Shown here: piece after piece, positions 1-64,000 of the stretch
Layout: the number at the start of each line of letters is the position of its first letter
Position numbering within the stretch: the first letter of the stretch is position 1
From: Planctomycetota bacterium
GTDB lineage: Bacteria; Planctomycetota; UBA1135; UBA2386
Length of the DNA: 64,000 nt
Direction of reading: 5' to 3'
Assembly: GCA_021776805.1 (NCBI GenBank)
Contig: JAJFFD010000168.1
Location: 1-64,000, forward strand
Position numbers and translations under genes: made by a program
Notes under the pieces: model-generated
Database searches by the model: none
What the model was told of the DNA's origin: nothing
Seen by the model: the letters and a program-made list of their open reading frames with translations, nothing else

Positions 1-1639
1 TGGCTGAGCCCATGTTGCTGTTGATGAGTTTGGTGCGGTCAAAGGCGACGAGGAGCTTGCAGCCGGTCATGCTGAGGAACTCCAGGTCGATGGGCAGCTG
101 TTGACCGCCAAAGCACTGGCGGGAGAAGCCGATGATGCCGACGGCGGCGGGTTGGGTGGGGTTGAGGCCGCTGAGTTCGACGGTGAAGGTGGTGCCGATT
201 TTGGGAAAGGTGACGGGGGTCAGTATTGGATTGCTTTGCAAGCCGGAGCAGTTCTCGCCGAAGGCCTTGGCTTTTGCGTTGTCCGGTGGTTCCGGGCAAG
301 CACCTGGGCCGCCGTGGGCGCCCATGTCGTTGCGGGAAGTGCCGTGCGAGGGTGGGAAGCAGGCGTCGTCGTAGATCGGATTTGGATCGCCGGCATCGAT
401 GCAGAGTGAGCCTATGACGATCTTGAGATCGGCCTCGCAACATGCTGAGCCGGCGAAGACCGGGTTGAAGGCAATGTTGCCCATGCCTGTGTATCCGCCT
501 TGCACGCAGCTGTAGGTGACGGTGGGGGTGCCGGCGATTTGTGCAGTACCTGCCCCGCCATTGTTGTCCCAGAGGATGGAATTGATGACGATTGTATTGT
601 CAGCATTGACATCAACTCCTTGGATGTTGTTGCGGGCAATTGTGGTGTTTTCGATGAGGGCGTCACCAGTCCATATCATTATCCCTGCTCCCCTTCTGAG
701 TTGACTTGCGAGCAGTGTGTTGCAGGCGATGATTGAATTGTACGCCTTGAGTGATCCACTCAGCTGAAAGATGCCGCCACCCCAGCTTCGGCGAGTGTCC
801 CCACCAGAAGTTGTATGGCAGAGGTTCTCGAGGAACGAACTGCGACGAATAGTGCAATCACCTTCTGTCCAAACTCCACCACCCTCCGTGTCTCTTGTCT
901 GAAAGAGCCCTGAACTTGCAAACACTGAGTTCTGCTCGAAGAGACAATCGGTAATCGTTGAGGTGCCGATGACTTTAATTCCTCCGCCCCGCCTCGACAC
1001 GCCGCTTCCCCCGGTCGCTGTGTTTCTTCTCAGCTCGCAGTCATCAAGAGTCAGGGTGCCAGTTCCCGTGATCGCTCGAATACCACCGCCATCCAATGCG
1101 CATGTGTTGTCTTCAATGACGCATGTATTGATGAAGAGATCTCCAGTGGATAGGTCAACTTTCAGAGCGCCTCCATCGCTGGGAGATGTGTTGTTTCTGA
1201 AGCACGAATCCCGAATCACCGGCGAACTGTTCACGATCACCATCGCACTGTCCCCCGCATACTCGAAGACACAATGCGCGAACTCCGATCCAGGCTGCGT
1301 ATCTGTGAACTCGATGTGCCCCCACCTCTCCAACGGATCCTGATTGCGCGCAGTAAACAGAATCGGCTCCGCCCGTGTCCCCACCGCCGTAATCGTCGAC
1401 AGCACAGAGATGTTCACCCCCGGATCCAAATACACCTCCACCCCCGGCTCAATCGTCAACAAGCTCACCTGAATATCGCCAATCACGCAGTACGGCGAAT
1501 TCGCCTTCGTCCAGGTGGTGTTGACCACCAGCCCGGCAGGAACTGTCGTCTTGCAGACCACTTGTGCCGAGATGCCTGCAGGGAGGCCGAGCAGAACCGA
1601 AACCAGAAGAGAGAGCATGGAAAGGGGGCGGGTGTGCAT
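1..1639 (-). CDS. Secreted right-handed beta-helix protein, C-terminus cut by window edge
   Basis: The frame is open from ATG at 1639 to base 1 without a stop (546 codons), so the gene continues beyond the window. A signal peptide (MHTRPLSMLSLLVSVLLG...) ends near the Ala of 'GISAQ'. Residues of about 60-400 hold repeated short strands rich in Asn, Gly and Cys (for example 'RDSCFRNNT', 'IIACNT', 'ENTTIARNN'), typical of pectate-lyase-like parallel beta-helix surface proteins. A second region after 'FGENCSG' (about codon 465 on) looks like a C-terminal beta-sandwich also seen in other secreted proteins of this window. GGAGG lies 5 nt upstream of the start. The gene follows the kinase gene on the same strand after 77 nt. 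Ligand and function are unknown. Confidence 0.85.
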   Translation of the reverse strand, partial: MHTRPLSMLSLLVSVLLGLPAGISAQVVCKTTVPAGLVVNTTWTKANSPYCVIGDIQVSLLTIEPGVEVYLDPGVNISVLSTITAVGTRAEPILFTARNQDPLERWGHIEFTDTQPGSEFAHCVFEYAGDSAMVIVNSSPVIRDSCFRNNTSPSDGGALKVDLSTGDLFINTCVIEDNTCALDGGGIRAITGTGTLTLDDCELRRNTATGGSGVSRRGGGIKVIGTSTITDCLFEQNSVFASSGLFQTRDTEGGGVWTEGDCTIRRSSFLENLCHTTSGGDTRRSWGGGIFQLSGSLKAYNSIIACNTLLASQLRRGAGIMIWTGDALIENTTIARNNIQGVDVNADNTIVINSILWDNNGGAGTAQIAGTPTVTYSCVQGGYTGMGNIAFNPVFAGSACCEADLKIVIGSLCIDAGDPNPIYDDACFPPSHGTSRNDMGAHGGPGACPEPPDNAKAKAFGENCSGLQSNPILTPVTFPKIGTTFTVELSGLNPTQPAAVGIIGFSRQCFGGQQLPIDLEFLSMTGCKLLVAFDRTKLINSNMGSA

Positions 1640-1644
1640 GGTGT

Positions 1645-1649
1645 CCTCC
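1645..1649 (-). promoter_or_regulatory. Shine-Dalgarno GGAGG for the beta-helix gene
   Basis: On the minus strand the sequence reads GGAGGACACC-ATG, a near-perfect ribosome binding site with 5-nt spacing. It fixes the start of the beta-helix gene at 1639. Confidence 0.75.
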
Positions 1650-1716
1650 ATCGCGAGCTGGGGTGGTAGAGGCAAGCCATGCGCTCTCCTCCTCTCCAGC
1701 GCGCAAAGTTTTTGCG

Positions 1717-4554
1717 CTAGTGTTCAAGGATCCCCACCGAGAGGATGCGGAGAGACGTGTTGCTGGCCCCGCTCAGCTGCAACTCGAGCACCTGTTCTTG
1801 CGTGCCCGTGATTCTTCCCAGGGGCAAGATTATCTCCTGCAGACTTCCTTCGACCATGTTGGGCAGGGTGGTACGTAGCTCGCCATTCAGGCTCAGATCC
1901 AATCCGCAAGTGCCGGAGTAAGGCAGGGCCTGGCGAAGGCCCTTCTGCAACTCGATCCGTAGGCGCAGGAGTTGGGAACTGCGAGGTCTGCCAGGAAAGC
2001 GCAGGCGCAGTGTCGATACGCCAGGTACCGAGAAGAGTAAGTAGGACTGGTCTTGGATGTAGTTGTCCGGAGTGATTGGGGCGACTCGGTTCTCCACCGA
2101 ACCGGGTGGTCCATAGACCTCGAGTTCACCAGGTGAGAAGTCCCAGCAAATCATGAGCGCCTCACCAGCCTGGGACGAACTCTTACTTGGGTAGCCTGCC
2201 ATCACCCTGTGATCCATGGCTACGAAGTCATGCTCGACAGCCTTGAACCAGCGTCCCAGGTGAGATTCTGGGTACGTCTCCCAGACATTGGATTGGCCAG
2301 CGCGGAGCTGCCTCGCTTCCGCGACGCCCTTGTCGAAGATAGGCCTCCACTCCCTGGTCTCCAGGTGCTGGGCCTGGGTTTGTGTCTCTAGATAGTTGAT
2401 GAAGGCCATCTGCTCGGAGACTGGGTAGTGACCGAGGAAGGAGCCCAGGTGGTGGTAGGCCCAACTGCCTTGAAAGACTCCGTCCTTGAGGACTTCGGTG
2501 GCCTTCATATAGCTGCCAGTACGGAGTTCGTTGAGGAGAGCTGGGTCGCGATTTGCTGCTCGGGTTCGCTCTAGCATTGGCGGCAGGCCTTGCATAAGAG
2601 CCCTGGCACGTAGTTCGAGTTTTGCGTCTTGTAGGCTGATGGTCATGACCGCAGTCCACAGGTCGAGGGGCGCAGTGAGCGCGGATGCATGCCTGGATGC
2701 ATCAGGCAGAATGATCTCGAGTGCTTTGACTGCACTGGTGACCAGCGATTCCCAGTCCTGAGCCATGATCAAGTCCGGAGTCATGCGCGCAGCCCGCTGA
2801 GTAATGCGCTGCAGAGCTACCATGCTCACTCGGTAGAGCTCGATGGCTTCTGTGGTTCGTTCTGCAGACTCTTCGAGATGAGTCAGGATGGGTGAGATTG
2901 CCGGCAGCAGTGCAGATCCACCGAGGGCCGAGATCGCATGCAGTCGGGTCGCGAGCGGGCGAGAGAGATGCAAGGCTGCGACGAGAGTGTCGGTGATGGC
3001 CTCGAGAGAAGCATGTTCCTTTGGACTTTGGACCGGGTGGTCCAGCAAGAGCCGGGACAGAACCGTGGTCGTCTCCAGGGCGTCGCCTCTGTCGCCATGC
3101 AGCATTCGGTTCTCGAACCAGGCTAGCAGTTCTGGATAGGCGTCCAGACCATCGCGCCCTAGAAGTCGCCCAGCATGGAGTTTGGCGCCGGGCACATCAC
3201 CCTGATTGATGCGTTCAAGTACCTGATCAAAGGACTCGAGCTCCTCGGTGGACGGCTCTGCAGCCATGCCCGAGAGCAGTGGTGACAAGCTTGCTCGTTG
3301 CTGGGCATAGGTTTCCAGGTCACCGGCTACTAGGGATTCTTGCAGGCGGGAGAGCTTGCCGATCGCATCACTGATCCAAAGAACTCCTGCCCCGAGCAAC
3401 AAGAGTCCAAGCGTCAGGAGCAAGGCCAATCCACTGAGAACGAGCCCAGGCCTCGGGCTGCGCTGCAGTCGCCGCCGTTGTCGCGCGATGAGCCTTCTTG
3501 GTCGAACCGATACCTGCTCGCCCTTCAACCAGGCACGGAGATCCGTAGCCATGGCCGCTGCATTCACATACCTGTGGGATGGGTCGAGAGCCGTGGCTTC
3601 CGCGACGATCGCTGCCAGATCCGGATCGCATTGTGGAAGTACCTGAGTCAGGGTCTCGAGGCCCTGGGTCTGTCGCCGTTCTCGCTGCCAGGGGAAGCGT
3701 GCACAGAGCAGGTCATGCATGCTGACACCGAGTGAGAAGACATCCGAGCGGGCGTCCTGGCTGAGACCGAGGAGCACTTCGGGCGCCGCATAGGCGAAGG
3801 TCGCGTAGACGGTTGCCAGTGAGGTCTCGGGCGTGTTTGCCCTGACCAGACCCAGGTCAACGACGATGACCGGATGGCGCAGGGGAGCGTCCTCGGGCTG
3901 ACAGTCGAAGACCATGTTGGCAGGCTTGACGTCGCCATGACGTAGGCCCTGCCCATGCAATTCCGCAAGAGCATCTGCAACCTCGAGAAAGCGCTCGATC
4001 AGAAGCACTTCTTCTTTCGAGTTCGCGGCCCGACCTGAATCGATCCTGTCCTCGAGTACGCGTTCCATGCTCGGCCCGGGAACGAGGGCCATGCTGTGGA
4101 ATGCCAGGCCCCGCTCTTCGTCCGTTCCCGAATCGAGGATCTTGACCAAGTTGGGGTGCTGCACCTTGGCCAGGCCAGGACTCGGCCGACTGTCCGTGAG
4201 CCTCCAGACCTTGAGGGCAACCTGCTCTCGAGATTCGTCTTCTCGAATGGCGACGTAGACCTCGCTCGAACCCCCTCGCGCATGTAGGGATTCGATGCGG
4301 TGGCCAGCAAGACATTCTCCCGGGAGCAAGATCCCTGACCCGTCGATTTCGATGGGGGCCGGTCCATGCTCCCTCTGGCGCGGCTCCAGGAAGGAGCCGA
4401 GACTGTCCAGGTCACGCAGGATCTGCTGAGCCTGGATCGCCAGTGCATGGCTTCCGCCGCATGCGGATTCGAGGTAGGCGCTGCGCTCGGCCTGTGAACG
4501 CTGCAGCGCCTCTCCTACAATCCGGTCGAGGGATCCTTCCCGATCACCATCCAT
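1717..4554 (-). CDS. Transmembrane serine/threonine protein kinase with large extracytoplasmic region
   Basis: 945 aa from ATG at 4554; a GTG at 4611 would add 19 residues. The kinase domain spans roughly residues 84-345. It has a Gly-rich loop (ARGGSSEVYVA), Lys in 'VALKVW', the catalytic loop 'LRHGDVKPAN' (HGD instead of HRD), a metal loop 'VDLGLV' (DLG instead of DFG) and 'AAPEVL'. The catalytic Asp, Lys and Asn are kept, so it is probably active but of the non-RD type. One membrane segment (about 375-400) separates it from some 540 residues with no recognised domain; the end looks like a beta-rich sensory domain. It is divergent from an ECF sigma factor, a usual planctomycete pairing, and the two start codons overlap. 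Targets are unknown. Confidence 0.88.
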   Translation of the reverse strand: MDGDREGSLDRIVGEALQRSQAERSAYLESACGGSHALAIQAQQILRDLDSLGSFLEPRQREHGPAPIEIDGSGILLPGECLAGHRIESLHARGGSSEVYVAIREDESREQVALKVWRLTDSRPSPGLAKVQHPNLVKILDSGTDEERGLAFHSMALVPGPSMERVLEDRIDSGRAANSKEEVLLIERFLEVADALAELHGQGLRHGDVKPANMVFDCQPEDAPLRHPVIVVDLGLVRANTPETSLATVYATFAYAAPEVLLGLSQDARSDVFSLGVSMHDLLCARFPWQRERRQTQGLETLTQVLPQCDPDLAAIVAEATALDPSHRYVNAAAMATDLRAWLKGEQVSVRPRRLIARQRRRLQRSPRPGLVLSGLALLLTLGLLLLGAGVLWISDAIGKLSRLQESLVAGDLETYAQQRASLSPLLSGMAAEPSTEELESFDQVLERINQGDVPGAKLHAGRLLGRDGLDAYPELLAWFENRMLHGDRGDALETTTVLSRLLLDHPVQSPKEHASLEAITDTLVAALHLSRPLATRLHAISALGGSALLPAISPILTHLEESAERTTEAIELYRVSMVALQRITQRAARMTPDLIMAQDWESLVTSAVKALEIILPDASRHASALTAPLDLWTAVMTISLQDAKLELRARALMQGLPPMLERTRAANRDPALLNELRTGSYMKATEVLKDGVFQGSWAYHHLGSFLGHYPVSEQMAFINYLETQTQAQHLETREWRPIFDKGVAEARQLRAGQSNVWETYPESHLGRWFKAVEHDFVAMDHRVMAGYPSKSSSQAGEALMICWDFSPGELEVYGPPGSVENRVAPITPDNYIQDQSYLLFSVPGVSTLRLRFPGRPRSSQLLRLRIELQKGLRQALPYSGTCGLDLSLNGELRTTLPNMVEGSLQEIILPLGRITGTQEQVLELQLSGASNTSLRILSVGILEH

Positions 4555-5158
4555 GGCAGAGCAGCATAGAGCTGGAACGGGGGAAAGCGCGGAGCGCCGT
4601 GGCCTGATCACCCGTGCCCTCGAAGATTGTCAGCTTGGCACTGACGGTGCGGAGGAACGGCTTTGGGAGCAAGTCTATGAGTGGTTGAAGTTGCGTGCGC
4701 GCCAGCTTTGTGCTCGCGAAAGCGGGCAAAACGGCATGGTTGCCACCGAGCTTCTGCATGAGGCCTACCAGAAGCTTCGTGGCTCCAAGTTGCCGGCCTG
4801 CGGTGATAGCCAGCACTTCATGCGGGTCGCAACCAACGCCATGCGGCAGGTTCTCGTCGATTTTGGCCGTAAGCGAAGACGGCAAGCCGCGGTCCCCTGG
4901 TCTCAGGAGCGATTCGCCGAAATTGCGGCTGGCGGCCCCCTGCTCATGGATGAGAGCTTGGATCTTGCCGAGGCGATCGCGGTCCTGGCGGAAGCTGAGC
5001 CGCGATTGGCAAGGGTTGTTGAGCTGCGAACTTATGGCGGGCTCACGATCGCGGAATGCGCGTCGGTGGTCGGTGCCAGTCCGCGCTGGGTTGACGGAGC
5101 CTGGGCGCGATCCCGTATTTGGCTCTATCGGCGATTGACCGGCGCTGGTTCCGAGTAG
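4553..5158 (+). CDS. ECF-family RNA polymerase sigma factor (planctomycete kinase-linked type)
   Basis: 201 aa. Region 2 is recognisable in 'LWEQVYEWLKLRARQLCARE' through 'ELLHEAYQKLR...DSQHFMRVATNAMRQVLVDFGRKRRR', the pattern of the planctomycete ECF family. Region 4 follows as 'ARVVELRTYGGLTIAECASVVGASPRWVDGAW', a helix-turn-helix for the -35 element. The only usable start is ATG at 4553, inside the CCATGG shared with the kinase start. No clear ribosome binding site is visible, and the promoter must lie inside the kinase gene. It probably redirects RNA polymerase in response to the kinase; the regulon is unknown. Confidence 0.88.
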   Translation: MAEQHRAGTGESAERRGLITRALEDCQLGTDGAEERLWEQVYEWLKLRARQLCARESGQNGMVATELLHEAYQKLRGSKLPACGDSQHFMRVATNAMRQVLVDFGRKRRRQAAVPWSQERFAEIAAGGPLLMDESLDLAEAIAVLAEAEPRLARVVELRTYGGLTIAECASVVGASPRWVDGAWARSRIWLYRRLTGAGSE

Positions 5159-5374
5159 GGGCGATCGGGAGCTAGGGAGCGAGTCCATTTACCCTCCATG
5201 CGTTCAAGCTTCGGGTTGCACGCATAGGCGCTTGGATGGAAATCTGCAAAACCCCTGCGCTGGGCCCCGGGTACGAACGCATGGATGCCACGGCTCAAGA
5301 CTTCGGTTCGAAGTGGAGAAGAAGGAGAATCTTGTTTTTGCCGGCGGGCAGTCCCTGATGGGCCTGGCCTGAGA

Positions 5375-6664
5375 CTAGTCGATCAAACAAGCTCGACGGG
5401 GCAGGTTGCCTCTGGCGCTGAGTTGGATCGCTGCCCCGGGCTCGATGGTCACGGTCACGAAATGCGATCGATACTGCAGCTTGGGATCCGGGTCCGCTGT
5501 CCTCCGCACGACCCGAACTTCCATGGGCTTGTTCTTGTCGCGATGTTCGAGTAGGCGAAAGACCTGGCCGCGATTGAAGATGATCTCCTCGTCGAGGCTC
5601 CAGAGGATGTCGCCGTTGCGCAGATTCGTGTTGCCGGCATTCTTGATTTCGAGGGTGACCCAGGTGGGTGGGGGAGGTGCCTTGAGAGCGAGCACGAAGT
5701 CACGCCAACCGACGGCGATCTCCCCGAGGTCTTTGCGCGTTGCGGTTTTGAACTGTTCGGCGACGGGTTTGGCGCCGCCGCCATTCATCTCTTCGAGCAG
5801 CTTGGCCAGATCGGTTCGGTGTTTGCCCTGCTCGCGATTAACCAGGTAGTAGAGGAAGCTCCAAGCCAGGGCGTACTGATTGCCCTTGAATTCGGACCTG
5901 GGCAGATTCATGAACATGCTCTCCGGGAGATTGGGCGCCGGCTCCGCGCGGCCGAGGAGAGTCTGTGCAGCTTGAAGGCGCGTATGGGGCAGGTGATTGA
6001 TGGTGATCTTCTTGCTAGCTCGAGAATAGGAGCAACCCTCGAAGTAGGTGGCCAGCGCTTCGTTCAGCCACTGGGGTAGATCCGCTCCCGGCAACATGGC
6101 TGCAAAGAACTGATGAGCACCTTCGTGGAAGGTGGTGAAGTAGAAGAGGTCCGGCTGCGTGTCGTCGTAGAAGACATTCAGTTCGTTGCTGTTGCGGATG
6201 AAGCCGGGGTTGCTGCGCGGCCTGTCTTCGTGTTTGCGATAGGACTCGAAGCCGTAGTGGATGTTGATGAACTTGTTGTCCGCGGCCTTGCCCTTGAGTC
6301 CGAAGTCCTCTTTGAAGACCTTCACGTAGGTTTTGTAGAGCTCATCGAGGAAGGGCTCAATCTCCAGCTCCATGATGAAGCGGGGGACGTTGGTCTTGAT
6401 GCGATAGTGCTTGGACTTGATCTTGTAGGCATCTCCCCAGTCGCGATTCTTGCGGTCTTGTTTCTCCCATTGGCGCAGCTTGCGCTGCATGGACTTGGGA
6501 TACCAGCGACCCTGGTACTGGACGAATCCCTGTCTTTCGGCCTGAGCGCGGTTGCCCCACTTGCCCTTGCCCAGATGAATCAGTCCCGGGCGTGTGAAGT
6601 TCTGCGCCTGCAGACTGCTGACGAGGAGGGCGGCGATAATCGCGCTGGCGAGTGCTCTTGGCAT
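5375..6664 (-). CDS. Secreted zinc metallopeptidase-like protein (DUF1570-like, gluzincin type)
   Basis: 429 aa with a signal peptide (MPRALASAIIAALLVSSLQAQ). The zincin motif 'TTFHEGAHQFF' (HEGAH) is followed by 'PQWLNEALATYFEG', which supplies a downstream Glu ligand as in gluzincins. After about residue 330 comes a small beta-rich C-terminal region. Its start lies 2 nt after the stop of the lipoprotein gene at 6667-7158, so the two are probably co-transcribed. The N-terminal part ('NFTRPGLIHLGKGKW') matches nothing I know. Substrate unknown; a periplasmic or cell-surface protease is the best guess. Confidence 0.75.
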   Translation of the reverse strand: MPRALASAIIAALLVSSLQAQNFTRPGLIHLGKGKWGNRAQAERQGFVQYQGRWYPKSMQRKLRQWEKQDRKNRDWGDAYKIKSKHYRIKTNVPRFIMELEIEPFLDELYKTYVKVFKEDFGLKGKAADNKFINIHYGFESYRKHEDRPRSNPGFIRNSNELNVFYDDTQPDLFYFTTFHEGAHQFFAAMLPGADLPQWLNEALATYFEGCSYSRASKKITINHLPHTRLQAAQTLLGRAEPAPNLPESMFMNLPRSEFKGNQYALAWSFLYYLVNREQGKHRTDLAKLLEEMNGGGAKPVAEQFKTATRKDLGEIAVGWRDFVLALKAPPPPTWVTLEIKNAGNTNLRNGDILWSLDEEIIFNRGQVFRLLEHRDKNKPMEVRVVRRTADPDPKLQYRSHFVTVTIEPGAAIQLSARGNLPRRACLID

Positions 6665-6666
6665 GC

Positions 6667-7158
6667 TCAGTTTGCTGGTAGCCAGCCCTCATGCACGTGT
6701 AGCCACTCGACCTGATTGGGCAGGCCCGCGCGATGGCGAAAGAGGGCGCTGCTCAGGCGACCACGTACTGCATCTCCTTGCCCTTGCCATTCTTCATAGG
6801 TGACCTGCATTAGTCCTTCGCCGACGTAGCGCGCCTGGAAATCCTCGATCCATATCTTAGCTTCTGGATCGCTGCCGTGACCTGCAGTCAGGCGGGCGAC
6901 GATTGCAATGCGATCGCTGAGAACTCCCTCCGGCGAGACGAGCTCGAAGTCCTTGCCGATGACTCTGTCGAAGCGTGCGAAGGATTCCGAGCTGTTGGGT
7001 AGCTTTGCCGAAAACCAATCCTGAAAGAACTGGTGCAGTTCGAAGACCTCCTTCTTGCAGTTGTCGTCCATGGTGTAGTTGACAGGCATCGGGCTGGAAG
7101 CGCAGCCGCAGAGGAAAGTGGAGACGAGAAGTAAGGCTTGTTTGGCTCTGATTGTCAT
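6667..7158 (-). CDS. Small lipoprotein, possible NTF2/DUF4440-like domain
   Basis: 163 aa with a lipoprotein signal ([11 protein letters not shown], lipobox L-C-G-C). The mature part ('[25 protein letters not shown]...[21 protein letters not shown]') has the helix-then-beta pattern of small NTF2-like proteins of the DUF4440 type, which often bind small ligands. It is the first gene of a two-gene unit with the metalloprotease. The fold call is inferred from sequence pattern only. Confidence 0.6.
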
Positions 7159-7266
7159 GAGGTTCTCGGGGCGGCGATTCTAGGGTCCGAAGGAGGTTCT
7201 TGCCCGAGCCAGCGCTTGAACTTCGCCTGGAAAGCGTCGGTCCCGAACCCTACCTTGCCTGCAGCA

Positions 7267-8877
7267 ATGAGTGACGTTCTCTCCAGCAAGGTCGATACGA
7301 GCTCCGCGGACTATGCGGCCAATCGAGAGCACAATCTCAGCCTGATCGCAGAAGTGCAGTCGGCTATGGATCGGGTGCGGCAGGGTGGTTCGGCCGAATC
7401 GGCGGAGAGGCACCACAAGCGCGGTAAGCTCCTGCCTCGAGAGCGCATCGATCGCCTGCTCGATCCTGGCAGTCCCTTCCTCGAGCTCTCGCCCTTGGCG
7501 GCCAAGGACATGTACGAGGATGCGGCGCCGGCGGCGGGGATGGTTACCGGTATCGGTGTAGTCGAGGGTCGCGAAGTCATGATCGTGGCCAACGATGCGA
7601 CGGTGAAGGGCGGTACCTACCTGCCCATGACCGTGAAGAAGCACTTGCGTGCGCAGGAGGTTGCATTGGAGAACCGCCTGCCCTGCGTGTACTTGGTGGA
7701 TTCTGGTGGCGCATTCCTGCCCTTGCAGGCGGAAGTCTTTCCCGATCGCGAGCACTTCGGTCGCATTTTCTACAACCAGGCGCGCATGTCGGCGGCATCG
7801 ATTCCGCAGATCGCAGTGGTGCTCGGCTCATGTACGGCGGGTGGCGCATACGTGCCTGCGATGAGCGACGAGAGCATCATCGTCAAGGGCAACGGCACGA
7901 TCTTCCTGGGTGGACCACCCCTGGTGAAAGCGGCAACGGGCGAGATCGTCAGCGCCGAGGATCTGGGCGGTGCCGATGTGCACACGAAGAAGTCCGGAGT
8001 CTCGGATCACTTTGCCGAGAATGAAGAGCAAGCACTGCAGAAGTGCCGCTCGATCATCGCTCATCTGAATACGCGCAAGCCCGATCAGTTGGCGATGCAG
8101 TCCTCGGAAGAGCCGGCCTACGACGCGGAAGAGCTATTGGGCATTCTGCCCGCGGACAGCAAGCGTCAGTATGACGTGCGCGAAGTCCTGGCACGGCTGG
8201 TGGATGGCTCTCGCTTTCACGAGTTCAAGACTCGCTATGGCCCTACTCTGGTGACCGGATTCGCGCATCTGCAGGGCATGCCCATCGGCATCCTGGCAAA
8301 CAATGGCATTCTCTTTTCGGAGAGTGCCATGAAGGGTGCGCATTTTGTCGAACTCTGCACTCAGCGGCGTGTGCCTCTGCTCTTTCTGCAGAACATCACC
8401 GGCTTCATGGTGGGGCAGAAGTATGAGACGGGGGGCATCGCAAAGGACGGGGCCAAGTTGGTGCAGGCGGTGGCAACTGCGCAAGTGCCCAAGTTGACCG
8501 TGATGATTGGCGGGTCCTTTGGTGCTGGCAACTACGGCATGTGTGGGCGGGCCTATCAACCGCGCTTTCTATACATGTGGCCGAATGCCCGTATCTCGGT
8601 GATGGGTGGAGAGCAGGCGGCCAGCGTCCTGGCCACGGTCAAGAAGGATCAGCTCGCGGCCAAGGGTGTGGAATTGTCAGCGGAAGATGAGGCGAAGATC
8701 CGCGATCCCATCCTCGAGAAGTACGAGCACGAGGGGCACCCCTTCTATTCGACGGCCCGACTCTGGGATGATGGCATCCTGGATCCGCGGCAGACACGCG
8801 ATGCCCTGGCGCTCTCGCTCTCCGCCAGCTTGAATCAGCCGATCCCGGAGTACCGCGCGCCGGTGTTTCGGATGTGA
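7267..8877 (+). CDS. mccB: Acyl-CoA carboxylase carboxyltransferase (beta) subunit, methylcrotonoyl-CoA carboxylase-like
   Basis: 536 aa from ATG at 7267, the usual length of MCC beta. The start was chosen because '[23 protein letters not shown]' aligns with the family N-terminus; the open frame upstream is not conserved. Both crotonase-fold halves are present: the N-terminal one with '[32 protein letters not shown]', the C-terminal one with '[14 protein letters not shown]' and '[25 protein letters not shown]'. With a biotinylated alpha subunit (23523-25531) it would carboxylate 3-methylcrotonyl-CoA in leucine breakdown. The subunits lie 15 kb apart. Substrate preference is inferred from family resemblance. 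Confidence 0.9.
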
Positions 8878-8893
8878 GCCAGACTCCCCGGTC

Positions 8894-10012
8894 TCAGCCC
8901 AGGTAGGCGCGCAAACCCTGCACGGTCTTCGCCAAGACTTCACGGTTGCGGCGCAGCTTCGGCGCTAGCCGATCCCGCTCGCGTTCCATCTTCCCGACGA
9001 TCTCGCCCAGCTCTTCCCGGGGCAACCCGTAGAGGCTATGGGTCTTGGGCTGGCGGACCACGTTGACCCAGACCTGGCAGTCCAGTCCCTCCGCGTACTC
9101 GAGTAGCGCCCCGAAGCCCTGCCAATTCTGTTGCATCAGGCAGTGGGCGAAGTTGACCGATGTCCCCCGCGCCTTGGAGTAGGCGAGAAAGCGTTCCACG
9201 TTCTTCAGCACCTGATCCAGATCCGAATTTATGCGGATCGCGTCCTGGGTGTCCTTGGTGACCCCTTCCAAGGACACGGTGAAGTGGAAGGGCAGTTGAT
9301 CGATGACTCGCTCTACCTTGCTATTCAGCACAGAGCCGTTGGTCGTCACCTTCAACTTCACCCGCTCGCCCATGTCGAAACCGACCATCATCTCCCAGAT
9401 GCGGTAGTTCTCCGTCGCCAGGAATGGTTCTCCGCCCATGAACTCTGCCTGCCGAATGTGCGGCAGGAACTCCGCCATGTCTGCGAAGAACTCTTCTCCA
9501 TAGGCCAGGGGCAGAGGTGGCTTCTTCTCGGTCTTCTTGCGGATGAGAGAGGAATAGTCCCCATTGCACATGGTGCACTCGAAGTTGCAGACGTTGCTCA
9601 TGGCGAATTCCATACGCCGCGGCCAGAGGGCTTCACGGCCGACTAGCATGTCGTCGTACTTGCGTGCGAAGACCCCCTCCACATTGCCCGAGTCCACCTG
9701 CCATTGGCAAAAGGAGCAGCTCGGTTTGGGAAAGGCGTAAGCAAGCACCGTCTTGCGCAGAGCTTCCGCCTTCTTGCTCCGCCAAATCTCAGCGAGTCGC
9801 TGCTCGCCAATTCGCCCGAGGGCCGTCTGCTCGGTCTGGTTATGGCAGCAGTAGCCCACGTAACCCAGGGGATTGAAGTACAGACTGCCAAAGGGAGCGA
9901 AGCAGCTCGCTCGGAACATGTTCCGGCTGAGATCCCGGCCTTGGTCGTACTGATGCTTGAGGGCTTCTTTCATCTTCGGGTGCAGACCCTCCGACAATAG
10001 GCCCCTCGGCAA
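8894..10012 (-). CDS. Radical SAM protein with N-terminal SPASM-like Cys module (twitch-domain family)
   Basis: 372 aa. The [4Fe-4S] radical SAM motif is C142-x3-C146-x2-C149 in 'NVCNFECTMCNG', followed by 'AEFMGGEPFLATENYRIWE' for SAM binding. In front of the core is an auxiliary-cluster module with C37, C55, C56, C99 and C102 ('FNPLGYVGYCCHNQ', 'SCSFCQWQ') and the phrase 'LAEIWRSKKAEALRK', normally seen in SPASM domains. This order is usual for the twitch-type subfamily. It lies 13 nt after the DMT transporter gene, suggesting one transcript. The substrate is unknown; no precursor peptide gene is visible nearby. Confidence 0.82.
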   Translation of the reverse strand: MPRGLLSEGLHPKMKEALKHQYDQGRDLSRNMFRASCFAPFGSLYFNPLGYVGYCCHNQTEQTALGRIGEQRLAEIWRSKKAEALRKTVLAYAFPKPSCSFCQWQVDSGNVEGVFARKYDDMLVGREALWPRRMEFAMSNVCNFECTMCNGDYSSLIRKKTEKKPPLPLAYGEEFFADMAEFLPHIRQAEFMGGEPFLATENYRIWEMMVGFDMGERVKLKVTTNGSVLNSKVERVIDQLPFHFTVSLEGVTKDTQDAIRINSDLDQVLKNVERFLAYSKARGTSVNFAHCLMQQNWQGFGALLEYAEGLDCQVWVNVVRQPKTHSLYGLPREELGEIVGKMERERDRLAPKLRRNREVLAKTVQGLRAYLG

Positions 10013-10025
10013 GCCTGCCTATCCC

Positions 10026-10877
10026 CTAGCTGCGGGCGCGCAGGAGGAGGGCGACGAAGATGACTACCCCGCCGGTAATTGCCAGGCTACCCGGGACTTC
10101 GTCATGGACCAGCCAGGCGAAGATCGGGTTGAGGGCGGGTTCCGCCATGAGTAGGAGCGAAGCTTCCATTGCGGAGAGACGTGGCATAGCTCGGGTGAAC
10201 AGAAAATAAGCCAGTCCAACCTGAAAGACGCCCAGGTAGGTAATGAGCAGCCAATCCTGCGGGCTGCCGGCGGCCATGGGAAAGGCGAAGGGCAGCACTG
10301 CGATGCCGGCGAGGATGCTGCCGAGTCCAGCAGCACTTGCCCCCGAGTTGCGCTCTCCCGACTTGGCGAGCCAGCGCAGACCCATGACCGTGAAGGCCCA
10401 GGAGAGTCCGGCGCATGTGCCGAGTAGATTGCCCAAGCTTGGGTCAGGGGCGGTTGCGAGGGGATCCTGTTCACCGACAAAGAAGAGCGCCATCCCGCCC
10501 GCAAGTAGAGCCAAGACCAGGATGTCTTTATGTCGAATGCTCTCCTTGAGTAGGAAGGGGCTGAGCAGAAGGACATAGAGGGGTGCGGTCGACTGCAGGA
10601 ATATCGCGTTCGCCGCGGTGGTGAACTTGTTGGCGAGCACGTAGAGAGTGAGCGTGCTCGCGTAGGCTGATGAGACCAGAAGGGTTCGCCAGTTCCAGCC
10701 CCGCCGGCTCTCCGGAATGAAGATCAGAATCGCTGCCGCCGCAATCAAGGATCGCAGGCAGCTGACCTGAAATGGCTCGAAGCTGCATGACTTGACCACT
10801 GCACCACCGGTGGAGAAGAGTAGAGCCGTGGCCAGGAGCAGCAGGCGAGCACGATTGTGGGTGAGTTCGCGGGACAT
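10026..10877 (-). CDS. EamA/DMT-family transporter
   Basis: 283 aa if begun at ATG 10877 ('MSRELTHNRARLLLLATALLFSTGGAVVKS'); an earlier start at 10922 is possible but would run into the divergent hydratase gene. About ten hydrophobic segments form two EamA repeats, the second starting near 'LLGTCAGLSWAFTVMGL'. Proteins of this family export or import metabolites such as amino acids across the inner membrane. It precedes the radical SAM gene, so it might export that enzyme's product, but this is only suggested by position. Confidence 0.85.
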   Translation of the reverse strand: MSRELTHNRARLLLLATALLFSTGGAVVKSCSFEPFQVSCLRSLIAAAAILIFIPESRRGWNWRTLLVSSAYASTLTLYVLANKFTTAANAIFLQSTAPLYVLLLSPFLLKESIRHKDILVLALLAGGMALFFVGEQDPLATAPDPSLGNLLGTCAGLSWAFTVMGLRWLAKSGERNSGASAAGLGSILAGIAVLPFAFPMAAGSPQDWLLITYLGVFQVGLAYFLFTRAMPRLSAMEASLLLMAEPALNPIFAWLVHDEVPGSLAITGGVVIFVALLLRARS

Positions 10878-10914
10878 GTGGTGAATCGGTGCCAGGCTCC
10901 GTACTCTCATTCCC

Positions 10915-11706
10915 ATGAGCAATCAAGAGCTGAAGACCCTGGAGCTCGAGAAGGTGGAGGGCATTCTCCATCTGCGGCTGAATCGTCCCGAGCGCAGGAA
11001 CGCTTTCAACGGCGAGGTCATCTCCGAGTTGGCGCGTAGCTTCAGCGAAGTGAGTGAGGATTCGGGAGTGCGGGTGGTGCTTCTTTCCGGCAAGGGGAAG
11101 AGCTTCAGCGCCGGCGCCGATCTGAACTGGATGCAAGAACAGGCGGATCTGCCGGCAGCTGAGAATGCTGCTGGCGCCGAGGAGATGGCGCGGATGTTCT
11201 TGGCCATCGCCCGCTGTAAGAAGCCAGTGGTGGCCCGGATCCACGGCCATGCCCTGGGTGGTGGGTCTGGATTGACCGCTGCCGCTGACATTGCCATTTG
11301 TGCGGAGAACACGGTCTTTGGGCTCACCGAAGTGAAGTTGGGCATCATCCCGGCGGTGATCTCGCCCTTCGTCCTGCAGAAGATCGGGGTCAGCAAGGCC
11401 CGTGCGCTCTTTCTGACTGGTGAGCGCTTTGACGGGCGCGAGGCGGAGCGGATCGGGCTCGTGCACCGAGCTCTGCCGGAGGACAAATTGGATCAGGAAG
11501 TCGAGCGGGTGATAACCGAACTTCGTAGCGCCGGTCCGGAGGCCATCGCCCAGGCGAAGACTCTTATTCAAGAGGTCGCCGACCTGAGTCTCGAGGATGC
11601 CATCCCGCTCACCTCGCGGCGTATTGCCGAGCTCCGGGCAACCCCGGAGGCCAGGGAAGGAATGGGTGCATTCCTGGACAAGCGCAAGCCTCAGTGGCTT
11701 GAATGA
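10915..11706 (+). CDS. Enoyl-CoA hydratase/isomerase, methylglutaconyl-CoA hydratase-like
   Basis: 263 aa crotonase-fold enzyme. The oxyanion-hole signatures are 'SFSAGADLNWMQ' and 'HGHALGGGSGL', and the general acid/base Glu is in 'FGLTEVKLGIIPAVISPFV'. The 'SAGADLNWM' pattern resembles LiuC/methylglutaconyl-CoA hydratases of leucine breakdown, fitting mccB 2 kb upstream. The stop is followed after 10 nt by the peptidase start. Substrate assignment is tentative; a general short-chain enoyl-CoA hydratase is the alternative. Confidence 0.88.
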   Translation: MSNQELKTLELEKVEGILHLRLNRPERRNAFNGEVISELARSFSEVSEDSGVRVVLLSGKGKSFSAGADLNWMQEQADLPAAENAAGAEEMARMFLAIARCKKPVVARIHGHALGGGSGLTAAADIAICAENTVFGLTEVKLGIIPAVISPFVLQKIGVSKARALFLTGERFDGREAERIGLVHRALPEDKLDQEVERVITELRSAGPEAIAQAKTLIQEVADLSLEDAIPLTSRRIAELRATPEAREGMGAFLDKRKPQWLE

Positions 11707-11716
11707 GACGAGCAGC

Positions 11717-13138
11717 ATGAGCCGACGACTCGCAGCAGTTCTTGTTCTTCTCCTCCTCTCCTGCAGCAGCTCTCGTGATGGCCTGGGGAATCCTGGTCAG
11801 CCCTCGCGAGCAGCAGATGAGAGTTCCCTTCTCGAGCGTGCTCGCCTTCTCAGCAGCCTCGCCCTGAACGAGGGCCAGTCCCACGAGATGTTGTCGGAGC
11901 TGACCCGCGTGGCTCCGGCGCGCCTCTCCGGAACGCCCGCCGCAGACCGCGCCGTCGAATGGGCCGAAGCCAGTATGAAGCGCCTTGGCCTGAAGAACGT
12001 GCGTCGAGAGCGCGTCATGGTGCCGCGCTGGATTCGCGGTGATGTTGCCAGCTGCAGCATGATCCTTCGCGACTCCGAGGAGGAGCTGGACATCGCGGCC
12101 CTTGGCGGCAGCATCGCCACCCCAGAAGAGGGGATCAGCGGCGAAGTACTCATGGTGCGCAGCTTCGAGGAGCTGCGTCGCAAGGCTAGCCGGGCGGAGG
12201 GCAAGATCATCTTCTTCAACCGGCCCATGCCCCGGGCGCTGCTCAACACATTCCTGGCCTACCGGGATGCGGTGCCGCAGCGAAGCAGTGGCGCAGCCGA
12301 AGCCGGCCGAGTTGGTGGCAGCTTCGCCCTGGTTCGCTCCATGACGACGCGAATCGACGACAACCCGCACACCGGAGCCATGAGCTATGAGGACGGCGTG
12401 CCCATGGTCCCTACCGCGGCCATCAGCACGGCGGACGCGAACAGGCTCGCTGCTCTCATTACAGCAGGAAGAAACCCAGTCCTGCGCATTCGCTTGGATT
12501 GTCAGAGCATGCCCGATGTGGAGTCGGCCAACGTGGTTGGCGACCTACCTGGCAGCAGCATCCCGGAGGAGATTGTGCTCATCGGCGGCCATCTTGATTC
12601 CTGGGATCTGGGCGCTGGCGCTCACGATGATGGTGCCGGCTGCGTCCATAGCCTGGAAGCGGTTCGACTCATCCAGGCGGCAGGTCTGCGTCCACGCCGC
12701 ACGATCCGTGTGGTCTTGTTCATGAACGAGGAGAATGGTCTCCGCGGTGGCCGTGCTTATGCGCGTGATCACGCGCAGGAGCTCTTTCGTCACGTCGCTG
12801 CGATCGAGTCGGACAGTGGCGGTTTTCTACCGCGGGGTTTCTCCTGCAATGCCTCCGGTGCGCGTGCCGAAGCAATCCGCGAGATCGTGGATGAACTGGA
12901 TCCACTGGGGATGGGGGCATACATCCCTGGTGGGGGAGGGGCGGACATCGCACCCATGGGGCCAGCCGGCGTGACCCTGCTCGGTATGGTCACGGTCTCC
13001 CACCGTTACTTTGACTATCACCACAGCGCCATCGACAACATGGACGCGGTCAACGAGCGGGAGCTCGCCCTCGGAGCGGCGGCCATGGCCTACATGGCAT
13101 CGGCGCTGGCCGATGCGAACTTGCCGCCAGAGAACTAG
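11717..13138 (+). CDS. M28-family zinc aminopeptidase/carboxypeptidase, lipoprotein
   Basis: 473 aa from ATG at 11717, chosen because the lipoprotein signal 'MSRRLAAVLVLLLLSC' starts there. A PA-like insert lies in the N-terminal half ('GEVLMVRSFEELRRKASRAEGKIIFFNRP'). The M28 domain holds the metal ligands in 'GGHLDSWDLG', 'AHDDGAG', 'NEENGLRGG', 'ESDSG' and 'DYHHSAID'. It resembles plasma glutamate carboxypeptidase-type enzymes that trim peptides outside the cytoplasm. It follows the hydratase gene closely, but the two have no obvious functional link. Confidence 0.88.
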   Translation: MSRRLAAVLVLLLLSCSSSRDGLGNPGQPSRAADESSLLERARLLSSLALNEGQSHEMLSELTRVAPARLSGTPAADRAVEWAEASMKRLGLKNVRRERVMVPRWIRGDVASCSMILRDSEEELDIAALGGSIATPEEGISGEVLMVRSFEELRRKASRAEGKIIFFNRPMPRALLNTFLAYRDAVPQRSSGAAEAGRVGGSFALVRSMTTRIDDNPHTGAMSYEDGVPMVPTAAISTADANRLAALITAGRNPVLRIRLDCQSMPDVESANVVGDLPGSSIPEEIVLIGGHLDSWDLGAGAHDDGAGCVHSLEAVRLIQAAGLRPRRTIRVVLFMNEENGLRGGRAYARDHAQELFRHVAAIESDSGGFLPRGFSCNASGARAEAIREIVDELDPLGMGAYIPGGGGADIAPMGPAGVTLLGMVTVSHRYFDYHHSAIDNMDAVNERELALGAAAMAYMASALADANLPPEN

Positions 13139-13169
13139 CGACTTGCGTTCTCGGCGAGGATCCGCGCGA

Positions 13170-14555
13170 TCACATGTTGGTTCGGATGTGAATCAGGCCG
13201 CCATCTGAGAGATCCAGAGGCAGGATCCCAGGATCAGTGGGCAGGAGCCACTGGAAGGCCGGTTCCGCACCGATGAGGCTTGGGAAGTTCGGTATGCCGT
13301 GGACGTAGGTGGCATCGCCGCCACTCAATATCGAGGCCGGCAGGGCGCGGAAGTTGAGGTTTACGACTGCGCCGCAGTTGTTGATGCCCGGGATGACGAA
13401 GCCTGGGGCAGGCGAAGGTGTGCCTCGAACCAGGATGGCCGCGTTCAGGCTGTTGCTCGGGGCTCCGCTCAGGTTGAGGGCGAAGTTCGGGTTGCCGATG
13501 AAGGGTTCGGTGTCGAATCCGATTCTGCCGCCGCAGGTGTCGCTGTAGGAAAAGGAACCATACATCTCCACCAGCACATCCTGGTTTTCGGTGATGTTGA
13601 GCGGGTTATTGGCGTTGTTGTCCATGTCGACCAGGTAGGCCAAGACAAGGTTGCCCGCCGAGTCCACATACATATCGCATCCGAGAGCTACACCGCCGAT
13701 GGCCGGATCGCCTTGAATCACCTGGCCGGTCAAGTTGCCGTCCATGTCCATCTCGATGAAGCGTGTACTGCTGCCGTTGGGATTCGGGTTGCCGTCGTTG
13801 TCGTCGATGTGCCACCAGACCGTATTGCGGATTGGATCCCAGGCGGCGCCGAACTTGCCCGTGTCGAAGGGGGACATGGGTGGGTTGATGTCCGGAGTAG
13901 CTGGCTTGTGTGGCGGAACGACTACCAGCTGGTTGGTTACCGGGTAGTAGTTCACATTGGAGAACTCCATGTTGTTGGTCTTGCGATCGGAGACCACCCA
14001 GATGAGATCGCCGTTTTCTTCGCCGATGGCTGAGGCGCGTATCTCGAAGCCTTCGTAGTCGTCTACGGTTTTGAGGCCGAGGAACAGGTTCGGATCGTTG
14101 AGAGCGTCGAAGGCCCCTGCCTGCCAGTCATAGGAGAGGAAGGAGCGAGCCCTGGTGCCCCAGACACGGGAGTCGGGTCCTGTGTCGCGATCCCAATTGA
14201 GGTTTGTGTAGCCGATCCTGCCGCTGAGCCCGAAGTCGTCGGGTTGATCAATGGTCGCGATGTGGCTGCCGTCCGCATCAAGCTCGAAGAACTTCTTGGT
14301 CACCGTGCGGTCATCCTTGCCGTTGGAGACCAGGTAGTGCCCGTTTGGCAGGCGCGTCACGCCGCGAAAGTCCTCGAGGCCCGTGCCGTCGTTGCCGATG
14401 GTCAAGAGCAGGTTGAAGGTCAGGTTGATCGAGCCGGCGGGCAGCGCGGCGTCGCCAGGCAGGTCGTTCGGACGGCCGCGACCGAGGGCTGCCTGAGTGC
14501 TGACACTGGATGCGAGTACGAGGCCGGCGAGAAGGGCGATGGGGGCTGAACGCAT
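13170..14555 (-). CDS. Large secreted protein with propeller-like N-terminus and shared C-terminal beta-sandwich
   Basis: 461 aa from ATG at 14555 ('MRSAPIALLAGLVLASSVSTQA' signal peptide); ATG at 14591 would add 12 residues. The N-terminal part is built of beta-strand segments with Asp/Asn-rich loops ('GVTRLPNGHYLVSNGKDD', 'TNLNWDRDTGPDSRVWG'), similar to NHL or esterase-like propellers. The last 130 or so residues ('CGGRIGFDTEPFIGNPNF...IPNFPSLIGAEPAFQWL...LSDGGLIHI') look like the C-terminal domain found in other secreted proteins of this window. Convergent with the M28 gene, 31 nt apart. Function unknown. Confidence 0.75.
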   Translation of the reverse strand: MRSAPIALLAGLVLASSVSTQAALGRGRPNDLPGDAALPAGSINLTFNLLLTIGNDGTGLEDFRGVTRLPNGHYLVSNGKDDRTVTKKFFELDADGSHIATIDQPDDFGLSGRIGYTNLNWDRDTGPDSRVWGTRARSFLSYDWQAGAFDALNDPNLFLGLKTVDDYEGFEIRASAIGEENGDLIWVVSDRKTNNMEFSNVNYYPVTNQLVVVPPHKPATPDINPPMSPFDTGKFGAAWDPIRNTVWWHIDDNDGNPNPNGSSTRFIEMDMDGNLTGQVIQGDPAIGGVALGCDMYVDSAGNLVLAYLVDMDNNANNPLNITENQDVLVEMYGSFSYSDTCGGRIGFDTEPFIGNPNFALNLSGAPSNSLNAAILVRGTPSPAPGFVIPGINNCGAVVNLNFRALPASILSGGDATYVHGIPNFPSLIGAEPAFQWLLPTDPGILPLDLSDGGLIHIRTNM

Positions 14556-14711
14556 AGGGGGTCCGAGAGAGAGGATGTGAGGAGGGTGCACACTCTATCT
14601 GCTCCATACCCCCTTGGCCATCTGCCCCGGTCGAGTCGAAGTCCCGGCGATGTCGCAGAAGCGGTCGCAAGGAATCGACGCTTGGCTAGGGCAGACCCTT
14701 AGCAGCGAGTC

Positions 14712-15140
14712 TCAGCTCTTCTTGATGCCGATGATGCTGCCGACCATAAAGGCGACTTGCTCGCCGCTGGCATGGTCCAGGACTTCGCAGCTGCAGGCGC
14801 TTATGCGGCGACCGCTGCGCAAGACCTTTGCCCGCGCGAGCAGGTCACCCTTGGCGGGAGAGAGGAAGTTGATCTTGAACTCGATGGCGAGCACATCGGT
14901 ATCTTCCCCAAGCAAGCTCATGGCCGCATAGCCGCAGGCGCTGTCAGCGATGGTTGCGATGGCTCCCGCATGCAGGTAGCCGTGCTGTTGCACCAGGTCC
15001 TGGCTGTACGGTAGCTCGATCTCGACTTCGCCAGGAGCGATGCTGCCGAGACGAGCGCCGAGAGTTGCCATGATCCGCTGCTGCGCGAAGCTCGCAGCGA
15101 TCCGGTCACGGGTCTCTCGGCTGATGCTCGACTCGGTCAG
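14712..15140 (-). CDS. PaaI-like hot-dog fold thioesterase with non-canonical start
   Basis: The recognisable domain begins at ATG 15071 (119 aa): 'LVQQHGYLHAGAIATIADSACGYAAMSLL', with the family's substrate-site HGG-like 'HAGA' segment, then 'KINFLSPAKGDLLARAKVLRSGRR'. The open frame extends upstream to 15149 and encodes 'RETRDRIAASFAQQRI', which matches the usual PaaI N-terminal helix. No ATG, GTG or TTG exists there; CTG at 15140, preceded by AGGAAGAG, is my preferred start (142 aa). The stop of the PuuD-like gene lies 9 nt upstream, so coupling is likely. It would hydrolyse small acyl- or aryl-CoA esters. Confidence 0.75.
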   Translation of the reverse strand: MTESSISRETRDRIAASFAQQRIMATLGARLGSIAPGEVEIELPYSQDLVQQHGYLHAGAIATIADSACGYAAMSLLGEDTDVLAIEFKINFLSPAKGDLLARAKVLRSGRRISACSCEVLDHASGEQVAFMVGSIIGIKKS

Positions 15141-15149
15141 GGGCTCTTC

Positions 15150-15848
15150 CTAGAGCATGGTGTAGGCCACCACGTAGGTGACGATGGATACCAGGATGCC
15201 ACCGTGGATGACGCCCGACACGGAGGTCAGCATCTTCTGCGTCGGGGATCCTGGCTTGATGAGACCGTTGATCTCGATCAGCAGGATGATCGCGCCCATC
15301 ACCAACCAGTAGCTGCCGACACCCTTGGTGACCACCGGGGTCAGGTGGCTCGCGGCACCCATGCAGAAGAGCATGGGAAGGGAGAGGAGCGTGTTGGTGC
15401 GCGAGGCCATGCCGGCCTTGGCGCCGCGGGCCGCCGCTTCCGGGATTGCCTCGCCACCGCCGGCAACTTGCTCGGCACTGGCGATGACCAGCTTCTGGGC
15501 GGGCCAGATTACGAACCAGACGTTTGCCCACATGAGGGTGCCCATGGCCGCACCGGTGAGGATGATGGTCATGTGACCGCTGGTCCATGCGGTACTCATC
15601 TGATGGCCCTTGATGTAGAGCATCACCAGGCCACTGATGAAGGTGAACATGGCGCCCCAACGGAACCACCAGAGGGCCTTGGGCACCACACCGCGGATCA
15701 TGCCGCTGCGCACCGCCGGATCAGCGGCCTTGAAGAAGGGGGTCTGTACGAAGTTGAAGTAGTACAGCATCCCGATCCAGGTGATCCCTGCGAGGAGGTG
15801 GACCCAGCGGAAGATGAAGTGCCAGAATTCAGGGGTATTAGGTTCCAT
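15150..15848 (-). CDS. PuuD/urate-hydroxylase-like multi-pass membrane protein
   Basis: 232 aa. It begins 'MEPNTPEFWHFIFRWVHLLAGITWIGMLYYFNFVQ' and has about six membrane segments. The His-containing first helix ('FRWVHLLAGITWIGMLYYFNF') and later 'WFRWGAMFTFISGLVML' are characteristic of the membrane domain of PuuD-type urate oxidases and related heme-binding membrane proteins. The soluble cytochrome c part found in full PuuD is absent, so a urate oxidase role is doubtful; a heme-binding membrane protein of unknown role is safer. It lies just upstream of the thioesterase gene on the same strand. Confidence 0.7.
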   Translation of the reverse strand: MEPNTPEFWHFIFRWVHLLAGITWIGMLYYFNFVQTPFFKAADPAVRSGMIRGVVPKALWWFRWGAMFTFISGLVMLYIKGHQMSTAWTSGHMTIILTGAAMGTLMWANVWFVIWPAQKLVIASAEQVAGGGEAIPEAAARGAKAGMASRTNTLLSLPMLFCMGAASHLTPVVTKGVGSYWLVMGAIILLIEINGLIKPGSPTQKMLTSVSGVIHGGILVSIVTYVVAYTML

Positions 15849-15983
15849 GGTCGCTCAGAAGGTGGAAGCGGTGGCCAACAGGCGTTTTGCGTGTGGCGGC
15901 AGCGGATTCTAGCTGGCCCGCTCGCAGCGCCTAGAAAAATGCGCCCCAATACCGGGCTCTATGATTGAGCTCAGGGGCCGGGC

Positions 15984-16892
15984 CTACTGACCGCTCTTGC
16001 GGCGCTTCTCCGCCTCGATGCTCCAAGCCCGGTGCCAACCCTCTCCCTGGTAGGTCCAGCCCAGCTCTTCCAGCTTTTGGTCAAAGTCGGGAAGGTGTCC
16101 AGCGCCGTAGAAGAGGGCGATGCGTCGCCCTCCGGGGCCACCCGCGATCTCCTCGGCGAGCATCTCGAGGACCACGGCGTTGCGTTCGGTGATGATCACC
16201 TGGCCCATCTTGGCGAAGGCCGGCCCCTGCATCACCTCGTTCGCCATCTGCAGGGTCGGGCCCATGGTTCGGCGGAGTCTCTGCACGATGGTCGGATGCT
16301 TGCGCACCTGCGTCGGATCGAGCAGGCGAAGAACCCCATCCAGCAAGTTGCGGAGCAGGGGGTTGTCCGTGGGCAGGCCTGTGCCCAGTTCTTTCATGCG
16401 TGCCTGCATGCTCGCGAAGTCCATGTCCGCGTTGCGCCAGAAATCGCGATCGTAGTCGATACCGTCCTTCTGGAAGGTGAGATCGAGAGCGTCCTTCATG
16501 GCCAATTGCATGCGCATGAGCAGGTCCATGCTGGCGAGCTGATCCTCGCTGGGTACCGCGTCGCCGTCACCCGGTCGCACTCCTTCGAAGAGCACCAGAT
16601 CGCAGGAGTCGAGTCCGGTCTGTAACTCTTGGTAGTACTCGAGCTCACCGATGTGCAGCACCCCGACCACGAAGAGCGTGGTCTCGCTGGCTTGGTCGTA
16701 CCAGCGAGTGCTGCCACTGAGCAGAGCTCCAGGTCCCGCATCGCTCGGGTCTTCATAGCGAATGTAGTTGCCCGGAGGTTCCGCGTCGGGTTCGACGGTC
16801 ACGCTGGCGGCAAAAAAATCATCGTGTCCCGAGGCGCAGCCTGGCAGGACCGAGAGAAACAGAAGGCCGATGATTTGCTTCGCTTGCATCAC
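15984..16892 (-). CDS. TraB/GumN (TIKI-like) family lipoprotein
   Basis: 302 aa with lipobox 'LLFLSVLPGC'. TraB-family landmarks are present: the first strand 'TLFVVGVLHIGELEYY', the acidic 'CDLVLFEGVRP', the 'ITERNAVVLEMLAEEI' helix and the terminal 'FYGAGHLPDFDQKLEELGW'. The family includes metal-dependent peptidase-like proteins. The start overlaps the end of the transglutaminase gene by 4 bp, making it the last gene of a MoxR-DUF58-transglutaminase-TraB operon. Activity is not proven by sequence alone. Confidence 0.78.
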   Translation of the reverse strand: MMQAKQIIGLLFLSVLPGCASGHDDFFAASVTVEPDAEPPGNYIRYEDPSDAGPGALLSGSTRWYDQASETTLFVVGVLHIGELEYYQELQTGLDSCDLVLFEGVRPGDGDAVPSEDQLASMDLLMRMQLAMKDALDLTFQKDGIDYDRDFWRNADMDFASMQARMKELGTGLPTDNPLLRNLLDGVLRLLDPTQVRKHPTIVQRLRRTMGPTLQMANEVMQGPAFAKMGQVIITERNAVVLEMLAEEIAGGPGGRRIALFYGAGHLPDFDQKLEELGWTYQGEGWHRAWSIEAEKRRKSGQ

Positions 16893-18826
16893 TTGCGGTA
16901 GCGCAGAGTCTCGTGTGCCGCGGTCGCAGATGCGAGCAGTTCCATCTCTTCTGGGCGGACTTCCTCAGTTAGAGCCCTGGCGAGGAGTTCTCTGGGGGTC
17001 TCTTCGACTCGGCGCTCGAGCCCTGCACGGCGTAGGGCCCGCAGATACTCGCGGAGCTCCGGGGGAGGGCCTCCGCGCAGGCGCCGGCGCAGGTAGATGA
17101 TCGTCAGGACCAGCAGAACCCAGCCACAGGCTCTGAGGGGCCTGAGTCGAAACTCCGCCAGGATGTTTCCGGGGAGATTGACGAGCCAGACCGTGAAGGC
17201 ACCCTGTGAGTCTGCATCGAATTGGGTGACTCCCTTCCACCATTCTTCCAGGGCAGCGAGGATGGCTGCGAGGTTGGATTGATCCCCGTTATCTCCCTCT
17301 AGGGCAGCCGGTGGACTCGGATCCACGGTGTACCACCCAGTTTCTGAGTCGTGCACCTCGAGCCAGGCGTGGGCGTGCTTGTCGCGTACGATGAGAGCGC
17401 TGAAGTCCTCGTTCCACTCCTCAGCCAGGTAGCCCGTGACCATCCGGCAGGGGATGCGACGCATGCGCAGGATGACCGCCAGGGCCGAAGCGAAGTACTC
17501 GCAGTGTCCGCCGGCCTCTCCGCTCATGAACTCGCTCAGGTTTTCTGCCGAGCCTCGTTCTCCTGGGAGAAGATAATCGAGGCTCGTCGAGAGATACCAG
17601 CGGCAACGTTCGACCAACTCGCCTTCGCTGGCCTTCGGGTCGAGGCCGGTCAAGGCCTTGCTCAGGAGCTCCGTGGCCGCCGCGCTTTCCATCTTTGGAT
17701 CCTGGCGTCGGTACTGCTCGAGCTGGAATGGGTGCCGGGTGATTACCTTCTGTTGATTCGGTTCCTTTATGCTGACCTCATAGCTCAGCAGTGGGCGTTC
17801 CTTGCTCGGGAAATTAAAGCCGCTGTAGCGCACGGTTCCGTCGGATTGAGGCACAGCCAACTCGGGATGGTTCTGCGGGTGCACCTTTAGCTCGATGCTG
17901 CCGAGGGGGTTGAAGAGCCGGCGGACCTCTGTCTTCTGGTACTCAACTCTGACCCGGCTGCGCATCTCGCCTTGGCGCTGCCACTTGCCTGAGGTCGGGC
18001 GCCACCTTTCGTCGAGCTCGTGGTAGTCCTGCGCTGAGTCCACGTACCACCGCTGGCTGTTTTGCATGGACAGGGTTGCTCCACGCCAGTGTTGCGGGAT
18101 TTCGTGGGGGGCACCCTGCAGAATGTGGATCTCCATGGCCACTCGATTGCTGAGAGTGGTCTGAGCGGAGCGCCCGAGTCGGACTTCCTCGCTGAAGTCG
18201 GCGGTCTGCTGCGGACCACGATTCCAGAGCATTTGGTCGCGAACCAGGCCTTCGCGGTCAAAGTCCCGTGGGCAGAACATGAAGACCATGGCCGTGAGGC
18301 CCATCACGATTACAGCACGCTTGATGCCGTCACGGAGAACCGCATTCGCGACCTGGGTTCGTATCTCGTGCTGCTGGTCGCTCAAGTTGCTGAGCTGAAT
18401 CGAGACGAGGAAGACCAGCGCGTAGACCAAGAATGCGAGGGAGTAGATCAGATCCTGACTGAAGAAGCTGGTGACCAGGGCGATGAGGAAGGAGTTGAAG
18501 AAGAGCAGGTCTGGCTTCTGGTCCTTTTGAAGCACGTTGAGCAGATGAACCTGACAGAAGACTGCCAGGATGAGGCCGTCCTCGAGCAGGTGCGCGATGC
18601 CACTGGTACTCGCATCGATCACCAATACGGTGAAGGTGGCGAGCACGCCGAGGTTCCAGATCAGTCGGTAGATCTTGTTGTCTCGTAGCGGGCGCGTGAA
18701 TACGGCGGTGGCGGTGAGGATGTAGAGAGGCAGGAGCCAGACCAACTCCACCGCTCCGGTGATGTGAATGAAGACCACATTGAGTAACACCAGGAGAACC
18801 AGACTGCTGCGGTAGGTGGAACTCAT
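16889..18826 (-). CDS. TgpA-like membrane-bound transglutaminase-domain protein
   Basis: 645 aa. The N-terminal 200 residues contain about six membrane segments (DUF3488 type). The periplasmic part holds a transglutaminase core with the triad Cys442 in 'GGHCEYFASALAVILRM', His in 'KHAHAWLEV' and Asp in 'YTVDPSP'. A last membrane segment lies near 'LRACGWVLLVLTIIYLRRR' and a cytoplasmic tail follows. Start overlaps the DUF58 stop by 4 bp (ATGA) and stop overlaps the TraB-like start by 4 bp, indicating translational coupling. Homologues act in the periplasm on unknown, probably envelope, substrates. Confidence 0.9.
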   Translation of the reverse strand: MSSTYRSSLVLLVLLNVVFIHITGAVELVWLLPLYILTATAVFTRPLRDNKIYRLIWNLGVLATFTVLVIDASTSGIAHLLEDGLILAVFCQVHLLNVLQKDQKPDLLFFNSFLIALVTSFFSQDLIYSLAFLVYALVFLVSIQLSNLSDQQHEIRTQVANAVLRDGIKRAVIVMGLTAMVFMFCPRDFDREGLVRDQMLWNRGPQQTADFSEEVRLGRSAQTTLSNRVAMEIHILQGAPHEIPQHWRGATLSMQNSQRWYVDSAQDYHELDERWRPTSGKWQRQGEMRSRVRVEYQKTEVRRLFNPLGSIELKVHPQNHPELAVPQSDGTVRYSGFNFPSKERPLLSYEVSIKEPNQQKVITRHPFQLEQYRRQDPKMESAAATELLSKALTGLDPKASEGELVERCRWYLSTSLDYLLPGERGSAENLSEFMSGEAGGHCEYFASALAVILRMRRIPCRMVTGYLAEEWNEDFSALIVRDKHAHAWLEVHDSETGWYTVDPSPPAALEGDNGDQSNLAAILAALEEWWKGVTQFDADSQGAFTVWLVNLPGNILAEFRLRPLRACGWVLLVLTIIYLRRRLRGGPPPELREYLRALRRAGLERRVEETPRELLARALTEEVRPEEMELLASATAAHETLRYRK

Positions 18827-19791
18827 GCTTCGAGTTCCTGCAGTTCGCGATCCATGTGTCTGCCGGGCAGCCGGATGACTGTCGGTGCTACCGGCGGTGG
18901 GGCTGGGGCCTTCGTGGGCAGAGAGCTCGTCTCCGCCAAGAAGGCGAGGAGCTCCGCGAAACTTGCATGCCCTTCGCCATAGGTCTGGCTCAGGCCTTGA
19001 GTATGCAGGGCCAGGGGTCGCTTGCCATCACGAGCATGAATCGCCAGGGTCGTGATGAGGGAGAGACAGCGTTCGAGCTTGTCAGCTGCGCAGCGCCGAT
19101 CCAGTTGCAGCTCAATGCCCGGCGCCGAGTGACCCTCGAGCTCTTTGACCACTAGCTCGCGTCGTCGAGCACTGGCGCGCCAGTGGATCAGTTTGAGCGG
19201 ATCACCGGCCTGGTAGTCGCGAACTCCACTCGGACCCATGTCTCCCGAGTTGCTGAGAACTTCTCCGATGACCTCGTCGAGCACGCCTCCGCCCTGCTGC
19301 GTGCCGGCATCGTCGAGAGGCCTGGGGTGAACCAGGAGCTTGGTCTCGCAATCGGATCGTCGATATCGACGCAGCAGGCCGAGGGGGTAGTTCGAGTGGA
19401 TCTCGAGATAGTCGATGCTGTATGCGCCGCGCGAAAGCGCTGGCAATTGCACATCGATCTGTGCCTCTCCTTGCAGAACTTCGACTCGGCCGAGGGCATG
19501 TCGTCTGCCGGCAACGCGCAGGCTTGCCTGGATGTTGAAGCGCTTGCGCTGGTCGCCGGTGAGCTTGAGTCGGACCCTCGCCATGCTCTCCGCGGGGTAA
19601 GGGCTGAGGCCGGTCAGCTCTCCTTGCACTCTGCCGAGATTGCGGAAGGTCGAGAACAAGCTCAATAGAAGGAGCGTGCTCAAGAAGGACAGGAGCAAGA
19701 AGAAGAGGTTCGTGTAGGGGCTGACGAAATAGGCGGCGATGATGGTCAGATAGAAGGTGAGCGCCTTGATTCCGAAAGCTGTCGGTCGCAT
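18823..19791 (-). CDS. DUF58 domain protein
   Basis: 322 aa from ATG 19791 ('MRPTAFGIKALTFYLTIIAAYFVSPYTN'), 1 nt after the MoxR stop. Two membrane helices open the protein. The DUF58 core follows with 'GPSGVRDYQAGDPLKLIHWRASARRRELVVKELE', a von Willebrand A-like fold signature. In this conserved gene set DUF58 proteins work with the MoxR ATPase upstream and the transglutaminase protein downstream; the complex probably acts as a chaperone for envelope or metal-dependent proteins, which is inferred from other bacteria. Confidence 0.88.
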   Translation of the reverse strand: MRPTAFGIKALTFYLTIIAAYFVSPYTNLFFLLLSFLSTLLLLSLFSTFRNLGRVQGELTGLSPYPAESMARVRLKLTGDQRKRFNIQASLRVAGRRHALGRVEVLQGEAQIDVQLPALSRGAYSIDYLEIHSNYPLGLLRRYRRSDCETKLLVHPRPLDDAGTQQGGGVLDEVIGEVLSNSGDMGPSGVRDYQAGDPLKLIHWRASARRRELVVKELEGHSAPGIELQLDRRCAADKLERCLSLITTLAIHARDGKRPLALHTQGLSQTYGEGHASFAELLAFLAETSSLPTKAPAPPPVAPTVIRLPGRHMDRELQELEA

Positions 19792-19792
19792 C

Positions 19793-20731
19793 TCAGAGCT
19801 CGACGGGTACGGATCCGAGGAGCTCGTTGAGCATCGTGCTCGCTTCGCCACCGCCCTTGAGGAAGATACGATGGGTGAGCACTGCCTGTGCCATGGCTTT
19901 GAGGTCGTCGGGCAGCACGTATTCGCGACCTTGCATGAGAGCCATCGCCCGACCAGCGCGCAGCCAATTGAGGGCGGCGCGTGGGCTGGCGCCGAGAGCG
20001 ACCTCTTCGTGTTGACGCGTCGCCTCGACGAAGCGGAAGCAGTACTGCGCGACAGGCTCGCTGACCTCTACCTCGTCTACCGCAGCGATGAGAGAGCGGA
20101 GCTGATCGAGATCGATCACCGGTTCGAGTGCCTCGAGGCTGCGCTCCGGTTTTTCACCCATGTACAGGCTGAGCTCTTTCTCTGCAGACGGATACTCGAG
20201 TTCGACGCGGACCAGGAAGCGATCCAAGGCTGCTTCCGGGACTGGAAAGGTGCCGTGGAATTCGATGGGATTGCGCGTGGCCAGCACCATGAATGGATCA
20301 GCCAATTCGATGGTCTTGCCTTCGACAGTGACTTTGCCGTTCTCCATGGCTTCGAGTAGGCAGGAGAGGGTGCGTGGACTTGTGCGATTGATCTCGTCGG
20401 TCAACACGATGTTGGCGAAGAGGGGGCCGCGGACGAAGCTGAACTTCTCAGCCCCGGGTCGCCAGACCATCGAGCCCACGATGTCGGTGGGCATGAGGTC
20501 GTTGGTGAACTGCACGCGATTGAAGCTGCCGGCTACGCAGCGGGCGAGAGTCCTCGCGAGGAGTGTCTTGCCGATGCCGGGAATGCCCTCGATCAGTACG
20601 TGGCCCTGGGCGAGGAGCGCGACCAACATTGGTTCGAGGGTTTCATGCCTGATCGCCACGACGGAAGTCAGGCGTTCGCGGATGGTCTCAATCAGGCTTT
20701 GCGCGTCCAATGCGCGCGTCATGCTGGTCAA
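19793..20731 (-). CDS. MoxR-family AAA+ ATPase
   Basis: 312 aa. Walker A 'IEGIPGIGKTLLART' and Walker B 'ANIVLTDEINR' are intact; sensor-like 'FMVLATRNPIEFHGTFPVPEAALDRFL' and the C-terminal lid 'GASPRAALNWLRAGRAMALMQGR' are typical of MoxR. It leads a four-gene operon (MoxR, DUF58, transglutaminase, TraB-like). MoxR ATPases act as chaperones for partner proteins with vWA-like domains, here most likely the DUF58 protein. Confidence 0.93.
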   Translation of the reverse strand: MTSMTRALDAQSLIETIRERLTSVVAIRHETLEPMLVALLAQGHVLIEGIPGIGKTLLARTLARCVAGSFNRVQFTNDLMPTDIVGSMVWRPGAEKFSFVRGPLFANIVLTDEINRTSPRTLSCLLEAMENGKVTVEGKTIELADPFMVLATRNPIEFHGTFPVPEAALDRFLVRVELEYPSAEKELSLYMGEKPERSLEALEPVIDLDQLRSLIAAVDEVEVSEPVAQYCFRFVEATRQHEEVALGASPRAALNWLRAGRAMALMQGREYVLPDDLKAMAQAVLTHRIFLKGGGEASTMLNELLGSVPVEL

Positions 20732-20884
20732 ATGGTTTCTCCCGGTTGCTCTTCACTCTTGTCGGCAACCGGCGAATCGTCCTTTTGCTCACCCGAGGAC
20801 TGCTGAGGAGCCTCCCTTGTCATGGGGAACTGACCTATCGAAGACGAGGGCTGCCGATAGACTCTCAGGGAGTAGAACCGAGCA

Positions 20885-22246
20885 GTGAAGATCCTCCACA
20901 TCAGCCATGGCTTCCCGCCGGAAAGCATCGGTGGCACCGAGCTTTACCTGCGCAACCTCGTTGCTGCCCAGGCAGAGGCTGGCCACCAGGTCCTGGTGCT
21001 CAGTGGATGCAAGGAGCTTCGCTCGGAGGTGCAGCTGGAGGAGATCGAGCAGGAGGGAGTCCGGGTCCTGCGAATCTATCGGGACGATCTCTACTTCGAT
21101 CACTTCGCCAAGCTCTACCACCCGGTGGTTGGGGAGAAGGTCCGCGCGGTCCTCAGCGCCGAGAAGCCCGATCTGGTCCATGTGCATCAGTGGATCCGGC
21201 TGACCAGCAATCTCGTGGAAATCGCCAGCGATTTGGGCATCAAGACCCTGGTTACCCTTCACGACTTGTACTCCTCATGTCCGCGCTGCTTTCGGGTGAA
21301 CCGGGACAATGAACACTGCGAGCTGCGGCTCTCCGTGGAGAGCTGTTTGGACTGTGTGCCGCGCTTTGGCCATGAGTCGCGTGGGGAGATTCAGCAGAGC
21401 ATCCAGGTCTTTGCGGCTCAGTTTTCTGCTGAGCTCTGCCGGGCAGGGCGGGTGCTGGTTTCCAATCAGGCGACCGCTGAGATCATCGCTGCGAATACGG
21501 CTGTGGATCTGCAGGCCCTCGAGATTCTGCCCATTCCCTACCGGCCGCGTCTTCGCGAGGGACTGCCAGATCAAGCCCTTCCGGATGAGGCAATGCCGGC
21601 CGATGGCGAGACGCTGCGCTTTGCCTACTGGGGCAGCGTGACCCGCCGCAAGGGCTGCCTGCATCTGCTGCAGGCTTTTCGCGCGCTCTGCGAATCCTGG
21701 CAGGGAAGGCCCATCGAACTGCACCTCTTTGGGCCGCCAGAGAGCGATGAATTCGCGGCGGAGCTAGACCGCCTGGCCGCTGGTTTGCCAGTGAAGCGGC
21801 ATGGCCCCTTTGCCCTGGAGGATGTAGCCGCGGCCAAGATTCACATGGCGGTTTTCCCAGCCCTGGGCTTCGAGACCTATGGCCTGGTGCTGGATGAGGC
21901 GACGGAGCTCCGCCTGCCCACCATTCTCAGTGATCTGGGTGCGATGCCAGATCGGGCAGGTGCTGGTGCCCTGAGGGTGGGCCCTGGGGACGCGGATGCG
22001 CTCCTCGCTGCCATGCGCCGCGTTCTCGAAGAACCGGGGTTGATCGCGGCCATGCGGGCCAATCTACCCTTGCCATCGCCGACTCGGGAGGAGCACGCCC
22101 GGCGCCTGGAGGAGATTTACGCCGCGAGCAGGCTCCGTCCGGCCGGGGCGAATGCCACAGAATTGGCAGCTGAGCGAGAAGCTTTCCACCGTCTGCGGCT
22201 GAAGTCCGCGGCTGGCCAGAACTGTCCTGAGGGTGGCCCAGGCTGA
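20885..22246 (+). CDS. GT4-type glycosyltransferase
   Basis: 453 aa from GTG 20885 ('[25 protein letters not shown]'). The N-terminal Rossmann half contains '[24 protein letters not shown]' and a Cys-rich insert ('[14 protein letters not shown]', 'CLDC') seen in some GT4 enzymes. The C-terminal half has '[21 protein letters not shown]' and '[22 protein letters not shown]', the GT-B nucleotide-sugar site. It probably builds a surface glycan. Divergent from the MoxR operon, 153 nt apart; the short gap to icd suggests possible co-transcription. Confidence 0.88.
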
Positions 22247-22286
22247 GGCCTCGCATTCCCCGCGAAAGCAGGTTAGAAACACCGCG

Positions 22287-23510
22287 ATGGCCGAGAAAAT
22301 CACCATGTCGAGCGAGGGGCTGCAGGTCCCGGCAGAGCCGATCATCCCTTTTATCGATGGCGACGGCACCGGGCCCGATATCTGGCGCGCATCCGTGCGA
22401 GTCTTTGATGCGGCGGTCGACAAGGCCTACGGCGGCGATCGTCGAGTGGCCTGGAAGCAGGTGCAGGCGGGTGAGGCCTCCTTCAAGGAGACTGGAGAAT
22501 GGCTGCCCGATGCCACCGTCGAGGCCTTCCGTGAGAATCTTGTCGGCATCAAGGGCCCGCTGACCACGCCCGTGGGTGGCGGCATCCGCAGCCTGAACGT
22601 GGCTCTGCGACAGAAGCTCGACCTCTATACCTGCCTCCGGCCCGTGCGCTACTTCGATGGTGTGCCGAGTCCGGTCAAGCACCCGGAACGCACGGACATG
22701 GCCATCTTCCGTGAGAACACGGAAGACATCTATGCTGGCATCGAATTCGCGGAAGGCAGCCCGGAGGCGAACACTTTCAAGGGTCTGATCAAAGAGAACT
22801 TCCCAGAGCTCTTCGCCAAGGTGCGCTTTCCCGACACGGCCGGCTTCGGCATCAAGCCAGTTTCCCGGGAGGGGACCAGCCGGCTGGTGCGTGCGGCCAT
22901 CGAGTACGCTTTCGCCAACAAGAAGGACAGCGTCACCCTTGTGCACAAGGGCAACATCATGAAGTTCACCGAGGGTGCCTTCATGGAATGGGGCTACGAG
23001 CTCGCGCAGAAGGAGTACGGGGCTGTCGACTTCGAGGGTGGTCCCTGGCAGCAGATCAGCAAGGACGGGCACAAGGTGATCATCAAGGATGTGATCGCTG
23101 ACGCCTTCCTGCAGCAGATCTTGACTCGGCCGGCTGAATACAGCGTGATCGCAACCCTCAATCTGAATGGTGACTACATTTCGGATGCTCTGGCTGCCTG
23201 TGTTGGTGGCATCGGCATCGCTCCTGGCGGCAACGTCAACTACGAGACCGGCATTTCGATCTTCGAGGCTACGCACGGGACTGCGCCGAAGTATGCGGAC
23301 CAGGACAAGGTCAACCCGGGTTCGGTGATCCTCTCGGGAGAGATGATGTTCCGCCACATGGGCTGGACCGAGGCCGCGGACTTGATCGTCAAGGGCATGA
23401 ACGGCGCCATCTCTGCAAAGACGGTGACCTATGATTTCCATCGCCTGATGGATGGAGCTACTCTGCTCAAGTGCTCCGAGTTCGGCTCGGCAGTCATCGA
23501 GCACATGTAG
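22287..23510 (+). CDS. icd: NADP-dependent isocitrate dehydrogenase
   Basis: 407 aa from ATG 22287. It converts isocitrate to 2-oxoglutarate in the TCA cycle. It is the E. coli-type homodimeric enzyme: '[13 protein letters not shown]', the substrate loop '[17 protein letters not shown]' with the regulatory Ser, '[20 protein letters not shown]', '[12 protein letters not shown]' and '[21 protein letters not shown]'. The Lys-Tyr in 'APKYA' supports NADP specificity. Length is close to the usual 416. It is followed 12 nt later by the biotin carboxylase gene, so the two may be co-transcribed. Confidence 0.95.
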
Positions 23511-23522
23511 CCCGCATCCTTC

Positions 23523-25037
23523 ATGCCTACTCCCTTCTCCAGGGTTCTGATCGCCAATCGAGGGGAGATCGCGGTACGTGTAGCCCGCTCCCTGCGCGAG
23601 ATGGGGATCGAAGCGGTGGCGGTCTACAGCGATGTGGATCGCGGGGCAGCCCACTGTGATGCGGCGGATCTGGCGATTGGCCTCGGCGGTGCGAGTGCGG
23701 CTGAGTCCTATCTGGATGGGAATGCGGTCCTCGCGGCGGCCAGGGCCTGTGGGGCCGAGGCCATTCATCCGGGCTACGGGTTCTTGAGCGAGAACGCTGC
23801 CTTTGCCCGGGCAGTGGAGGCAGCCGGGCTTTGCTTCATCGGACCAAGCGCGGAGACCATGGAGATCCTCGGCGCGAAGATGAGCGCGCGGGCAGCGGCA
23901 GCGAAGGCTGGCGTGCCGGTGGTGCCTGGTTGGAATGAGGACTCCGGGGACGATGAGGACATGCTCGAGCGCGCCCGGGAGGTTGGCTTCCCCTTGATGG
24001 TCAAAGCCTCCGCTGGGGGAGGCGGCAAGGGGATGCGACAAGTGCAGGATGAGAGCAGTTTTCTCTCGGATCTTGCTGCCGGGCGGCGCGAGGCGAAGGC
24101 TGCCTTTGGTGACGCGAGCATGCTGCTCGAGCGGGTGATTCACCCGGCGCGGCATGTGGAGATTCAGATTCTCGGCGACAATCAGGGCAAGGTGGTTTCC
24201 TTGCACGAGAGGGAGTGTTCTGTGCAGCGGCGACATCAAAAGGTGCTCGAGGAGGCACCCTCGCCGGCGGTGGATAGTGAATTGCGGGCTCGCATGGGAG
24301 CCGCCGCAGTGAAGCTCGCCGAATCCATCGGCTACCGTAATGCGGGGACGGTCGAATTCCTGCTCGACGCCAAGGGAGAGTTCTACTTCCTGGAGGTCAA
24401 CACGCGTCTCCAGGTCGAGCATCCCGTGACCGAGATGGTTCTCGGTCTGGACCTTGTGCAGCTGCAGGTCGCTCTCGCTGCCGGCGAAAGCATCGTGAAG
24501 CTCCTTGCTGGCAAGGACCTCACGCCGCGTGGGCATGCAATCGAGGCGCGAATCTATGCAGAGCAGCCGGAGCGCGGCTTCTTGCCTGCTGCTGGCACGC
24601 TTGTGCGGGTGATTGAAGCCCGTGGGCCGGGTATACGCGTTGATTCTGGCGTGCGCAGCGGCGACGAAGTGAGCGTTCACTATGACCCGATGCTCGCGAA
24701 GCTGATTGTGCATGCACCGGATCGGCTCAGCGCTTGCCGGCGCATGGCTTTGGCATTGCGCGATTCTGCCTATCTCGGCATCCCGGGGAATCTGGACTTC
24801 CTGCTGCGCATCGTTGAGTCGGAGGACTTTCAGCAAGGCGAGTTGCGCACAGACTTTGTTGATCTTCATCCGGAACTCTTGGAACTGCCGGAGGAGCCTC
24901 CGCCAGAGGTATTGATGGCAGCAGCGCTCTTGGCGCGTAGTTCAGGCTCGGTATCCGCGGTCGATTCCAAGGGAGCGACGGAGGATGCCTGGCGGGAGAT
25001 GGGCCCGATTCGCCTTTGGCCGGGAGCCGGCAAGTGA
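23523..25037 (+). CDS. mccA: Biotin carboxylase part of an acyl-CoA carboxylase alpha subunit (split mccA-like)
   Basis: 504 aa. The biotin carboxylase ATP-grasp domain fills residues 1-450: 'VLIANRGEIAVRVARSLREMGIE', 'AIHPGYGFLSENAAFARA', the ATP loop 'VKASAGGGGKGMRQV', 'ERECSVQRRHQKVLEEAPS' and 'FLEVNTRLQVEHPVTEMV'. The last 50 residues ('PPPEVLMAAALLARSSG...DAWREMGPIRLW') look like the start of the BT linker domain found in MCC and PCC alpha subunits, so the frame ends inside that domain. The next gene starts on an overlapping GTGA and supplies the rest. It would use ATP and bicarbonate to carboxylate biotin. Confidence 0.9.
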   Translation: MPTPFSRVLIANRGEIAVRVARSLREMGIEAVAVYSDVDRGAAHCDAADLAIGLGGASAAESYLDGNAVLAAARACGAEAIHPGYGFLSENAAFARAVEAAGLCFIGPSAETMEILGAKMSARAAAAKAGVPVVPGWNEDSGDDEDMLERAREVGFPLMVKASAGGGGKGMRQVQDESSFLSDLAAGRREAKAAFGDASMLLERVIHPARHVEIQILGDNQGKVVSLHERECSVQRRHQKVLEEAPSPAVDSELRARMGAAAVKLAESIGYRNAGTVEFLLDAKGEFYFLEVNTRLQVEHPVTEMVLGLDLVQLQVALAAGESIVKLLAGKDLTPRGHAIEARIYAEQPERGFLPAAGTLVRVIEARGPGIRVDSGVRSGDEVSVHYDPMLAKLIVHAPDRLSACRRMALALRDSAYLGIPGNLDFLLRIVESEDFQQGELRTDFVDLHPELLELPEEPPPEVLMAAALLARSSGSVSAVDSKGATEDAWREMGPIRLWPGAGK

Positions 25038-25531
25038 TCTGGCAGAAGGACTACCTGCTTTCCGGTGAGGCCCGCCGCCTCGTCCTGGAGCATCTCGGGC
25101 ATGGGCACTACCGCCTGCAGGACGATGACCGAAGCTATGACTTCGAATCGAATCTGCGCGAGCCCGGGCTTGTGGATTTTGTTTGGAAGGGTAGGCGATA
25201 CGTGGCACGGGGTGTTGCCACGGACACCGGCATGCAACTGCGCATGGACGGTCGCACCTGGGACTTGCACGAAGCCCGAATTCTCGCCGTTGCCGCAAGC
25301 CTCGAGGCCAACGGGGAAGTGACTGCGCCGATGACCGGCACGATCCTGCAGGTGCTCGTTGCCGAGGGTGACCAGGTCAAGCGAGGTCAGCCCCTTGCGG
25401 TTCTCTCGGCAATGAAGATGGAGCATCGCCTCGAAGCAGAGCTCGACGGAGTGGTAGTGGAACTGCATGCCAAGGAAGGAGCGAACGTGGATCAGGGAGA
25501 TCTCCTGATTCGTGTCGAAGCAGAGACCTAG
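25034..25531 (+). CDS. Biotin carboxyl carrier half of the acyl-CoA carboxylase alpha subunit
   Basis: 165 aa from GTG 25034, which overlaps the TGA of the biotin carboxylase gene by 3 bases (GTGA). The C-terminal 75 residues are a biotinyl domain ('VTAPMTGTILQVLVAEGDQVKRG', biotin Lys128 in 'LSAMKMEH'). The N-terminal 90 residues ('LLSGEARRLVLEHLGHGHYRLQ', 'YVARGVATDTGMQLRMDGRTW') look like the remaining BT domain. Together with the preceding gene the length (about 668 aa) equals a normal one-piece MCC alpha. It may be a real split gene, or a frameshift. Its stop shares a CTAG with the convergent transposase. Confidence 0.88.
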   Translation: MIWQKDYLLSGEARRLVLEHLGHGHYRLQDDDRSYDFESNLREPGLVDFVWKGRRYVARGVATDTGMQLRMDGRTWDLHEARILAVAASLEANGEVTAPMTGTILQVLVAEGDQVKRGQPLAVLSAMKMEHRLEAELDGVVVELHAKEGANVDQGDLLIRVEAET

Positions 25532-26238
25532 GCGCCCGCCCCCCGGGGAAGTTCGAACACACTGAGCAGGCCGCGACGGCGCCAGCCCTTCTTGAGCAGC
25601 CATGTCCCTGCCTTAGATGTCGCCTGCGGGGGCTGATTTCGCATTGCGAGCTTCTCCCGCCAGCCGCTGAACCAGGCTGCGGAGGAGAAGTAGTCGAGAG
25701 CTAGTCGGAGTCGGACACCGTGTTTCTTAGCGTTTTGGAGCACATAGACGAGAGCGTTGCGCACCTCTCGCGCCGTCTTTAGCACGTGGTCGTGGTAGCG
25801 GTCGGAGAATACGGGTCCCTTGCGACCCCAGAGCTTGTTGAGTCCTTTGGCCAGTCGGACGAGAAGGCCCTGCATACCTTTGGCGAGCGCTTCCCTTCCC
25901 TTTGCTTCAGCCAAAATGTGGATGTGATTGCTGAGCACTGAGTACTCAACCAGGCGAAAACCAAAGCGCTCACAGCCTGCGGCAAAGGCGCGGAGGACGA
26001 CTGCGTACTCCTTACTCCTTCTCAAGGATGGGAGGCCTCCTAGTAGTCGCGTCGTGACATGCACCGGGAATCGTGCCGCGAGAGGTCTGCGCGGTCGATG
26101 TCCAACTCCCGCACGTTTGTTCTTTGGCTTGCGGCCAGCACCTTCCCGTGCACCACCCCAGTTCTTGTAGACGAACACACCTTGAACCGCTCGCTTTCGT
26201 TTCCTGCTTGTCACCTTGTTCCCTTTCCTGCTTGTCAC
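25528..26238 (-). CDS. REP-associated tyrosine transposase (RAYT, Y1/HUH family)
   Basis: 236 aa from GTG 26238. The HUH motif is 'LSNHIHILAEA' (His105, His107) and the catalytic Tyr is Tyr165 in 'RNALVYVLQNAKKH'. The N-terminal 'GGAREGAGRKPKNKRAGVGHRPR' is a signature of the large Gly-rich RAYT subgroup common in GC-rich bacteria. The first 20 residues are a near-duplicated 'VTSRKxxK' segment, matching a DNA repeat. A GTG 24 nt further in is an alternative start. Such proteins are usually domesticated single-copy genes that process REP hairpins. Confidence 0.88.
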   Translation of the reverse strand: MTSRKGNKVTSRKRKRAVQGVFVYKNWGGAREGAGRKPKNKRAGVGHRPRRPLAARFPVHVTTRLLGGLPSLRRSKEYAVVLRAFAAGCERFGFRLVEYSVLSNHIHILAEAKGREALAKGMQGLLVRLAKGLNKLWGRKGPVFSDRYHDHVLKTAREVRNALVYVLQNAKKHGVRLRLALDYFSSAAWFSGWREKLAMRNQPPQATSKAGTWLLKKGWRRRGLLSVFELPRGAGA

Positions 26239-26288
26239 CCGGCGTGCAATTCTGTTGCCACCTTGTTTGCCACTTCGCTTGCTGCATC

Positions 26289-26322
26289 GCTGACAACCGC
26301 GCTGACAACCGCGCTGACAACC
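26289..26322 (+). repeat. 12-bp tandem repeat, 2.8 copies
   Basis: GCTGACAACCGC is repeated at 26289-26300 and 26301-26312 with a partial third copy (GCTGACAACC) at 26313-26322. It lies about 50 nt upstream of the RAYT start on that gene's strand. Confidence 0.8.
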
Positions 26323-26458
26323 TTGCTTGCTACCTAGGGCCCCACCCTCCTCGCCGTCACGATTGCGCAGGGAATCACCCGGTCATCACCCTGTGCCAAG
26401 GAACCCTCGAGAGTGACGGCTTCCCTGGAAGAAATCTCCAAGGCGGGTCTCCTGCGCA

Positions 26459-26646
26459 GTCACTTGATTGAGCAGAGATCGCCTGCTGCGCAAATATCCT
26501 CGCTATCGTGAATAGAGTTGTTGGCGAAGATGCTGCGAGACCATCCTAGATTGCTGTGCGGAATGACTTGTGCGTCTGACGATATGAACGGCGGAGATGT
26601 TTGTGCCGTGGCCTGCCGACTCTGTGTCACTTGATTGAGCAGAGAT
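26459..26646 (+). repeat. 21-bp direct repeat pair, 167 bp apart
   Basis: An identical 21-bp sequence beginning GTCACTTGATTGAGC occurs at 26459-26479 and 26626-26646. It has no obvious hairpin of its own. A duplicated binding site or mobile-element end is possible. Confidence 0.75.
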
Positions 26647-26786
26647 TGTTAGCTGCAGTGGAGGGCATGCGTTGCGGATGCTCTTGGGGCGCGTCTACGG
26701 CAAGTCTGGCTGTCGCCAAGTGCAGCAGGCCTGTTTACTTCTGCATCCGAGCACCGTTCTCGCGAATTGGCCGGCAGAGTCGCGGA

Positions 26787-27698
26787 TCAGTCGCACATGA
26801 GTGCGGCGATGGCAGCGACGGCGACAATATCGTCTGCGGTGCAGCCGCGGGAGAGGTCAAGGCAGGGTTTGGCGAGGCCTTGGATCAAGGGGCCCCAGGC
26901 TTTGAAGCCAGCCAGCCGTTCGGTGATCTTGTAGGCGATGTTGCCCGAGTCGAGGTCGGGGAAGATGAAGACGTTGGCCTGGCCGGCGACCAGGCTGTCA
27001 GGCGCCTTCTTGGTGGCCACGTCGACCACGTAGGCGGCATCGAACTGCAATTCGCCGTCGGCCTCGATGTCCGGTCGCCGCTCTAGAAGTATCTCGAGGG
27101 CCTTTCTGATCTTGTCGACGCGAGGATGGTCAGCGCTGCCCTTGGAAGAGAAGGACAGAAAGGCCACGCGCGGCTCAGCTTCGCTGAGGCGCGCGTGATT
27201 ATCCGCGCAATTCGCGGCGATCACAGCGAGCTGCTCCGCATCTGGCTCGGGAACCACCCCGCAATCCCCGTAGGTCAAGACCTCTTCGCCACGGGCGAGA
27301 AGGAACATGGACGAAACCAGTGGGACCCCTTCCGCGCATCCGACACAGTGCAAGCCTGCTCGGATGACATCCGGCGTCGGCCGCGTGGCACCAGCTACGC
27401 TGGCATCCGCTTCGCCCAAGGCAACTAGAGAAGCTGCGAAGTAGAGCGGGTCCGCGGCGAGTTCTTCCGCCTTGTCCACATCTACACCCCGCCGTTGGCG
27501 GCGGGTATAGATGTGCTCACAGACCCGCGCGAAACGCGGATCCTCGACAGGGTCCGCGACCCAAATCACTTCCGCAATCCCTTCGGTCTCCAATCGCTGC
27601 CGCGCCTCGATCACCCTCGCGTCGCCGGTTTCCGGCAAGACAACTCGCTTCGCGAGTTGCTTTGCGCGGGTCAGTAGCCCTTTGGCAACTGAACTCAG
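26787..27698 (-). CDS. pta: Phosphate acetyl/acyltransferase (Pta catalytic domain only)
   Basis: 303 aa if begun at CTG 27698, or 283 from TTG 27638. The family N-terminus 'AKGLLTRAKQLAKRVVLPETGDARVIEA' lies upstream of the TTG, and no ATG, GTG or TTG occurs there; CTG 27698 overlaps the preceding stop (CTGA). The catalytic domain continues with 'DPLYFAASLVALGEADASVAGATRPTPDVIRAGLHCVG', 'FLSFSSKGSADHPRVDKIRKALE' and 'ANVFIFPDLDSGNIAYKITERLAG'. It lacks the DRTGG regulatory region of long Pta. It interconverts acyl-CoA and acyl phosphate; acetyl versus butyryl specificity cannot be told. Confidence 0.85.
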   Translation of the reverse strand: MSSVAKGLLTRAKQLAKRVVLPETGDARVIEARQRLETEGIAEVIWVADPVEDPRFARVCEHIYTRRQRRGVDVDKAEELAADPLYFAASLVALGEADASVAGATRPTPDVIRAGLHCVGCAEGVPLVSSMFLLARGEEVLTYGDCGVVPEPDAEQLAVIAANCADNHARLSEAEPRVAFLSFSSKGSADHPRVDKIRKALEILLERRPDIEADGELQFDAAYVVDVATKKAPDSLVAGQANVFIFPDLDSGNIAYKITERLAGFKAWGPLIQGLAKPCLDLSRGCTADDIVAVAAIAALMCD

Positions 27699-28003
27699 CG
27701 TTCCAGCTCCATCTCCAGAATCGCCAGCCCATGAGTCTTGCCCTGCGCGTCGGTCTTCAAGCTCGCGCTCCCGCCGCCGCCAAGGCTGTCGTGCAAGATG
27801 AAGTTCAGGGCCAGGAGATTGTCCGCCTCATAGCGTTCCACATGGCCAAGGCAGATCTCTGCGAAGTGCCTCTTCACTCGCTCAACAGTGAGCTCGCGCT
27901 TCAAGAAGGCATAGTCCTCAGCGTTGTGTGCGAAGATCCCAACGTTGCTGCCATCCCCCTTGTCTCCTGACCGTGCCTGGGCAATCTCTCCGAGCTTGAC
28001 CAT
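27695..28003 (-). CDS. AtuA-like ferredoxin-fold small subunit
   Basis: 102 aa: 'MVKLGEIAQARSGDKGDGSNVGIFAHN' and 'NFILHDSLGGGGSASLKTDAQGKTHG'. This is the C-terminal ferredoxin-fold part that in AtuA of acyclic terpene use is fused to the DUF1446 domain. Here it is separate, with its ATG overlapping the DUF1446 stop (TGATG). It probably forms one enzyme with the larger protein. Its stop overlaps the presumed pta start. Confidence 0.85.
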   Translation of the reverse strand: MVKLGEIAQARSGDKGDGSNVGIFAHNAEDYAFLKRELTVERVKRHFAEICLGHVERYEADNLLALNFILHDSLGGGGSASLKTDAQGKTHGLAILEMELER

Positions 28004-29364
28004 CAGACCTCCTCCACCCGCACGCTCGTCGTGACTTGGCCCTTGGGCAGAAGGGCTGGCCAGTAGCCGATGATGTCGGTCGCCTTCGGGCGGCCACCGG
28101 CGAATCCGGTGACTCCTGGCGGGCCGCTGGTGACGAGTGGGACGATCTCCATCCCGAAGCGGTCGACCTTCTTGCGGTCCCTGTCCTTCACACCAAGGCG
28201 CAGAACAACTTCCGGTGGGTCCATTTCAGGCACCACGCCCGCATGGCAGACACCTGAGCCGAGAATCTCGACGAGCTTTTGCTCGTCATCAAAAGTCACT
28301 CCATCCATGGCAACTCGCTCGAAGACTATGTCCGCGCAGAGCCTGGCCTTGGCGACTGCATCAGGTCCGGCCACCGTGAGTTGGCCACTGGCCTTGTAGC
28401 CGTCTTGATAGCTAATCGAGACCTTGTAGGTATCCGTGGGCGGACCACCCTTCACCCCTGAAATCTTCACCCGATCCTTGCCGGCTTCTTCGATCTGCGC
28501 GCTGGTGAAGTCAGCTGTGCAATCCGGGCCCAGGTAGCGCTTTGGATCACCCATCTCGTAAAGAAGTTGATGCACGATCGTGCGCCGATCGATGAGGCCA
28601 CCGGTACCTTCGTGCTTGGTGATAAAGAAGCTGCCATCCGCGCTAGCCTCGATAATCGGGTAGCCGATGCGAGCCATGTCGGGCACCTCTCGCCAGGCGG
28701 TGAAGTTTCCTCCCGTACACTGTGCGCCGCACTCGACGATGTGCCCGGCAACGGTCGCCGCGGCCATCTTGTCGTAGTCCTCCCCGCTCCAGCCAAATTC
28801 GTGCATGAGCGGGCCAGCCACCAGCGCCGGATCGGTGATGCGGCCACCGATGACGATGTCCGCACCGGCGGCGAGGCACTCGGCGACGGCAGGCGCGCCG
28901 ATGTAGACGTTGGCGCTAGTGATATGTTCTTGGATGCTGGAGAGGGGGGCGTCGTTGTCCATGTTGCGCAACTCCTCGCCTTCGGCCAGTAGTTGCGGAA
29001 TCCTCGTCAGAATGTCATCACCTTCGATGATCCCGACGCGAAGTCCCTTCAGGCCCTTCTTTCTGGCCAGCTCCAGGACCGCCTCGAGGCAGGCCGAGGG
29101 ATTCACCCCACCCGCGTTGGCGATGACCTTGATGCCCTTGGCTGCAATCTCCGGCAAACTCCGGTCGAGCATGGCGACGAAGTCAGTGGCATAGCCCGCG
29201 TCCGGATTCCGGCTCTTGAGCTTCTGCATGATGCTCATGGTGACTTCCGCCAGGTAGTCGAGGGCCAGATAATGCAGGGGCCCTTCGCGTACGAGACGCA
29301 GGGGCCCGAGGATGGAGTCACCCCAGAAGCCTTGACCGTTGGCGACGAGAACCGGTTCGCGCAT
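28003..29364 (-). CDS. AtuA-family (DUF1446) acyclic terpene utilisation-like protein
   Basis: 453 aa beginning 'MREPVLVANGQGFWGDS', the conserved DUF1446 N-terminus. Further conserved blocks are 'VIANAGGVNPSACLEAVLELARKKGL', 'NVYIGAPAVAECLAAGADIVIGGRITDPALV', 'HIVECGAQCTGGNFTAW' and 'HEGTGGLIDRRTIVHQLLYEM'. In Pseudomonas the family belongs to citronellol/geraniol and leucine degradation. The neighbours (pta, and mcc genes a few kb away) fit acyl-CoA catabolism. The exact reaction is unknown. Confidence 0.88.
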   Translation of the reverse strand: MREPVLVANGQGFWGDSILGPLRLVREGPLHYLALDYLAEVTMSIMQKLKSRNPDAGYATDFVAMLDRSLPEIAAKGIKVIANAGGVNPSACLEAVLELARKKGLKGLRVGIIEGDDILTRIPQLLAEGEELRNMDNDAPLSSIQEHITSANVYIGAPAVAECLAAGADIVIGGRITDPALVAGPLMHEFGWSGEDYDKMAAATVAGHIVECGAQCTGGNFTAWREVPDMARIGYPIIEASADGSFFITKHEGTGGLIDRRTIVHQLLYEMGDPKRYLGPDCTADFTSAQIEEAGKDRVKISGVKGGPPTDTYKVSISYQDGYKASGQLTVAGPDAVAKARLCADIVFERVAMDGVTFDDEQKLVEILGSGVCHAGVVPEMDPPEVVLRLGVKDRDRKKVDRFGMEIVPLVTSGPPGVTGFAGGRPKATDIIGYWPALLPKGQVTTSVRVEEV

Positions 29365-29453
29365 CTACTTGTAGCTCGACATTGGAGAAGCCGCTGTGAG
29401 CTGGCAGGATAGCGTCGAGACCTTGGGATCCCCAGCCGGGAATCATTCAGTCC

Positions 29454-30122
29454 ATGCGAGATCGTGACGAACTACCCTTTGCCATCATCAGCGCTCTCTT
29501 CGTGGCTGCGCTGGTGGTTTGCAACCTGATCGCCAACAAGTTCGTCACCGTCGACCTTGGCTTTCATGTATTTGTGCTCTCCGCGGGAGTCCTGCCCTAC
29601 CCGCTGACCTTCCTGGTCACAGATATCCTCTCCGAGATCTACGGAAAGAAGCGCGCCAACCAGGTCGTGATCTCCGGCTTCGTCGGATCCGTCTTCGTCC
29701 TCGGGGTGCTCTGGCTGGGGGCGCAGTTTCCCGCCTTGGCGGATAGCAAGGTGGATGACGAGACCTACTCCATGGTCTTTCACAATGCCTGGCGCGTCAT
29801 CCTCGCTTCGATGACCGCCTACCTCTGCGCCCAGCTTGTGGACATCAGGGTCTTTCATGCCATCAAGAAGCGCACGAATGGCCGCCATCTCTGGCTCCGC
29901 AACAACCTCTCGACGGCCACCTCCCAACTACTCGATACGGTCCTGGTGATCGCTGTCTTGTTTCTTGGCGAGTGGAGCATGTCCAGGATGGGGTCTGCCA
30001 TCCTGGACGGCTGGAGCTTCAAACTGCTCTGCGCAGTCATAGACACTCCCATCATTTACGGAGTGGTCTACCTCTTTCATCGGCACTCGCGAGTGCCACC
30101 CAGCGAAAACCTGGCTTCCTAG
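29454..30122 (+). CDS. Queuosine precursor transporter (YhhQ/VUT family)
   Basis: 222 aa with about six membrane helices. Family marks include 'CNLIANKFVTVDLGFHVFVLSAGVLPYPLTFLVTDILSEIYGKKRANQVV', 'AYLCAQLVDIRVFHAIKKRTNGRHLWLRNNLSTATSQLLDTVL' and 'DTPIIYGVVYLF'. It imports 7-deazaguanine precursors for tRNA queuosine. No preQ1 riboswitch is recognisable in the 90 nt upstream. Its stop shares a CTAG with the convergent gene. Confidence 0.9.
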   Translation: MRDRDELPFAIISALFVAALVVCNLIANKFVTVDLGFHVFVLSAGVLPYPLTFLVTDILSEIYGKKRANQVVISGFVGSVFVLGVLWLGAQFPALADSKVDDETYSMVFHNAWRVILASMTAYLCAQLVDIRVFHAIKKRTNGRHLWLRNNLSTATSQLLDTVLVIAVLFLGEWSMSRMGSAILDGWSFKLLCAVIDTPIIYGVVYLFHRHSRVPPSENLAS

Positions 30123-31567
30123 GGTTGCTTCTTCGTTGCCGACGAAGCCCCGGCTTCGTCGCGAGCCTTACCCTTGTAGACACAGGCCCCAGGCAGCTTG
30201 GTGAGATCCGGGAACTCCTCGCCGATGGTCGTCTGGTAGTGCTCATCGACTCCCTGCGGGACCTTGAGCTTGAGATCGGTGGCCTTCCTTACCGTTTGCT
30301 GTGCAGGCGCCGCCTTCACCGGTCTTGGTCGCCAGCCAGCACTGGCCTGCTGCGCCTCTGGATGGGGCTTCGAGTTCAGAGGTGCGCGCTTTCGCTGCGA
30401 GGCCTGAGCCTGCGGCCGAGCCTGAGCCTGCGCTTGGGGGCGCTGTTGTGCTGCCGGTTGCTGAGCTCCGCGCCGGGCACGAAGTTCGGCGACGGTCTCC
30501 ATTTGCTTTGTGACGCGAATGGCCGGCATCTCGAGAAGTTCACCCAGGTCCCGGCGACGGATATCCAGGACGCGTCCCATGAGTCTTGCGATCACGAAGA
30601 GAGGCACGACGCTGAGCGGACCGAGGACGGAGATGCGGAGGTAGGCCTCAGCACCGGTGGTCAGAACCAGGGAAATAACCGCTGGACTCAAGATGACTGC
30701 GGCAAAGCCCACGGTTGCGAAGTACGGCAGACCAGCCTTGCTGACGCAAGGGATCAGGAACTTCGGATTGAGTGCCCGCCAGTCCTCGCAGACCTGACGC
30801 ATGGCCATCGCCATCGGCAGAAAGAGAACCCCGAAGGCGAGCAAGGAGATCTTCGTGAGGATTGCCAGGGAAGTGAATTGCCATAGCAGGACACCCGGAG
30901 CGAGCAGCACCAGGCTGAGCACGAGACCGTCCAATAGGAAGCGCCCGGCGTCTTTGGCGAGAGGCTTGGTGGCAGGAAGTCCGGGTGGATCGCTGATCCC
31001 TTGACTCGCATCGAGGAGGATCTGTCGTGCCAGAGCGCCGACAAGACCAATCGTGGAGATGGCAGGGATCAGGGCGATCAAGGGCAGGATCAGGGAATTC
31101 GATCCCTGAGTCAGCAGCCCGCCGATACCGATCACCACGGGGAAGATCATGGTCATCACCATCACGGTGAGAGGCATATGATCCAAGAACAGGAAGCGAA
31201 AGGAGTCGGCGATCTCTTCCTTGAAGGTCTCAGGCGAAGCATTGCCCTGAGCCTGCGCAGGACGATGCGAATCCGCATGATGCTTGGCCATGAGGCCATG
31301 ACGCATTAGCAGGCCTCCCGCCCGCGCGCGAAGACTCTGATCATCGATGCGATGCAGAGCTTCGAGAGCTTCGGTGGGTTTGTCCAATCGTATGCAAACG
31401 CTGACCAGCTCACCCCAAGTCTGGTCCTTGGCGAGGCCGGCCTCGACTGCACGATGAAGAGACGCGTAACGCGACTCAGGTGATTGATGACCGGTTGTTG
31501 CCGTATGATTCTCGAGCTTCACAGCTATTTCCCCTGACGAACATGATTCTCCGCTGACGGAGTTCAC
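30119..31567 (-). CDS. Multi-pass membrane protein with Gln/Ala-rich tail, unknown function
   Basis: 482 aa. A cytoplasmic N-terminus with helical repeats ('SLHRAVEAGLAKDQTWGELVSVCIRLDKPTEALEAL', TPR-like) is followed by about six to seven hydrophobic segments between residues 130 and 340. A low-complexity stretch ('QPAAQQRPQAQAQARPQAQA', about 375-395) leads into a polar tail. I do not recognise the family; the membrane part faintly resembles DUF4013/YIP1-type proteins. It lies 90 nt downstream of the GrxD gene on the same strand. Confidence 0.65.
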   Translation of the reverse strand: MNSVSGESCSSGEIAVKLENHTATTGHQSPESRYASLHRAVEAGLAKDQTWGELVSVCIRLDKPTEALEALHRIDDQSLRARAGGLLMRHGLMAKHHADSHRPAQAQGNASPETFKEEIADSFRFLFLDHMPLTVMVMTMIFPVVIGIGGLLTQGSNSLILPLIALIPAISTIGLVGALARQILLDASQGISDPPGLPATKPLAKDAGRFLLDGLVLSLVLLAPGVLLWQFTSLAILTKISLLAFGVLFLPMAMAMRQVCEDWRALNPKFLIPCVSKAGLPYFATVGFAAVILSPAVISLVLTTGAEAYLRISVLGPLSVVPLFVIARLMGRVLDIRRRDLGELLEMPAIRVTKQMETVAELRARRGAQQPAAQQRPQAQAQARPQAQASQRKRAPLNSKPHPEAQQASAGWRPRPVKAAPAQQTVRKATDLKLKVPQGVDEHYQTTIGEEFPDLTKLPGACVYKGKARDEAGASSATKKQP

Positions 31568-31657
31568 GACAGTCTTCGGCCCAGCCCGGGGAGAGCTTGA
31601 ATGGGTTGTCCGGATCCGAGACGAGCTCGGATCCCGATTCGAGAATCAGGACTCGGT

Positions 31658-31975
31658 CTAGCCAGCGAAGGCCGCGTCGACCTTCTTCTGCAGCTCGCCC
31701 GACTGGAACAACTCGAGGGCGATATCCGAGCCGCCAATCATCTCACCGGAGACGAAAACCTGCGGTGTGGTGGGCCATCCAGTGGTCTCGACCAGAGCGG
31801 GGCGGATGTTCGGATCATCGAAGATATTGACAACTTCGAAGGGCTGGCCGATGCGGTTCATGATCTCGATGGCGCGATTGGAGAAGCCACACATTGGCTG
31901 CTCTTTCGTACCCTTGGCGAAGATCACGATCTTGTTGTCGGCGATGACTTTCTTGACTTGGTCAGTATTCCACAT
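31658..31975 (-). CDS. grxD: Monothiol glutaredoxin (Grx4/GrxD type)
   Basis: 105 aa with the CGFS active site (Cys29, 'EQPMCGFSNRAIEIM') and 'GWPTTPQVFVSGEMIGGSDIALEL', the usual glutathione site. Monothiol glutaredoxins hold a [2Fe-2S] cluster and pass it on. The BolA gene ends 6 nt upstream on the same strand, and Grx-BolA pairs form heterodimers in Fe-S cluster trafficking. Confidence 0.93.
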   Translation of the reverse strand: MWNTDQVKKVIADNKIVIFAKGTKEQPMCGFSNRAIEIMNRIGQPFEVVNIFDDPNIRPALVETTGWPTTPQVFVSGEMIGGSDIALELFQSGELQKKVDAAFAG

Positions 31976-31981
31976 GGGGGT

Positions 31982-32218
31982 TCAGCTTCCTTCTGGAGCC
32001 ATTGTCTTGATGTTCACCGCATGAATGCTTGTGGTGAGATGTTCGCCCAGGGCTGTATGGATCATCTTGTGCTGATCCATGAGTGACATTCCGGCGAAAA
32101 CAGGAGAGCAGACCCGAACGTCGAAGTGATCCGAGGTTCCGGTCATATCCGAAACCTGGACCTCTGCGTCAGGGACATGGTCCTCGATGAGTTTTTGAAC
32201 TTCTTTTGGGCTCAGCAT
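31982..32218 (-). CDS. BolA family protein
   Basis: 78 aa from ATG 32218 ('MLSPKEVQKLIEDHVPDAEVQV'); an upstream frame to 32326 is not conserved in the family. The BolA core is clear: 'DHFDVRVCSPVFAGMSLMDQHKMIHTALGEHL' and 'IHAVNIKTMAPE', with the conserved His in 'IHAV'. It forms an Fe-S binding pair with the monothiol glutaredoxin encoded directly downstream. Confidence 0.92.
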   Translation of the reverse strand: MLSPKEVQKLIEDHVPDAEVQVSDMTGTSDHFDVRVCSPVFAGMSLMDQHKMIHTALGEHLTTSIHAVNIKTMAPEGS

Positions 32219-32432
32219 GGCTCTTGGGGGGGGCATCAGATACGGCGTTGGCGAGGGGGAGTCAAGACCATCCGGCTTGGCGGAAAGCTCCAAGGGTCGG
32301 CGATTTCCCGCCCTTTCTTCCGTCACTGGCCCATTGGCGGGGCACTACGCCTCATTGGATTCGCCTGAATCCAGCCCCCAAGCAATCCCCGCAATCCAGC
32401 TAACTCAAGCACAGTCCCAGAGGTACAGAGCC

Positions 32433-33527
32433 TTGCGATCCCCACTTATTCTTCTTGCCGCGCTCCTGACCAGCGCCGCCCTCTCTGCTCAGGCGACCAC
32501 GGTTCGCCCGAGCCCGATGCCGATTCCCGAGCCCTCCGGGCTCAGCACGGTTTCCCGTGCCGGTGTCTTTGCCGGCCGAGAAGTTCGTTCTCTACCGGCG
32601 GGCCAGAGGATCATCCGACCCACGGAGCTGGCTGTCCGAGCTCCTGGAGCCCGGGCTACCCTGCAACTTGCAGCGATCGCAGAACCAGGGGTATCCGGCG
32701 CGAGATTCGCGTGGGCTGGTCACGCGAGCATTCTCCCCGACCCCAATATCAACTTGCCGCAGGCGGGCCACACGGGCAATGGTTCTGCGGTACCGAGTCC
32801 GCAGACCTATCGGCTGATCATTCGCCCTCGCGACAGCCAGGAGGGCACTTTAGTCCTGGCCTTCAAGGGCATCCGCGCCAACCGGGCCCATGCCAGCGCA
32901 GTGGTGTCCATCGGTGATCGCAAGATCAGGTTCGAGGCGGAGGATAGACCCGGCGATGGGAAGCGGATCACGATCGAGGGCCTCGAGGTTGGAGCGCATG
33001 GCCTGCCACTGGGAATCACCCTCGAGGGCTTTGCCCATGCCGGAGTCCTGAGCAATACAGGAGCCGTTCTCGGCAGTGCCTTCGAGGCTGGACTATCCGT
33101 TCGCTTCGAAGCGGATCGTATCCCGCCGACTACCTGCAAGTTGAGCCCCGGACAGCGTAGCTGCCCGCAGGGCGGCGTGCTCAAGGGGGCGGTGCTTGCC
33201 GATGGGCAATCGAGACTGGCGGCTCCGCAGGACAGGTTGTTTCTCAGTCTCGAGGGTGCGCTTCCAGGCGCCATTGGTGTGACGCTTCTGGCGAGGACAG
33301 GCGAATTTGGGCGCAGCCCCCTTTCGGATTGCCCCCTGCTCGTGAGGCCTGTTGTGCGAGCTGTCTTCCATACCAATGCGGACGGCGATGCTCGCAGTTC
33401 CGTTGCCCTGCCACCTGTGCCGGGTGATCTGCAGTTCTTCGTCCAGCAAGTGACCGTCAAGTTTGGCGGTGATCGTGGCTTGCAAATCGCCAGCAGCAAC
33501 AGCCTGCAGGTGAACTGCTCGCGATAG
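32433..33527 (+). CDS. Secreted beta-rich protein with shared C-terminal domain
   Basis: 364 aa from TTG 32433, chosen because the signal peptide 'LRSPLILLAALLTSAALSAQ' starts there and AGAGG sits 9 nt upstream. The middle part ('RLIIRPRDSQEGTLVLAFKGI...AVVSIGDRKIRFE...') looks like a beta-sandwich, and residues from about 235 on ('LFLSLEGALPGAIGVTLLARTG...PGDLQFFVQQVTVKFGG...SSNSLQVNC') resemble the C-terminal domain seen in other secreted proteins here. No enzyme motif was recognised. A related gene follows 147 nt downstream. Confidence 0.7.
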   Translation: MRSPLILLAALLTSAALSAQATTVRPSPMPIPEPSGLSTVSRAGVFAGREVRSLPAGQRIIRPTELAVRAPGARATLQLAAIAEPGVSGARFAWAGHASILPDPNINLPQAGHTGNGSAVPSPQTYRLIIRPRDSQEGTLVLAFKGIRANRAHASAVVSIGDRKIRFEAEDRPGDGKRITIEGLEVGAHGLPLGITLEGFAHAGVLSNTGAVLGSAFEAGLSVRFEADRIPPTTCKLSPGQRSCPQGGVLKGAVLADGQSRLAAPQDRLFLSLEGALPGAIGVTLLARTGEFGRSPLSDCPLLVRPVVRAVFHTNADGDARSSVALPPVPGDLQFFVQQVTVKFGGDRGLQIASSNSLQVNCSR

Positions 33528-33664
33528 AAAGCGAGTTTGAGCCCCGAGCTTCTGATTCAGGAGTCGCGACCACGAGGTTGCGACTCCTTCTTCTTGTACG
33601 GAATCGCGACAGTAGCCCAGCGGTCCGATCAAGCTGCTCGGTCCCTTCCGTCGATGACATGGGC

Positions 33665-33669
33665 AGGAG
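33665..33669 (+). promoter_or_regulatory. Shine-Dalgarno AGGAG for the second secreted protein
   Basis: AGGAG lies 5 nt before ATG 33675 and decides the start in favour of that ATG over the ATG at 33654. Confidence 0.65.
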
Positions 33670-33674
33670 ACCGG

Positions 33675-34808
33675 ATGATGATGCAAAGGCAGGTTTTTGC
33701 CGCCCTCTTACTGGGGCTAGGGCTGTGCGCGAAGGGGCTCTTTGCGCAGGCCGTGATTCCCCAGAGTCTGGCTGGCGTGGAGGCTCGCAGCTCAACAAGA
33801 CTGCCTTTTGGCATCGCTGATCCTGTCCGCTTTCAGAGCATCTACGAGGCGGCAACCCTCTCCTTCGCCGATAACCGGCGCATCAATGGCCTACGTCTGC
33901 GCATGGATGGCGAGCGGGGCGCCATGAACTCCAAGCAGTTCTTGACCATCGATGTTTGGATCTCCACTTCCTATGTGGAGGCCTCAGGCGCGAGCGAGAA
34001 CTTCGATCAAAACCACGGCAACGATCGGGTCAAGGTCCTCAACTTCGAGAAGGTCGTTCTACCTGCACTCGATCTGTTGGACCCGGCCCTCCTGCCTCGG
34101 CCCTTCGAGCTCGAGCTCGACTTCAATAGGATCAATGGGCATGCCACTAACTACGGACTCACTCCGGTGCGTGTCGGTCGTGAGGTTCCAAAGAGTTTGG
34201 TAGTGGACATCCACGTCCTCGAACAGCCGGGAGGCGCGTACTGGATGGATACACCCTTCATGTGCACGAGTCCCAGCCAGAGTTTCAGCGACCCTCTGGA
34301 GAACTGCCTGACCGGCTCGGGACAGGCCTTGCAGTTGACTGCCAGTGACGACATTCGTGCCGGTGGAGCGGTGACCTATGAGATACGCAATCTCCCAGCG
34401 GATGCTCCCTTTGCGGTGATCATCTCCTCTATCCCCGGTGGTCAGATCGCTGGCCTGCCACTGCCCCTCCATCTCGGCGGCCCAGCGCCGATTCTCGGCT
34501 TGCCTGCAGATGGTTGCTTCGTCTACCTCAATCCTTTGTCGGTGCGCAGTGCTGCCGGTGACCCGGCCGGATTTGGGACTCTGTCATTTACGGTTCCTGC
34601 CGATCTCAATTTGGTCGACCAGCAGGTCTATGCTCAGGCCTTCTGTATCGACATTAGCGCGAATACCCTCGGGATCGTGACCTCGCATCGCCTCTCCTCC
34701 CTTATCTGTGGCCCGCTGCGAGTGGCGCGGGTGGTTGGCACTGGGCCGGCTTTTGGTGGGTCCGGCGCCGTGACCTTGGGCGCAGCTCTGGTCATGGAAC
34801 TCTATTGA
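33675..34808 (+). CDS. Secreted beta-rich protein, neighbour and possible relative of the preceding one
   Basis: 377 aa from ATG 33675 (signal peptide 'MMMQRQVFAALLLGLGLCAKGLFAQ'). The first half ('QSIYEAATLSFADNRRINGLRLRMDG', 'TIDVWISTSYVEASGASENFDQNHGND') suggests a surface beta-sandwich. The second half after 'CLTGSGQALQLTASDD' follows the pattern of the shared C-terminal domain ('VTYEIRNLPADAPFAVIIS...LHLGGPAPILGLPADGC...FTVPADLNLVDQQVYAQAF'). Function unknown; a surface role is likely. Confidence 0.7.
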   Translation: MMMQRQVFAALLLGLGLCAKGLFAQAVIPQSLAGVEARSSTRLPFGIADPVRFQSIYEAATLSFADNRRINGLRLRMDGERGAMNSKQFLTIDVWISTSYVEASGASENFDQNHGNDRVKVLNFEKVVLPALDLLDPALLPRPFELELDFNRINGHATNYGLTPVRVGREVPKSLVVDIHVLEQPGGAYWMDTPFMCTSPSQSFSDPLENCLTGSGQALQLTASDDIRAGGAVTYEIRNLPADAPFAVIISSIPGGQIAGLPLPLHLGGPAPILGLPADGCFVYLNPLSVRSAAGDPAGFGTLSFTVPADLNLVDQQVYAQAFCIDISANTLGIVTSHRLSSLICGPLRVARVVGTGPAFGGSGAVTLGAALVMELY

Positions 34809-34877
34809 AGCACTAGGGCGCGGAAAGAGGCTCGGCACTTGCCTGCCTAGTGGCGGGAGCCGACACTCTCCGGCCCG

Positions 34878-35795
34878 ATGAAGATCCTCCTTTGCCGTCC
34901 CCGTGGTTTTTGTGCCGGAGTCGAGCGCGCTATCGAAGTGGTGGAACGCGCCATCGAGAAGTTCGGTGCTCCGGTCTACGTGCGCCATGAGATCGTGCAC
35001 AACAAGGTGGTTGTCGATCAACTCAGCGCCAAGGGCGCAGTTTTTGTCGATCGGCTGGAGGATGTCCCCAAGGGTGGGAAGGTGATCTTCTCCGCGCACG
35101 GCGTTGCACCTGAGGTCTTCGCCGAGGCCGGCGATCTCGATTTGCACAGCATCGACGCCACCTGCCCTCTGGTTACCAAGGTGCATGCGGAAGCGCGGAC
35201 ATTTGCCAAGGAGGGCTACACCATCCTGCTGATCGGGCACCGCGAGCACGTGGAGGTGATCGGCGTGGTTGGTGAAGCCCCGGAACAGACCATCGTAGTG
35301 GCCAGCCCCGAAGAGGCTGCGGAAGTGAAGGTGCCCTCGGGGCGCGTTGCGGTCCTCACTCAGACGACGCTCAGTGTCGATGAAGCCGGTCGTGTCTTGG
35401 CCGTCCTCAAGGCGCGCTTCCCTGATCTACGCACTCCTCGTAAGGAAGATATCTGCTACGCGACTACAAACCGACAGATGGGGGTGAAGAGCCTCCAAGG
35501 CAAAGTCGATCTCTGGTTGGTGATCGGCGATCCCACCAGTTCGAACAGCAATCGACTGCGGGAGATCGGGGCGGGTTCGGGGGTTCCTGCACACTTGCTC
35601 ATCGGACCTGACGAGCTGCAAGAAAGTTGGTTTGAGGGAGTCTCGACCATCGGGATCACCTCCGGCGCATCGACACCTGAAATATCAGTGCAGATGGTCG
35701 TGGATCGCTTGAAGCTGCTGGGAGCCGATGTGGTTGAGGAGATCGATGGTGTGCACGAGGACATTGAGTTCACCCTGCCTGCAGAAGTGCGCTAA
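34878..35795 (+). CDS. ispH: 4-hydroxy-3-methylbut-2-enyl diphosphate reductase
   Basis: 305 aa; makes IPP and DMAPP in the last step of the MEP isoprenoid pathway. The three cluster cysteines are Cys12 ('RGFCAGVERAI'), Cys96 ('DATCPLV') and Cys193 ('DICYATTNRQ'). The catalytic Glu126 is kept, although its context is 'HVEVIG' instead of the usual 'HPEVEG'. 'IGDPTSSNSNRL' is the family's diphosphate-site segment. The nadE start follows 3 nt after the stop, so the two form one transcript. Confidence 0.94.
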   Translation: MKILLCRPRGFCAGVERAIEVVERAIEKFGAPVYVRHEIVHNKVVVDQLSAKGAVFVDRLEDVPKGGKVIFSAHGVAPEVFAEAGDLDLHSIDATCPLVTKVHAEARTFAKEGYTILLIGHREHVEVIGVVGEAPEQTIVVASPEEAAEVKVPSGRVAVLTQTTLSVDEAGRVLAVLKARFPDLRTPRKEDICYATTNRQMGVKSLQGKVDLWLVIGDPTSSNSNRLREIGAGSGVPAHLLIGPDELQESWFEGVSTIGITSGASTPEISVQMVVDRLKLLGADVVEEIDGVHEDIEFTLPAEVR

Positions 35796-35798
35796 GCG

Positions 35799-37448
35799 AT
35801 GAAGATTGGCCTCTGCCAGATCAACACCACCGTCGGTGACTTTGCTGGCAACTTGCGGCGCATCGAGGAGGCCTGTGCCGAGGCTCAGCGCGCGGGCGCA
35901 GCCTTGGCGATATTCCCTGAGCTCAGCCTCTGCGGCTACCCGCCTGAGGATCTCCTTCTCCGTCCGGGATTCCTTGCGGCTCATGACCATGCCCTGCAGC
36001 GCTTGGCGGCCAAGCTGCCGCCAAATATGCCGACCCTGGTGGGCTGTCTGGAGGTCAATGCGAACGCGGCCAAGGGCGCTCGTGCCCTTTACAATGGGGT
36101 GGCTTTGATCGAAGGCGGCATGGCAAGAGTGGTCGCGCGCAAGAGTCTGCTGCCGACCTATGACATCTTCGACGAGGCGCGGTACTTCGAGCCCTGGCCA
36201 CGACCCGAAGAGAACCTGGTAGAGATCTCAGGTCTGAAACTGGGCATCAGCATCTGCGAGGATGCTTGGAATGACGCTGAGTTCTTCACAGAGCGACTGT
36301 ACTCCATCGATCCAATCGAGCGGCTGGCCAAAGCCGGCGCGGATATCCTCGTCAATATCTCAGCGAGCCCCTGGCGATCTGGCAACGAGCGCTTTCGCTT
36401 GCGTATGTTGCAGTCCGCGAGCAAGCGCCATGGACTTCCGCTCCTTCTGGTGAATCAGGTCGGGGGAAATGTGAACATCCTCTTCGATGGCGGCTCCATG
36501 GCCCTCGGCCCGAAGGGAGTGGCTGCCCAGCCGGTCTACTTCGAAGAATCCATCCAGGTCGTGGACAGTGCGGAAGAATGGACGGAGCAGGTGCCCGAGT
36601 CGGATCGATGTGAGATGCAGCACCGGGCGCTCTGCATGGGGATCGGGGATTTCGTGCGCAAATTCGGCTTCGGGAAGGTGTTGATTGGTCTTTCAGGGGG
36701 CATCGACAGTGCTCTCACCGCTGCCTTGGCAGTGGATGCTCTCGGCGCTGAGGAGGTGATCGGTATCGCCATGCCTTCATCGCACAGCAGCGATCACAGT
36801 CTGGAAGATGCGCGAGTTCTGGCGGCGAGTCTGGGGATCGAGTTCCATGTCATCCCAATCATCGGTCTCCAGAGTGCCTTCGAAGAAGCTCTGGAGGAGG
36901 TCTTCGCCGACACTGAGGAGAATGTCGCCGAAGAGAACCTGCAGGCGCGCATGCGCGGCAGCCTGTTGATGGCCTACGCCAACAAGTTCGATGCACTGCT
37001 GCTCACTACCGGCAACAAGAGCGAGGCGGCGGTTGGGTACTGCACTCTCTACGGCGACATGTGCGGTGCTCTGGCGCCTATCGCCGATCTTTGGAAGACC
37101 GAGGTCTATGCCCTGGCTCGATGGATCAATCGAGATTCAGTTCGCATCCCTGAAAACACAATCAGCAAGCCGCCTTCCGCGGAGCTGCGACCAGGGCAAT
37201 TGGACTCGGACAGCCTGCCGGACTACGCGCAACTCGACCCGATTCTGCGTCTGTTGATCGAAGAGCGCTTGCCGGCGCAGGAGGTTGCAGGCCAATGTGG
37301 AGCGGATCTTGACAGCGTGGAAGAGCTCTTTCGCAAGGTGCAGGTCAATGAGTTCAAGCGTTTTCAATACGCACCGACCCTGCGGGTGAGCTCACGCTGT
37401 TGGGGCGGGCGTCGACTGCCGACGGTGCACCGCTATCTCAGAGACTGA
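35799..37448 (+). CDS. nadE: Glutamine-hydrolysing NAD+ synthase
   Basis: 549 aa. The N-terminal nitrilase-type glutaminase has its triad Glu41 ('FPELSLCGYPPEDLL'), Lys115 ('ARKSLLPTYDIFDE') and Cys153 ('SICEDAWND'). The C-terminal ATP-pyrophosphatase domain starts with 'GLSGGIDSALTAAL' (SGGIDS at 299-304) and has 'TTGNKSEAAVGYCTLYGDMCG'. It turns deamido-NAD into NAD. Its end overlaps the convergent epimerase gene by 11 bp. Confidence 0.94.
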   Translation: MKIGLCQINTTVGDFAGNLRRIEEACAEAQRAGAALAIFPELSLCGYPPEDLLLRPGFLAAHDHALQRLAAKLPPNMPTLVGCLEVNANAAKGARALYNGVALIEGGMARVVARKSLLPTYDIFDEARYFEPWPRPEENLVEISGLKLGISICEDAWNDAEFFTERLYSIDPIERLAKAGADILVNISASPWRSGNERFRLRMLQSASKRHGLPLLLVNQVGGNVNILFDGGSMALGPKGVAAQPVYFEESIQVVDSAEEWTEQVPESDRCEMQHRALCMGIGDFVRKFGFGKVLIGLSGGIDSALTAALAVDALGAEEVIGIAMPSSHSSDHSLEDARVLAASLGIEFHVIPIIGLQSAFEEALEEVFADTEENVAEENLQARMRGSLLMAYANKFDALLLTTGNKSEAAVGYCTLYGDMCGALAPIADLWKTEVYALARWINRDSVRIPENTISKPPSAELRPGQLDSDSLPDYAQLDPILRLLIEERLPAQEVAGQCGADLDSVEELFRKVQVNEFKRFQYAPTLRVSSRCWGGRRLPTVHRYLRD

Positions 37449-38337
37449 GAAGGTCTCGCAGGGCGGCTTCCAATTCAGGGTGTTGGAACTGATAGCCCGA
37501 CTCCTCGAGTCGAGCCGGCTTGACTCGCTGACCGCTGAGCAGAAGTTCGCGACCCATCTGCCCGAAGATCAGGCTCAGCATGAAAGCCGGGACGGCCATG
37601 AAGGTTGGACGCCCTAGCGCCTTGCCGAGAGCCTTGGTGAACTCCGCGTTACTGACGGGATTGGGGCTCACCGCGTTCACAGTCCCGCTGAGTTGCTCAG
37701 TCTTGATGATGAAGCGAATGCAAGCGACCAAGTCGCGGATGCTGATCCAGCTGATGACTTGCTTGCCGTCGCCAAAGCGTCCGCCGAGACCCAGGCGGAA
37801 GGGGGTGAGCATCTTGCGCAGGGCACCACCCTTGGGACTGAGCACCATTCCGATTCGGAGCTTTACCAAGCGGGTGCTGCCGCCGGCGAGAGGCTCTGTC
37901 GCGCCTTCCCAGTCACGGACCGTGTCCGCCAAGAAACCCTGGCCCAGGGAACTGTCCTCATCGCGGGTCTTGCCGTCGCGGCAAGATGGATAGACGCCGA
38001 CCCCTGAGGCGCTGATGAGGACCGCAGGAGGGTTTCTACAGCTAGCCAAGCGTTCGCAGAGCAGCTTTGTCCCCTTGACTCGGCTATCGCGAATGCGCGC
38101 CCTGCGTTCTGCATTCCAGCGACCTGCAGCGATGTTCGCGCCAGCCAGGTGGACTACCGCATCGAAACCCTCGAGTTGATCGGCGTCGAGTTGGCCCTCC
38201 TCAGGATCCCAGAGGATTTCGTTCGCTTGCGCTTCTCGACCTCTGATGAGTCGAGTCGCTTCCAGGCCCTCCGCCCGCAAGTTGGCCAGTAATTCGCTGC
38301 CCACCATCCCTGATGCTCCACTGATTAGGATTCGCAT
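37438..38337 (-). CDS. TIGR01777-family NAD(P)-binding epimerase/sugar nucleotide reductase-like
   Basis: 299 aa with an extended SDR fold: 'MRILISGASGMVGSELLANLR', 'FDAVVHLAGANIAAGRW' and 'SASGVGVYPSCRDGKTRDEDS' (YfcH/SulA-like family). Its start overlaps the end of the adenine methylase by 13 bp. The substrate is unknown for the family. The convergent nadE gene overlaps by 11 bp. Confidence 0.9.
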   Translation of the reverse strand: MRILISGASGMVGSELLANLRAEGLEATRLIRGREAQANEILWDPEEGQLDADQLEGFDAVVHLAGANIAAGRWNAERRARIRDSRVKGTKLLCERLASCRNPPAVLISASGVGVYPSCRDGKTRDEDSSLGQGFLADTVRDWEGATEPLAGGSTRLVKLRIGMVLSPKGGALRKMLTPFRLGLGGRFGDGKQVISWISIRDLVACIRFIIKTEQLSGTVNAVSPNPVSNAEFTKALGKALGRPTFMAVPAFMLSLIFGQMGRELLLSGQRVKPARLEESGYQFQHPELEAALRDLLSL

Positions 38338-40466
38338 GCTTCCAGTTTTGCCATCTTGCGAAGAGTCATCTGAGTCAGGCGATCATCTGGGTTGAGATCG
38401 CGGTCGACCCGCCAAAACCCTTTTTGATCAAGAGATCTGGTGAGCTCGCGATTGGTCAGGGACCCAATTTCGTGATCGCAGTCGCGCAGGATCCAGGCCA
38501 TGTCACTCAGATCCAGCCCGTAGGCTCTGGCAACGAGAGCGTCGATCCTGGCGCGACGATGGCGGCGAGCGCGTGGGTCGCTGATCCATTCCGCCCGGTC
38601 GATGCCCTGCGCCCGCCAGGCCTTGGCAAAACGAGGCAGAGGCCAGGCGAGCTGTGCGACCATGGAATTGAGCTCTGGAACGGCGAGGATTCTGCTTGGA
38701 TGGGGCAGAGGAGTATCGCGAAGAATGTAGTGGTTGAGGTTGTTGCCACCCAGGCGTGTACGCAGAGCGTAGTCATAGACGAAGCTGTTGAGCACGGCGA
38801 GAAGGGGTAGGTGGAGCGCATTGGGGGCGCGAAGAGTGGGGGCAGAATTGCCGCATGGCGATCCGAGAATGGAGCTCGCGTACATGCTGCGGAGGTTGGT
38901 AGCGGATCCGATCGCCATGAATGCAATCTTGAGCTCGTCGACATCGATGGTAGCGATCTCGAGTTCACTTTCTGCAATCAGGTACTGTGGGCCGAGATCG
39001 CAATCCCCCTCTTCTAGGCGCTGCCATAGGGCCCGTCTGCCCCGTCCCTCTACCCAGCGCTTCTGGTGATCGCAGAAGGCATCGATCATGCGACCCTCGA
39101 TAAGGGGAAAGGCCCTGCGTCCGTCCGGATGCTGCCAGCGACTCAGCTCCGTCTTTCTGAAGCCCTTGGCCTCCAACTCGTCTCGAGCTGCGAAGCGCTC
39201 TGCGTCCAGAGTGAGATCGAACTCACGTCGGTACTCGATCTGCCAGGAGGCCTCGCCTTCGTCAGCGAAGGGGATCGAGTTGGCGTGGATCTTTGTCAGT
39301 AGATCGTGATCGCGCTGGGATTGAATCTCGGGAATCGCCAGGCTACGTGGGCTGAGTTTCGTCAGGAAGCTACGTTGCAGTTGCACTCCATCCCCCTTCT
39401 CTAGCCGCAGCTGTGGATCAGTGCGCATGAAGGCACAGCGTACGTCTCCGGTCTGTCCACCCTTCTGTAGGACGATCGCGGCGAATTTGAATCGGCCATC
39501 GATTTCGAAGACTCGGCTGCGGTTCTCAAAGCCCAGCAGAAGCTCCCAGCGATTCTCTTCGAGCATGAAGCGCCGCAGGGGCGCAGTTCCGAGATCGCTG
39601 TAGATCCCCGCAGGAACCAGCATGCCCAGGCGGCCACCTGGTCTGAGCAGGTGAATCGACATCTCCAAGAAGAGCTTGTAGCTATTGAGATCCCCCGGGC
39701 CGATGTGGCGAAAGGGTGAAGCCGGATTGCGTAGGAAGCTCGCCAATCGCCGCTGCTGGGATTGGATAGATGACCATTCAGCCTCGAGGGCTGGGTCATT
39801 GGCGAAGAGGCGTCGCTGACAGGCTAGAGCTTGGGTCTTGGTGAATTGCTTGTAGCTCGGTTCGTGCCTGGCGAAGAATTCACGGGAGTCGGGCTTGAGA
39901 ATATCCCAGGGTGGATTGCCGATGATCGCGTCGAAGCCACCTTGTGCGCAGATGTTCGCGAAGTCAGTCTGCCATCGAAAGCTACCCTTTGCAGCCAAGT
40001 CAGAAGCGGCTTCCGCGTGAAAGCCGAGAAGCGCATCGCCACAGCGGATCTGTGTCCGCAGATCGATGGCTGCTTCTGCGGCAATGGCGTGGTTCAGATT
40101 TGCCTTGGCTAGATCCACTGCGCGTGGATCTCTGTCCACTCCATAGAGGCAGCTACGACCGATGCGTTGCCGTAGGTTGAGTCGTTCATGCGCGCCGAGT
40201 TTGCTTGGCAGCGCCTTCTCCAGTTGCTGCAGAGCCGCGAGAAGGAAGGCGCCAGCTCCTGCACTGGGATCACAGATGCGAAGAGCGAGCAAGTCCTTTG
40301 GCCCTCTGTTTAAGAGAGGCGAGAGGGTGAACTCGGTGAGCTCAGCGGCGAGCCTCATGTCCGTGTAGAAGCGTCCTTGCTGCTTGCGCTCGCCTCGCTC
40401 CCCGCTGGCGCCCTGGCGCTCGTGGTCCTTGCTCAGTTGCGCAGGGCCTGGCTCCGGATTGCTCAC
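38325..40466 (-). CDS. Eco57I-like N6-adenine DNA methyltransferase, solitary
   Basis: 713 aa. SAM motif I is 'ICDPSAGAGAFL' (DPSAGAG at 66-72) and catalytic motif IV is NPPW at 184-187 ('AIIGNPPWDILKPDS'), as in gamma-type adenine methylases of type II (Eco57I/TaqI-like) and defence systems. Residues from about 480 on probably form the target-recognition part ('AFMAIGSATNLRSMYASSIL', 'TRLGGNNLNHYILRDTPLPHP'). No nuclease or helicase lies nearby. It sits 2 nt behind an RbfA-like gene and overlaps an epimerase gene. Orphan methylase or regulator is likely. Confidence 0.85.
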   Translation of the reverse strand: MSNPEPGPAQLSKDHERQGASGERGERKQQGRFYTDMRLAAELTEFTLSPLLNRGPKDLLALRICDPSAGAGAFLLAALQQLEKALPSKLGAHERLNLRQRIGRSCLYGVDRDPRAVDLAKANLNHAIAAEAAIDLRTQIRCGDALLGFHAEAASDLAAKGSFRWQTDFANICAQGGFDAIIGNPPWDILKPDSREFFARHEPSYKQFTKTQALACQRRLFANDPALEAEWSSIQSQQRRLASFLRNPASPFRHIGPGDLNSYKLFLEMSIHLLRPGGRLGMLVPAGIYSDLGTAPLRRFMLEENRWELLLGFENRSRVFEIDGRFKFAAIVLQKGGQTGDVRCAFMRTDPQLRLEKGDGVQLQRSFLTKLSPRSLAIPEIQSQRDHDLLTKIHANSIPFADEGEASWQIEYRREFDLTLDAERFAARDELEAKGFRKTELSRWQHPDGRRAFPLIEGRMIDAFCDHQKRWVEGRGRRALWQRLEEGDCDLGPQYLIAESELEIATIDVDELKIAFMAIGSATNLRSMYASSILGSPCGNSAPTLRAPNALHLPLLAVLNSFVYDYALRTRLGGNNLNHYILRDTPLPHPSRILAVPELNSMVAQLAWPLPRFAKAWRAQGIDRAEWISDPRARRHRRARIDALVARAYGLDLSDMAWILRDCDHEIGSLTNRELTRSLDQKGFWRVDRDLNPDDRLTQMTLRKMAKLEACES

Positions 40467-40468
40467 TT

Positions 40469-40771
40469 CTACTCCGCGGCCTTGATGACCTCGAAGCGAA
40501 TGTCCGGCACCTTGCGGCGGCTGATAGTTTGAATCAGCCCTTCGGTGAGCACCGGCCTTGCCGCCTCCAGTCGTGCAAGAACCTCCTCGCGGCTCAGGCT
40601 CGGCTCCGCGTCCTGCAGGCTGAAGGTCGCGCGGAGGTGCTTATCGTCCGGGGCCGGCTCGACGCTCTCGACCGTCATGCTCTGCAGCAGCTCATCAGCA
40701 CACTCGCTCATCAGGCTGAGTTCGAGTGAGCGGCGGACCTGCTTGCAGAGTTGGAGGGCTTTGTGGCTCAT
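40469..40771 (-). CDS. RbfA-like ribosome-binding factor
   Basis: 100 aa. The pattern 'QVRRSLELSLMSECADELLQSMTVESVEPAPDDKHLRATF' and 'VLARLEAARPVLTEGLIQTISRRKVPDIRFEV' follows the KH-like RbfA fold, whose homologues aid 16S rRNA maturation. It is shorter than usual and not in the typical nusA-infB-rbfA cluster, so the name is moderately certain. It leads an operon with the adenine methylase. Confidence 0.65.
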   Translation of the reverse strand: MSHKALQLCKQVRRSLELSLMSECADELLQSMTVESVEPAPDDKHLRATFSLQDAEPSLSREEVLARLEAARPVLTEGLIQTISRRKVPDIRFEVIKAAE

Positions 40772-40858
40772 CTTCTGTCATTCGCAATCTAGTGCCCTTC
40801 CCGCTCCAGGTCGATCGCGCGGCTTGAATTTGGCTGCTACAGCGTTAAGCCAGGGCGG

Positions 40859-42034
40859 ATGGCTGACCCCTTCGATCATCTGGCGCAGCGGAGGACGCAC
40901 CTCGGTGCTGGCAACTTGCTGCGCTCTCTCACCGATGTCATCAACAAGGTTGAGGGGGGGATCAACCTCGGTCAGGGGATCTGCGATCTCGATACGCCGC
41001 AGCCGCTGGTGCAGGGAGCTCAGGCGAGCATTCAGGGCGGAGACCGTCAGACCTACACGCCTTACGCAGGATTGCCCGAGCTACGGGAACAGATCGCCAA
41101 GAAGCTCGGCGAGTTCAACAAGATCGCCTGTGAAGCCGAGCAAGTGTTGGTCACCCTGGGGTCTTCAGGTGCCTTCTTTGCCGCGGGTCTTTGCCTCTTG
41201 GAGCCAGGTGATGAGGTCATTCTCTTCGAGCCCTTCTACTCCTACCACCGGTCCTCGCTGCTCCTCATGGGGGCGAAGCCGGTCTGTGTGCCATTGAGCA
41301 GTCCGGACTTTGCCCTGGATCTTGATGCTCTGAAGAAGGCGATTACTCCCAGGACTCGCGGCATCATCATCAACACCCCGGGCAACCCCTCTGGAAAGGT
41401 GTTCAGCGCGGAAGAGATGACGGCGATCGCTGAACTGCTCGACGGCAGCGACATCATCGTGTTCACCGACGAGGTCTACGAATACATGTGCTTCGATGGC
41501 CGCGAACATGTATCGCCGGCGACCATCGATGGGCTGTGCGAACGCAGTTTGACCATGGGGAGCTATAGCAAGACCTTCTCCGTGACCGGCTGGCGGATCG
41601 GCTACCTGCTTGGACCGGCTGACACGGTCGATGCCATCGGCCAGGTATGTGATCAGATGCATGTCTGCGCGCCACGACCGATGCAGAGAGGTGTGCAGCG
41701 TGCTCTGTCAGAACTGCCGGCGACCTTCTACTCGGCACTGCAGAGCAGCTACGGCGAGAAGCGGGAGCGCTTCTGCAGCGCCTTGGCTGCCGCAGGATTC
41801 ACTTTCACCAAGCCCCAGGGCGCCTATTACGTGTTAGCGGACTACCGGAAGGTGCTCGGCGACCTGGATCCTCATGCGGCAACCCTGGAGCTGATCGATC
41901 GCGTCGGTATCAATGCTGTGCCCGGCCACGTCTTCTATGAAAACCCGGATGGGGTGCGCAGTCTGCGCTTCCAATTCGCGGTGACAGGGGAGGTCTTGGA
42001 GGAGGCCTGCCGACGCTTCGAGGGCATGGCCTGA
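40859..42034 (+). CDS. Class I/II PLP-dependent aminotransferase
   Basis: 391 aa fold type I enzyme. 'INLGQGICDLDTPQPL', 'YAGLPELREQIAKKL', 'IINTPGNPSGKVFSAEEM' and the PLP lysine region 'GSYSKTFSVTGWRIGYLLG' are present, along with the substrate Arg near 'LRFQFAVT'. It resembles the aspartate/methionine/kynurenine aminotransferase group. The amino donor cannot be predicted. Divergent from the RbfA-like gene, 87 nt apart. Confidence 0.9.
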   Translation: MADPFDHLAQRRTHLGAGNLLRSLTDVINKVEGGINLGQGICDLDTPQPLVQGAQASIQGGDRQTYTPYAGLPELREQIAKKLGEFNKIACEAEQVLVTLGSSGAFFAAGLCLLEPGDEVILFEPFYSYHRSSLLLMGAKPVCVPLSSPDFALDLDALKKAITPRTRGIIINTPGNPSGKVFSAEEMTAIAELLDGSDIIVFTDEVYEYMCFDGREHVSPATIDGLCERSLTMGSYSKTFSVTGWRIGYLLGPADTVDAIGQVCDQMHVCAPRPMQRGVQRALSELPATFYSALQSSYGEKRERFCSALAAAGFTFTKPQGAYYVLADYRKVLGDLDPHAATLELIDRVGINAVPGHVFYENPDGVRSLRFQFAVTGEVLEEACRRFEGMA

Positions 42035-42168
42035 TGCGCTCCTCCGGGGTCGATTGGGAAGCTGCGAATCCCGGAAGTTAATTCCCCTCGACCGCGTCCT
42101 AGGTCCCATACCTCGAATGGGGGGTACGAACGACTTCTCTGGATAGGAAGTGGAAACTAGACGGAAGT

Positions 42169-42202
42169 GAAGCGGGGAGGGGCCTTGGCCCCTCCTCGCT
42201 TC
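42169..42202. terminator. Strong GC-rich hairpin between aminotransferase and MaoC genes
   Basis: A 16-bp stem (GAAGCGGGGAGGGGCC against GGCCCCTCCTCGCTTC, one G-U pair) with a very short loop lies 135 nt after the aminotransferase stop. There is no T tract, so it is either a terminator that works without one, an RNA structure, or a protein site. Confidence 0.45.
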
Positions 42203-42290
42203 GTGTACCAAGCTTGCAGAGATGATGCCCTGCTTGGTCTCCTTGGCCCTCTCCACTACCTTCGGGTAGTCCCAGCCCAGGACTCGCCCC

Positions 42291-42725
42291 ATGAAGGTCC
42301 AGCCCCGAGAGCGCTTCTCCTCCCAGGTCCAGCTCAGCCCTGATTCCGTCGCCGACTTTGCGCGCGCGGCCGGGGACATGAATCCCCTGCATCACGACGC
42401 AGAATTCGCGGCCAGGTCACGCTTCGGCAAGCTGATCGCGAGCGGGCCGCAGACCTCCGCGATGCTCATGGCCCTGACCGCCAGCCACTTCTCCAAGTCC
42501 GCCAACATGCTCGGTCTGGATTTCTGGTTTCGCTTCAAGAAGCCAGTCCTCGCGGATGAGAGCGTCAAGCTGGAGTGGATGGTCATTTCGGTGCAGCCAT
42601 GTGCCCGTCTCGCTGGAGATCTGGTCGACCTGCGAGGTCGTCTGGTCAACGAATCGGGCCAGACGGCAGTTGGAGCCAAGGGCCGGGTGTTGATCCTCAA
42701 TGAACCGGCAGGAGCCAAGTCATGA
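42291..42725 (+). CDS. MaoC-like (R)-specific enoyl-CoA hydratase
   Basis: 144 aa hot-dog fold protein. The active-site hydratase 2 motif is 'DFARAAGDMNPLHHDAEFAARSRFGKLIASGPQTSAML'. It probably hydrates short trans-2-enoyl-CoA. The next gene starts on the overlapping ATGA of its stop. No polyester synthase gene is nearby; involvement in acyl-CoA catabolism is inferred. Confidence 0.88.
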   Translation: MKVQPRERFSSQVQLSPDSVADFARAAGDMNPLHHDAEFAARSRFGKLIASGPQTSAMLMALTASHFSKSANMLGLDFWFRFKKPVLADESVKLEWMVISVQPCARLAGDLVDLRGRLVNESGQTAVGAKGRVLILNEPAGAKS

Positions 42726-45550
42726 GATGCATTTCCCTCCTCGCGGCCTCGATCCTCGGTTGTGGGCTGCCGGCTCAGAGCTCTTCCCCCTCTGCGGGGC
42801 TGCAGCATCCGGACTTTTCCTCGACAGGCCAGATCGCCGTGTCCATGGCCGGCAATCTCTGGATCATCACCCAGAGCGTGGGGGCCGCAGGCTCCGGTTC
42901 TCCCGCGTCGGGAGTCAATTGGCGGCAGGTAACCTCTGCAGCGGGAGTCGATCTGGACCCGCATTGGACGGCGGACGCCAAGGCTCTGCTGTTTTCGTCA
43001 AATCGTGAGGGCAGTTTTGACCTGTACCGTGTCCCGGTCGATGGCGCGTCGATCGGCGAAGTCGAGAGGCTCACTAGCGCGGAGGCCGACGAGCGTGAGC
43101 CTACTCAACGGGCGAACGGGGACATCATCTTCGTGCGTGGTCGGTCAGGGGAGACAGAGCTCTTCCTTCGCCAGCCAGATGGCAATGAGATACAGCTCAC
43201 CGAGTCCCCGGCTGCTGAGACTTCGCCGGTCTTCTCACCGGATGGTAAGACCCTGGCCTACGTTGCTCTTGGGCGCCGCTCTGCCGAGCTCCGCCTCCTT
43301 GATCTGGTGACTGCTGAGGGCGCAGACTCGCTCCCCGAAGCAAAGAAGGATCGACTGGTTCTCGCGGATGCCAGGGTCGAGTCCCTGGCTTGGTCTCCGG
43401 ATGGAGAGCGCATCGCCTTTGGTATCCCTGGCGGTGAGGGCGGGGTTTGGCTGACCGACCTGGAGGGTAGCTACCGAAACCTCCTGAGCTCGACCCGCAG
43501 CTCTGTAGCTTGGTCGCCGGACGGCGGCTTCCTGGCCTTGGCGGCCTTGCCGCGCAACGAACCGGCTTATAACGGCGACCCGGATCGGGTTGGTCTGCGC
43601 CAGTACGGTCCGCTCGCTGCGCGGGATGCTCTGCTTTGGTTCGTGAAGGCCCCAGCACCGCCGAGTGGAACGGACTCGGAGATCGCACTGGCTGCACCGC
43701 CCTTGGCCTTGCGTCAGATTGCGCACTTCGATCGCCTGGTCGATCGCCTGGCCGCTCAGTACCCGACCCAGGAGCGCAGTCGATGGCTGGCTCTTGCAGC
43801 TGAGCATCGGCCGGCTGCGGAAAAGGCGAAATCACCCGCTGAACTCGATGCAGCGATCTTCGCCCTCCTGCAGGCACGCCCTGATCTGCGTGCTGAGGCT
43901 CGCGGTCGGGCAGCAGTCTCCAGTGCGCATCCGCAGGCGACCGCGGCCGGCGTCGAAGTTCTCAGCAAAGGTGGCAACGTGGTCGAAGCGGCCATCGCAG
44001 TTTCCTTTGCCCTCGGGGTCGTTGAACCGGATGCCAGTGGCATCGGTGGCTATGGCGAGATGATGGTTTTCTTGCAGGGCATGAGCGAACCCGTGTGCAT
44101 CGAATTCATGACCCGCGTTCCTGCTGCCGCCAAGCAAGCTCCAGCTCGTGGACCTGGGGAAAGAGGGTCGGCTAGATCAGCGGCCCAGGCGGTCAATGTG
44201 CCCGGCACCGTCGCAGGCATGCGCCTCGCATTCGAGAATCATGGCAGCGGCAAGGTCGAGTGGTCCGAGCTGCTACAGCCAGCGATCAAGTTGGCGGAAG
44301 AGGGCTTTGTCATCGACGACGCGCTGGCGACGACCCTCGCTCGCAATCGGCCACGCTATCGTGACTCGGATGCCGCCGAAGCCCTGTATTTTCCAGATGG
44401 CAGAGCGCTCGTGGCCGGTGACTTGCTGAAGAACCCGGACCTCACTTGGACCCTGAAGCAGATCGCCGAGAAGGGGGCGAAGGGATTCTACGAGGGCGAG
44501 GTCGCCAAGCGCATGATCAAGGATCTGCGTGATGGTGGCAGCGTCATGCAGAGTTCTGACCTGAAGCACTACTTCGCAGTGTCGCGTGAGCCGGTAAAGT
44601 CCACCTACCGCGGGCACAGCATCTATTCGGGCTCGCCTCCGGTGACTGGCGGCGTCGGACTCGTCGGCAAGCTGAGCATGCTCGAGCAAGAGGATGACTT
44701 GGGATCCTACCTGACGGATCCTGGAGTCTTGCATCGCATGATCGAGGCCTGGAAGTTGGCGCCGTCGACTTCAGGGCGCATCGCCGACCCGGGGATCTGG
44801 CCAGTTGACCTTGCGCCCTTCTCCGACAAGGTGGCTGCCAAGAAAACCTGGGAGCGCGGATTCAAAGCTGAAAGCAGCCTGACTTCGGATGAGATACGCG
44901 AACTTCGCCGCAACAAGGTTGCCGTCGCTGGACCTGACCTTGGAGTTCTCGATGCGAGGACCTACACCGGGACAACCGCCTTCGCCGTCGCGGACGCGGC
45001 CGGCAACATGGTGGCGGTCACTCAGACACTCGGAACTTGGGGCGGTAACTTTCACCTGAGTCCAGGCCTCGGCTTTCCCTACAACGACAAGTTTCGTGGA
45101 GTCAGTGCCGAGCCTAGTCGCTATGGAGCAAGCATGCCCCTGAGTCGAGTCGGAACGGTGATTGCGCCGACCCTTGTCTTCAAGGGCAGGGGCGCGGAGA
45201 AGCAGCCCTTTGTCGCTCTTGGCGCTGCCGGTAACTCTTGGATCTCAGCAGCTGTCTATCAGATGGTCTCCGGGTTCATCGATCAGGGGCTGAGCCCGCA
45301 GGAGGCCATTGAGCTACCCCGGTTCTTGGTTGGTGGTAGCCGCGGCGGTGGCACGAGTGTGGTGCAGATCGAGGATGGCTTTGCGCCCGGAGTGCTCGAT
45401 AAGCTCCGGGCTCTCGGGCATGAGTTACAGCGTATTTCCCTGCGTGGCGAGCTGCGCATGGGCTACGCGGCTGCCGCGGCAGTGCTAGCTGGGGAGGCGG
45501 TGGCGGGGGCCGATCCCCGTCGTTCCGGTGCCGCCGGGGCGGTGAAGTGA
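42722..45550 (+). CDS. Secreted fusion of TolB-like beta-propeller and gamma-glutamyltransferase
   Basis: 942 aa with a signal peptide ('MRCISLLAASILGCGLPAQ'). PD40-type propeller repeats lie between about residues 30 and 320 ('FSPDGKTLAYVA' near 169, 'AWSPDGERIAFGI' near 222, 'AWSPDGGFLALAA' near 262). From about 397 a complete gamma-glutamyltransferase follows: 'SSAHPQATAAGVEVLSKGGNVVEAAIAVSFALGVVEP', the processing/nucleophile Thr751 in 'TGTTAFAVADAAGNMVAVTQT', then 'LSPGLGFPYNDKF'. It would cleave gamma-glutamyl bonds outside the cytoplasm. The start overlaps the MaoC stop by 4 bp. Confidence 0.88.
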   Translation: MRCISLLAASILGCGLPAQSSSPSAGLQHPDFSSTGQIAVSMAGNLWIITQSVGAAGSGSPASGVNWRQVTSAAGVDLDPHWTADAKALLFSSNREGSFDLYRVPVDGASIGEVERLTSAEADEREPTQRANGDIIFVRGRSGETELFLRQPDGNEIQLTESPAAETSPVFSPDGKTLAYVALGRRSAELRLLDLVTAEGADSLPEAKKDRLVLADARVESLAWSPDGERIAFGIPGGEGGVWLTDLEGSYRNLLSSTRSSVAWSPDGGFLALAALPRNEPAYNGDPDRVGLRQYGPLAARDALLWFVKAPAPPSGTDSEIALAAPPLALRQIAHFDRLVDRLAAQYPTQERSRWLALAAEHRPAAEKAKSPAELDAAIFALLQARPDLRAEARGRAAVSSAHPQATAAGVEVLSKGGNVVEAAIAVSFALGVVEPDASGIGGYGEMMVFLQGMSEPVCIEFMTRVPAAAKQAPARGPGERGSARSAAQAVNVPGTVAGMRLAFENHGSGKVEWSELLQPAIKLAEEGFVIDDALATTLARNRPRYRDSDAAEALYFPDGRALVAGDLLKNPDLTWTLKQIAEKGAKGFYEGEVAKRMIKDLRDGGSVMQSSDLKHYFAVSREPVKSTYRGHSIYSGSPPVTGGVGLVGKLSMLEQEDDLGSYLTDPGVLHRMIEAWKLAPSTSGRIADPGIWPVDLAPFSDKVAAKKTWERGFKAESSLTSDEIRELRRNKVAVAGPDLGVLDARTYTGTTAFAVADAAGNMVAVTQTLGTWGGNFHLSPGLGFPYNDKFRGVSAEPSRYGASMPLSRVGTVIAPTLVFKGRGAEKQPFVALGAAGNSWISAAVYQMVSGFIDQGLSPQEAIELPRFLVGGSRGGGTSVVQIEDGFAPGVLDKLRALGHELQRISLRGELRMGYAAAAAVLAGEAVAGADPRRSGAAGAVK

Positions 45551-45610
45551 TAACTCCCGCGGCCTCGCTCTGAAATATTCTCTCTGGGCCACGACAGGGG
45601 GCCTCCGATC

Positions 45611-45922
45611 ATGAGACTCCCCCGGATACGTGGACTGCTCTATCTCGCCCTCGTCACCGCTGCCAGCTACTGGCTGATGGATGGCTGGCGCCAAATGCTC
45701 GGTGAGCCCTTCGCCGGCGATCGGGTCATCCTCAGCGCCGATTACGAGTCCAGCTTTATCTACCGCGAGGGCGACGCCCAGGCCATGAGCGGGAGCGTTC
45801 GCACCGGCACGCACAGCGGTTGGTGGCCAGTCACCTATGGCTTGCCTCTCGGGTTCATCGTTCTGATGGCTCTCGGTTCGGTCTGGCGCAGCATGTTTCC
45901 CAAGCGCTACGCGATCGCCTGA
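45611..45922 (+). CDS. Small two-helix membrane protein, unknown
   Basis: 103 aa with a hydrophobic N-terminus ('LLYLALVTAASYWLM') and a C-terminal helix ('VTYGLPLGFIVLMALGSVW') around a periplasmic loop. Not recognised. Convergent with pyc. Confidence 0.6.
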   Translation: MRLPRIRGLLYLALVTAASYWLMDGWRQMLGEPFAGDRVILSADYESSFIYREGDAQAMSGSVRTGTHSGWWPVTYGLPLGFIVLMALGSVWRSMFPKRYAIA

Positions 45923-45929
45923 TCCGCAA

Positions 45930-48900
45930 TCAGGCAAGAGGCTCGAGCACCAGAAGGAGATCTCCCAGGGCGACAGCGGCACCCGTGTTGGTGGTCAACT
46001 CCAGCACTCGCCCTGCAGCCGGACTACGCAGCACGGTTTCCATCTTCATGGCTTCGAGGGTGATCAATGCGTCGCCTTCGGCAACTTCTTCGCCTTCGGA
46101 TACGTGCAGAGTGGTGACCGTTCCGGGCATGGGTGCGCCGAGTTGATTGCCATCGGCGGCATCAGCCTTATGCCCGGTTTCGACGTCCGCGGCTAGGGAG
46201 CGGTCCAGGATGGGCAGTGGGCGCGGCTGGCCATTGAGCTTGAAGTACACCATGCGGCGACCCCGCTCATCCGCTTCTCCAACAGTGTCGAGTGAGATCA
46301 CCAGGGTCTTGCCAGCCTCGATCTCCACCCAAACCTCCTGACCTGGCTCGAGACCATAGAAGTAGACAGGCGTCGGTAGATTGGAGACGTCGCCGTGGCG
46401 CTCATAGAAGTCCAGGTATTCCTCCCAGACTCGTGGGTAGAGAGCTGCACTGAGAGTCTCCTGTTCGGAGAAGGGGCGCCCGCGTCGCTCTTGCATTTCT
46501 CCAGCGAGTTCTTCCAGGTTCAAAGCTGGCAAGTGCTCGCTGGGTCTTCCATTGAGGACAGGCAGGCCCTTGAGGACGGCGCTTTGGATATCGCTGGGGA
46601 ATCCGCCCGGTGGCATGCCCAGGTGTCCCTGGAAGTACATCACCACGCTTTGCGGGAAGTCCAGGCGCTGGGCTTCGCTGAGAATGCGATTGCGAGTCGC
46701 GGACACCGACTCGCTAAGGCCGCGACCCTTGATCAGAAGGTTGTTCTGTACGATGAAGATGGCGAAGTCGCCGACCATCTTGCTGGAGGGCGTGACCTTG
46801 GGGATGTCGCCGACGATCTGATTGATCACCGCGAAGGCGTCCTTCACATCGTTCCATCGATCGAGAAGGCCAAAGGAGGCGACCTGCGGCCGCAGATTGC
46901 TGTACTGACCACCGGGGATTTCGTGGTAGTAGACCTCGGAGGTGCTGCTCTTCAGACCACATTCGAAGGGGCTGTAGAACTCCCGCACCGATTCCCAGTA
47001 GTCGGCGAGCGGCTGCAGGCTGCGGTTAGTAAGCCCAGAGTCGCGCCCGCCGCCGTGCAAGGCAGCGACCAAGGCGTTCATGCTCGGCTGACTGGTCAGC
47101 CCCGCCATCGGCGCCAGAGCGACATCGACGATGTCTACGCCGCTGTCGATGGCGCTCATGAGCGTTGCGATTCCATTGCCGCTGGTGTCGTGGGTGTGCA
47201 GGTGAATCGGCAAGTTGCTGGCTTGGCGCAACCCCGCGATGAGCAATTCCGCCGCATGCGGTCTGAGTAGACCAGCCATGTCCTTGATGCAAAGGATGTG
47301 TGCACCCATCGCCTCGATGCGCTTACTCAGCTCACAAAAGTACTCCAGGTCGTATTTTCTGCGACCAGGGTTATCGATGTCACCCGTGTAGCAGATGCAC
47401 ACTTCTGCGACCTTGCCGCTGGCGATGACCTGTTTGACGGCGACCTGCATGTTGTTCAGGTCATTGAGGCTGTCAAAGACACGGAAGACATCGATGCCTG
47501 CGATCGCGGACTGATCGATGAAACTCGCGACCACATTGTCCGGATAGCTCGTGTAGCCGACGGCATTCGCCCCACGGAGGAGCATCTGCTGTAGAAGGTT
47601 CGGCATGGCCTGCTTGAGTTTGCGCAGGCGGTTCCAGGGGTCTTCGTTGAGGAAGCGGTAAGCGACGTCAAATGTCGCGCCACCCCAGGTTTCTACGCTG
47701 AAGAGTTCCGGTGCCAGCAGGGAGACGGCAGGGGCGATACGCAGCATGTCGCGAGTTCGCACACGAGTGGCCAGGAGGCTCTGGTGTGCGTCGCGCATGG
47801 TCGTATCGCAGAGAAGGGGCCTGTCCTGTTCGCGAACCCAAGCCGCAAGTCCGTTGGCACCTCGATCCGCTAGCACTTGAACAGTCCCTGATGCTGCAGC
47901 TTGATCGGGAAGTTCAGGGATCTTCGGTTCGGCAAGCTGAGCAGGTTGAGGCCTGTCCTCAGCCTTGATGGTCGGATGGCCATTGACGATGACATCCGCA
48001 AGGTAGGTGAGCAGACGGGTGGCTCGGTCTCTCGAGCGCGTCAGGTGGAAGAGCTCCGGAGTCTCATCGATGAAGCGGGTGTAGGTCTTGCCGCGCAAAA
48101 AGTGATCGTGCTGCAGAACGTTCTCGAGGAAGGCCAGGTTGGTCTTCACTCCGCGCACGCGAAACTCTCGTAGTGCGCGCAGGCCTTTGCTTGCCGCGTT
48201 GTGAAAGCTATTGGCGAAGGCCGTGACCTTCACCAGTAACGAGTCGTAGTAGGGGGACACCTTTGCCCCGGTGTAACCATCACCAGTATCAAGGCGAACG
48301 CCGAGGCCACCGGCAGACCGATAGGCCGCTATGGTTCCAGTGTCGGGGAGGAAGTCGTTACTCGGATCCTCGGTGGTTACTCGGCACTGCACAGCGTAGC
48401 CGCGCCGTTGCACTGAACTCTGGTCGAAGATCCCAATCTCCTCCGATGAGAGGGAGTGCCCTTCTTCGATCTTGATCTGAGTCTGCACAAGATCGATGCC
48501 GGTGATCATCTCGGTCACCGTGTGCTCAACCTGCAACCTGGGATTGACCTCGATGAAGTACTGTCGATCTCCGTCGACCAGAAACTCCACGGTGCCGGCA
48601 TTGTGGTAGCCCACGGCAGAAGCAATCGCGAGTGCGTCGGCATAAAGCGCCTCGCGCACTGCTGTCTTGAGATTGGGAGCGGGTGCGACTTCGATGACCT
48701 TTTGGTGGCGACGCTGCAGGGAGCAGTCACGTTCGAAGAGGTGGACGATCTTGCCACTCAGATCGCCGACGATCTGTACCTCCACGTGGCGAACTCGTGG
48801 GAGGAACTTCTCCAAGAAGACCTCTGAGCTCCCAAAGGACGCCAGGGCCTCGGAGCTGGCGGCTTCGATCGCCTCTTCGAGCTGTTCCACGCTGGGGACC

Positions 48901-49430
48901 ACGCGCATCCCGCGACCGCCGCCGCCCTTTGCCGCCTTGACGATGAGTGGGCCATGGGCGGCGAAGAGCTCCCGGGCCTCGTCGAGGGCGTTTCCCTTGG
49001 TCAGATCCAGGTCCATGCCCGGGATGACCGGAACGCCGCAGCCGACCGCCACCTCCCGCGCGCGTAATTTATCGCCGAGCTTGCGAATGGCCTCGCCCCT
49101 TGGGCCGATGAACGCGATGCCTTTTGCGCGACAAGCATCCGCAAAATCGGCGTTCTCGGAGAGGAATCCATAGCCGGGGTGGATCGCATCGACCCGCGCC
49201 TGCTCGGCGACGCCCAGGATCTCCTCGATGGAGAGGTATGCCTCTACGGGCTTGCGGCCTTTTCCAACCAGATAGGCTTCGTCTGCCTTGTACCGGTGTT
49301 GGTGCCGGGCATCTTCTTGGCTGAAGATAGCCACTGTGCGCATGCCGAGTTCGCTGCAGGCACGAAAGACCCTGATGGCGATTTCGCCGCGGTTGGCGCA
49401 AAGGACCTTGTGGAACTTGCTCGTTTCCAT
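45930..49430 (-). CDS. pyc: Pyruvate carboxylase
   Basis: 1166 aa from ATG 49430; an ATG at 49445 would add five residues. It replenishes oxaloacetate. Domains in order: biotin carboxylase (1-450; 'VLCANRGEIAIRVFRACSELG', 'VKAAKGGGGRGMRVV', 'EVNPRLQVEHTVTEM'), carboxyltransferase (about 545-1010; 'LLCDTTMRDAHQSLLATRVRTRDM', 'LHTHDTSGNGIA', metal-site residues), and the C-terminal biotinyl domain with Lys in 'LEAMKMETVL'. One-piece, normal length. Confidence 0.96.
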   Translation of the reverse strand: METSKFHKVLCANRGEIAIRVFRACSELGMRTVAIFSQEDARHQHRYKADEAYLVGKGRKPVEAYLSIEEILGVAEQARVDAIHPGYGFLSENADFADACRAKGIAFIGPRGEAIRKLGDKLRAREVAVGCGVPVIPGMDLDLTKGNALDEARELFAAHGPLIVKAAKGGGGRGMRVVPSVEQLEEAIEAASSEALASFGSSEVFLEKFLPRVRHVEVQIVGDLSGKIVHLFERDCSLQRRHQKVIEVAPAPNLKTAVREALYADALAIASAVGYHNAGTVEFLVDGDRQYFIEVNPRLQVEHTVTEMITGIDLVQTQIKIEEGHSLSSEEIGIFDQSSVQRRGYAVQCRVTTEDPSNDFLPDTGTIAAYRSAGGLGVRLDTGDGYTGAKVSPYYDSLLVKVTAFANSFHNAASKGLRALREFRVRGVKTNLAFLENVLQHDHFLRGKTYTRFIDETPELFHLTRSRDRATRLLTYLADVIVNGHPTIKAEDRPQPAQLAEPKIPELPDQAAASGTVQVLADRGANGLAAWVREQDRPLLCDTTMRDAHQSLLATRVRTRDMLRIAPAVSLLAPELFSVETWGGATFDVAYRFLNEDPWNRLRKLKQAMPNLLQQMLLRGANAVGYTSYPDNVVASFIDQSAIAGIDVFRVFDSLNDLNNMQVAVKQVIASGKVAEVCICYTGDIDNPGRRKYDLEYFCELSKRIEAMGAHILCIKDMAGLLRPHAAELLIAGLRQASNLPIHLHTHDTSGNGIATLMSAIDSGVDIVDVALAPMAGLTSQPSMNALVAALHGGGRDSGLTNRSLQPLADYWESVREFYSPFECGLKSSTSEVYYHEIPGGQYSNLRPQVASFGLLDRWNDVKDAFAVINQIVGDIPKVTPSSKMVGDFAIFIVQNNLLIKGRGLSESVSATRNRILSEAQRLDFPQSVVMYFQGHLGMPPGGFPSDIQSAVLKGLPVLNGRPSEHLPALNLEELAGEMQERRGRPFSEQETLSAALYPRVWEEYLDFYERHGDVSNLPTPVYFYGLEPGQEVWVEIEAGKTLVISLDTVGEADERGRRMVYFKLNGQPRPLPILDRSLAADVETGHKADAADGNQLGAPMPGTVTTLHVSEGEEVAEGDALITLEAMKMETVLRSPAAGRVLELTTNTGAAVALGDLLLVLEPLA

Positions 49431-49464
49431 ACCTGGAGAGAGCAAGGTATCGATTCGATCCCTT

Positions 49465-50928
49465 TCAGTCTTCTGCTTTGTTCGGCCACTCGGGAGCGGT
49501 CAGTCGCCGCTTGCCGTCGGCGCTGAGCAGAAACTTGCCCGGAGCAGCAAAGTCCCGATCCCATAGCTGGCAGCTGACGGTCTTGTGTTTCTGGTCCAGG
49601 CCTTCGCAGTAGTTGGTGTAGATGCAGCGACGAACCTGGTCGCCACAGCCGAGTTCAGCCTTAAGAAACCAATCCGGATCCGCGAGGCTTTGCCTGGCGG
49701 CGGCCACCAGATCCGCCTTCTCCTCCTGCAAGATACTCTCAGCCAGCTCAAAGCTGCCGATACCTCCTGCGGTCACCACCGGCGTTGTGAGGCCGAGGGC
49801 GCGGATGCTGCTACGAATCCGGGTAGCTAGAGCAACGTTGCGCCCGAAGGGCCCGAGTTCGTCGCTGCGCACCGTCGGCATGCACTCCAGGCCACTGGGC
49901 CCGGTGTAGGGGTAGACCGCCTCGCCGACCTTGGGCTGCTTGGCATCCTCGAATTTTCCCCCCTTGGAGACCGAGATGAAGTCCATCCCGGCGGCGGCGA
50001 GCTCGCTGCCATAGAAGCATGCATCGTCAATTCGACTACCGCCGGCGATGACTTCGTCGCCGAGGATCCGACAGCCCAGGCAGTAGTCCTTGCCTACTCG
50101 GCTGCGCACCGCCTGGTAGACCTCCAGAGGGAGTCGGATCCGTGCTGCCCGGCTCCCACCGTAGCCATCATCGCGGCGGTTGAGGCGGGAGAGAAAGGAG
50201 GCCATGGTGTAGGCGTGGGCATAGTGCAGCTCGATGCCATCAAAGCCCGCCTGCTTGGCCCGCTCCGCAGCGTCCGCAAACAGCTTTGGCAGGGTTCTGG
50301 GAAGCTCCGCGACTTCGGGAAGATCGAGATCATTGATCGTCTCCCGATAGCCTCGTGAGTAGGACTCGAACTCCCGTGGGCTCAGGACCTCTTCAAGTTC
50401 AGCATCGCTCAGTTGCGAGAGAGCTGCCCGTAGGCCTGCTTCATCCTGGTTCGCAAGATCCGGTCGGCGGTCGCTGATCTCCGCCATGCGTTCCTTGTCG
50501 AGAGCCATGAAACGCGAGAAGTAGTCCGCTTTCTTGGGGCGGCGTCGAATGCGGAGAAAATCCAGCACTTGGATCAGCAGCTTGGTTTCGCCCGAACTCT
50601 CTTCTCTGACTCGGTCGACGAGCTGCGCCAAGCCAGGAATGAAACGGTTGTGACCAATGCGCAGCAGTGGTCCGCTGGGGATGTCACGAATGCCCGTTGC
50701 TTCGACGACCAGGACTCCGGGCTTGCCGCGGGCGAAGCGCCCGTACCAATCCAAATTAGCCGCGCTGACGAAGCCGTCTTCAGTAGCCCGCCATGGCACC
50801 ATTGCCGGTACCCAACTGCGTCGGCGAATGGCCAAGGGTCCTAGCTGCATGGGCTGAAAGAGGAGGGCTTGCGCCGCTTCTTCGGCGCTTGGCCAATTGG
50901 CCTCGGGCAATTCGTGGCGGATCACCAT
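49465..50928 (-). CDS. Old Yellow Enzyme-family NADH:flavin oxidoreductase
   Basis: 487 aa TIM barrel. FMN/active-site marks are 'MVPWRATEDGFVSAANLDWYGRFARG', 'FDGIELHYAHAYTMASFLSRLNRRDDGYGGS' and 'VVTAGGIGSFELAESIL'. The C-terminal tail carries several Cys ('CIYTNYCEG', 'CQLW'). An insert of about 60 residues (150-210) is larger than in simple OYEs. The substrate, probably an enone or aromatic compound, is unknown. Its gene ends 34 nt before pyc on the same strand. Confidence 0.85.
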   Translation of the reverse strand: MVIRHELPEANWPSAEEAAQALLFQPMQLGPLAIRRRSWVPAMVPWRATEDGFVSAANLDWYGRFARGKPGVLVVEATGIRDIPSGPLLRIGHNRFIPGLAQLVDRVREESSGETKLLIQVLDFLRIRRRPKKADYFSRFMALDKERMAEISDRRPDLANQDEAGLRAALSQLSDAELEEVLSPREFESYSRGYRETINDLDLPEVAELPRTLPKLFADAAERAKQAGFDGIELHYAHAYTMASFLSRLNRRDDGYGGSRAARIRLPLEVYQAVRSRVGKDYCLGCRILGDEVIAGGSRIDDACFYGSELAAAGMDFISVSKGGKFEDAKQPKVGEAVYPYTGPSGLECMPTVRSDELGPFGRNVALATRIRSSIRALGLTTPVVTAGGIGSFELAESILQEEKADLVAAARQSLADPDWFLKAELGCGDQVRRCIYTNYCEGLDQKHKTVSCQLWDRDFAAPGKFLLSADGKRRLTAPEWPNKAED

Positions 50929-50974
50929 GCTGAGAGATACCGTCAGCGCGAGTCATAGCCTTGTAAAGACCAAG

Positions 50975-51313
50975 ATGCGATCCCTGCCAAGTCTCCTCAG
51001 CCTGATGTTGTTGTTTTTGGCTGCCTGCGAGTCAGCGCCTTCCAGCGTTACGGAGGCGCGGGCGGCGGAGCAGATCATCGTCGAGCTCGTTGATGAGAAC
51101 TTTGTGCGCTACGAGGGCGATCGAATTCCCATGGAGGACTTCTTCTACGAGGTTCGGGTGAGTTGCCGTGACGCGATCAGCCATGGGAAGCCAGTGCCTT
51201 GGATCGAAGTGCATACTCCCGCGGACGGCAGCGAGGTGCCTGGCGCGGTCTTCCAGCGCTTGCAAAAAGGGATGTGGGATGCTGGCGTTGGCTTCATCGA
51301 CCCAAAGCTCTAG
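50975..51313 (+). CDS. Small lipoprotein with ExbD/TolR-like periplasmic fold
   Basis: 112 aa from ATG 50975; the signal 'LLSLMLLFLAACESA' has a lipobox. The mature part ('AEQIIVELVDENFVRYEGDRIPMEDFFYEVRV...VPWIEVHTPADGSEVPGAVFQRLQKGMWDAGVGFID') has the beta-alpha pattern of the ExbD periplasmic domain, normally held by a transmembrane helix rather than a lipid anchor. The fold call is an inference. HAD gene follows 5 nt after the stop. Confidence 0.6.
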   Translation: MRSLPSLLSLMLLFLAACESAPSSVTEARAAEQIIVELVDENFVRYEGDRIPMEDFFYEVRVSCRDAISHGKPVPWIEVHTPADGSEVPGAVFQRLQKGMWDAGVGFIDPKL

Positions 51314-51318
51314 GTCTC

Positions 51319-52017
51319 ATGCCGCCTGACTTGGTGATCTTCGATGTGGATGGCACCATCCATGACACCTTTGCCTGGTGGCACCCGGTGATCTCCAAGG
51401 GTGTCGCTGAGTTTGCCAGTCAGACAGGCCTGTCTCTGCCGCGACCCGAGGAGGAGTTCGCCAACCAGGTGGTGGGCATGAGTGACGCCGGGGTTTGGGC
51501 GCCCTTTTTGCCGGATGCTGAGAAGCATCGTTGGCCGGAACTGCGGGCGCTCGTTCTGCCCATGGAGGTCGCCGAGATCAGTGCCGGCCGTGATTACCTC
51601 TTTCCCGGCATGCGTGAACTCCTTCTCCATCTGCGCGCGATCGGGGTCGGAACCGCTTTGGCCAGCAATTGCCGTAGCGAGTACATGGCGGGGCTCTGTG
51701 CTGGCCAAGACTTGGGCAGTCTGACCGATCGTCAGTTCTGCCTCGATTCTCCTGGGGTCGAATGTAAGACCGACATGCTCCGGCTGGCGGTTGCGGTGAC
51801 AGGGGCGAAGCGGCCGGTGATGATCGGGGATCGAGAAAACGACCAGATAGCCGCCCGAGAGGCGGACATGCCCTTCTACTGGAGAGTAAACTCCCGCTGC
51901 AGTCTCAGTGGCGTGTCAGGCCATTGGCAGGGCGATCCTGGGGGTCTGCTAGGCCTGCTGGGGCTTCCTGGAATATCCGGTGCTCCGGGCGAAGCGGGCA
52001 GCCGACCAACCAGCTAG
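51319..52017 (+). CDS. HAD-superfamily hydrolase (phosphatase-like)
   Basis: 232 aa from ATG 51319. The nucleophile Asp pair is 'IFDVDGTIHDT', the helical cap follows, and the metal-binding end is 'MIGDRENDQIAAREADMPFYW'. It resembles phosphoglycolate phosphatase-like HAD enzymes of subfamily IA. The Gly/Pro-rich tail ('GLLGLLGLPGISGAPGEAG') is unusual. Substrate unknown. Confidence 0.82.
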   Translation: MPPDLVIFDVDGTIHDTFAWWHPVISKGVAEFASQTGLSLPRPEEEFANQVVGMSDAGVWAPFLPDAEKHRWPELRALVLPMEVAEISAGRDYLFPGMRELLLHLRAIGVGTALASNCRSEYMAGLCAGQDLGSLTDRQFCLDSPGVECKTDMLRLAVAVTGAKRPVMIGDRENDQIAAREADMPFYWRVNSRCSLSGVSGHWQGDPGGLLGLLGLPGISGAPGEAGSRPTS

Positions 52018-52023
52018 GCCCCT

Positions 52024-52458
52024 ATGATGACCGCATTGCTACTCGCGAGAACTCCCATGGAAGCCATCCCAGTCCTTGCCATCATCTTTTCCTTCGTCAT
52101 GGGCATTGTCTACATGCAGAACAAGGGCAAGGAGCAGCGCGAGCGATTGCGGCTCCTGGACGAGGCCATCCGCAGGGGGCAACTGGATGACCAGATGCGG
52201 AGCGAGCTCATGAGCGGCTTCAGCGGCCAGCGTCCTCGGCGGTCCAGGCAGGGTGGATTTCGTCTGTCCCGCCTCTCCTTTGGGGTGGGCTGGCTGGCCA
52301 TGTTCATCGGCATCGGAGTGATGTTCGTCGATGAAAGCGAAGCCTTTACCGCCGGATGTGTTCTCGCCGGGATAGGATTTGCCCTGGTCACCCTGCCGCT
52401 GGCTATGCGGGAATTGGACATGCGGGACCGTGAGGCCGCGCAGCGCCAGAACTCCTAG
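52024..52458 (+). CDS. Small membrane protein with three hydrophobic segments, unknown
   Basis: 144 aa from ATG 52024, 6 nt after the HAD stop; ATG 52057 ('MEAIPVLAIIFSFVMGIVYM') is an alternative start. An N-terminal helix is followed by a charged linker ('NKGKEQRERLRLLDEAIRRGQLDDQMRSEL', coiled-coil-like) and two more helices. It resembles DUF6249-type small membrane proteins in layout. Confidence 0.6.
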   Translation: MMTALLLARTPMEAIPVLAIIFSFVMGIVYMQNKGKEQRERLRLLDEAIRRGQLDDQMRSELMSGFSGQRPRRSRQGGFRLSRLSFGVGWLAMFIGIGVMFVDESEAFTAGCVLAGIGFALVTLPLAMRELDMRDREAAQRQNS

Positions 52459-52525
52459 CCCGGACCGCAGGAAGGGCGGTCGCAGTATCCGCAGGCCTGA
52501 ATCCCAGCTAAGATCTCCGGCCCCC

Positions 52526-53416
52526 ATGGAATCCCCGGACATCTTCGAAGAATTGGTGCGACTGCGCCGAGAGGGCATCCCCGCTGCCCTGGCCACCATC
52601 GTCGGCACCCGTGGCTCGACTCCCGGCCGCGAGTCCATGCGCCTACTGGTCCTCGAGGACGGCACATTTCTGGGCACGGTCGGCGGGGGCTGCTTGGAGG
52701 CTGAGGTCTACGATGCGGCCCTCGAGGTCATTCGCGAGGAGCTGCCGCGCAGCATCAAGTTCAAGCTGACGGAGAGCGATGCCTTCGATTCTGGCCTGCT
52801 CTGTGGCGGCGAAGTGAGCATCTTCATCGAGCCTGTGACGACGCCGAGCCTGTGGATCTTCGGCGGGGGTCACATCAGCAAGGCCCTGGTCACCATGGCG
52901 AGCATGGCGGGATTTCGGGTGACTGTTTGTGACGACCGTGAGCGCTACGCGAGCCCTGAGCGCTTCCCAGAGGCTGCCAGGGTTCTGGCCCTCGAGATGA
53001 GCGAATGTGTCGAGAGACTGCCCCTGGGGATGAATAGCTACCTTGTGGTGGCCACCCGTGGACATGCTCAGGATGGCCAGGTTTTGGCGGCCCTGGCCAA
53101 GCGCATCGAGTCTGCCCAGGCGCCGCGTTTTCTGGGCATGATCGGCAGTAAGACCAAGAAGGCCGTGCTCTTCCGTCAACTTCGCGAACAAGGGGTGGCT
53201 GAGGACTTCCTGGCTCGGGTCCGGAGTCCCGTGGGCCTCTGCCTGGGCGGCCGCAGTCATGAGGAGATTGCCGTAGCTATTGTTGGTGAATTGATTTCGG
53301 TTCGCCGTCTGGGTGTGGATGCAGACCAGGCCTGGAGAGATCGAAAACGCAGTGACATCCCCAGGGCAAAGACCAGCGAGGGTGGTGCTTCGCCAGCAAT
53401 GGACGCGGCTGGCTGA
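52526..53416 (+). CDS. XdhC/CoxI-family molybdenum-hydroxylase accessory protein
   Basis: 296 aa from ATG 52526. N-terminal XdhC_CoxI domain 'IPAALATIVGTRGSTPGRESMRLLVLEDG' and 'GTVGGGCLEAEVYDAA', then a Rossmann domain 'LWIFGGGHISKALVTMASMAGFRVTVCDDR' with 'RFLGMIGSKTKKAVLFRQLREQG'. Such proteins deliver a sulfurated Mo cofactor to xanthine dehydrogenase-like enzymes; none is encoded in this window. Same strand and close to the neighbouring genes. Confidence 0.88.
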   Translation: MESPDIFEELVRLRREGIPAALATIVGTRGSTPGRESMRLLVLEDGTFLGTVGGGCLEAEVYDAALEVIREELPRSIKFKLTESDAFDSGLLCGGEVSIFIEPVTTPSLWIFGGGHISKALVTMASMAGFRVTVCDDRERYASPERFPEAARVLALEMSECVERLPLGMNSYLVVATRGHAQDGQVLAALAKRIESAQAPRFLGMIGSKTKKAVLFRQLREQGVAEDFLARVRSPVGLCLGGRSHEEIAVAIVGELISVRRLGVDADQAWRDRKRSDIPRAKTSEGGASPAMDAAG

Positions 53417-53522
53417 ACCGAGCCAGCGCGGCACCGTTGCCAGTCTTGCCCAGGCAGGGCATGATCCTCGGAATACCCCTCTTACTTTCCCACTCGCGTT
53501 CCCAAGAGCTCCTGAGACGAGC

Positions 53523-54557
53523 ATGAAAAAGGCCCTTAGCACCACCCTTCTCGCCCTGATTGTTAGCCCACTCGCTGCCCAGAAGGATCGCATCCAATGG
53601 ACGGACGGCACGATAACCGATCGCTGTGTGGTGACGGCCTTCAGCCTCCATGAGATCAAGTACCGCAAGGGTGGACAGGATGAGGTTGCGCCCAGTGACC
53701 GGGTCGGTGACCTGACCATCGAAAAGGTTCGCGATCGTTATAAGCAGGCCTACGGGGCAAGCATGGCGGAGCAGCCGGCGACCTTCTTGCAGATCGCCGA
53801 CGATCGCTTTGCCGACGACCCCTTCCTTGGTCAGTTCGGTTATATCGAGGCCACTCGCCGCTTCATCAAAGCGGGTGATGCGAGTTCGGCGTTCTCAGCT
53901 TTGGATCAGCTCGCGCAGAAGTACCCGACCAGTGGGTTCTTGCCCGACACTTTCACCACCAAGATTCAGCACTACTTGGGTAAGGACAAGGCAGGCGATG
54001 CGGCCAAGGTGGCGTTGCGCTACAAGCAAACGACAGCAGGTCAGGCCTACCCTATGGGCTACCAGATCGAGGCAGACTACTACGAGACGCTTACCTCGGG
54101 TCGGAGTGGAACTCTTCCGCCGAGTCAGGTGCGAGGGAACATGCAGCGTATCTTCAACGAGGCAGGGGCGGATCATCCAGTGATCGCCAACATGGCCCGG
54201 CTGGAGTTGGCTAACTCTCTTCTCGGTGAGAAGAAGTACGATGAAGCCAAGCGCGAGTATGAGGAGATCCTCGACCAGCCAAACCTGGATCAGCGCATCC
54301 GTGGTGGAGCCTGGTATGGGGTTGGGCGGGCGCAGTACGCCGCCGGAAACCCCGGAGCAAAGGAGCATTACCATGATGCCCTGCTCAGCTTCCTGCGAGT
54401 CTACGTCGCAAACCGTGATGCCGACCCAATCGTGGTCGCTGAGGCCCTGGACTATGGTGCCATGGCGGCCGAGAAGTGGGGAGGGACGGATGCCGGGCGC
54501 ATGAACCGCCGACTGAAGACGATCCTTCGCCAGGAGTTTCCGGACTGGGTCAAGTAG
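53523..54557 (+). CDS. Secreted TPR-repeat protein
   Basis: 344 aa from ATG 53523 with a signal peptide ('MKKALSTTLLALIVSPLAAQ'). After a short beta region ('IQWTDGTITDRCVVTAF') TPR-like helices fill the rest ('AFSALDQLAQKYPTSGFLPDTF', 'LELANSLLGEKKYDEAKREYEEIL'). A scaffold or envelope role is likely. Confidence 0.65.
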   Translation: MKKALSTTLLALIVSPLAAQKDRIQWTDGTITDRCVVTAFSLHEIKYRKGGQDEVAPSDRVGDLTIEKVRDRYKQAYGASMAEQPATFLQIADDRFADDPFLGQFGYIEATRRFIKAGDASSAFSALDQLAQKYPTSGFLPDTFTTKIQHYLGKDKAGDAAKVALRYKQTTAGQAYPMGYQIEADYYETLTSGRSGTLPPSQVRGNMQRIFNEAGADHPVIANMARLELANSLLGEKKYDEAKREYEEILDQPNLDQRIRGGAWYGVGRAQYAAGNPGAKEHYHDALLSFLRVYVANRDADPIVVAEALDYGAMAAEKWGGTDAGRMNRRLKTILRQEFPDWVK

Positions 54558-54607
54558 GAGAAGGTAGAGGACGCTCACCGCTCCCCGCCGAAGAGCTTGC
54601 GAGTGGG

Positions 54608-55300
54608 CTGAATGCGGCAGCCTACTGGACTCTCTGGGGTCTGGTCAGTGGCTTCGTCCGGCTCATCTTCCTTCTCCGAGTGGTCAACCGACCCAAGCTG
54701 GAAGGCGCCTTCGTTCTAGTTGCCAATCACAGCTCCTACCTGGACCCGATTCTTCTGGGTGTCTCCATGCCGCGGCGAATGACCTTCTTGATGACGGTCA
54801 TTCATTACCGGAGCCCATTGTTGGGTTGGTTCTACAGGCTCACCCGGTCGATTCCCCTGGCCGTGCACGGAGCGAATCGCGACCCACTTCGCGCGGCCAG
54901 AACGCTTCTTGGTCGAGGCGAGATCCTCAGCCTGTTTCCCGAGGGAGGGCTGACTCGTGATGGCGGTCTCCTACTGGGAAGTCCAGGGGCGGTGTCTCTG
55001 GTCATGGCACAAAAGGTGCCCATCGTACCAGTCGCTATTATCGGAGCGAATGACCTGCTTCCACCCGGGGCCATGCTCCCCAGGTTCAAGCGAGTCGAGA
55101 TCCGCTATGGCCAGCCGATTCTTCCAGAGGAGTTGATTGGCGCTGATGAGATTCCTCGCAAGCAACGTCTCGCTCGAGCCAAGAGACGAATCATGGACAC
55201 CATCGCTGAGCTCGCTGGTAGCACATCGCGCGAGGCGGATCTAGAAGCTCTGCTCGAGGCTCGAAAAGCCTCCAAAAGTCTCAGCTCTCATTCCCTCTAG
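54608..55300 (+). CDS. 1-acylglycerol-3-phosphate acyltransferase-like (PlsC)
   Basis: The acyltransferase has the family's HX4D motif 'VANHSSYLDP', 'FPEGGLTRDG' and 'IVPVAIIGANDLLPPG'. An N-terminal membrane segment ('WTLWGLVSGFVRLIFLLRV') anchors it. The open frame reaches back to GTG 54476 inside the TPR gene. There is no ATG, GTG or TTG between that gene's end and the domain, so I place the start at CTG 54608 (230 aa) with low certainty; GTG 54476 (274 aa) is the alternative. It would acylate lysophosphatidic acid in phospholipid synthesis. Confidence 0.8.
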   Translation: MNAAAYWTLWGLVSGFVRLIFLLRVVNRPKLEGAFVLVANHSSYLDPILLGVSMPRRMTFLMTVIHYRSPLLGWFYRLTRSIPLAVHGANRDPLRAARTLLGRGEILSLFPEGGLTRDGGLLLGSPGAVSLVMAQKVPIVPVAIIGANDLLPPGAMLPRFKRVEIRYGQPILPEELIGADEIPRKQRLARAKRRIMDTIAELAGSTSREADLEALLEARKASKSLSSHSL

Positions 55301-55345
55301 ATTGTCGCCGGGTGGTCCGGCGCGAACAATCTGTCGGAGGGATGC

Positions 55346-55894
55346 GTGGATCAGGCAAGCAGGGACTTTGTCGAGGCCAGTGAAGTAGCTCGTAGGTTTC
55401 TCTCTCGCTGGCGGGATGGCCTTACGCGAAGTCTCAAAGAAGACCTGGTCCAAGAGGCCGCCAGCGAGGCCTGGCGTTGCAGATCGAGTCTGAGGGATCC
55501 GGATCGCTTCTCATCATTCGTGAGAACAATCTCCAGGAGGCTCAGGTACAAAGCGCTTCGCGGAGGGTGGCGACGGTCCATTCGTAGCTTGCAGGATCAT
55601 CTCGAAGAAGTGGAGAGTGGTTCGCCTGGGACTGAAGCGGAGCAAACGATCAGTGTTGGCGGAAGGCCCTGTGAGTTCAGCTGGTTGCTCGAGGAATTAG
55701 GGCCGGTCATGCGCTCCCTGACTGCTCTCAATGAGCAACTGACTAGGAGCTACTACGAGGGCTTTAGCTGCGCCGAGCTCGCCGAGCGCTTCGGACTGGA
55801 GGAGGACTGTGTGAAGGTCCGCCTCTACCGATGCCGGCGCAAGCTACGGAAGGAATTTGAGGGCCGCGTAAGGCGCGCGTCCCTCGGTACGTGA
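55346..55894 (+). CDS. ECF-like RNA polymerase sigma factor
   Basis: 182 aa from GTG 55346. Region 2 is divergent ('LKEDLVQEAASEAWRCRSSLRDPDRFSSFVRTISRRLRYKALRGG') but region 4 is clear ('LTRSYYEGFSCAELAERFGLEEDCVKVRLYRCRRKLRKEF'). A TPR protein gene follows at once; such pairs are common in Planctomycetota, where the partner may regulate or belong to the regulon. Confidence 0.8.
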   Translation: MDQASRDFVEASEVARRFLSRWRDGLTRSLKEDLVQEAASEAWRCRSSLRDPDRFSSFVRTISRRLRYKALRGGWRRSIRSLQDHLEEVESGSPGTEAEQTISVGGRPCEFSWLLEELGPVMRSLTALNEQLTRSYYEGFSCAELAERFGLEEDCVKVRLYRCRRKLRKEFEGRVRRASLGT

Positions 55895-55938
55895 CCGAGT
55901 TCACCGCCTGGCGTGTGACTCAATTCAGGGTGAGAGGA

Positions 55939-56796
55939 ATGAAAAGAAGAATAGATCTGTACCTGTGTGTGCTCTTGTTGAGCCTTTCGACTGGGATTCT
56001 TGCGCAGACGAGTAGCGAGGCATCAACTGCCACAGCGTCCAAGGCCAAGATCAGCGCAGAAGCGAGAACTGCCTTTGCGCAGGCCATGGAGGCCGCCGCC
56101 AGCCTGAAGGGTTTGCGCGGAGCGGAGCGGAAGACCGAGCTTGCCAAGCACGCGGCTCGATACGAAGAGATCGCGGATCGATTCGCCGGTGAGTTCCCTG
56201 CTGCGTCCAGAGCCTGGTATGAGTCTGCTGAGATGTGGCGACGGCAAGGGAACCTGGCGAAGGCCGAGGCTGCCTACCGATCTTCTCTAAGCAAGGACTC
56301 TGGAGCCTTTCGCGCGCGAGCAATCTTCGGGATCGCTCAGATGGAGCGTCGTCAGAAGAAGTTCGAAGCGGCAATCGAGTCCTACAAACTGGTGGCAGGG
56401 ATCCAAGCAGAGAGCAATCGCGCCAACGATTCTCGGCTGTGGATCGCGCGCTGTTGGCGGAGTTTGGAAAAGCCCGAGCTGGCCATGCAGTCTTTCAAGG
56501 CAGCGGTGGAGAAGGCTGCGACTCCCCGACAGGTGATCGTCGCCAGCAATTTCCTGGCGATTGAATTGATCGATCGAGGCGATTTCGATGCGGCTGATGC
56601 TGTTCTCGCGAAGGCTGGAAGCGTGGTGGCCGAGGCTATCGATTCGGGAGCGAAAGGTGCCAAAGGACTCGAGTCGGCTCTCCAATCCATGTCCTCGCGC
56701 CGTGCGTTACAGAAGGCCAGAGACAAGGCCAACGGCAGCGCGGGTGATGCAGTCCAGATGGAGCGCGACCGCAAGAAGGTGAAGAGCCGTCGCTAG
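55939..56796 (+). CDS. Secreted TPR-repeat protein next to ECF factor
   Basis: 285 aa from ATG 55939 (signal peptide 'MKRRIDLYLCVLLLSLSTGILAQ'). The frame also extends back to 55891, overlapping the sigma gene by 4 bp. TPR units are seen in 'AASRAWYESAEMWRRQGNLAKAEAAYRSSLSKD' and 'AQMERRQKKFEAAIESYKLVAGIQ'. The basic C-terminus ends 'RDRKKVKSRR'. It may sense the envelope or be the target of the sigma factor; not shown by sequence. Shares a CTAG stop with ugd. Confidence 0.7.
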   Translation: MKRRIDLYLCVLLLSLSTGILAQTSSEASTATASKAKISAEARTAFAQAMEAAASLKGLRGAERKTELAKHAARYEEIADRFAGEFPAASRAWYESAEMWRRQGNLAKAEAAYRSSLSKDSGAFRARAIFGIAQMERRQKKFEAAIESYKLVAGIQAESNRANDSRLWIARCWRSLEKPELAMQSFKAAVEKAATPRQVIVASNFLAIELIDRGDFDAADAVLAKAGSVVAEAIDSGAKGAKGLESALQSMSSRRALQKARDKANGSAGDAVQMERDRKKVKSRR

Positions 56797-58094
56797 CGAA
56801 CGCCGATGCCGTAGTAGGTAATGCCTGCCTCGCGCATGCGATTGGCATCGAAGATGTTTCGGCCGTCGATGATCACCTGGGACTTCAAGCCCTTCTTGAT
56901 GTCCTCTGGATCGACGTGCCGAAACTCGCTCCACTCGGTAACCAGCACCAGAGCATCCGCTCCATTCAGCGCCTCGAGAGCTGATGCTGCGTAGCCGATC
57001 TTGTCGCCGAGGATGGCCTTGGTTGCTCCCACGGCCTCTGGATCAAAGGCGGTGATGGTGGCGCCATTCGCCATCAGTTTGTCGATGAGCACCAGGCTCG
57101 GAGCCTCGCGCATGTCATCGGTCTTGGGCTTGAATGCGAGACCCCAGAGGGCGAAGTGTTTTCCGCTGAGATCCTTGCCAAAGTGTTGCTCGACCTTCTC
57201 CGCCAGAACCTTTTTTTGGTCGAAGTTCACTTCTTCGACAGCGTTGATGATCTTGGGTTCGTAGTCGTGCTCGTTGGCTGTGCGCACCAGCGCTCGAACA
57301 TCTTTTGGGAAGCATGAACCGCCATAGCCGGCTCCGGCGAAAAGGAATGGGAACCCGATGCGACTATCGGTGCCGATCCCTTTGCGAACTGCGTGGATAT
57401 CCGCGCCTACTCGATCGCAAATCTGGGCCATCTCGTTCATGAACGAAATGCGGGTGGCCAGCATCGAGTTGGCTGCGTACTTGGTCATCTCCGCAGATGC
57501 CGGGTCCATGACCAGGATGGGCTTGCCAGTGCGGACGAAGGGAGCATAGAGGTCGAGCATCACCTTCTTCGCAGCTTCGCTCTCTGTGCCGATGACAACC
57601 CGGTCAGGTTTCATGAAGTCGTCGATCGCCGCGCCTTCCTTCAGAAACTCTGGGTTGCTGACCACATCGAACTCGCGGTCCGTGAGGGCGCTGATCGCGT
57701 CTCGCACCTTCTGGTTGGTGCCCACCGGGACGGTGCTCTTGTTGACCACCACCTTGTAGCTGGTCATGTTCTTGGCGATGGTCTCGGCCACGGCGAGAAC
57801 GAAGCGCAGGTCGGCGCTGCCGTCTTCACCGGCGGGAGTCCCGACTGCGATGAAGCAAACCTTGGCTTCTGAGATCGCCTTGGCAGCATCGGTGCTGAAG
57901 TGGAGGCGACCCTCTTCTACATTGCGGGCGACCAGTTCTTCCAGGCCAGGCTCATAGATCGGGATCTCTCCCTTCATGAGTCGGTCGATCTTGCCCGCAT
58001 CGACATCGACGCAGGTAACCCGATTGCCGGTCTCGGCGAAACAGGTGCCAACGACCAGTCCGACGTATCCAGTGCCTATGACGGCGATCTTCAT
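56793..58094 (-). CDS. ugd: UDP-glucose 6-dehydrogenase
   Basis: 433 aa. NAD fold 'IAVIGTGYVGLVVGTCFAETG', then 'KSTVPVGTNQKVRDAI', 'YAANSMLATRISFMNEMAQ' and the catalytic Cys261 in 'GAGYGGSCFPKDVRAL'. It oxidises UDP-glucose to UDP-glucuronate for surface glycans, consistent with the glycosyltransferase elsewhere in the window. Normal length. Confidence 0.95.
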   Translation of the reverse strand: MKIAVIGTGYVGLVVGTCFAETGNRVTCVDVDAGKIDRLMKGEIPIYEPGLEELVARNVEEGRLHFSTDAAKAISEAKVCFIAVGTPAGEDGSADLRFVLAVAETIAKNMTSYKVVVNKSTVPVGTNQKVRDAISALTDREFDVVSNPEFLKEGAAIDDFMKPDRVVIGTESEAAKKVMLDLYAPFVRTGKPILVMDPASAEMTKYAANSMLATRISFMNEMAQICDRVGADIHAVRKGIGTDSRIGFPFLFAGAGYGGSCFPKDVRALVRTANEHDYEPKIINAVEEVNFDQKKVLAEKVEQHFGKDLSGKHFALWGLAFKPKTDDMREAPSLVLIDKLMANGATITAFDPEAVGATKAILGDKIGYAASALEALNGADALVLVTEWSEFRHVDPEDIKKGLKSQVIIDGRNIFDANRMREAGITYYGIGVR

Positions 58095-58226
58095 CAGGAT
58101 GCTTGTCTTGAGGTTCTCTCAGTTTGATCGGTGAGAGGGGCAGGGACGGTAGCTGTCGACTGCTCCTTCTGCAACTTTCGAGATGCAGGCTAGCTGGGCC
58201 TGACGACATTTGTCTAAGATCACCAC

Positions 58227-58673
58227 ATGCGCCGCTCGGCTAGCCTCCTACTTCTCGGCATTCTCCAGTCCTGTGCCTTACACGGGACTCTGGATACTTT
58301 GGAGATGGAGAGTCCGCCTGCGGAGCTTGGCCGACCGGACTATGTTCGCTATGCGGCGCGGACTGGTTCTTGGATAGGCGGTGTCGCCGGTGCGGTGGTC
58401 TCCATCGGCACCTGGCCAGTTACCTACCCGGTCTCGCAACTGGCCGACGAACCCTTGGGCTACGGCAAGAACGAGTTCATCTTCTTCCCGACCATGCTGC
58501 TCGCGTCGACCGGGCATTTCATCCTGGGCGCACCCCTCGACCTGGTCGATTGGTTGTTTCGGCGTGCGTGGATCGATGAGCCTGCACCTGTTGACTACGA
58601 GTACACCCCGCAGCCTCCGCCTGCTCCCCTAGTCGTGCCAGACAGAGTTCCGGCCGCTGAGGGCAAGTTATAG
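58227..58673 (+). CDS. Small lipoprotein, unknown
   Basis: 148 aa with lipobox 'LLLLGILQSC'. The mature part has two Gly/Ala-rich hydrophobic stretches ('GSWIGGVAGAVVSIGTWPVTYPV', 'TMLLASTGHFILGAPLDLVDWLF') and a Pro-rich tail ('YTPQPPPAPLVV'). No family recognised. Confidence 0.65.
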   Translation: MRRSASLLLLGILQSCALHGTLDTLEMESPPAELGRPDYVRYAARTGSWIGGVAGAVVSIGTWPVTYPVSQLADEPLGYGKNEFIFFPTMLLASTGHFILGAPLDLVDWLFRRAWIDEPAPVDYEYTPQPPPAPLVVPDRVPAAEGKL

Positions 58674-58720
58674 GACTCGGAGGCCTGGTCTCGGCCAGTG
58701 TCGTAACTGAGGAGAGCCTT

Positions 58721-59284
58721 ATGAAACTCAAGTTGAGTCCCCTTCTTCTCCTGCTGCTGTCTTCACTGCCCTGCGGTTACCTGGCGCTCGAATGGCCTAC
58801 GAGAGCGGTCACGCCGGTGACTGTCATCCTGCTGCGGCACGCTGAAGACTTGGATGATGGTGTTGAACGGGATCCTCTGCTCTCTCCCGCAGGTGAGGAG
58901 CGCGCTCGCGTCTTGCAGCGCCTGCTGTCCAAGTCCAAGTTGACTCACCTCTTTGCGAGCCAGTTCCAGCGAACTCAGGCACTCCTGCGTCCGATCGCCG
59001 CGGCTCATGACCTCGATCTGCAGGTCATTCCGGCCAACGAGACTCGGAAGCAACTCGAGACCTTGCGCGGGCTCGAAGCGGGTTCCATCGCTGTCGTCGC
59101 AGGTCACAGCAATACTGTCCCTCAGATGGTCAAAGCCCTCGGCGGGGACTTGGAGGAGCTGACCGCGCGCGGGCACTTCGATGAAGACAGCTATGACCGA
59201 CTGGTCTGGCTGACTTTGCCTGTGGGCGAGGAGTCCCTGACCCAGGCCATAGAGATCCGCTACGGCGCCCCGAGCGACGGCTAG
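58721..59284 (+). CDS. Exported SixA-like histidine phosphatase
   Basis: 187 aa with an N-terminal signal or anchor ('LLLLLLSSLPCGYLALEWP'). The phosphohistidine motif is 'VILLRHAED' and the second His is in 'VVAGHSNTVP'. 'LFASQFQRTQALLRPIA' is the family substrate helix. Most SixA proteins are cytoplasmic; the export signal suggests an extracytoplasmic phosphatase. An inverted repeat lies just after the stop. Confidence 0.78.
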   Translation: MKLKLSPLLLLLLSSLPCGYLALEWPTRAVTPVTVILLRHAEDLDDGVERDPLLSPAGEERARVLQRLLSKSKLTHLFASQFQRTQALLRPIAAAHDLDLQVIPANETRKQLETLRGLEAGSIAVVAGHSNTVPQMVKALGGDLEELTARGHFDEDSYDRLVWLTLPVGEESLTQAIEIRYGAPSDG

Positions 59285-59301
59285 TTGACGCCCCAGCGTA
59301 G

Positions 59302-59322
59302 ACTGGCGGGCGCTTCGCCAGT
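59302..59322 (+). terminator. Weak hairpin after the SixA-like gene
   Basis: ACTGGCG and CGCCAGT form a 7-bp stem with a 7-nt loop, 17 nt after the stop. No T tract follows, so a terminator role is only possible. Confidence 0.35.
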
Positions 59323-59506
59323 TCGCTATACCTCTACCCGGAAATTATTCCCGGAGCGACGTAAGCCTTGATCCGGGAAAGCCCTAGGGTGGCCAAGGCC
59401 CCGGAGTCCGGCAGATCTAGGTAACATCGGTTTCTCGGGATAGGATTCTCCACTGGTTCGCGGGCTACCTCCCCGCCGCCAGCAGGCCTTTCCGTGGGCA
59501 AGCACC

Positions 59507-59602
59507 ATGCAAAAGAGGATCGTCCTCAGACTTGGATTTCAGGTGGTGATCATCTTGTTGGTCATCGGCGCCACGTATCTGGCAGTCTTCTATCCTGACT
59601 GA
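59507..59602 (+). CDS. 31-aa predicted membrane peptide
   Basis: ATG 59507 to TGA 59602 encodes a short basic N-terminus ('MQKRIVLRL') followed by one hydrophobic helix ('VVIILLVIGATYLAVFYPD'). It lies in a 405-bp gap before the tRNA that otherwise holds only a weak hairpin. No strong ribosome binding site. The hydrophobic run is striking, but conservation is untested. Confidence 0.35.
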   Translation: MQKRIVLRLGFQVVIILLVIGATYLAVFYPD

Positions 59603-59689
59603 ACCCTCATCTGCAGATGGGCAGGGACTATGCTCCGCCAGCAAGGAGCATGAACTGGCGGATGCCAGTGGCTAGGATCTCAGCTTCCT

Positions 59690-59766
59690 GCGCCCGTAGC
59701 TCAGCTGGTTAGAGCGCCTGGTTTACACCCAGGAGGTCGCCTGTTCGAATCAGGCCGGGCGTACCA
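59690..59766 (+). tRNA. tRNA-Val (anticodon TAC)
   Basis: 77 nt with a full cloverleaf: acceptor GCGCCCG/CGGGCGT (one G-U), D arm GCTC...GAGC, anticodon stem CCTGG/CCAGG with loop TTTACAC (anticodon TAC), variable AGGTC, T arm GCCTG/CAGGC with TTCGAAT, discriminator A and encoded CCA. No flanking integration repeat was seen. Confidence 0.95.
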
Positions 59767-59801
59767 GCCTCTACCTCCTGCTCGCGGGCATGGCCTGCTA
59801 G

Positions 59802-61952
59802 CTACTTCACATAGAGATCAACCGGGTTGGTGGCGATTGGTCCGAACTGGCCTTGCACGATCACGGCCGTGGAGAGGCGCAGGCCTCGCAAGCTGGCATG
59901 GATACTGTGCTCGCCCAAGAGCAGCCAGGCTTCCGCATCGCCATCCTCTGAGAGCAGGCCGGACATTCCGGCCAAGAGAGGAGACTTGGAGTGCAGGAAG
60001 TCCCTGGTTACCTGATCTTCGACCAGGCGCAGGGGGTCCGTGCCGGACATTTGCTGGTGGTGGTCAGCCGTGCCAGATGCACTGAAGTACACTTGGTAGG
60101 GTCTGCCCGCTAATCCCGGTGGGGCCTCAATGCTATAGCGGATGTTCCTGGGGTCTTCGATGTCGAAGCTAACCTGCGAGATCGATAGGGCTGGTTGGAC
60201 AGTGCTACGCATCGGAAGGTCGAACCAAGATAGGCGCGCTGGGCTGTGCTCGATGCGGTAACTGAAGTCGTTGAAGTAGGGAGCAACCCAGAGATTCTCC
60301 TGCTGCCCGAAGGTGCGAAGGGTCAGGTTCTCGATTCTCAGTCTGATGCTTTCGCCGGCAAGGATGATCGCGTTGGTTGTGATCATCTTGATCTGAACAT
60401 TGTCCGTGGTCGCATCATTGTTTGCTGGATGCCACCGGTCGCCTCGCACCAGGGCCATACCGCTTGCGAGGAAGCGTTCCGTCCCGTTGGCTGATACCTG
60501 GTAGAGCGCTGCATGGACCTGGTAGGTATCGCTACTGGCTGAAATCAGCAGGCTCACCCTTGGCGAACCGGCTAGTTCAACATCCTCTTCGAGAGCGGGC
60601 GTATCGTACTGCACCGATGAGAGGGGGATTCGTTCCATGGTCGGGCCAGCCTCAGCTCTTGCGTCGGTCACATAGGCTGACATGTCGAAGCCCTCGTCCA
60701 CGACTTGCTTGACCAGGTCACGTGGCTCTTGGCCCTGAGGAGGAGTGGTGGAGAGTCTGTTCTCTTCGCGTAGGAAGAAACGCTGCATGCTCGTGTGCGC
60801 CGGCGGCCAGTCGTCATGGTGTCGGTTCCAGATCATCTCCAGCGGATCCGCGTAGAGATCACGAGTTGCAGCCACTACGCCGGTGACGAAGACAGCATCC
60901 CTATCGATGCCTGTTTCCTCGCCTTTGAGAAACCGGGCCATCCAGCGATCCCAGTTGTTCACGTGCTGCTGGACCTGATTCATGTTCAGCACGAGTTCGT
61001 GGCCCCAGGTTGGGCCGAGGAAGGCGCGCCCAGGTGTGCTGTCCGGCAGTTTCTGGATGGCTTCGACGACTCCGTCAGCACCAGCCCAGGCATCGTTCCA
61101 GCCCAGTTGTGCGTAGATCGGGACGTCTGAGCTCTGCAGCAGCTCGATGTCTCGACGGAATTCACTCTGGTCGATCAGTCGCGCCGCAGCCTCAAAGTCC
61201 TCACGGAGAATCGCGGATCGCAGAGCATCCCCGAACTCGGGGAGATAGTTCACGTTCTGTTCGACGAAGAGGGACTTGAGCGTCGAGTTTTGGACCGCGC
61301 TGTGTTGGGGGAAGGGTACTTCGGAGGTGAATGGCGGCATCAGGTTGGGTGTTACCGCCTTGAACTCGGGAAAGCGGAGCAAGCCTCGCGAGTTAGCAGG
61401 CAGATCTCTGCCCGACCATGCCGCTGCCGCCCAGGCATGTGCACCGCCCTGACTGAGGCCTGTCAGGCCGAGGCGATCCGTGTCGGCGAGAGGTGCCAGG
61501 CCCCGTCCGTAGCGCTCTTCCAAGAAGGCGACGATTTCCACCAGGTCCAGACGCTCGGCTTCCCCGATCAGCTCAGTGCCCATATGCGCCGGGCTGAGTT
61601 CCCGAAAGGAGCCCTGGCCACGCACATCGTAGGCGGCGCTCAGGAATCCACGGGCTGCCCAGTTGTTCGCGTAGCCAATCTCGTCCTTGCGAGTTCCACC
61701 CAAGCCGTGCACCACGATGACCACGGGCCATCCCAGGGGTCCGGGCCTGTCCTCCGGGTAGCGGAGGTCGATCTTGGTGCGGCCGCCATCCGAGTAGGCC
61801 ACCTCCACATCGAGCTCTTCGGCGACCTCGAATCCAGAGGGTGGCGGCTGCGGGTCTAGCCTTTGCGCGGGGAGTGAGGTGAGGGAAAGAGTTGAGAGGA
61901 GGACAGGAGCGAGAACTGATCCGAACTTGGCGGACGACTGGTGTCGATGCAT
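59802..61952 (-). CDS. Secreted S15/CocE-like alpha/beta hydrolase (X-Pro dipeptidyl peptidase family)
   Basis: 716 aa with a signal peptide ending 'LSLTSLPAQ'. The hydrolase core has 'PVVIVVHGLGGTRKDEIGY', the nucleophile Ser in 'GLTGLSQGGAHAW', the acidic region 'YAQLGWNDAWAGAD' and His in 'GPTWGHELV'. A jelly-roll C-terminal domain starts near residue 470 ('VELAGSPRVSLLISASS...YQVHAALYQV'). Peptidase or esterase; substrate unknown. Confidence 0.8.
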   Translation of the reverse strand: MHRHQSSAKFGSVLAPVLLSTLSLTSLPAQRLDPQPPPSGFEVAEELDVEVAYSDGGRTKIDLRYPEDRPGPLGWPVVIVVHGLGGTRKDEIGYANNWAARGFLSAAYDVRGQGSFRELSPAHMGTELIGEAERLDLVEIVAFLEERYGRGLAPLADTDRLGLTGLSQGGAHAWAAAAWSGRDLPANSRGLLRFPEFKAVTPNLMPPFTSEVPFPQHSAVQNSTLKSLFVEQNVNYLPEFGDALRSAILREDFEAAARLIDQSEFRRDIELLQSSDVPIYAQLGWNDAWAGADGVVEAIQKLPDSTPGRAFLGPTWGHELVLNMNQVQQHVNNWDRWMARFLKGEETGIDRDAVFVTGVVAATRDLYADPLEMIWNRHHDDWPPAHTSMQRFFLREENRLSTTPPQGQEPRDLVKQVVDEGFDMSAYVTDARAEAGPTMERIPLSSVQYDTPALEEDVELAGSPRVSLLISASSDTYQVHAALYQVSANGTERFLASGMALVRGDRWHPANNDATTDNVQIKMITTNAIILAGESIRLRIENLTLRTFGQQENLWVAPYFNDFSYRIEHSPARLSWFDLPMRSTVQPALSISQVSFDIEDPRNIRYSIEAPPGLAGRPYQVYFSASGTADHHQQMSGTDPLRLVEDQVTRDFLHSKSPLLAGMSGLLSEDGDAEAWLLLGEHSIHASLRGLRLSTAVIVQGQFGPIATNPVDLYVK

Positions 61953-62275
61953 GGAGACCTCACTTGAGAACTGCTGCTCACTGAGGCGGGTCTGGTGATC
62001 CTTTCCAGCTTCCCGGTTGGTCTAGGAAAGACCGAGAGTAGAGGTGTGCTCTTGGCGACTCGAATTGCACGAGCGCCTCGAGCTCAGGGAAGTTGCCTCA
62101 CGAGCATGCGGCGGATCGATTTTTAGCCCGGGAAGACTGCCATTGCCAGGAAAGCCTCTTACGCCCGAACCCCCATGGCAGTGCAGTTTCCGTGCAGGAG
62201 AGAGGAATGCGGTGCTCTCGATTGGGACCTTTCGCTCCTGCGCTCAGAGCCTTACGACTCCGGATCATGCGGGCA
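61953..62275. other. 323-bp intergenic stretch with no recognised feature
   Basis: It lies between the start of the S15-like gene and the end of the next minus-strand gene. No reading frame with normal features, RNA gene or strong hairpin was seen; the promoter of the S15-like gene should be here. Confidence 0.4.
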
Positions 62276-62707
62276 TCACTTCATCAGAGCTTCGAAGTCG
62301 GAAAGTCGACGGGCGGCATCTACTCGAGCCGCTTGCTTCTCGTCGAGCAGAGTCTGCCAATGCTCGGCCATTTCGGGCTGGGGATCCAAGCGTGCCTGGG
62401 TCCTGGTTTGCCGCAGATCCTCCTCCGCTTGCTCCAATTCACGTTTCAGTCTCCGTCTATAGTCACGCGCGTTCCTTTCGCCGTTTTGGCGAGCGATGCG
62501 CCGGGCCTCCGACCGTGAACTGGCCGCCCCCTCCCTCGAGCTGGCTTCCGGCTCCCTCTGGGCGGGGGGCGTTCCATCGGACACTCCCTCCCAGTTGGCG
62601 AGGAGATACCAGGCCAGGAGGGGAATCAGCAGAAGGCAGAGCAGGAAGGCGAGGACTCCCCAGTCGGGCTTTCGATCGCTGTCACGGTTCGCTGGCCCGG
62701 TTTCCAT
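62276..62707 (-). CDS. Single-pass membrane protein with coiled coil, unknown
   Basis: 143 aa from ATG 62707 ('METGPANRDSDRKPDWGVLAFLLCLLLIPLLAWYLL'). A single membrane helix is followed by a highly charged coiled-coil-like region ('RDYRRRLKRELEQAEEDLRQTRTQ'). Convention-free family; divergent from the selenoprotein candidate, 143 nt apart. Confidence 0.6.
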   Translation of the reverse strand: METGPANRDSDRKPDWGVLAFLLCLLLIPLLAWYLLANWEGVSDGTPPAQREPEASSREGAASSRSEARRIARQNGERNARDYRRRLKRELEQAEEDLRQTRTQARLDPQPEMAEHWQTLLDEKQAARVDAARRLSDFEALMK

Positions 62708-62840
62708 GGTCCCATTCTGCTCGCTGAGCTGCGGAGCAGGGTTTTTTTGATGAACTTGACCAGCCCGGCGGCGCCTCCGCTCGCCGGACTTCGTAGTGTG
62801 GTCCCGACCAGGGGCAGCTGGGCCTCCTGGCGCGATCAAC

Positions 62841-62844
62841 AGGA
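62841..62844 (+). promoter_or_regulatory. Shine-Dalgarno AGGA for the Sec candidate gene
   Basis: AGGA lies 6 nt before ATG 62851 and supports that start. Confidence 0.6.
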
Positions 62845-62850
62845 ATACGA

Positions 62851-63792
62851 ATGACCGTAACTTCGAAATCAATCATCACCCTGCTTGCTGCAGCAAGTCT
62901 AGCTGGCTCTGCCTGCGCCCAAGGTTCCCAGGAGGATCTGGTCGCCAAGCGCGAGGCAAAACTGGCCGCCGACTGGATCAAACTGGCCGATTGGGTCCTC
63001 GACTACGACGAGGCCAGGGCCAAGGCCAAGGAGACTGGCAAGCCCATCTTTGCCTACTTTACGCGCTCGTACTCGGCTTGACCGCCCTGCAAGTCCCTCG
63101 AGAGCGGTGCGCTCTCGAACCCAGAGTTCGCAGAATTCGGCAAGTCGGTGGTGCTCTTCCTGCACAACACTTCGAGGGTGGATGACGAGCCCTATCCAAA
63201 CCTTCTGCAAGAGAAGGGTGGGGGTGGCTTCCCCTTCTTGGTGATGCTCGATGCCGATGGCGAAGTCATCGCCCCCCACAAGGGTGCGAGGAGTGTCGAG
63301 GCCTTCGCGAAGACTGCCGAGGCCAGTCTCGCCTATGCAGATCTCAAGGCTCGCTACGACGCAGGCGACAAGACAGCCACTCTGGGCTACTTGATGGCCG
63401 CCCTCGACCTGGGCGCGGTCAAGCTGGCTGAGGCAAACAAGATCTACTCGCAGGTGGACGAGAAAGAACTCGACCAGGCGCAGCGCGACGAGATCAAGGC
63501 GAGGCTATGGAGTGCGGAGTATCAGGAGATCTTGGGCACCGTGAGCTCCCTCGAGAACGCGGTTGCTGCCGGCAAGGGCTTCAAAGCGATGCTCGATGCG
63601 GGCTTCAAGCCGGACGATGGTCAGCATCCGAATGTTTGGGCGATGGTAAGCTACTACGCGACTGACTCGAAGAACGCGGATCTCCTCGCCGAGGCCATCA
63701 AGGAGTTTGCGGAGACCAAGGCGAATTCGCGTTTCAAGGACCCGAATCTCCAGCGCATGAAGGATGCCCTGGCAGAGATGCAAAAGAAGTAG
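62851..63792 (+). CDS. Secreted thioredoxin-fold protein with in-frame TGA, candidate selenoprotein (UPPC)
   Basis: 313 residues if TGA at 63079-63081 is read as selenocysteine (codon 77). A signal peptide ('IITLLAAASLAGSACAQ') precedes a helix ('WIKLADWVLDYDEARAKAKETGKP'). The thioredoxin core starts 'IFAYFTRSYSA', then U77-P-P-C80, 'KSLESGALSNPEFAEFGKSVVLFLH' and 'GGGGFPFLVMLDADGEVIAPHKG', with the cis-Pro region in 'FPFLV'. The rest is helical. The frame continues without other stops to TAG 63790-63792 and coding quality is equal on both sides. A hairpin resembling a bacterial SECIS follows the TGA. Alternative: nonsense mutation or base-call error of a Cys codon. Confidence 0.75.
63098..63118 (+). 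promoter_or_regulatory. Candidate bacterial SECIS hairpin
   Basis: TCGAGAGCG (63098-63106) pairs perfectly with CGCTCTCGA (63110-63118), loop GTG; one pair less gives loop GGTGC at 63106-63110. The stem starts 16 nt after the TGA and the loop 24 nt after it, inside the 16-37 nt range used for bacterial SECIS searches, and a G leads the loop as required. Confidence 0.65.
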
Positions 63793-63810
63793 CCCTGAGG
63801 GGCATGGACC

Positions 63811-64000
63811 ATGATCAATTCACGCAGCAATCAGCTCGTCGCCATGATTCTCGGCGGCGGGATTCTAGCCCTCCCGCTCAGCGCGCAGTCGCGCCTGAGC
63901 CAGGAGGAGCTGATCGAGAGACGAGACGCCAAGATGGCCGAAGAGTTCATCCAGAACGCAAACTGGATCTTGGACTACGATGCCGCCAGGGCGCAGGCGA
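63811..64000 (+). CDS. Tandem paralogue of the thioredoxin-fold candidate, cut by window end
   Basis: The frame from ATG 63811 is open to base 64000 (63 codons). A GAGGGG ribosome site lies 8 nt upstream. The signal peptide ('MINSRSNQLVAMILGGGILA...SAQ') is followed by 'EELIERRDAKMAEEFIQNANWILDYDAARAQA', clearly similar to 'EDLVAKREAKLAADWIKLADWVLDYDEARAKA' of the preceding gene. The active-site region lies beyond the window, so it is unknown whether it carries TGA or a Cys codon. Confidence 0.8.
   Translation, partial: MINSRSNQLVAMILGGGILALPLSAQSRLSQEELIERRDAKMAEEFIQNANWILDYDAARAQA

Follow-up and report, generated by a model that had tools for sequence, protein, structure and literature searches.

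The gene at 62851-63792 on the forward strand of the window, by which we mean the whole stretch of 64,000 nucleotides that was analysed, is almost certainly a genuine selenoprotein gene, as predicted from its sequence. Translated with TGA as selenocysteine (Sec, U), it would encode an exported Thioredoxin_7-domain protein of 313 amino acids with U77 in a UPPC motif. The full statement, that UGA is decoded as Sec and that the product is an exported thioredoxin-domain thiol-disulfide oxidoreductase, is likely in view of the sequence comparisons and the structural model. The open reading frame extends from the ATG at 62851 to the TAG stop at 63790-63792 and contains a single in-frame TGA at 63079-63081, which forms position 1 of a UxPC active-site motif (S-A-U77-P-P-C80); the codon of Cys80, the presumed resolving residue, is at 63088-63090. 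An earlier note on this DNA had given the coordinates, the frame on both sides of the TGA and the UPPC motif, all of which were exact on re-reading.

The TGA recurs at the same site throughout the family. In the 36 best members, the U77 column contains 33 TGA and 3 TGC codons, and among 93 distinct motif-bearing genes there were 89 TGA, 3 TGC, and 1 TGG (one further regular-expression match, with AGG at the site, is not a family gene). The 121 genes that could be aligned at the Sec site comprise 98 with TGA, 15 with Cys, and 8 with other residues; because some Sec-less genes were fetched on purpose for this count and for the 119-gene tree described below, the Sec-less share in either is not a frequency. 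The in-frame TGA therefore stands where homologues have Sec or Cys, and the comparison with Cys-containing homologues that the earlier note had proposed gave close members with one or the other in this column almost without exception. Cys80 is invariant in the 36-member alignment, in which protein homology is unbroken from the Sec site through to the C-terminus. Downstream of the TGA, the changes between close homologues fall mostly at third codon positions (21/8/83 at the three positions for L091-L100 and 49/21/115 for L039-L072). As judged from these sequences, the recurrence of the TGA and the third-position bias downstream of it are far beyond chance. A sequencing error as the cause of the TGA is ruled out by its presence in independent genomes.

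A bacterial SECIS hairpin is present at 63098-63118 (+), with a stem formed by 63098-63106 and 63110-63118 and a loop at 63107-63109, which reads GGTGC if the top pair opens. The stem is a perfect 9 bp, located 17-37 nt after the TGA with the loop starting 25 nt past it, and its minimum free energy (MFE) is -15.8 kcal/mol (z -2.0 relative to dinucleotide-shuffled sequences; p = 0.007 when synonymous codons are shuffled). According to the bacterial SECIS model, the apical loop lies 16-37 nt after the TGA and has a G in the first two loop positions (PMC13188914), and the hairpin, located within the coding region, agrees with this model in loop distance and loop G. It is found at the same place across the Sec genes, the loop starting 23-25 nt after the TGA in 91 of the 98 (the GGU-type loop being the most frequent), and is generally missing from the Cys/other homologues. 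With a flexible register, the stem runs unbroken over at least 7 bp in 78 of the 98 Sec genes vs 3 of the 23 Cys/other genes, and the stem scores of Sec and non-Sec genes differ at p = 2.6e-9 (mean 20.0 in Sec genes vs 12.7 for synonymous-codon shuffles; 11.9 vs 11.0 in Cys genes). Across 33 genes, 89.6% of the pair cells are formed in register compared to 34-61% for slid versions; both partners vary at five of the nine pairs, one of which has switched from G-C to C-G in eight genes, and the covariation score of 0.293 was equalled by none of 500 shuffles. The MFE of the whole 45-nt segment against synonymous shuffles gave a weak split (mean z -0.82 in Sec genes vs -0.13 in Cys genes, p = 0.005), because the sequences are GC-rich, and the direct stem measure separates Sec from non-Sec genes far more clearly. 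What had been noted as a SECIS-like hairpin is thus a 9-bp stem that covaries and is specific to the TGA-bearing homologues.

The source genome (G000; 5.2 Mb, 91% complete) encodes the Sec machinery: selA, selB, selC and selD, on whose presence the earlier note had made its claim depend, were all found, each over its cut-off (selA, 478 bits; selB, 349 bits; selD, 353 bits; tRNA-Sec with the anticodon UCA, 72.8 bits). The selD gene (L010, G000:C93:50407-51327) directly follows selA, has one in-frame TGA of its own, and is probably itself a selenoprotein gene. In the data set of the source genome and 60 relatives, selA scored above its cut-off in 57 of the 61 genomes. The genetic code is standard and not reassigned, since 22 of the 40 long ORFs of the window end in TGA.

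Two other readings of the TGA have to be considered. If translation really ended at this codon, or if the codon were a lesion in a pseudogene, the downstream frame would be a separate or dead ORF, and a 76-aa ORF does close at the TGA, while a GTG-initiated ORF of 214 aa opens at 63148. However, neither half contains a whole thioredoxin domain, a TGA is present here in 98 of the 121 aligned genes, across many genera, and where it is missing Cys is the most frequent residue, purifying selection persists downstream, and the hairpin covaries; conservation, as seen across the aligned genes, in practice refutes this reading, to which we assign a negligible probability. It is just as improbable that code reassignment or suppression makes the TGA a codon for tryptophan or some other ordinary residue: L124 is a homologue with TGG here, but where homologues have another residue than Sec, it is mainly Cys, inside CxPC, the tRNA-Sec with its UCA anticodon is present together with selA, selB and selD, and the use of TGA as a stop in the window speaks against it. 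Decoding as Sec is accordingly the reading that we follow below.

Seven genes of the source genome match the window protein over the Sec site, each with exactly one TGA, at the same site. A tandem paralogue starts 18 bases past the stop of the first gene; its 5' part occupies 63811-64000 (+) of the window and it runs on to contig position 64710 (299 aa), with its TGA at 64051-64053, i.e., 51-53 bases past the window edge. Upstream of this pair, a secreted-looking X-Pro dipeptidyl-peptidase/S15-like hydrolase is encoded on the reverse strand (59802-61952), and a few genes downstream there is an ECF-type sigma factor and then a TPR-containing Ser/Thr kinase (L013:8051-11481; contig C77:66050-69480). 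The copy number of the family is usually one to four per genome (seven in G000), and tandem copies recur across genomes. A family match at E <= 0.001 was obtained in 59 of the 61 genomes, nearly all strong matches having one TGA, and the planctomycetote homologues with TGA at the site show 31-44% identity. In a sample of 294 planctomycetote genomes, the family was detected in 69 at E <= 1e-20; TGA is missing from about nine of the matches listed and present in the rest. A scan of genome contigs with the single sequence gave no confirmed relative; an alignment-based scan of 84,980 species, which used the stretch [IL]FxYF[TS]RS[YF][AS] that leaves out the Sec site, yielded 96 confirmed relatives, of which the best 80 come from named Planctomycetota or related organisms, or from bins without a name. 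By these codon counts, the family is strongly Sec-dominant.

Sec has been exchanged repeatedly in the history of the family. In a quick tree of 119 genes, used for the count of state changes only, Sec and non-Sec states are separated by 15 changes, at least 9 of which are forced by well-supported branches. At the site, divergent paralogues have either Cys, in another motif (CGTSIRCE), or one of Glu, Asn, Ser, Tyr, and Leu. The Cys subfamily (L140, L141, L146, L149, L150, and L152; motif TRSFxPCGTSIRCE) is without the resolving Cys of UxPC, has another Cys further on, and may differ in function. The paralogues with Glu, Asn, Ser, Tyr, or Leu (L142, L144, L145, L151, the second gene of L143, L160, and L161) are probably not redox-active in the same way, and not every family member would therefore be redox-active. 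L124, which carries the TGG codon (position 40; JACNIZ010000090.1) yet has an intact 10-bp SECIS hairpin, is one of the three non-Sec genes whose stem reaches 7 bp; this combination points to a very recent loss of Sec or a base error. The very divergent L168 (G229:C29), on a long branch, has TGA at the aligned site (FFGKPGUAACQRVE) and possibly represents a separate selenoprotein subfamily. Two further candidates were rejected: in G085:C2, suspected of using TAG for Sec, the site is TGC and the aligned part is without TAG, and a second TGA in L164 falls at the extreme C-terminus of the match, and a true stop is the simplest reading of it.

The protein begins with a predicted signal peptide (residues 1-23, MTVTSKSIITLLAAASLAGSACA followed by Q; 62851-62919, +), read from the sequence by eye, with probable type I cleavage between A23 and Q24, after A-C-A; a hydrophobic N-terminus ending in A-Q is common to most homologues. 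Residues 47-135 belong to Pfam Thioredoxin_7 (PF13899; 42.1 bits vs a cut-off of 27), which was matched by 34 of 36 family members. Besides Sec/Cys77, the invariant residues include P79, C80, R72, S73, E84, and P128, among others; Pro128 (63232-63234, +), just before model strand E129-133, is by its position the cis-proline of the thioredoxin fold. In the AlphaFold2 model (m71bd0fb1e7d2; built with Cys at 77, mean pLDDT 93.6) the thioredoxin domain is followed by eight helices extending to residues 312-313, and the all-helical C-terminal domain comprises residues 149-313 (63295-63789, +). The signal peptide and helical C-terminus that had been proposed from the letters of the window agree with both sequence and model. 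A sequence search of the PDB gave matches to DsbH and DsbD-gamma, and Foldseek gave matches to DsbD-gamma, DsbH, and CnoX/YbbN, the best being CnoX/YbbN structures. In thioredoxins, Trp is usual directly before the redox motif; the residue before Sec77 is not Trp, which we counted against our main reading.

Fold and family make an exported thiol-disulfide oxidoreductase with Sec77 as the nucleophile the most likely function, and the activity is probably that of a reductase or isomerase. UGA 63079-63081 would be decoded by SelB and tRNA-Sec with the aid of the SECIS at 63098-63118, and the 313-residue product would be exported via its signal peptide and fold into a thioredoxin domain of the DsbD-gamma/DsbH type followed by the helical domain. 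Outside the cytoplasm, Sec77 would then attack a disulfide or an oxidised cysteine in a client, and Cys80 would resolve the mixed selenenylsulfide to give a Sec77-Cys80 bond, which a membrane donor, e.g., a DsbD-type protein, could reduce again (the genome encodes a transmembrane protein of this type). The helical domain may bind substrates, clients, or partners. Clustering of the neighbouring genes revealed no conserved neighbourhood from which the client or the electron donor could be named, no neighbour being common to more than 4 of 51 loci.

The protein might instead be an exported seleno-chaperedoxin, in which the helical domain would serve as a holdase for unfolded exported proteins and Sec77 would protect or reduce client cysteines, by analogy with CnoX (YbbN) in the E. 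coli cytoplasm. The best Foldseek matches (CnoX/YbbN, thioredoxin plus TPR) and the TPR matches in two family members are consistent with this proposal, but the TM-score to CnoX is 0.25-0.28 with an rmsd near 19 A, so that the domain order is shared and the arrangement is not; furthermore, CnoX works with GroEL/ES in the cytoplasm (PMC8129009), whereas the window protein has a signal peptide. We consider it unlikely; it would be a subtype of the oxidoreductase reading, not a reading opposed to it. In its widest form, equally doubtful, the phylum-wide, Sec-dominant, exported family, multiplied within genomes (seven copies here), would be an envelope seleno-chaperedoxin for selenium-based extracytoplasmic proteostasis, whose Sec-less copies may keep only the binding. 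More improbable still is a peroxidase-like antioxidant, with Sec77 reducing hydroperoxides in the envelope: Sec occurs in several bacterial peroxidases (PMC13188914), but the best matches are to Thioredoxin_7 and DsbD/DsbH and not to peroxiredoxin or GPX families, and the motif is UxPC, not TxxU or UxxT. The thiol-disulfide oxidoreductase thus remains our preferred reading.

Among described families, the disulfide reductase DsbH (NF043050; PDB 2ju5) and the DsbD gamma domain are nearest by sequence profile and fold, with the same thioredoxin fold, the redox motif in the same place, and export. However, DsbH has Cys instead of Sec, the window protein scores 27.9 bits vs a cut-off of 190 (the best score with NCBIfam 20.0, no model of which reaches its cut-off), and the DsbH model has 166 positions and therefore no room for the helical domain of 165 residues. 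The Trx7/PDZ domain-containing (seleno)protein NF041199 shares a Thioredoxin_7-type domain and predicted Sec, but scores 21.2 bits vs a cut-off of 300, is listed with the motif CxxU (PMC13188914) instead of UxPC, and has a PDZ domain, for which the window protein gave no match, having the helical domain instead. The VPGUxxT thioredoxin-like (seleno)protein type 2 (NF041383), also a thioredoxin-like selenoprotein, scores 26.1 bits vs 275, and its motif lacks a resolving Cys, whereas the window protein (UPPC) has Cys80. The thiol:disulfide interchange selenoprotein with PF13098 and UxxC (PMC13188914) is of the same UxxC thioredoxin-fold type and could be a distant relative, the comparison being one of Pfam scores and catalogue entry (Thioredoxin_2: 24.3 for the window protein vs a gathering score of 27; 6 of 36 members at E <= 0.001). 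The chaperedoxin CnoX/YbbN (PDB 3qou) has the same order of thioredoxin and helical domains, but it is cytoplasmic, acts with GroEL/ES, has SxxC in E. coli (PMC8129009), and is without the Sec and the signal peptide of the window protein; with a whole-chain TM-score in the range given above, the likeness is one of plan and not of membership. The 119-family prokaryotic catalogue of 2026 contains no entry for Thioredoxin_7 with UxxC and is silent on planctomycetes (PMC13188914), and the main text of the deep-Sep paper names no such family (PMC12013277); a study of planctomycete selenoproteins (PMC4807772) lists its candidates in a supplement, the contents of which lie outside this comparison. 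Within NCBIfam 20.0 and the 119-family catalogue, the statement of the earlier note that no selenoprotein of this type had been described therefore holds, and we regard the family as uncatalogued but of a known kind, with the reservation that the PF13098 UxxC entry may be related to it.

Standard annotation stops genes at TGA, and databases are therefore likely to miss the family or to show it in shortened form. With it, the selenoprotein catalogue gains an exported family that is multi-copy and Sec-dominant. Together with SelD, the family brings the number of selenoprotein genes in the source genome to eight or more, exceeding the six that have been used as the mark of a selenoprotein-rich organism; the selenoprotein-rich phyla named in that work are Deltaproteobacteria, Clostridia, and Synergistetes, and Planctomycetota are not among them (PMC5029168). 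The many natural changes from Sec to Cys or to other residues, with matching loss of the SECIS, make the family useful for asking why Sec is kept.
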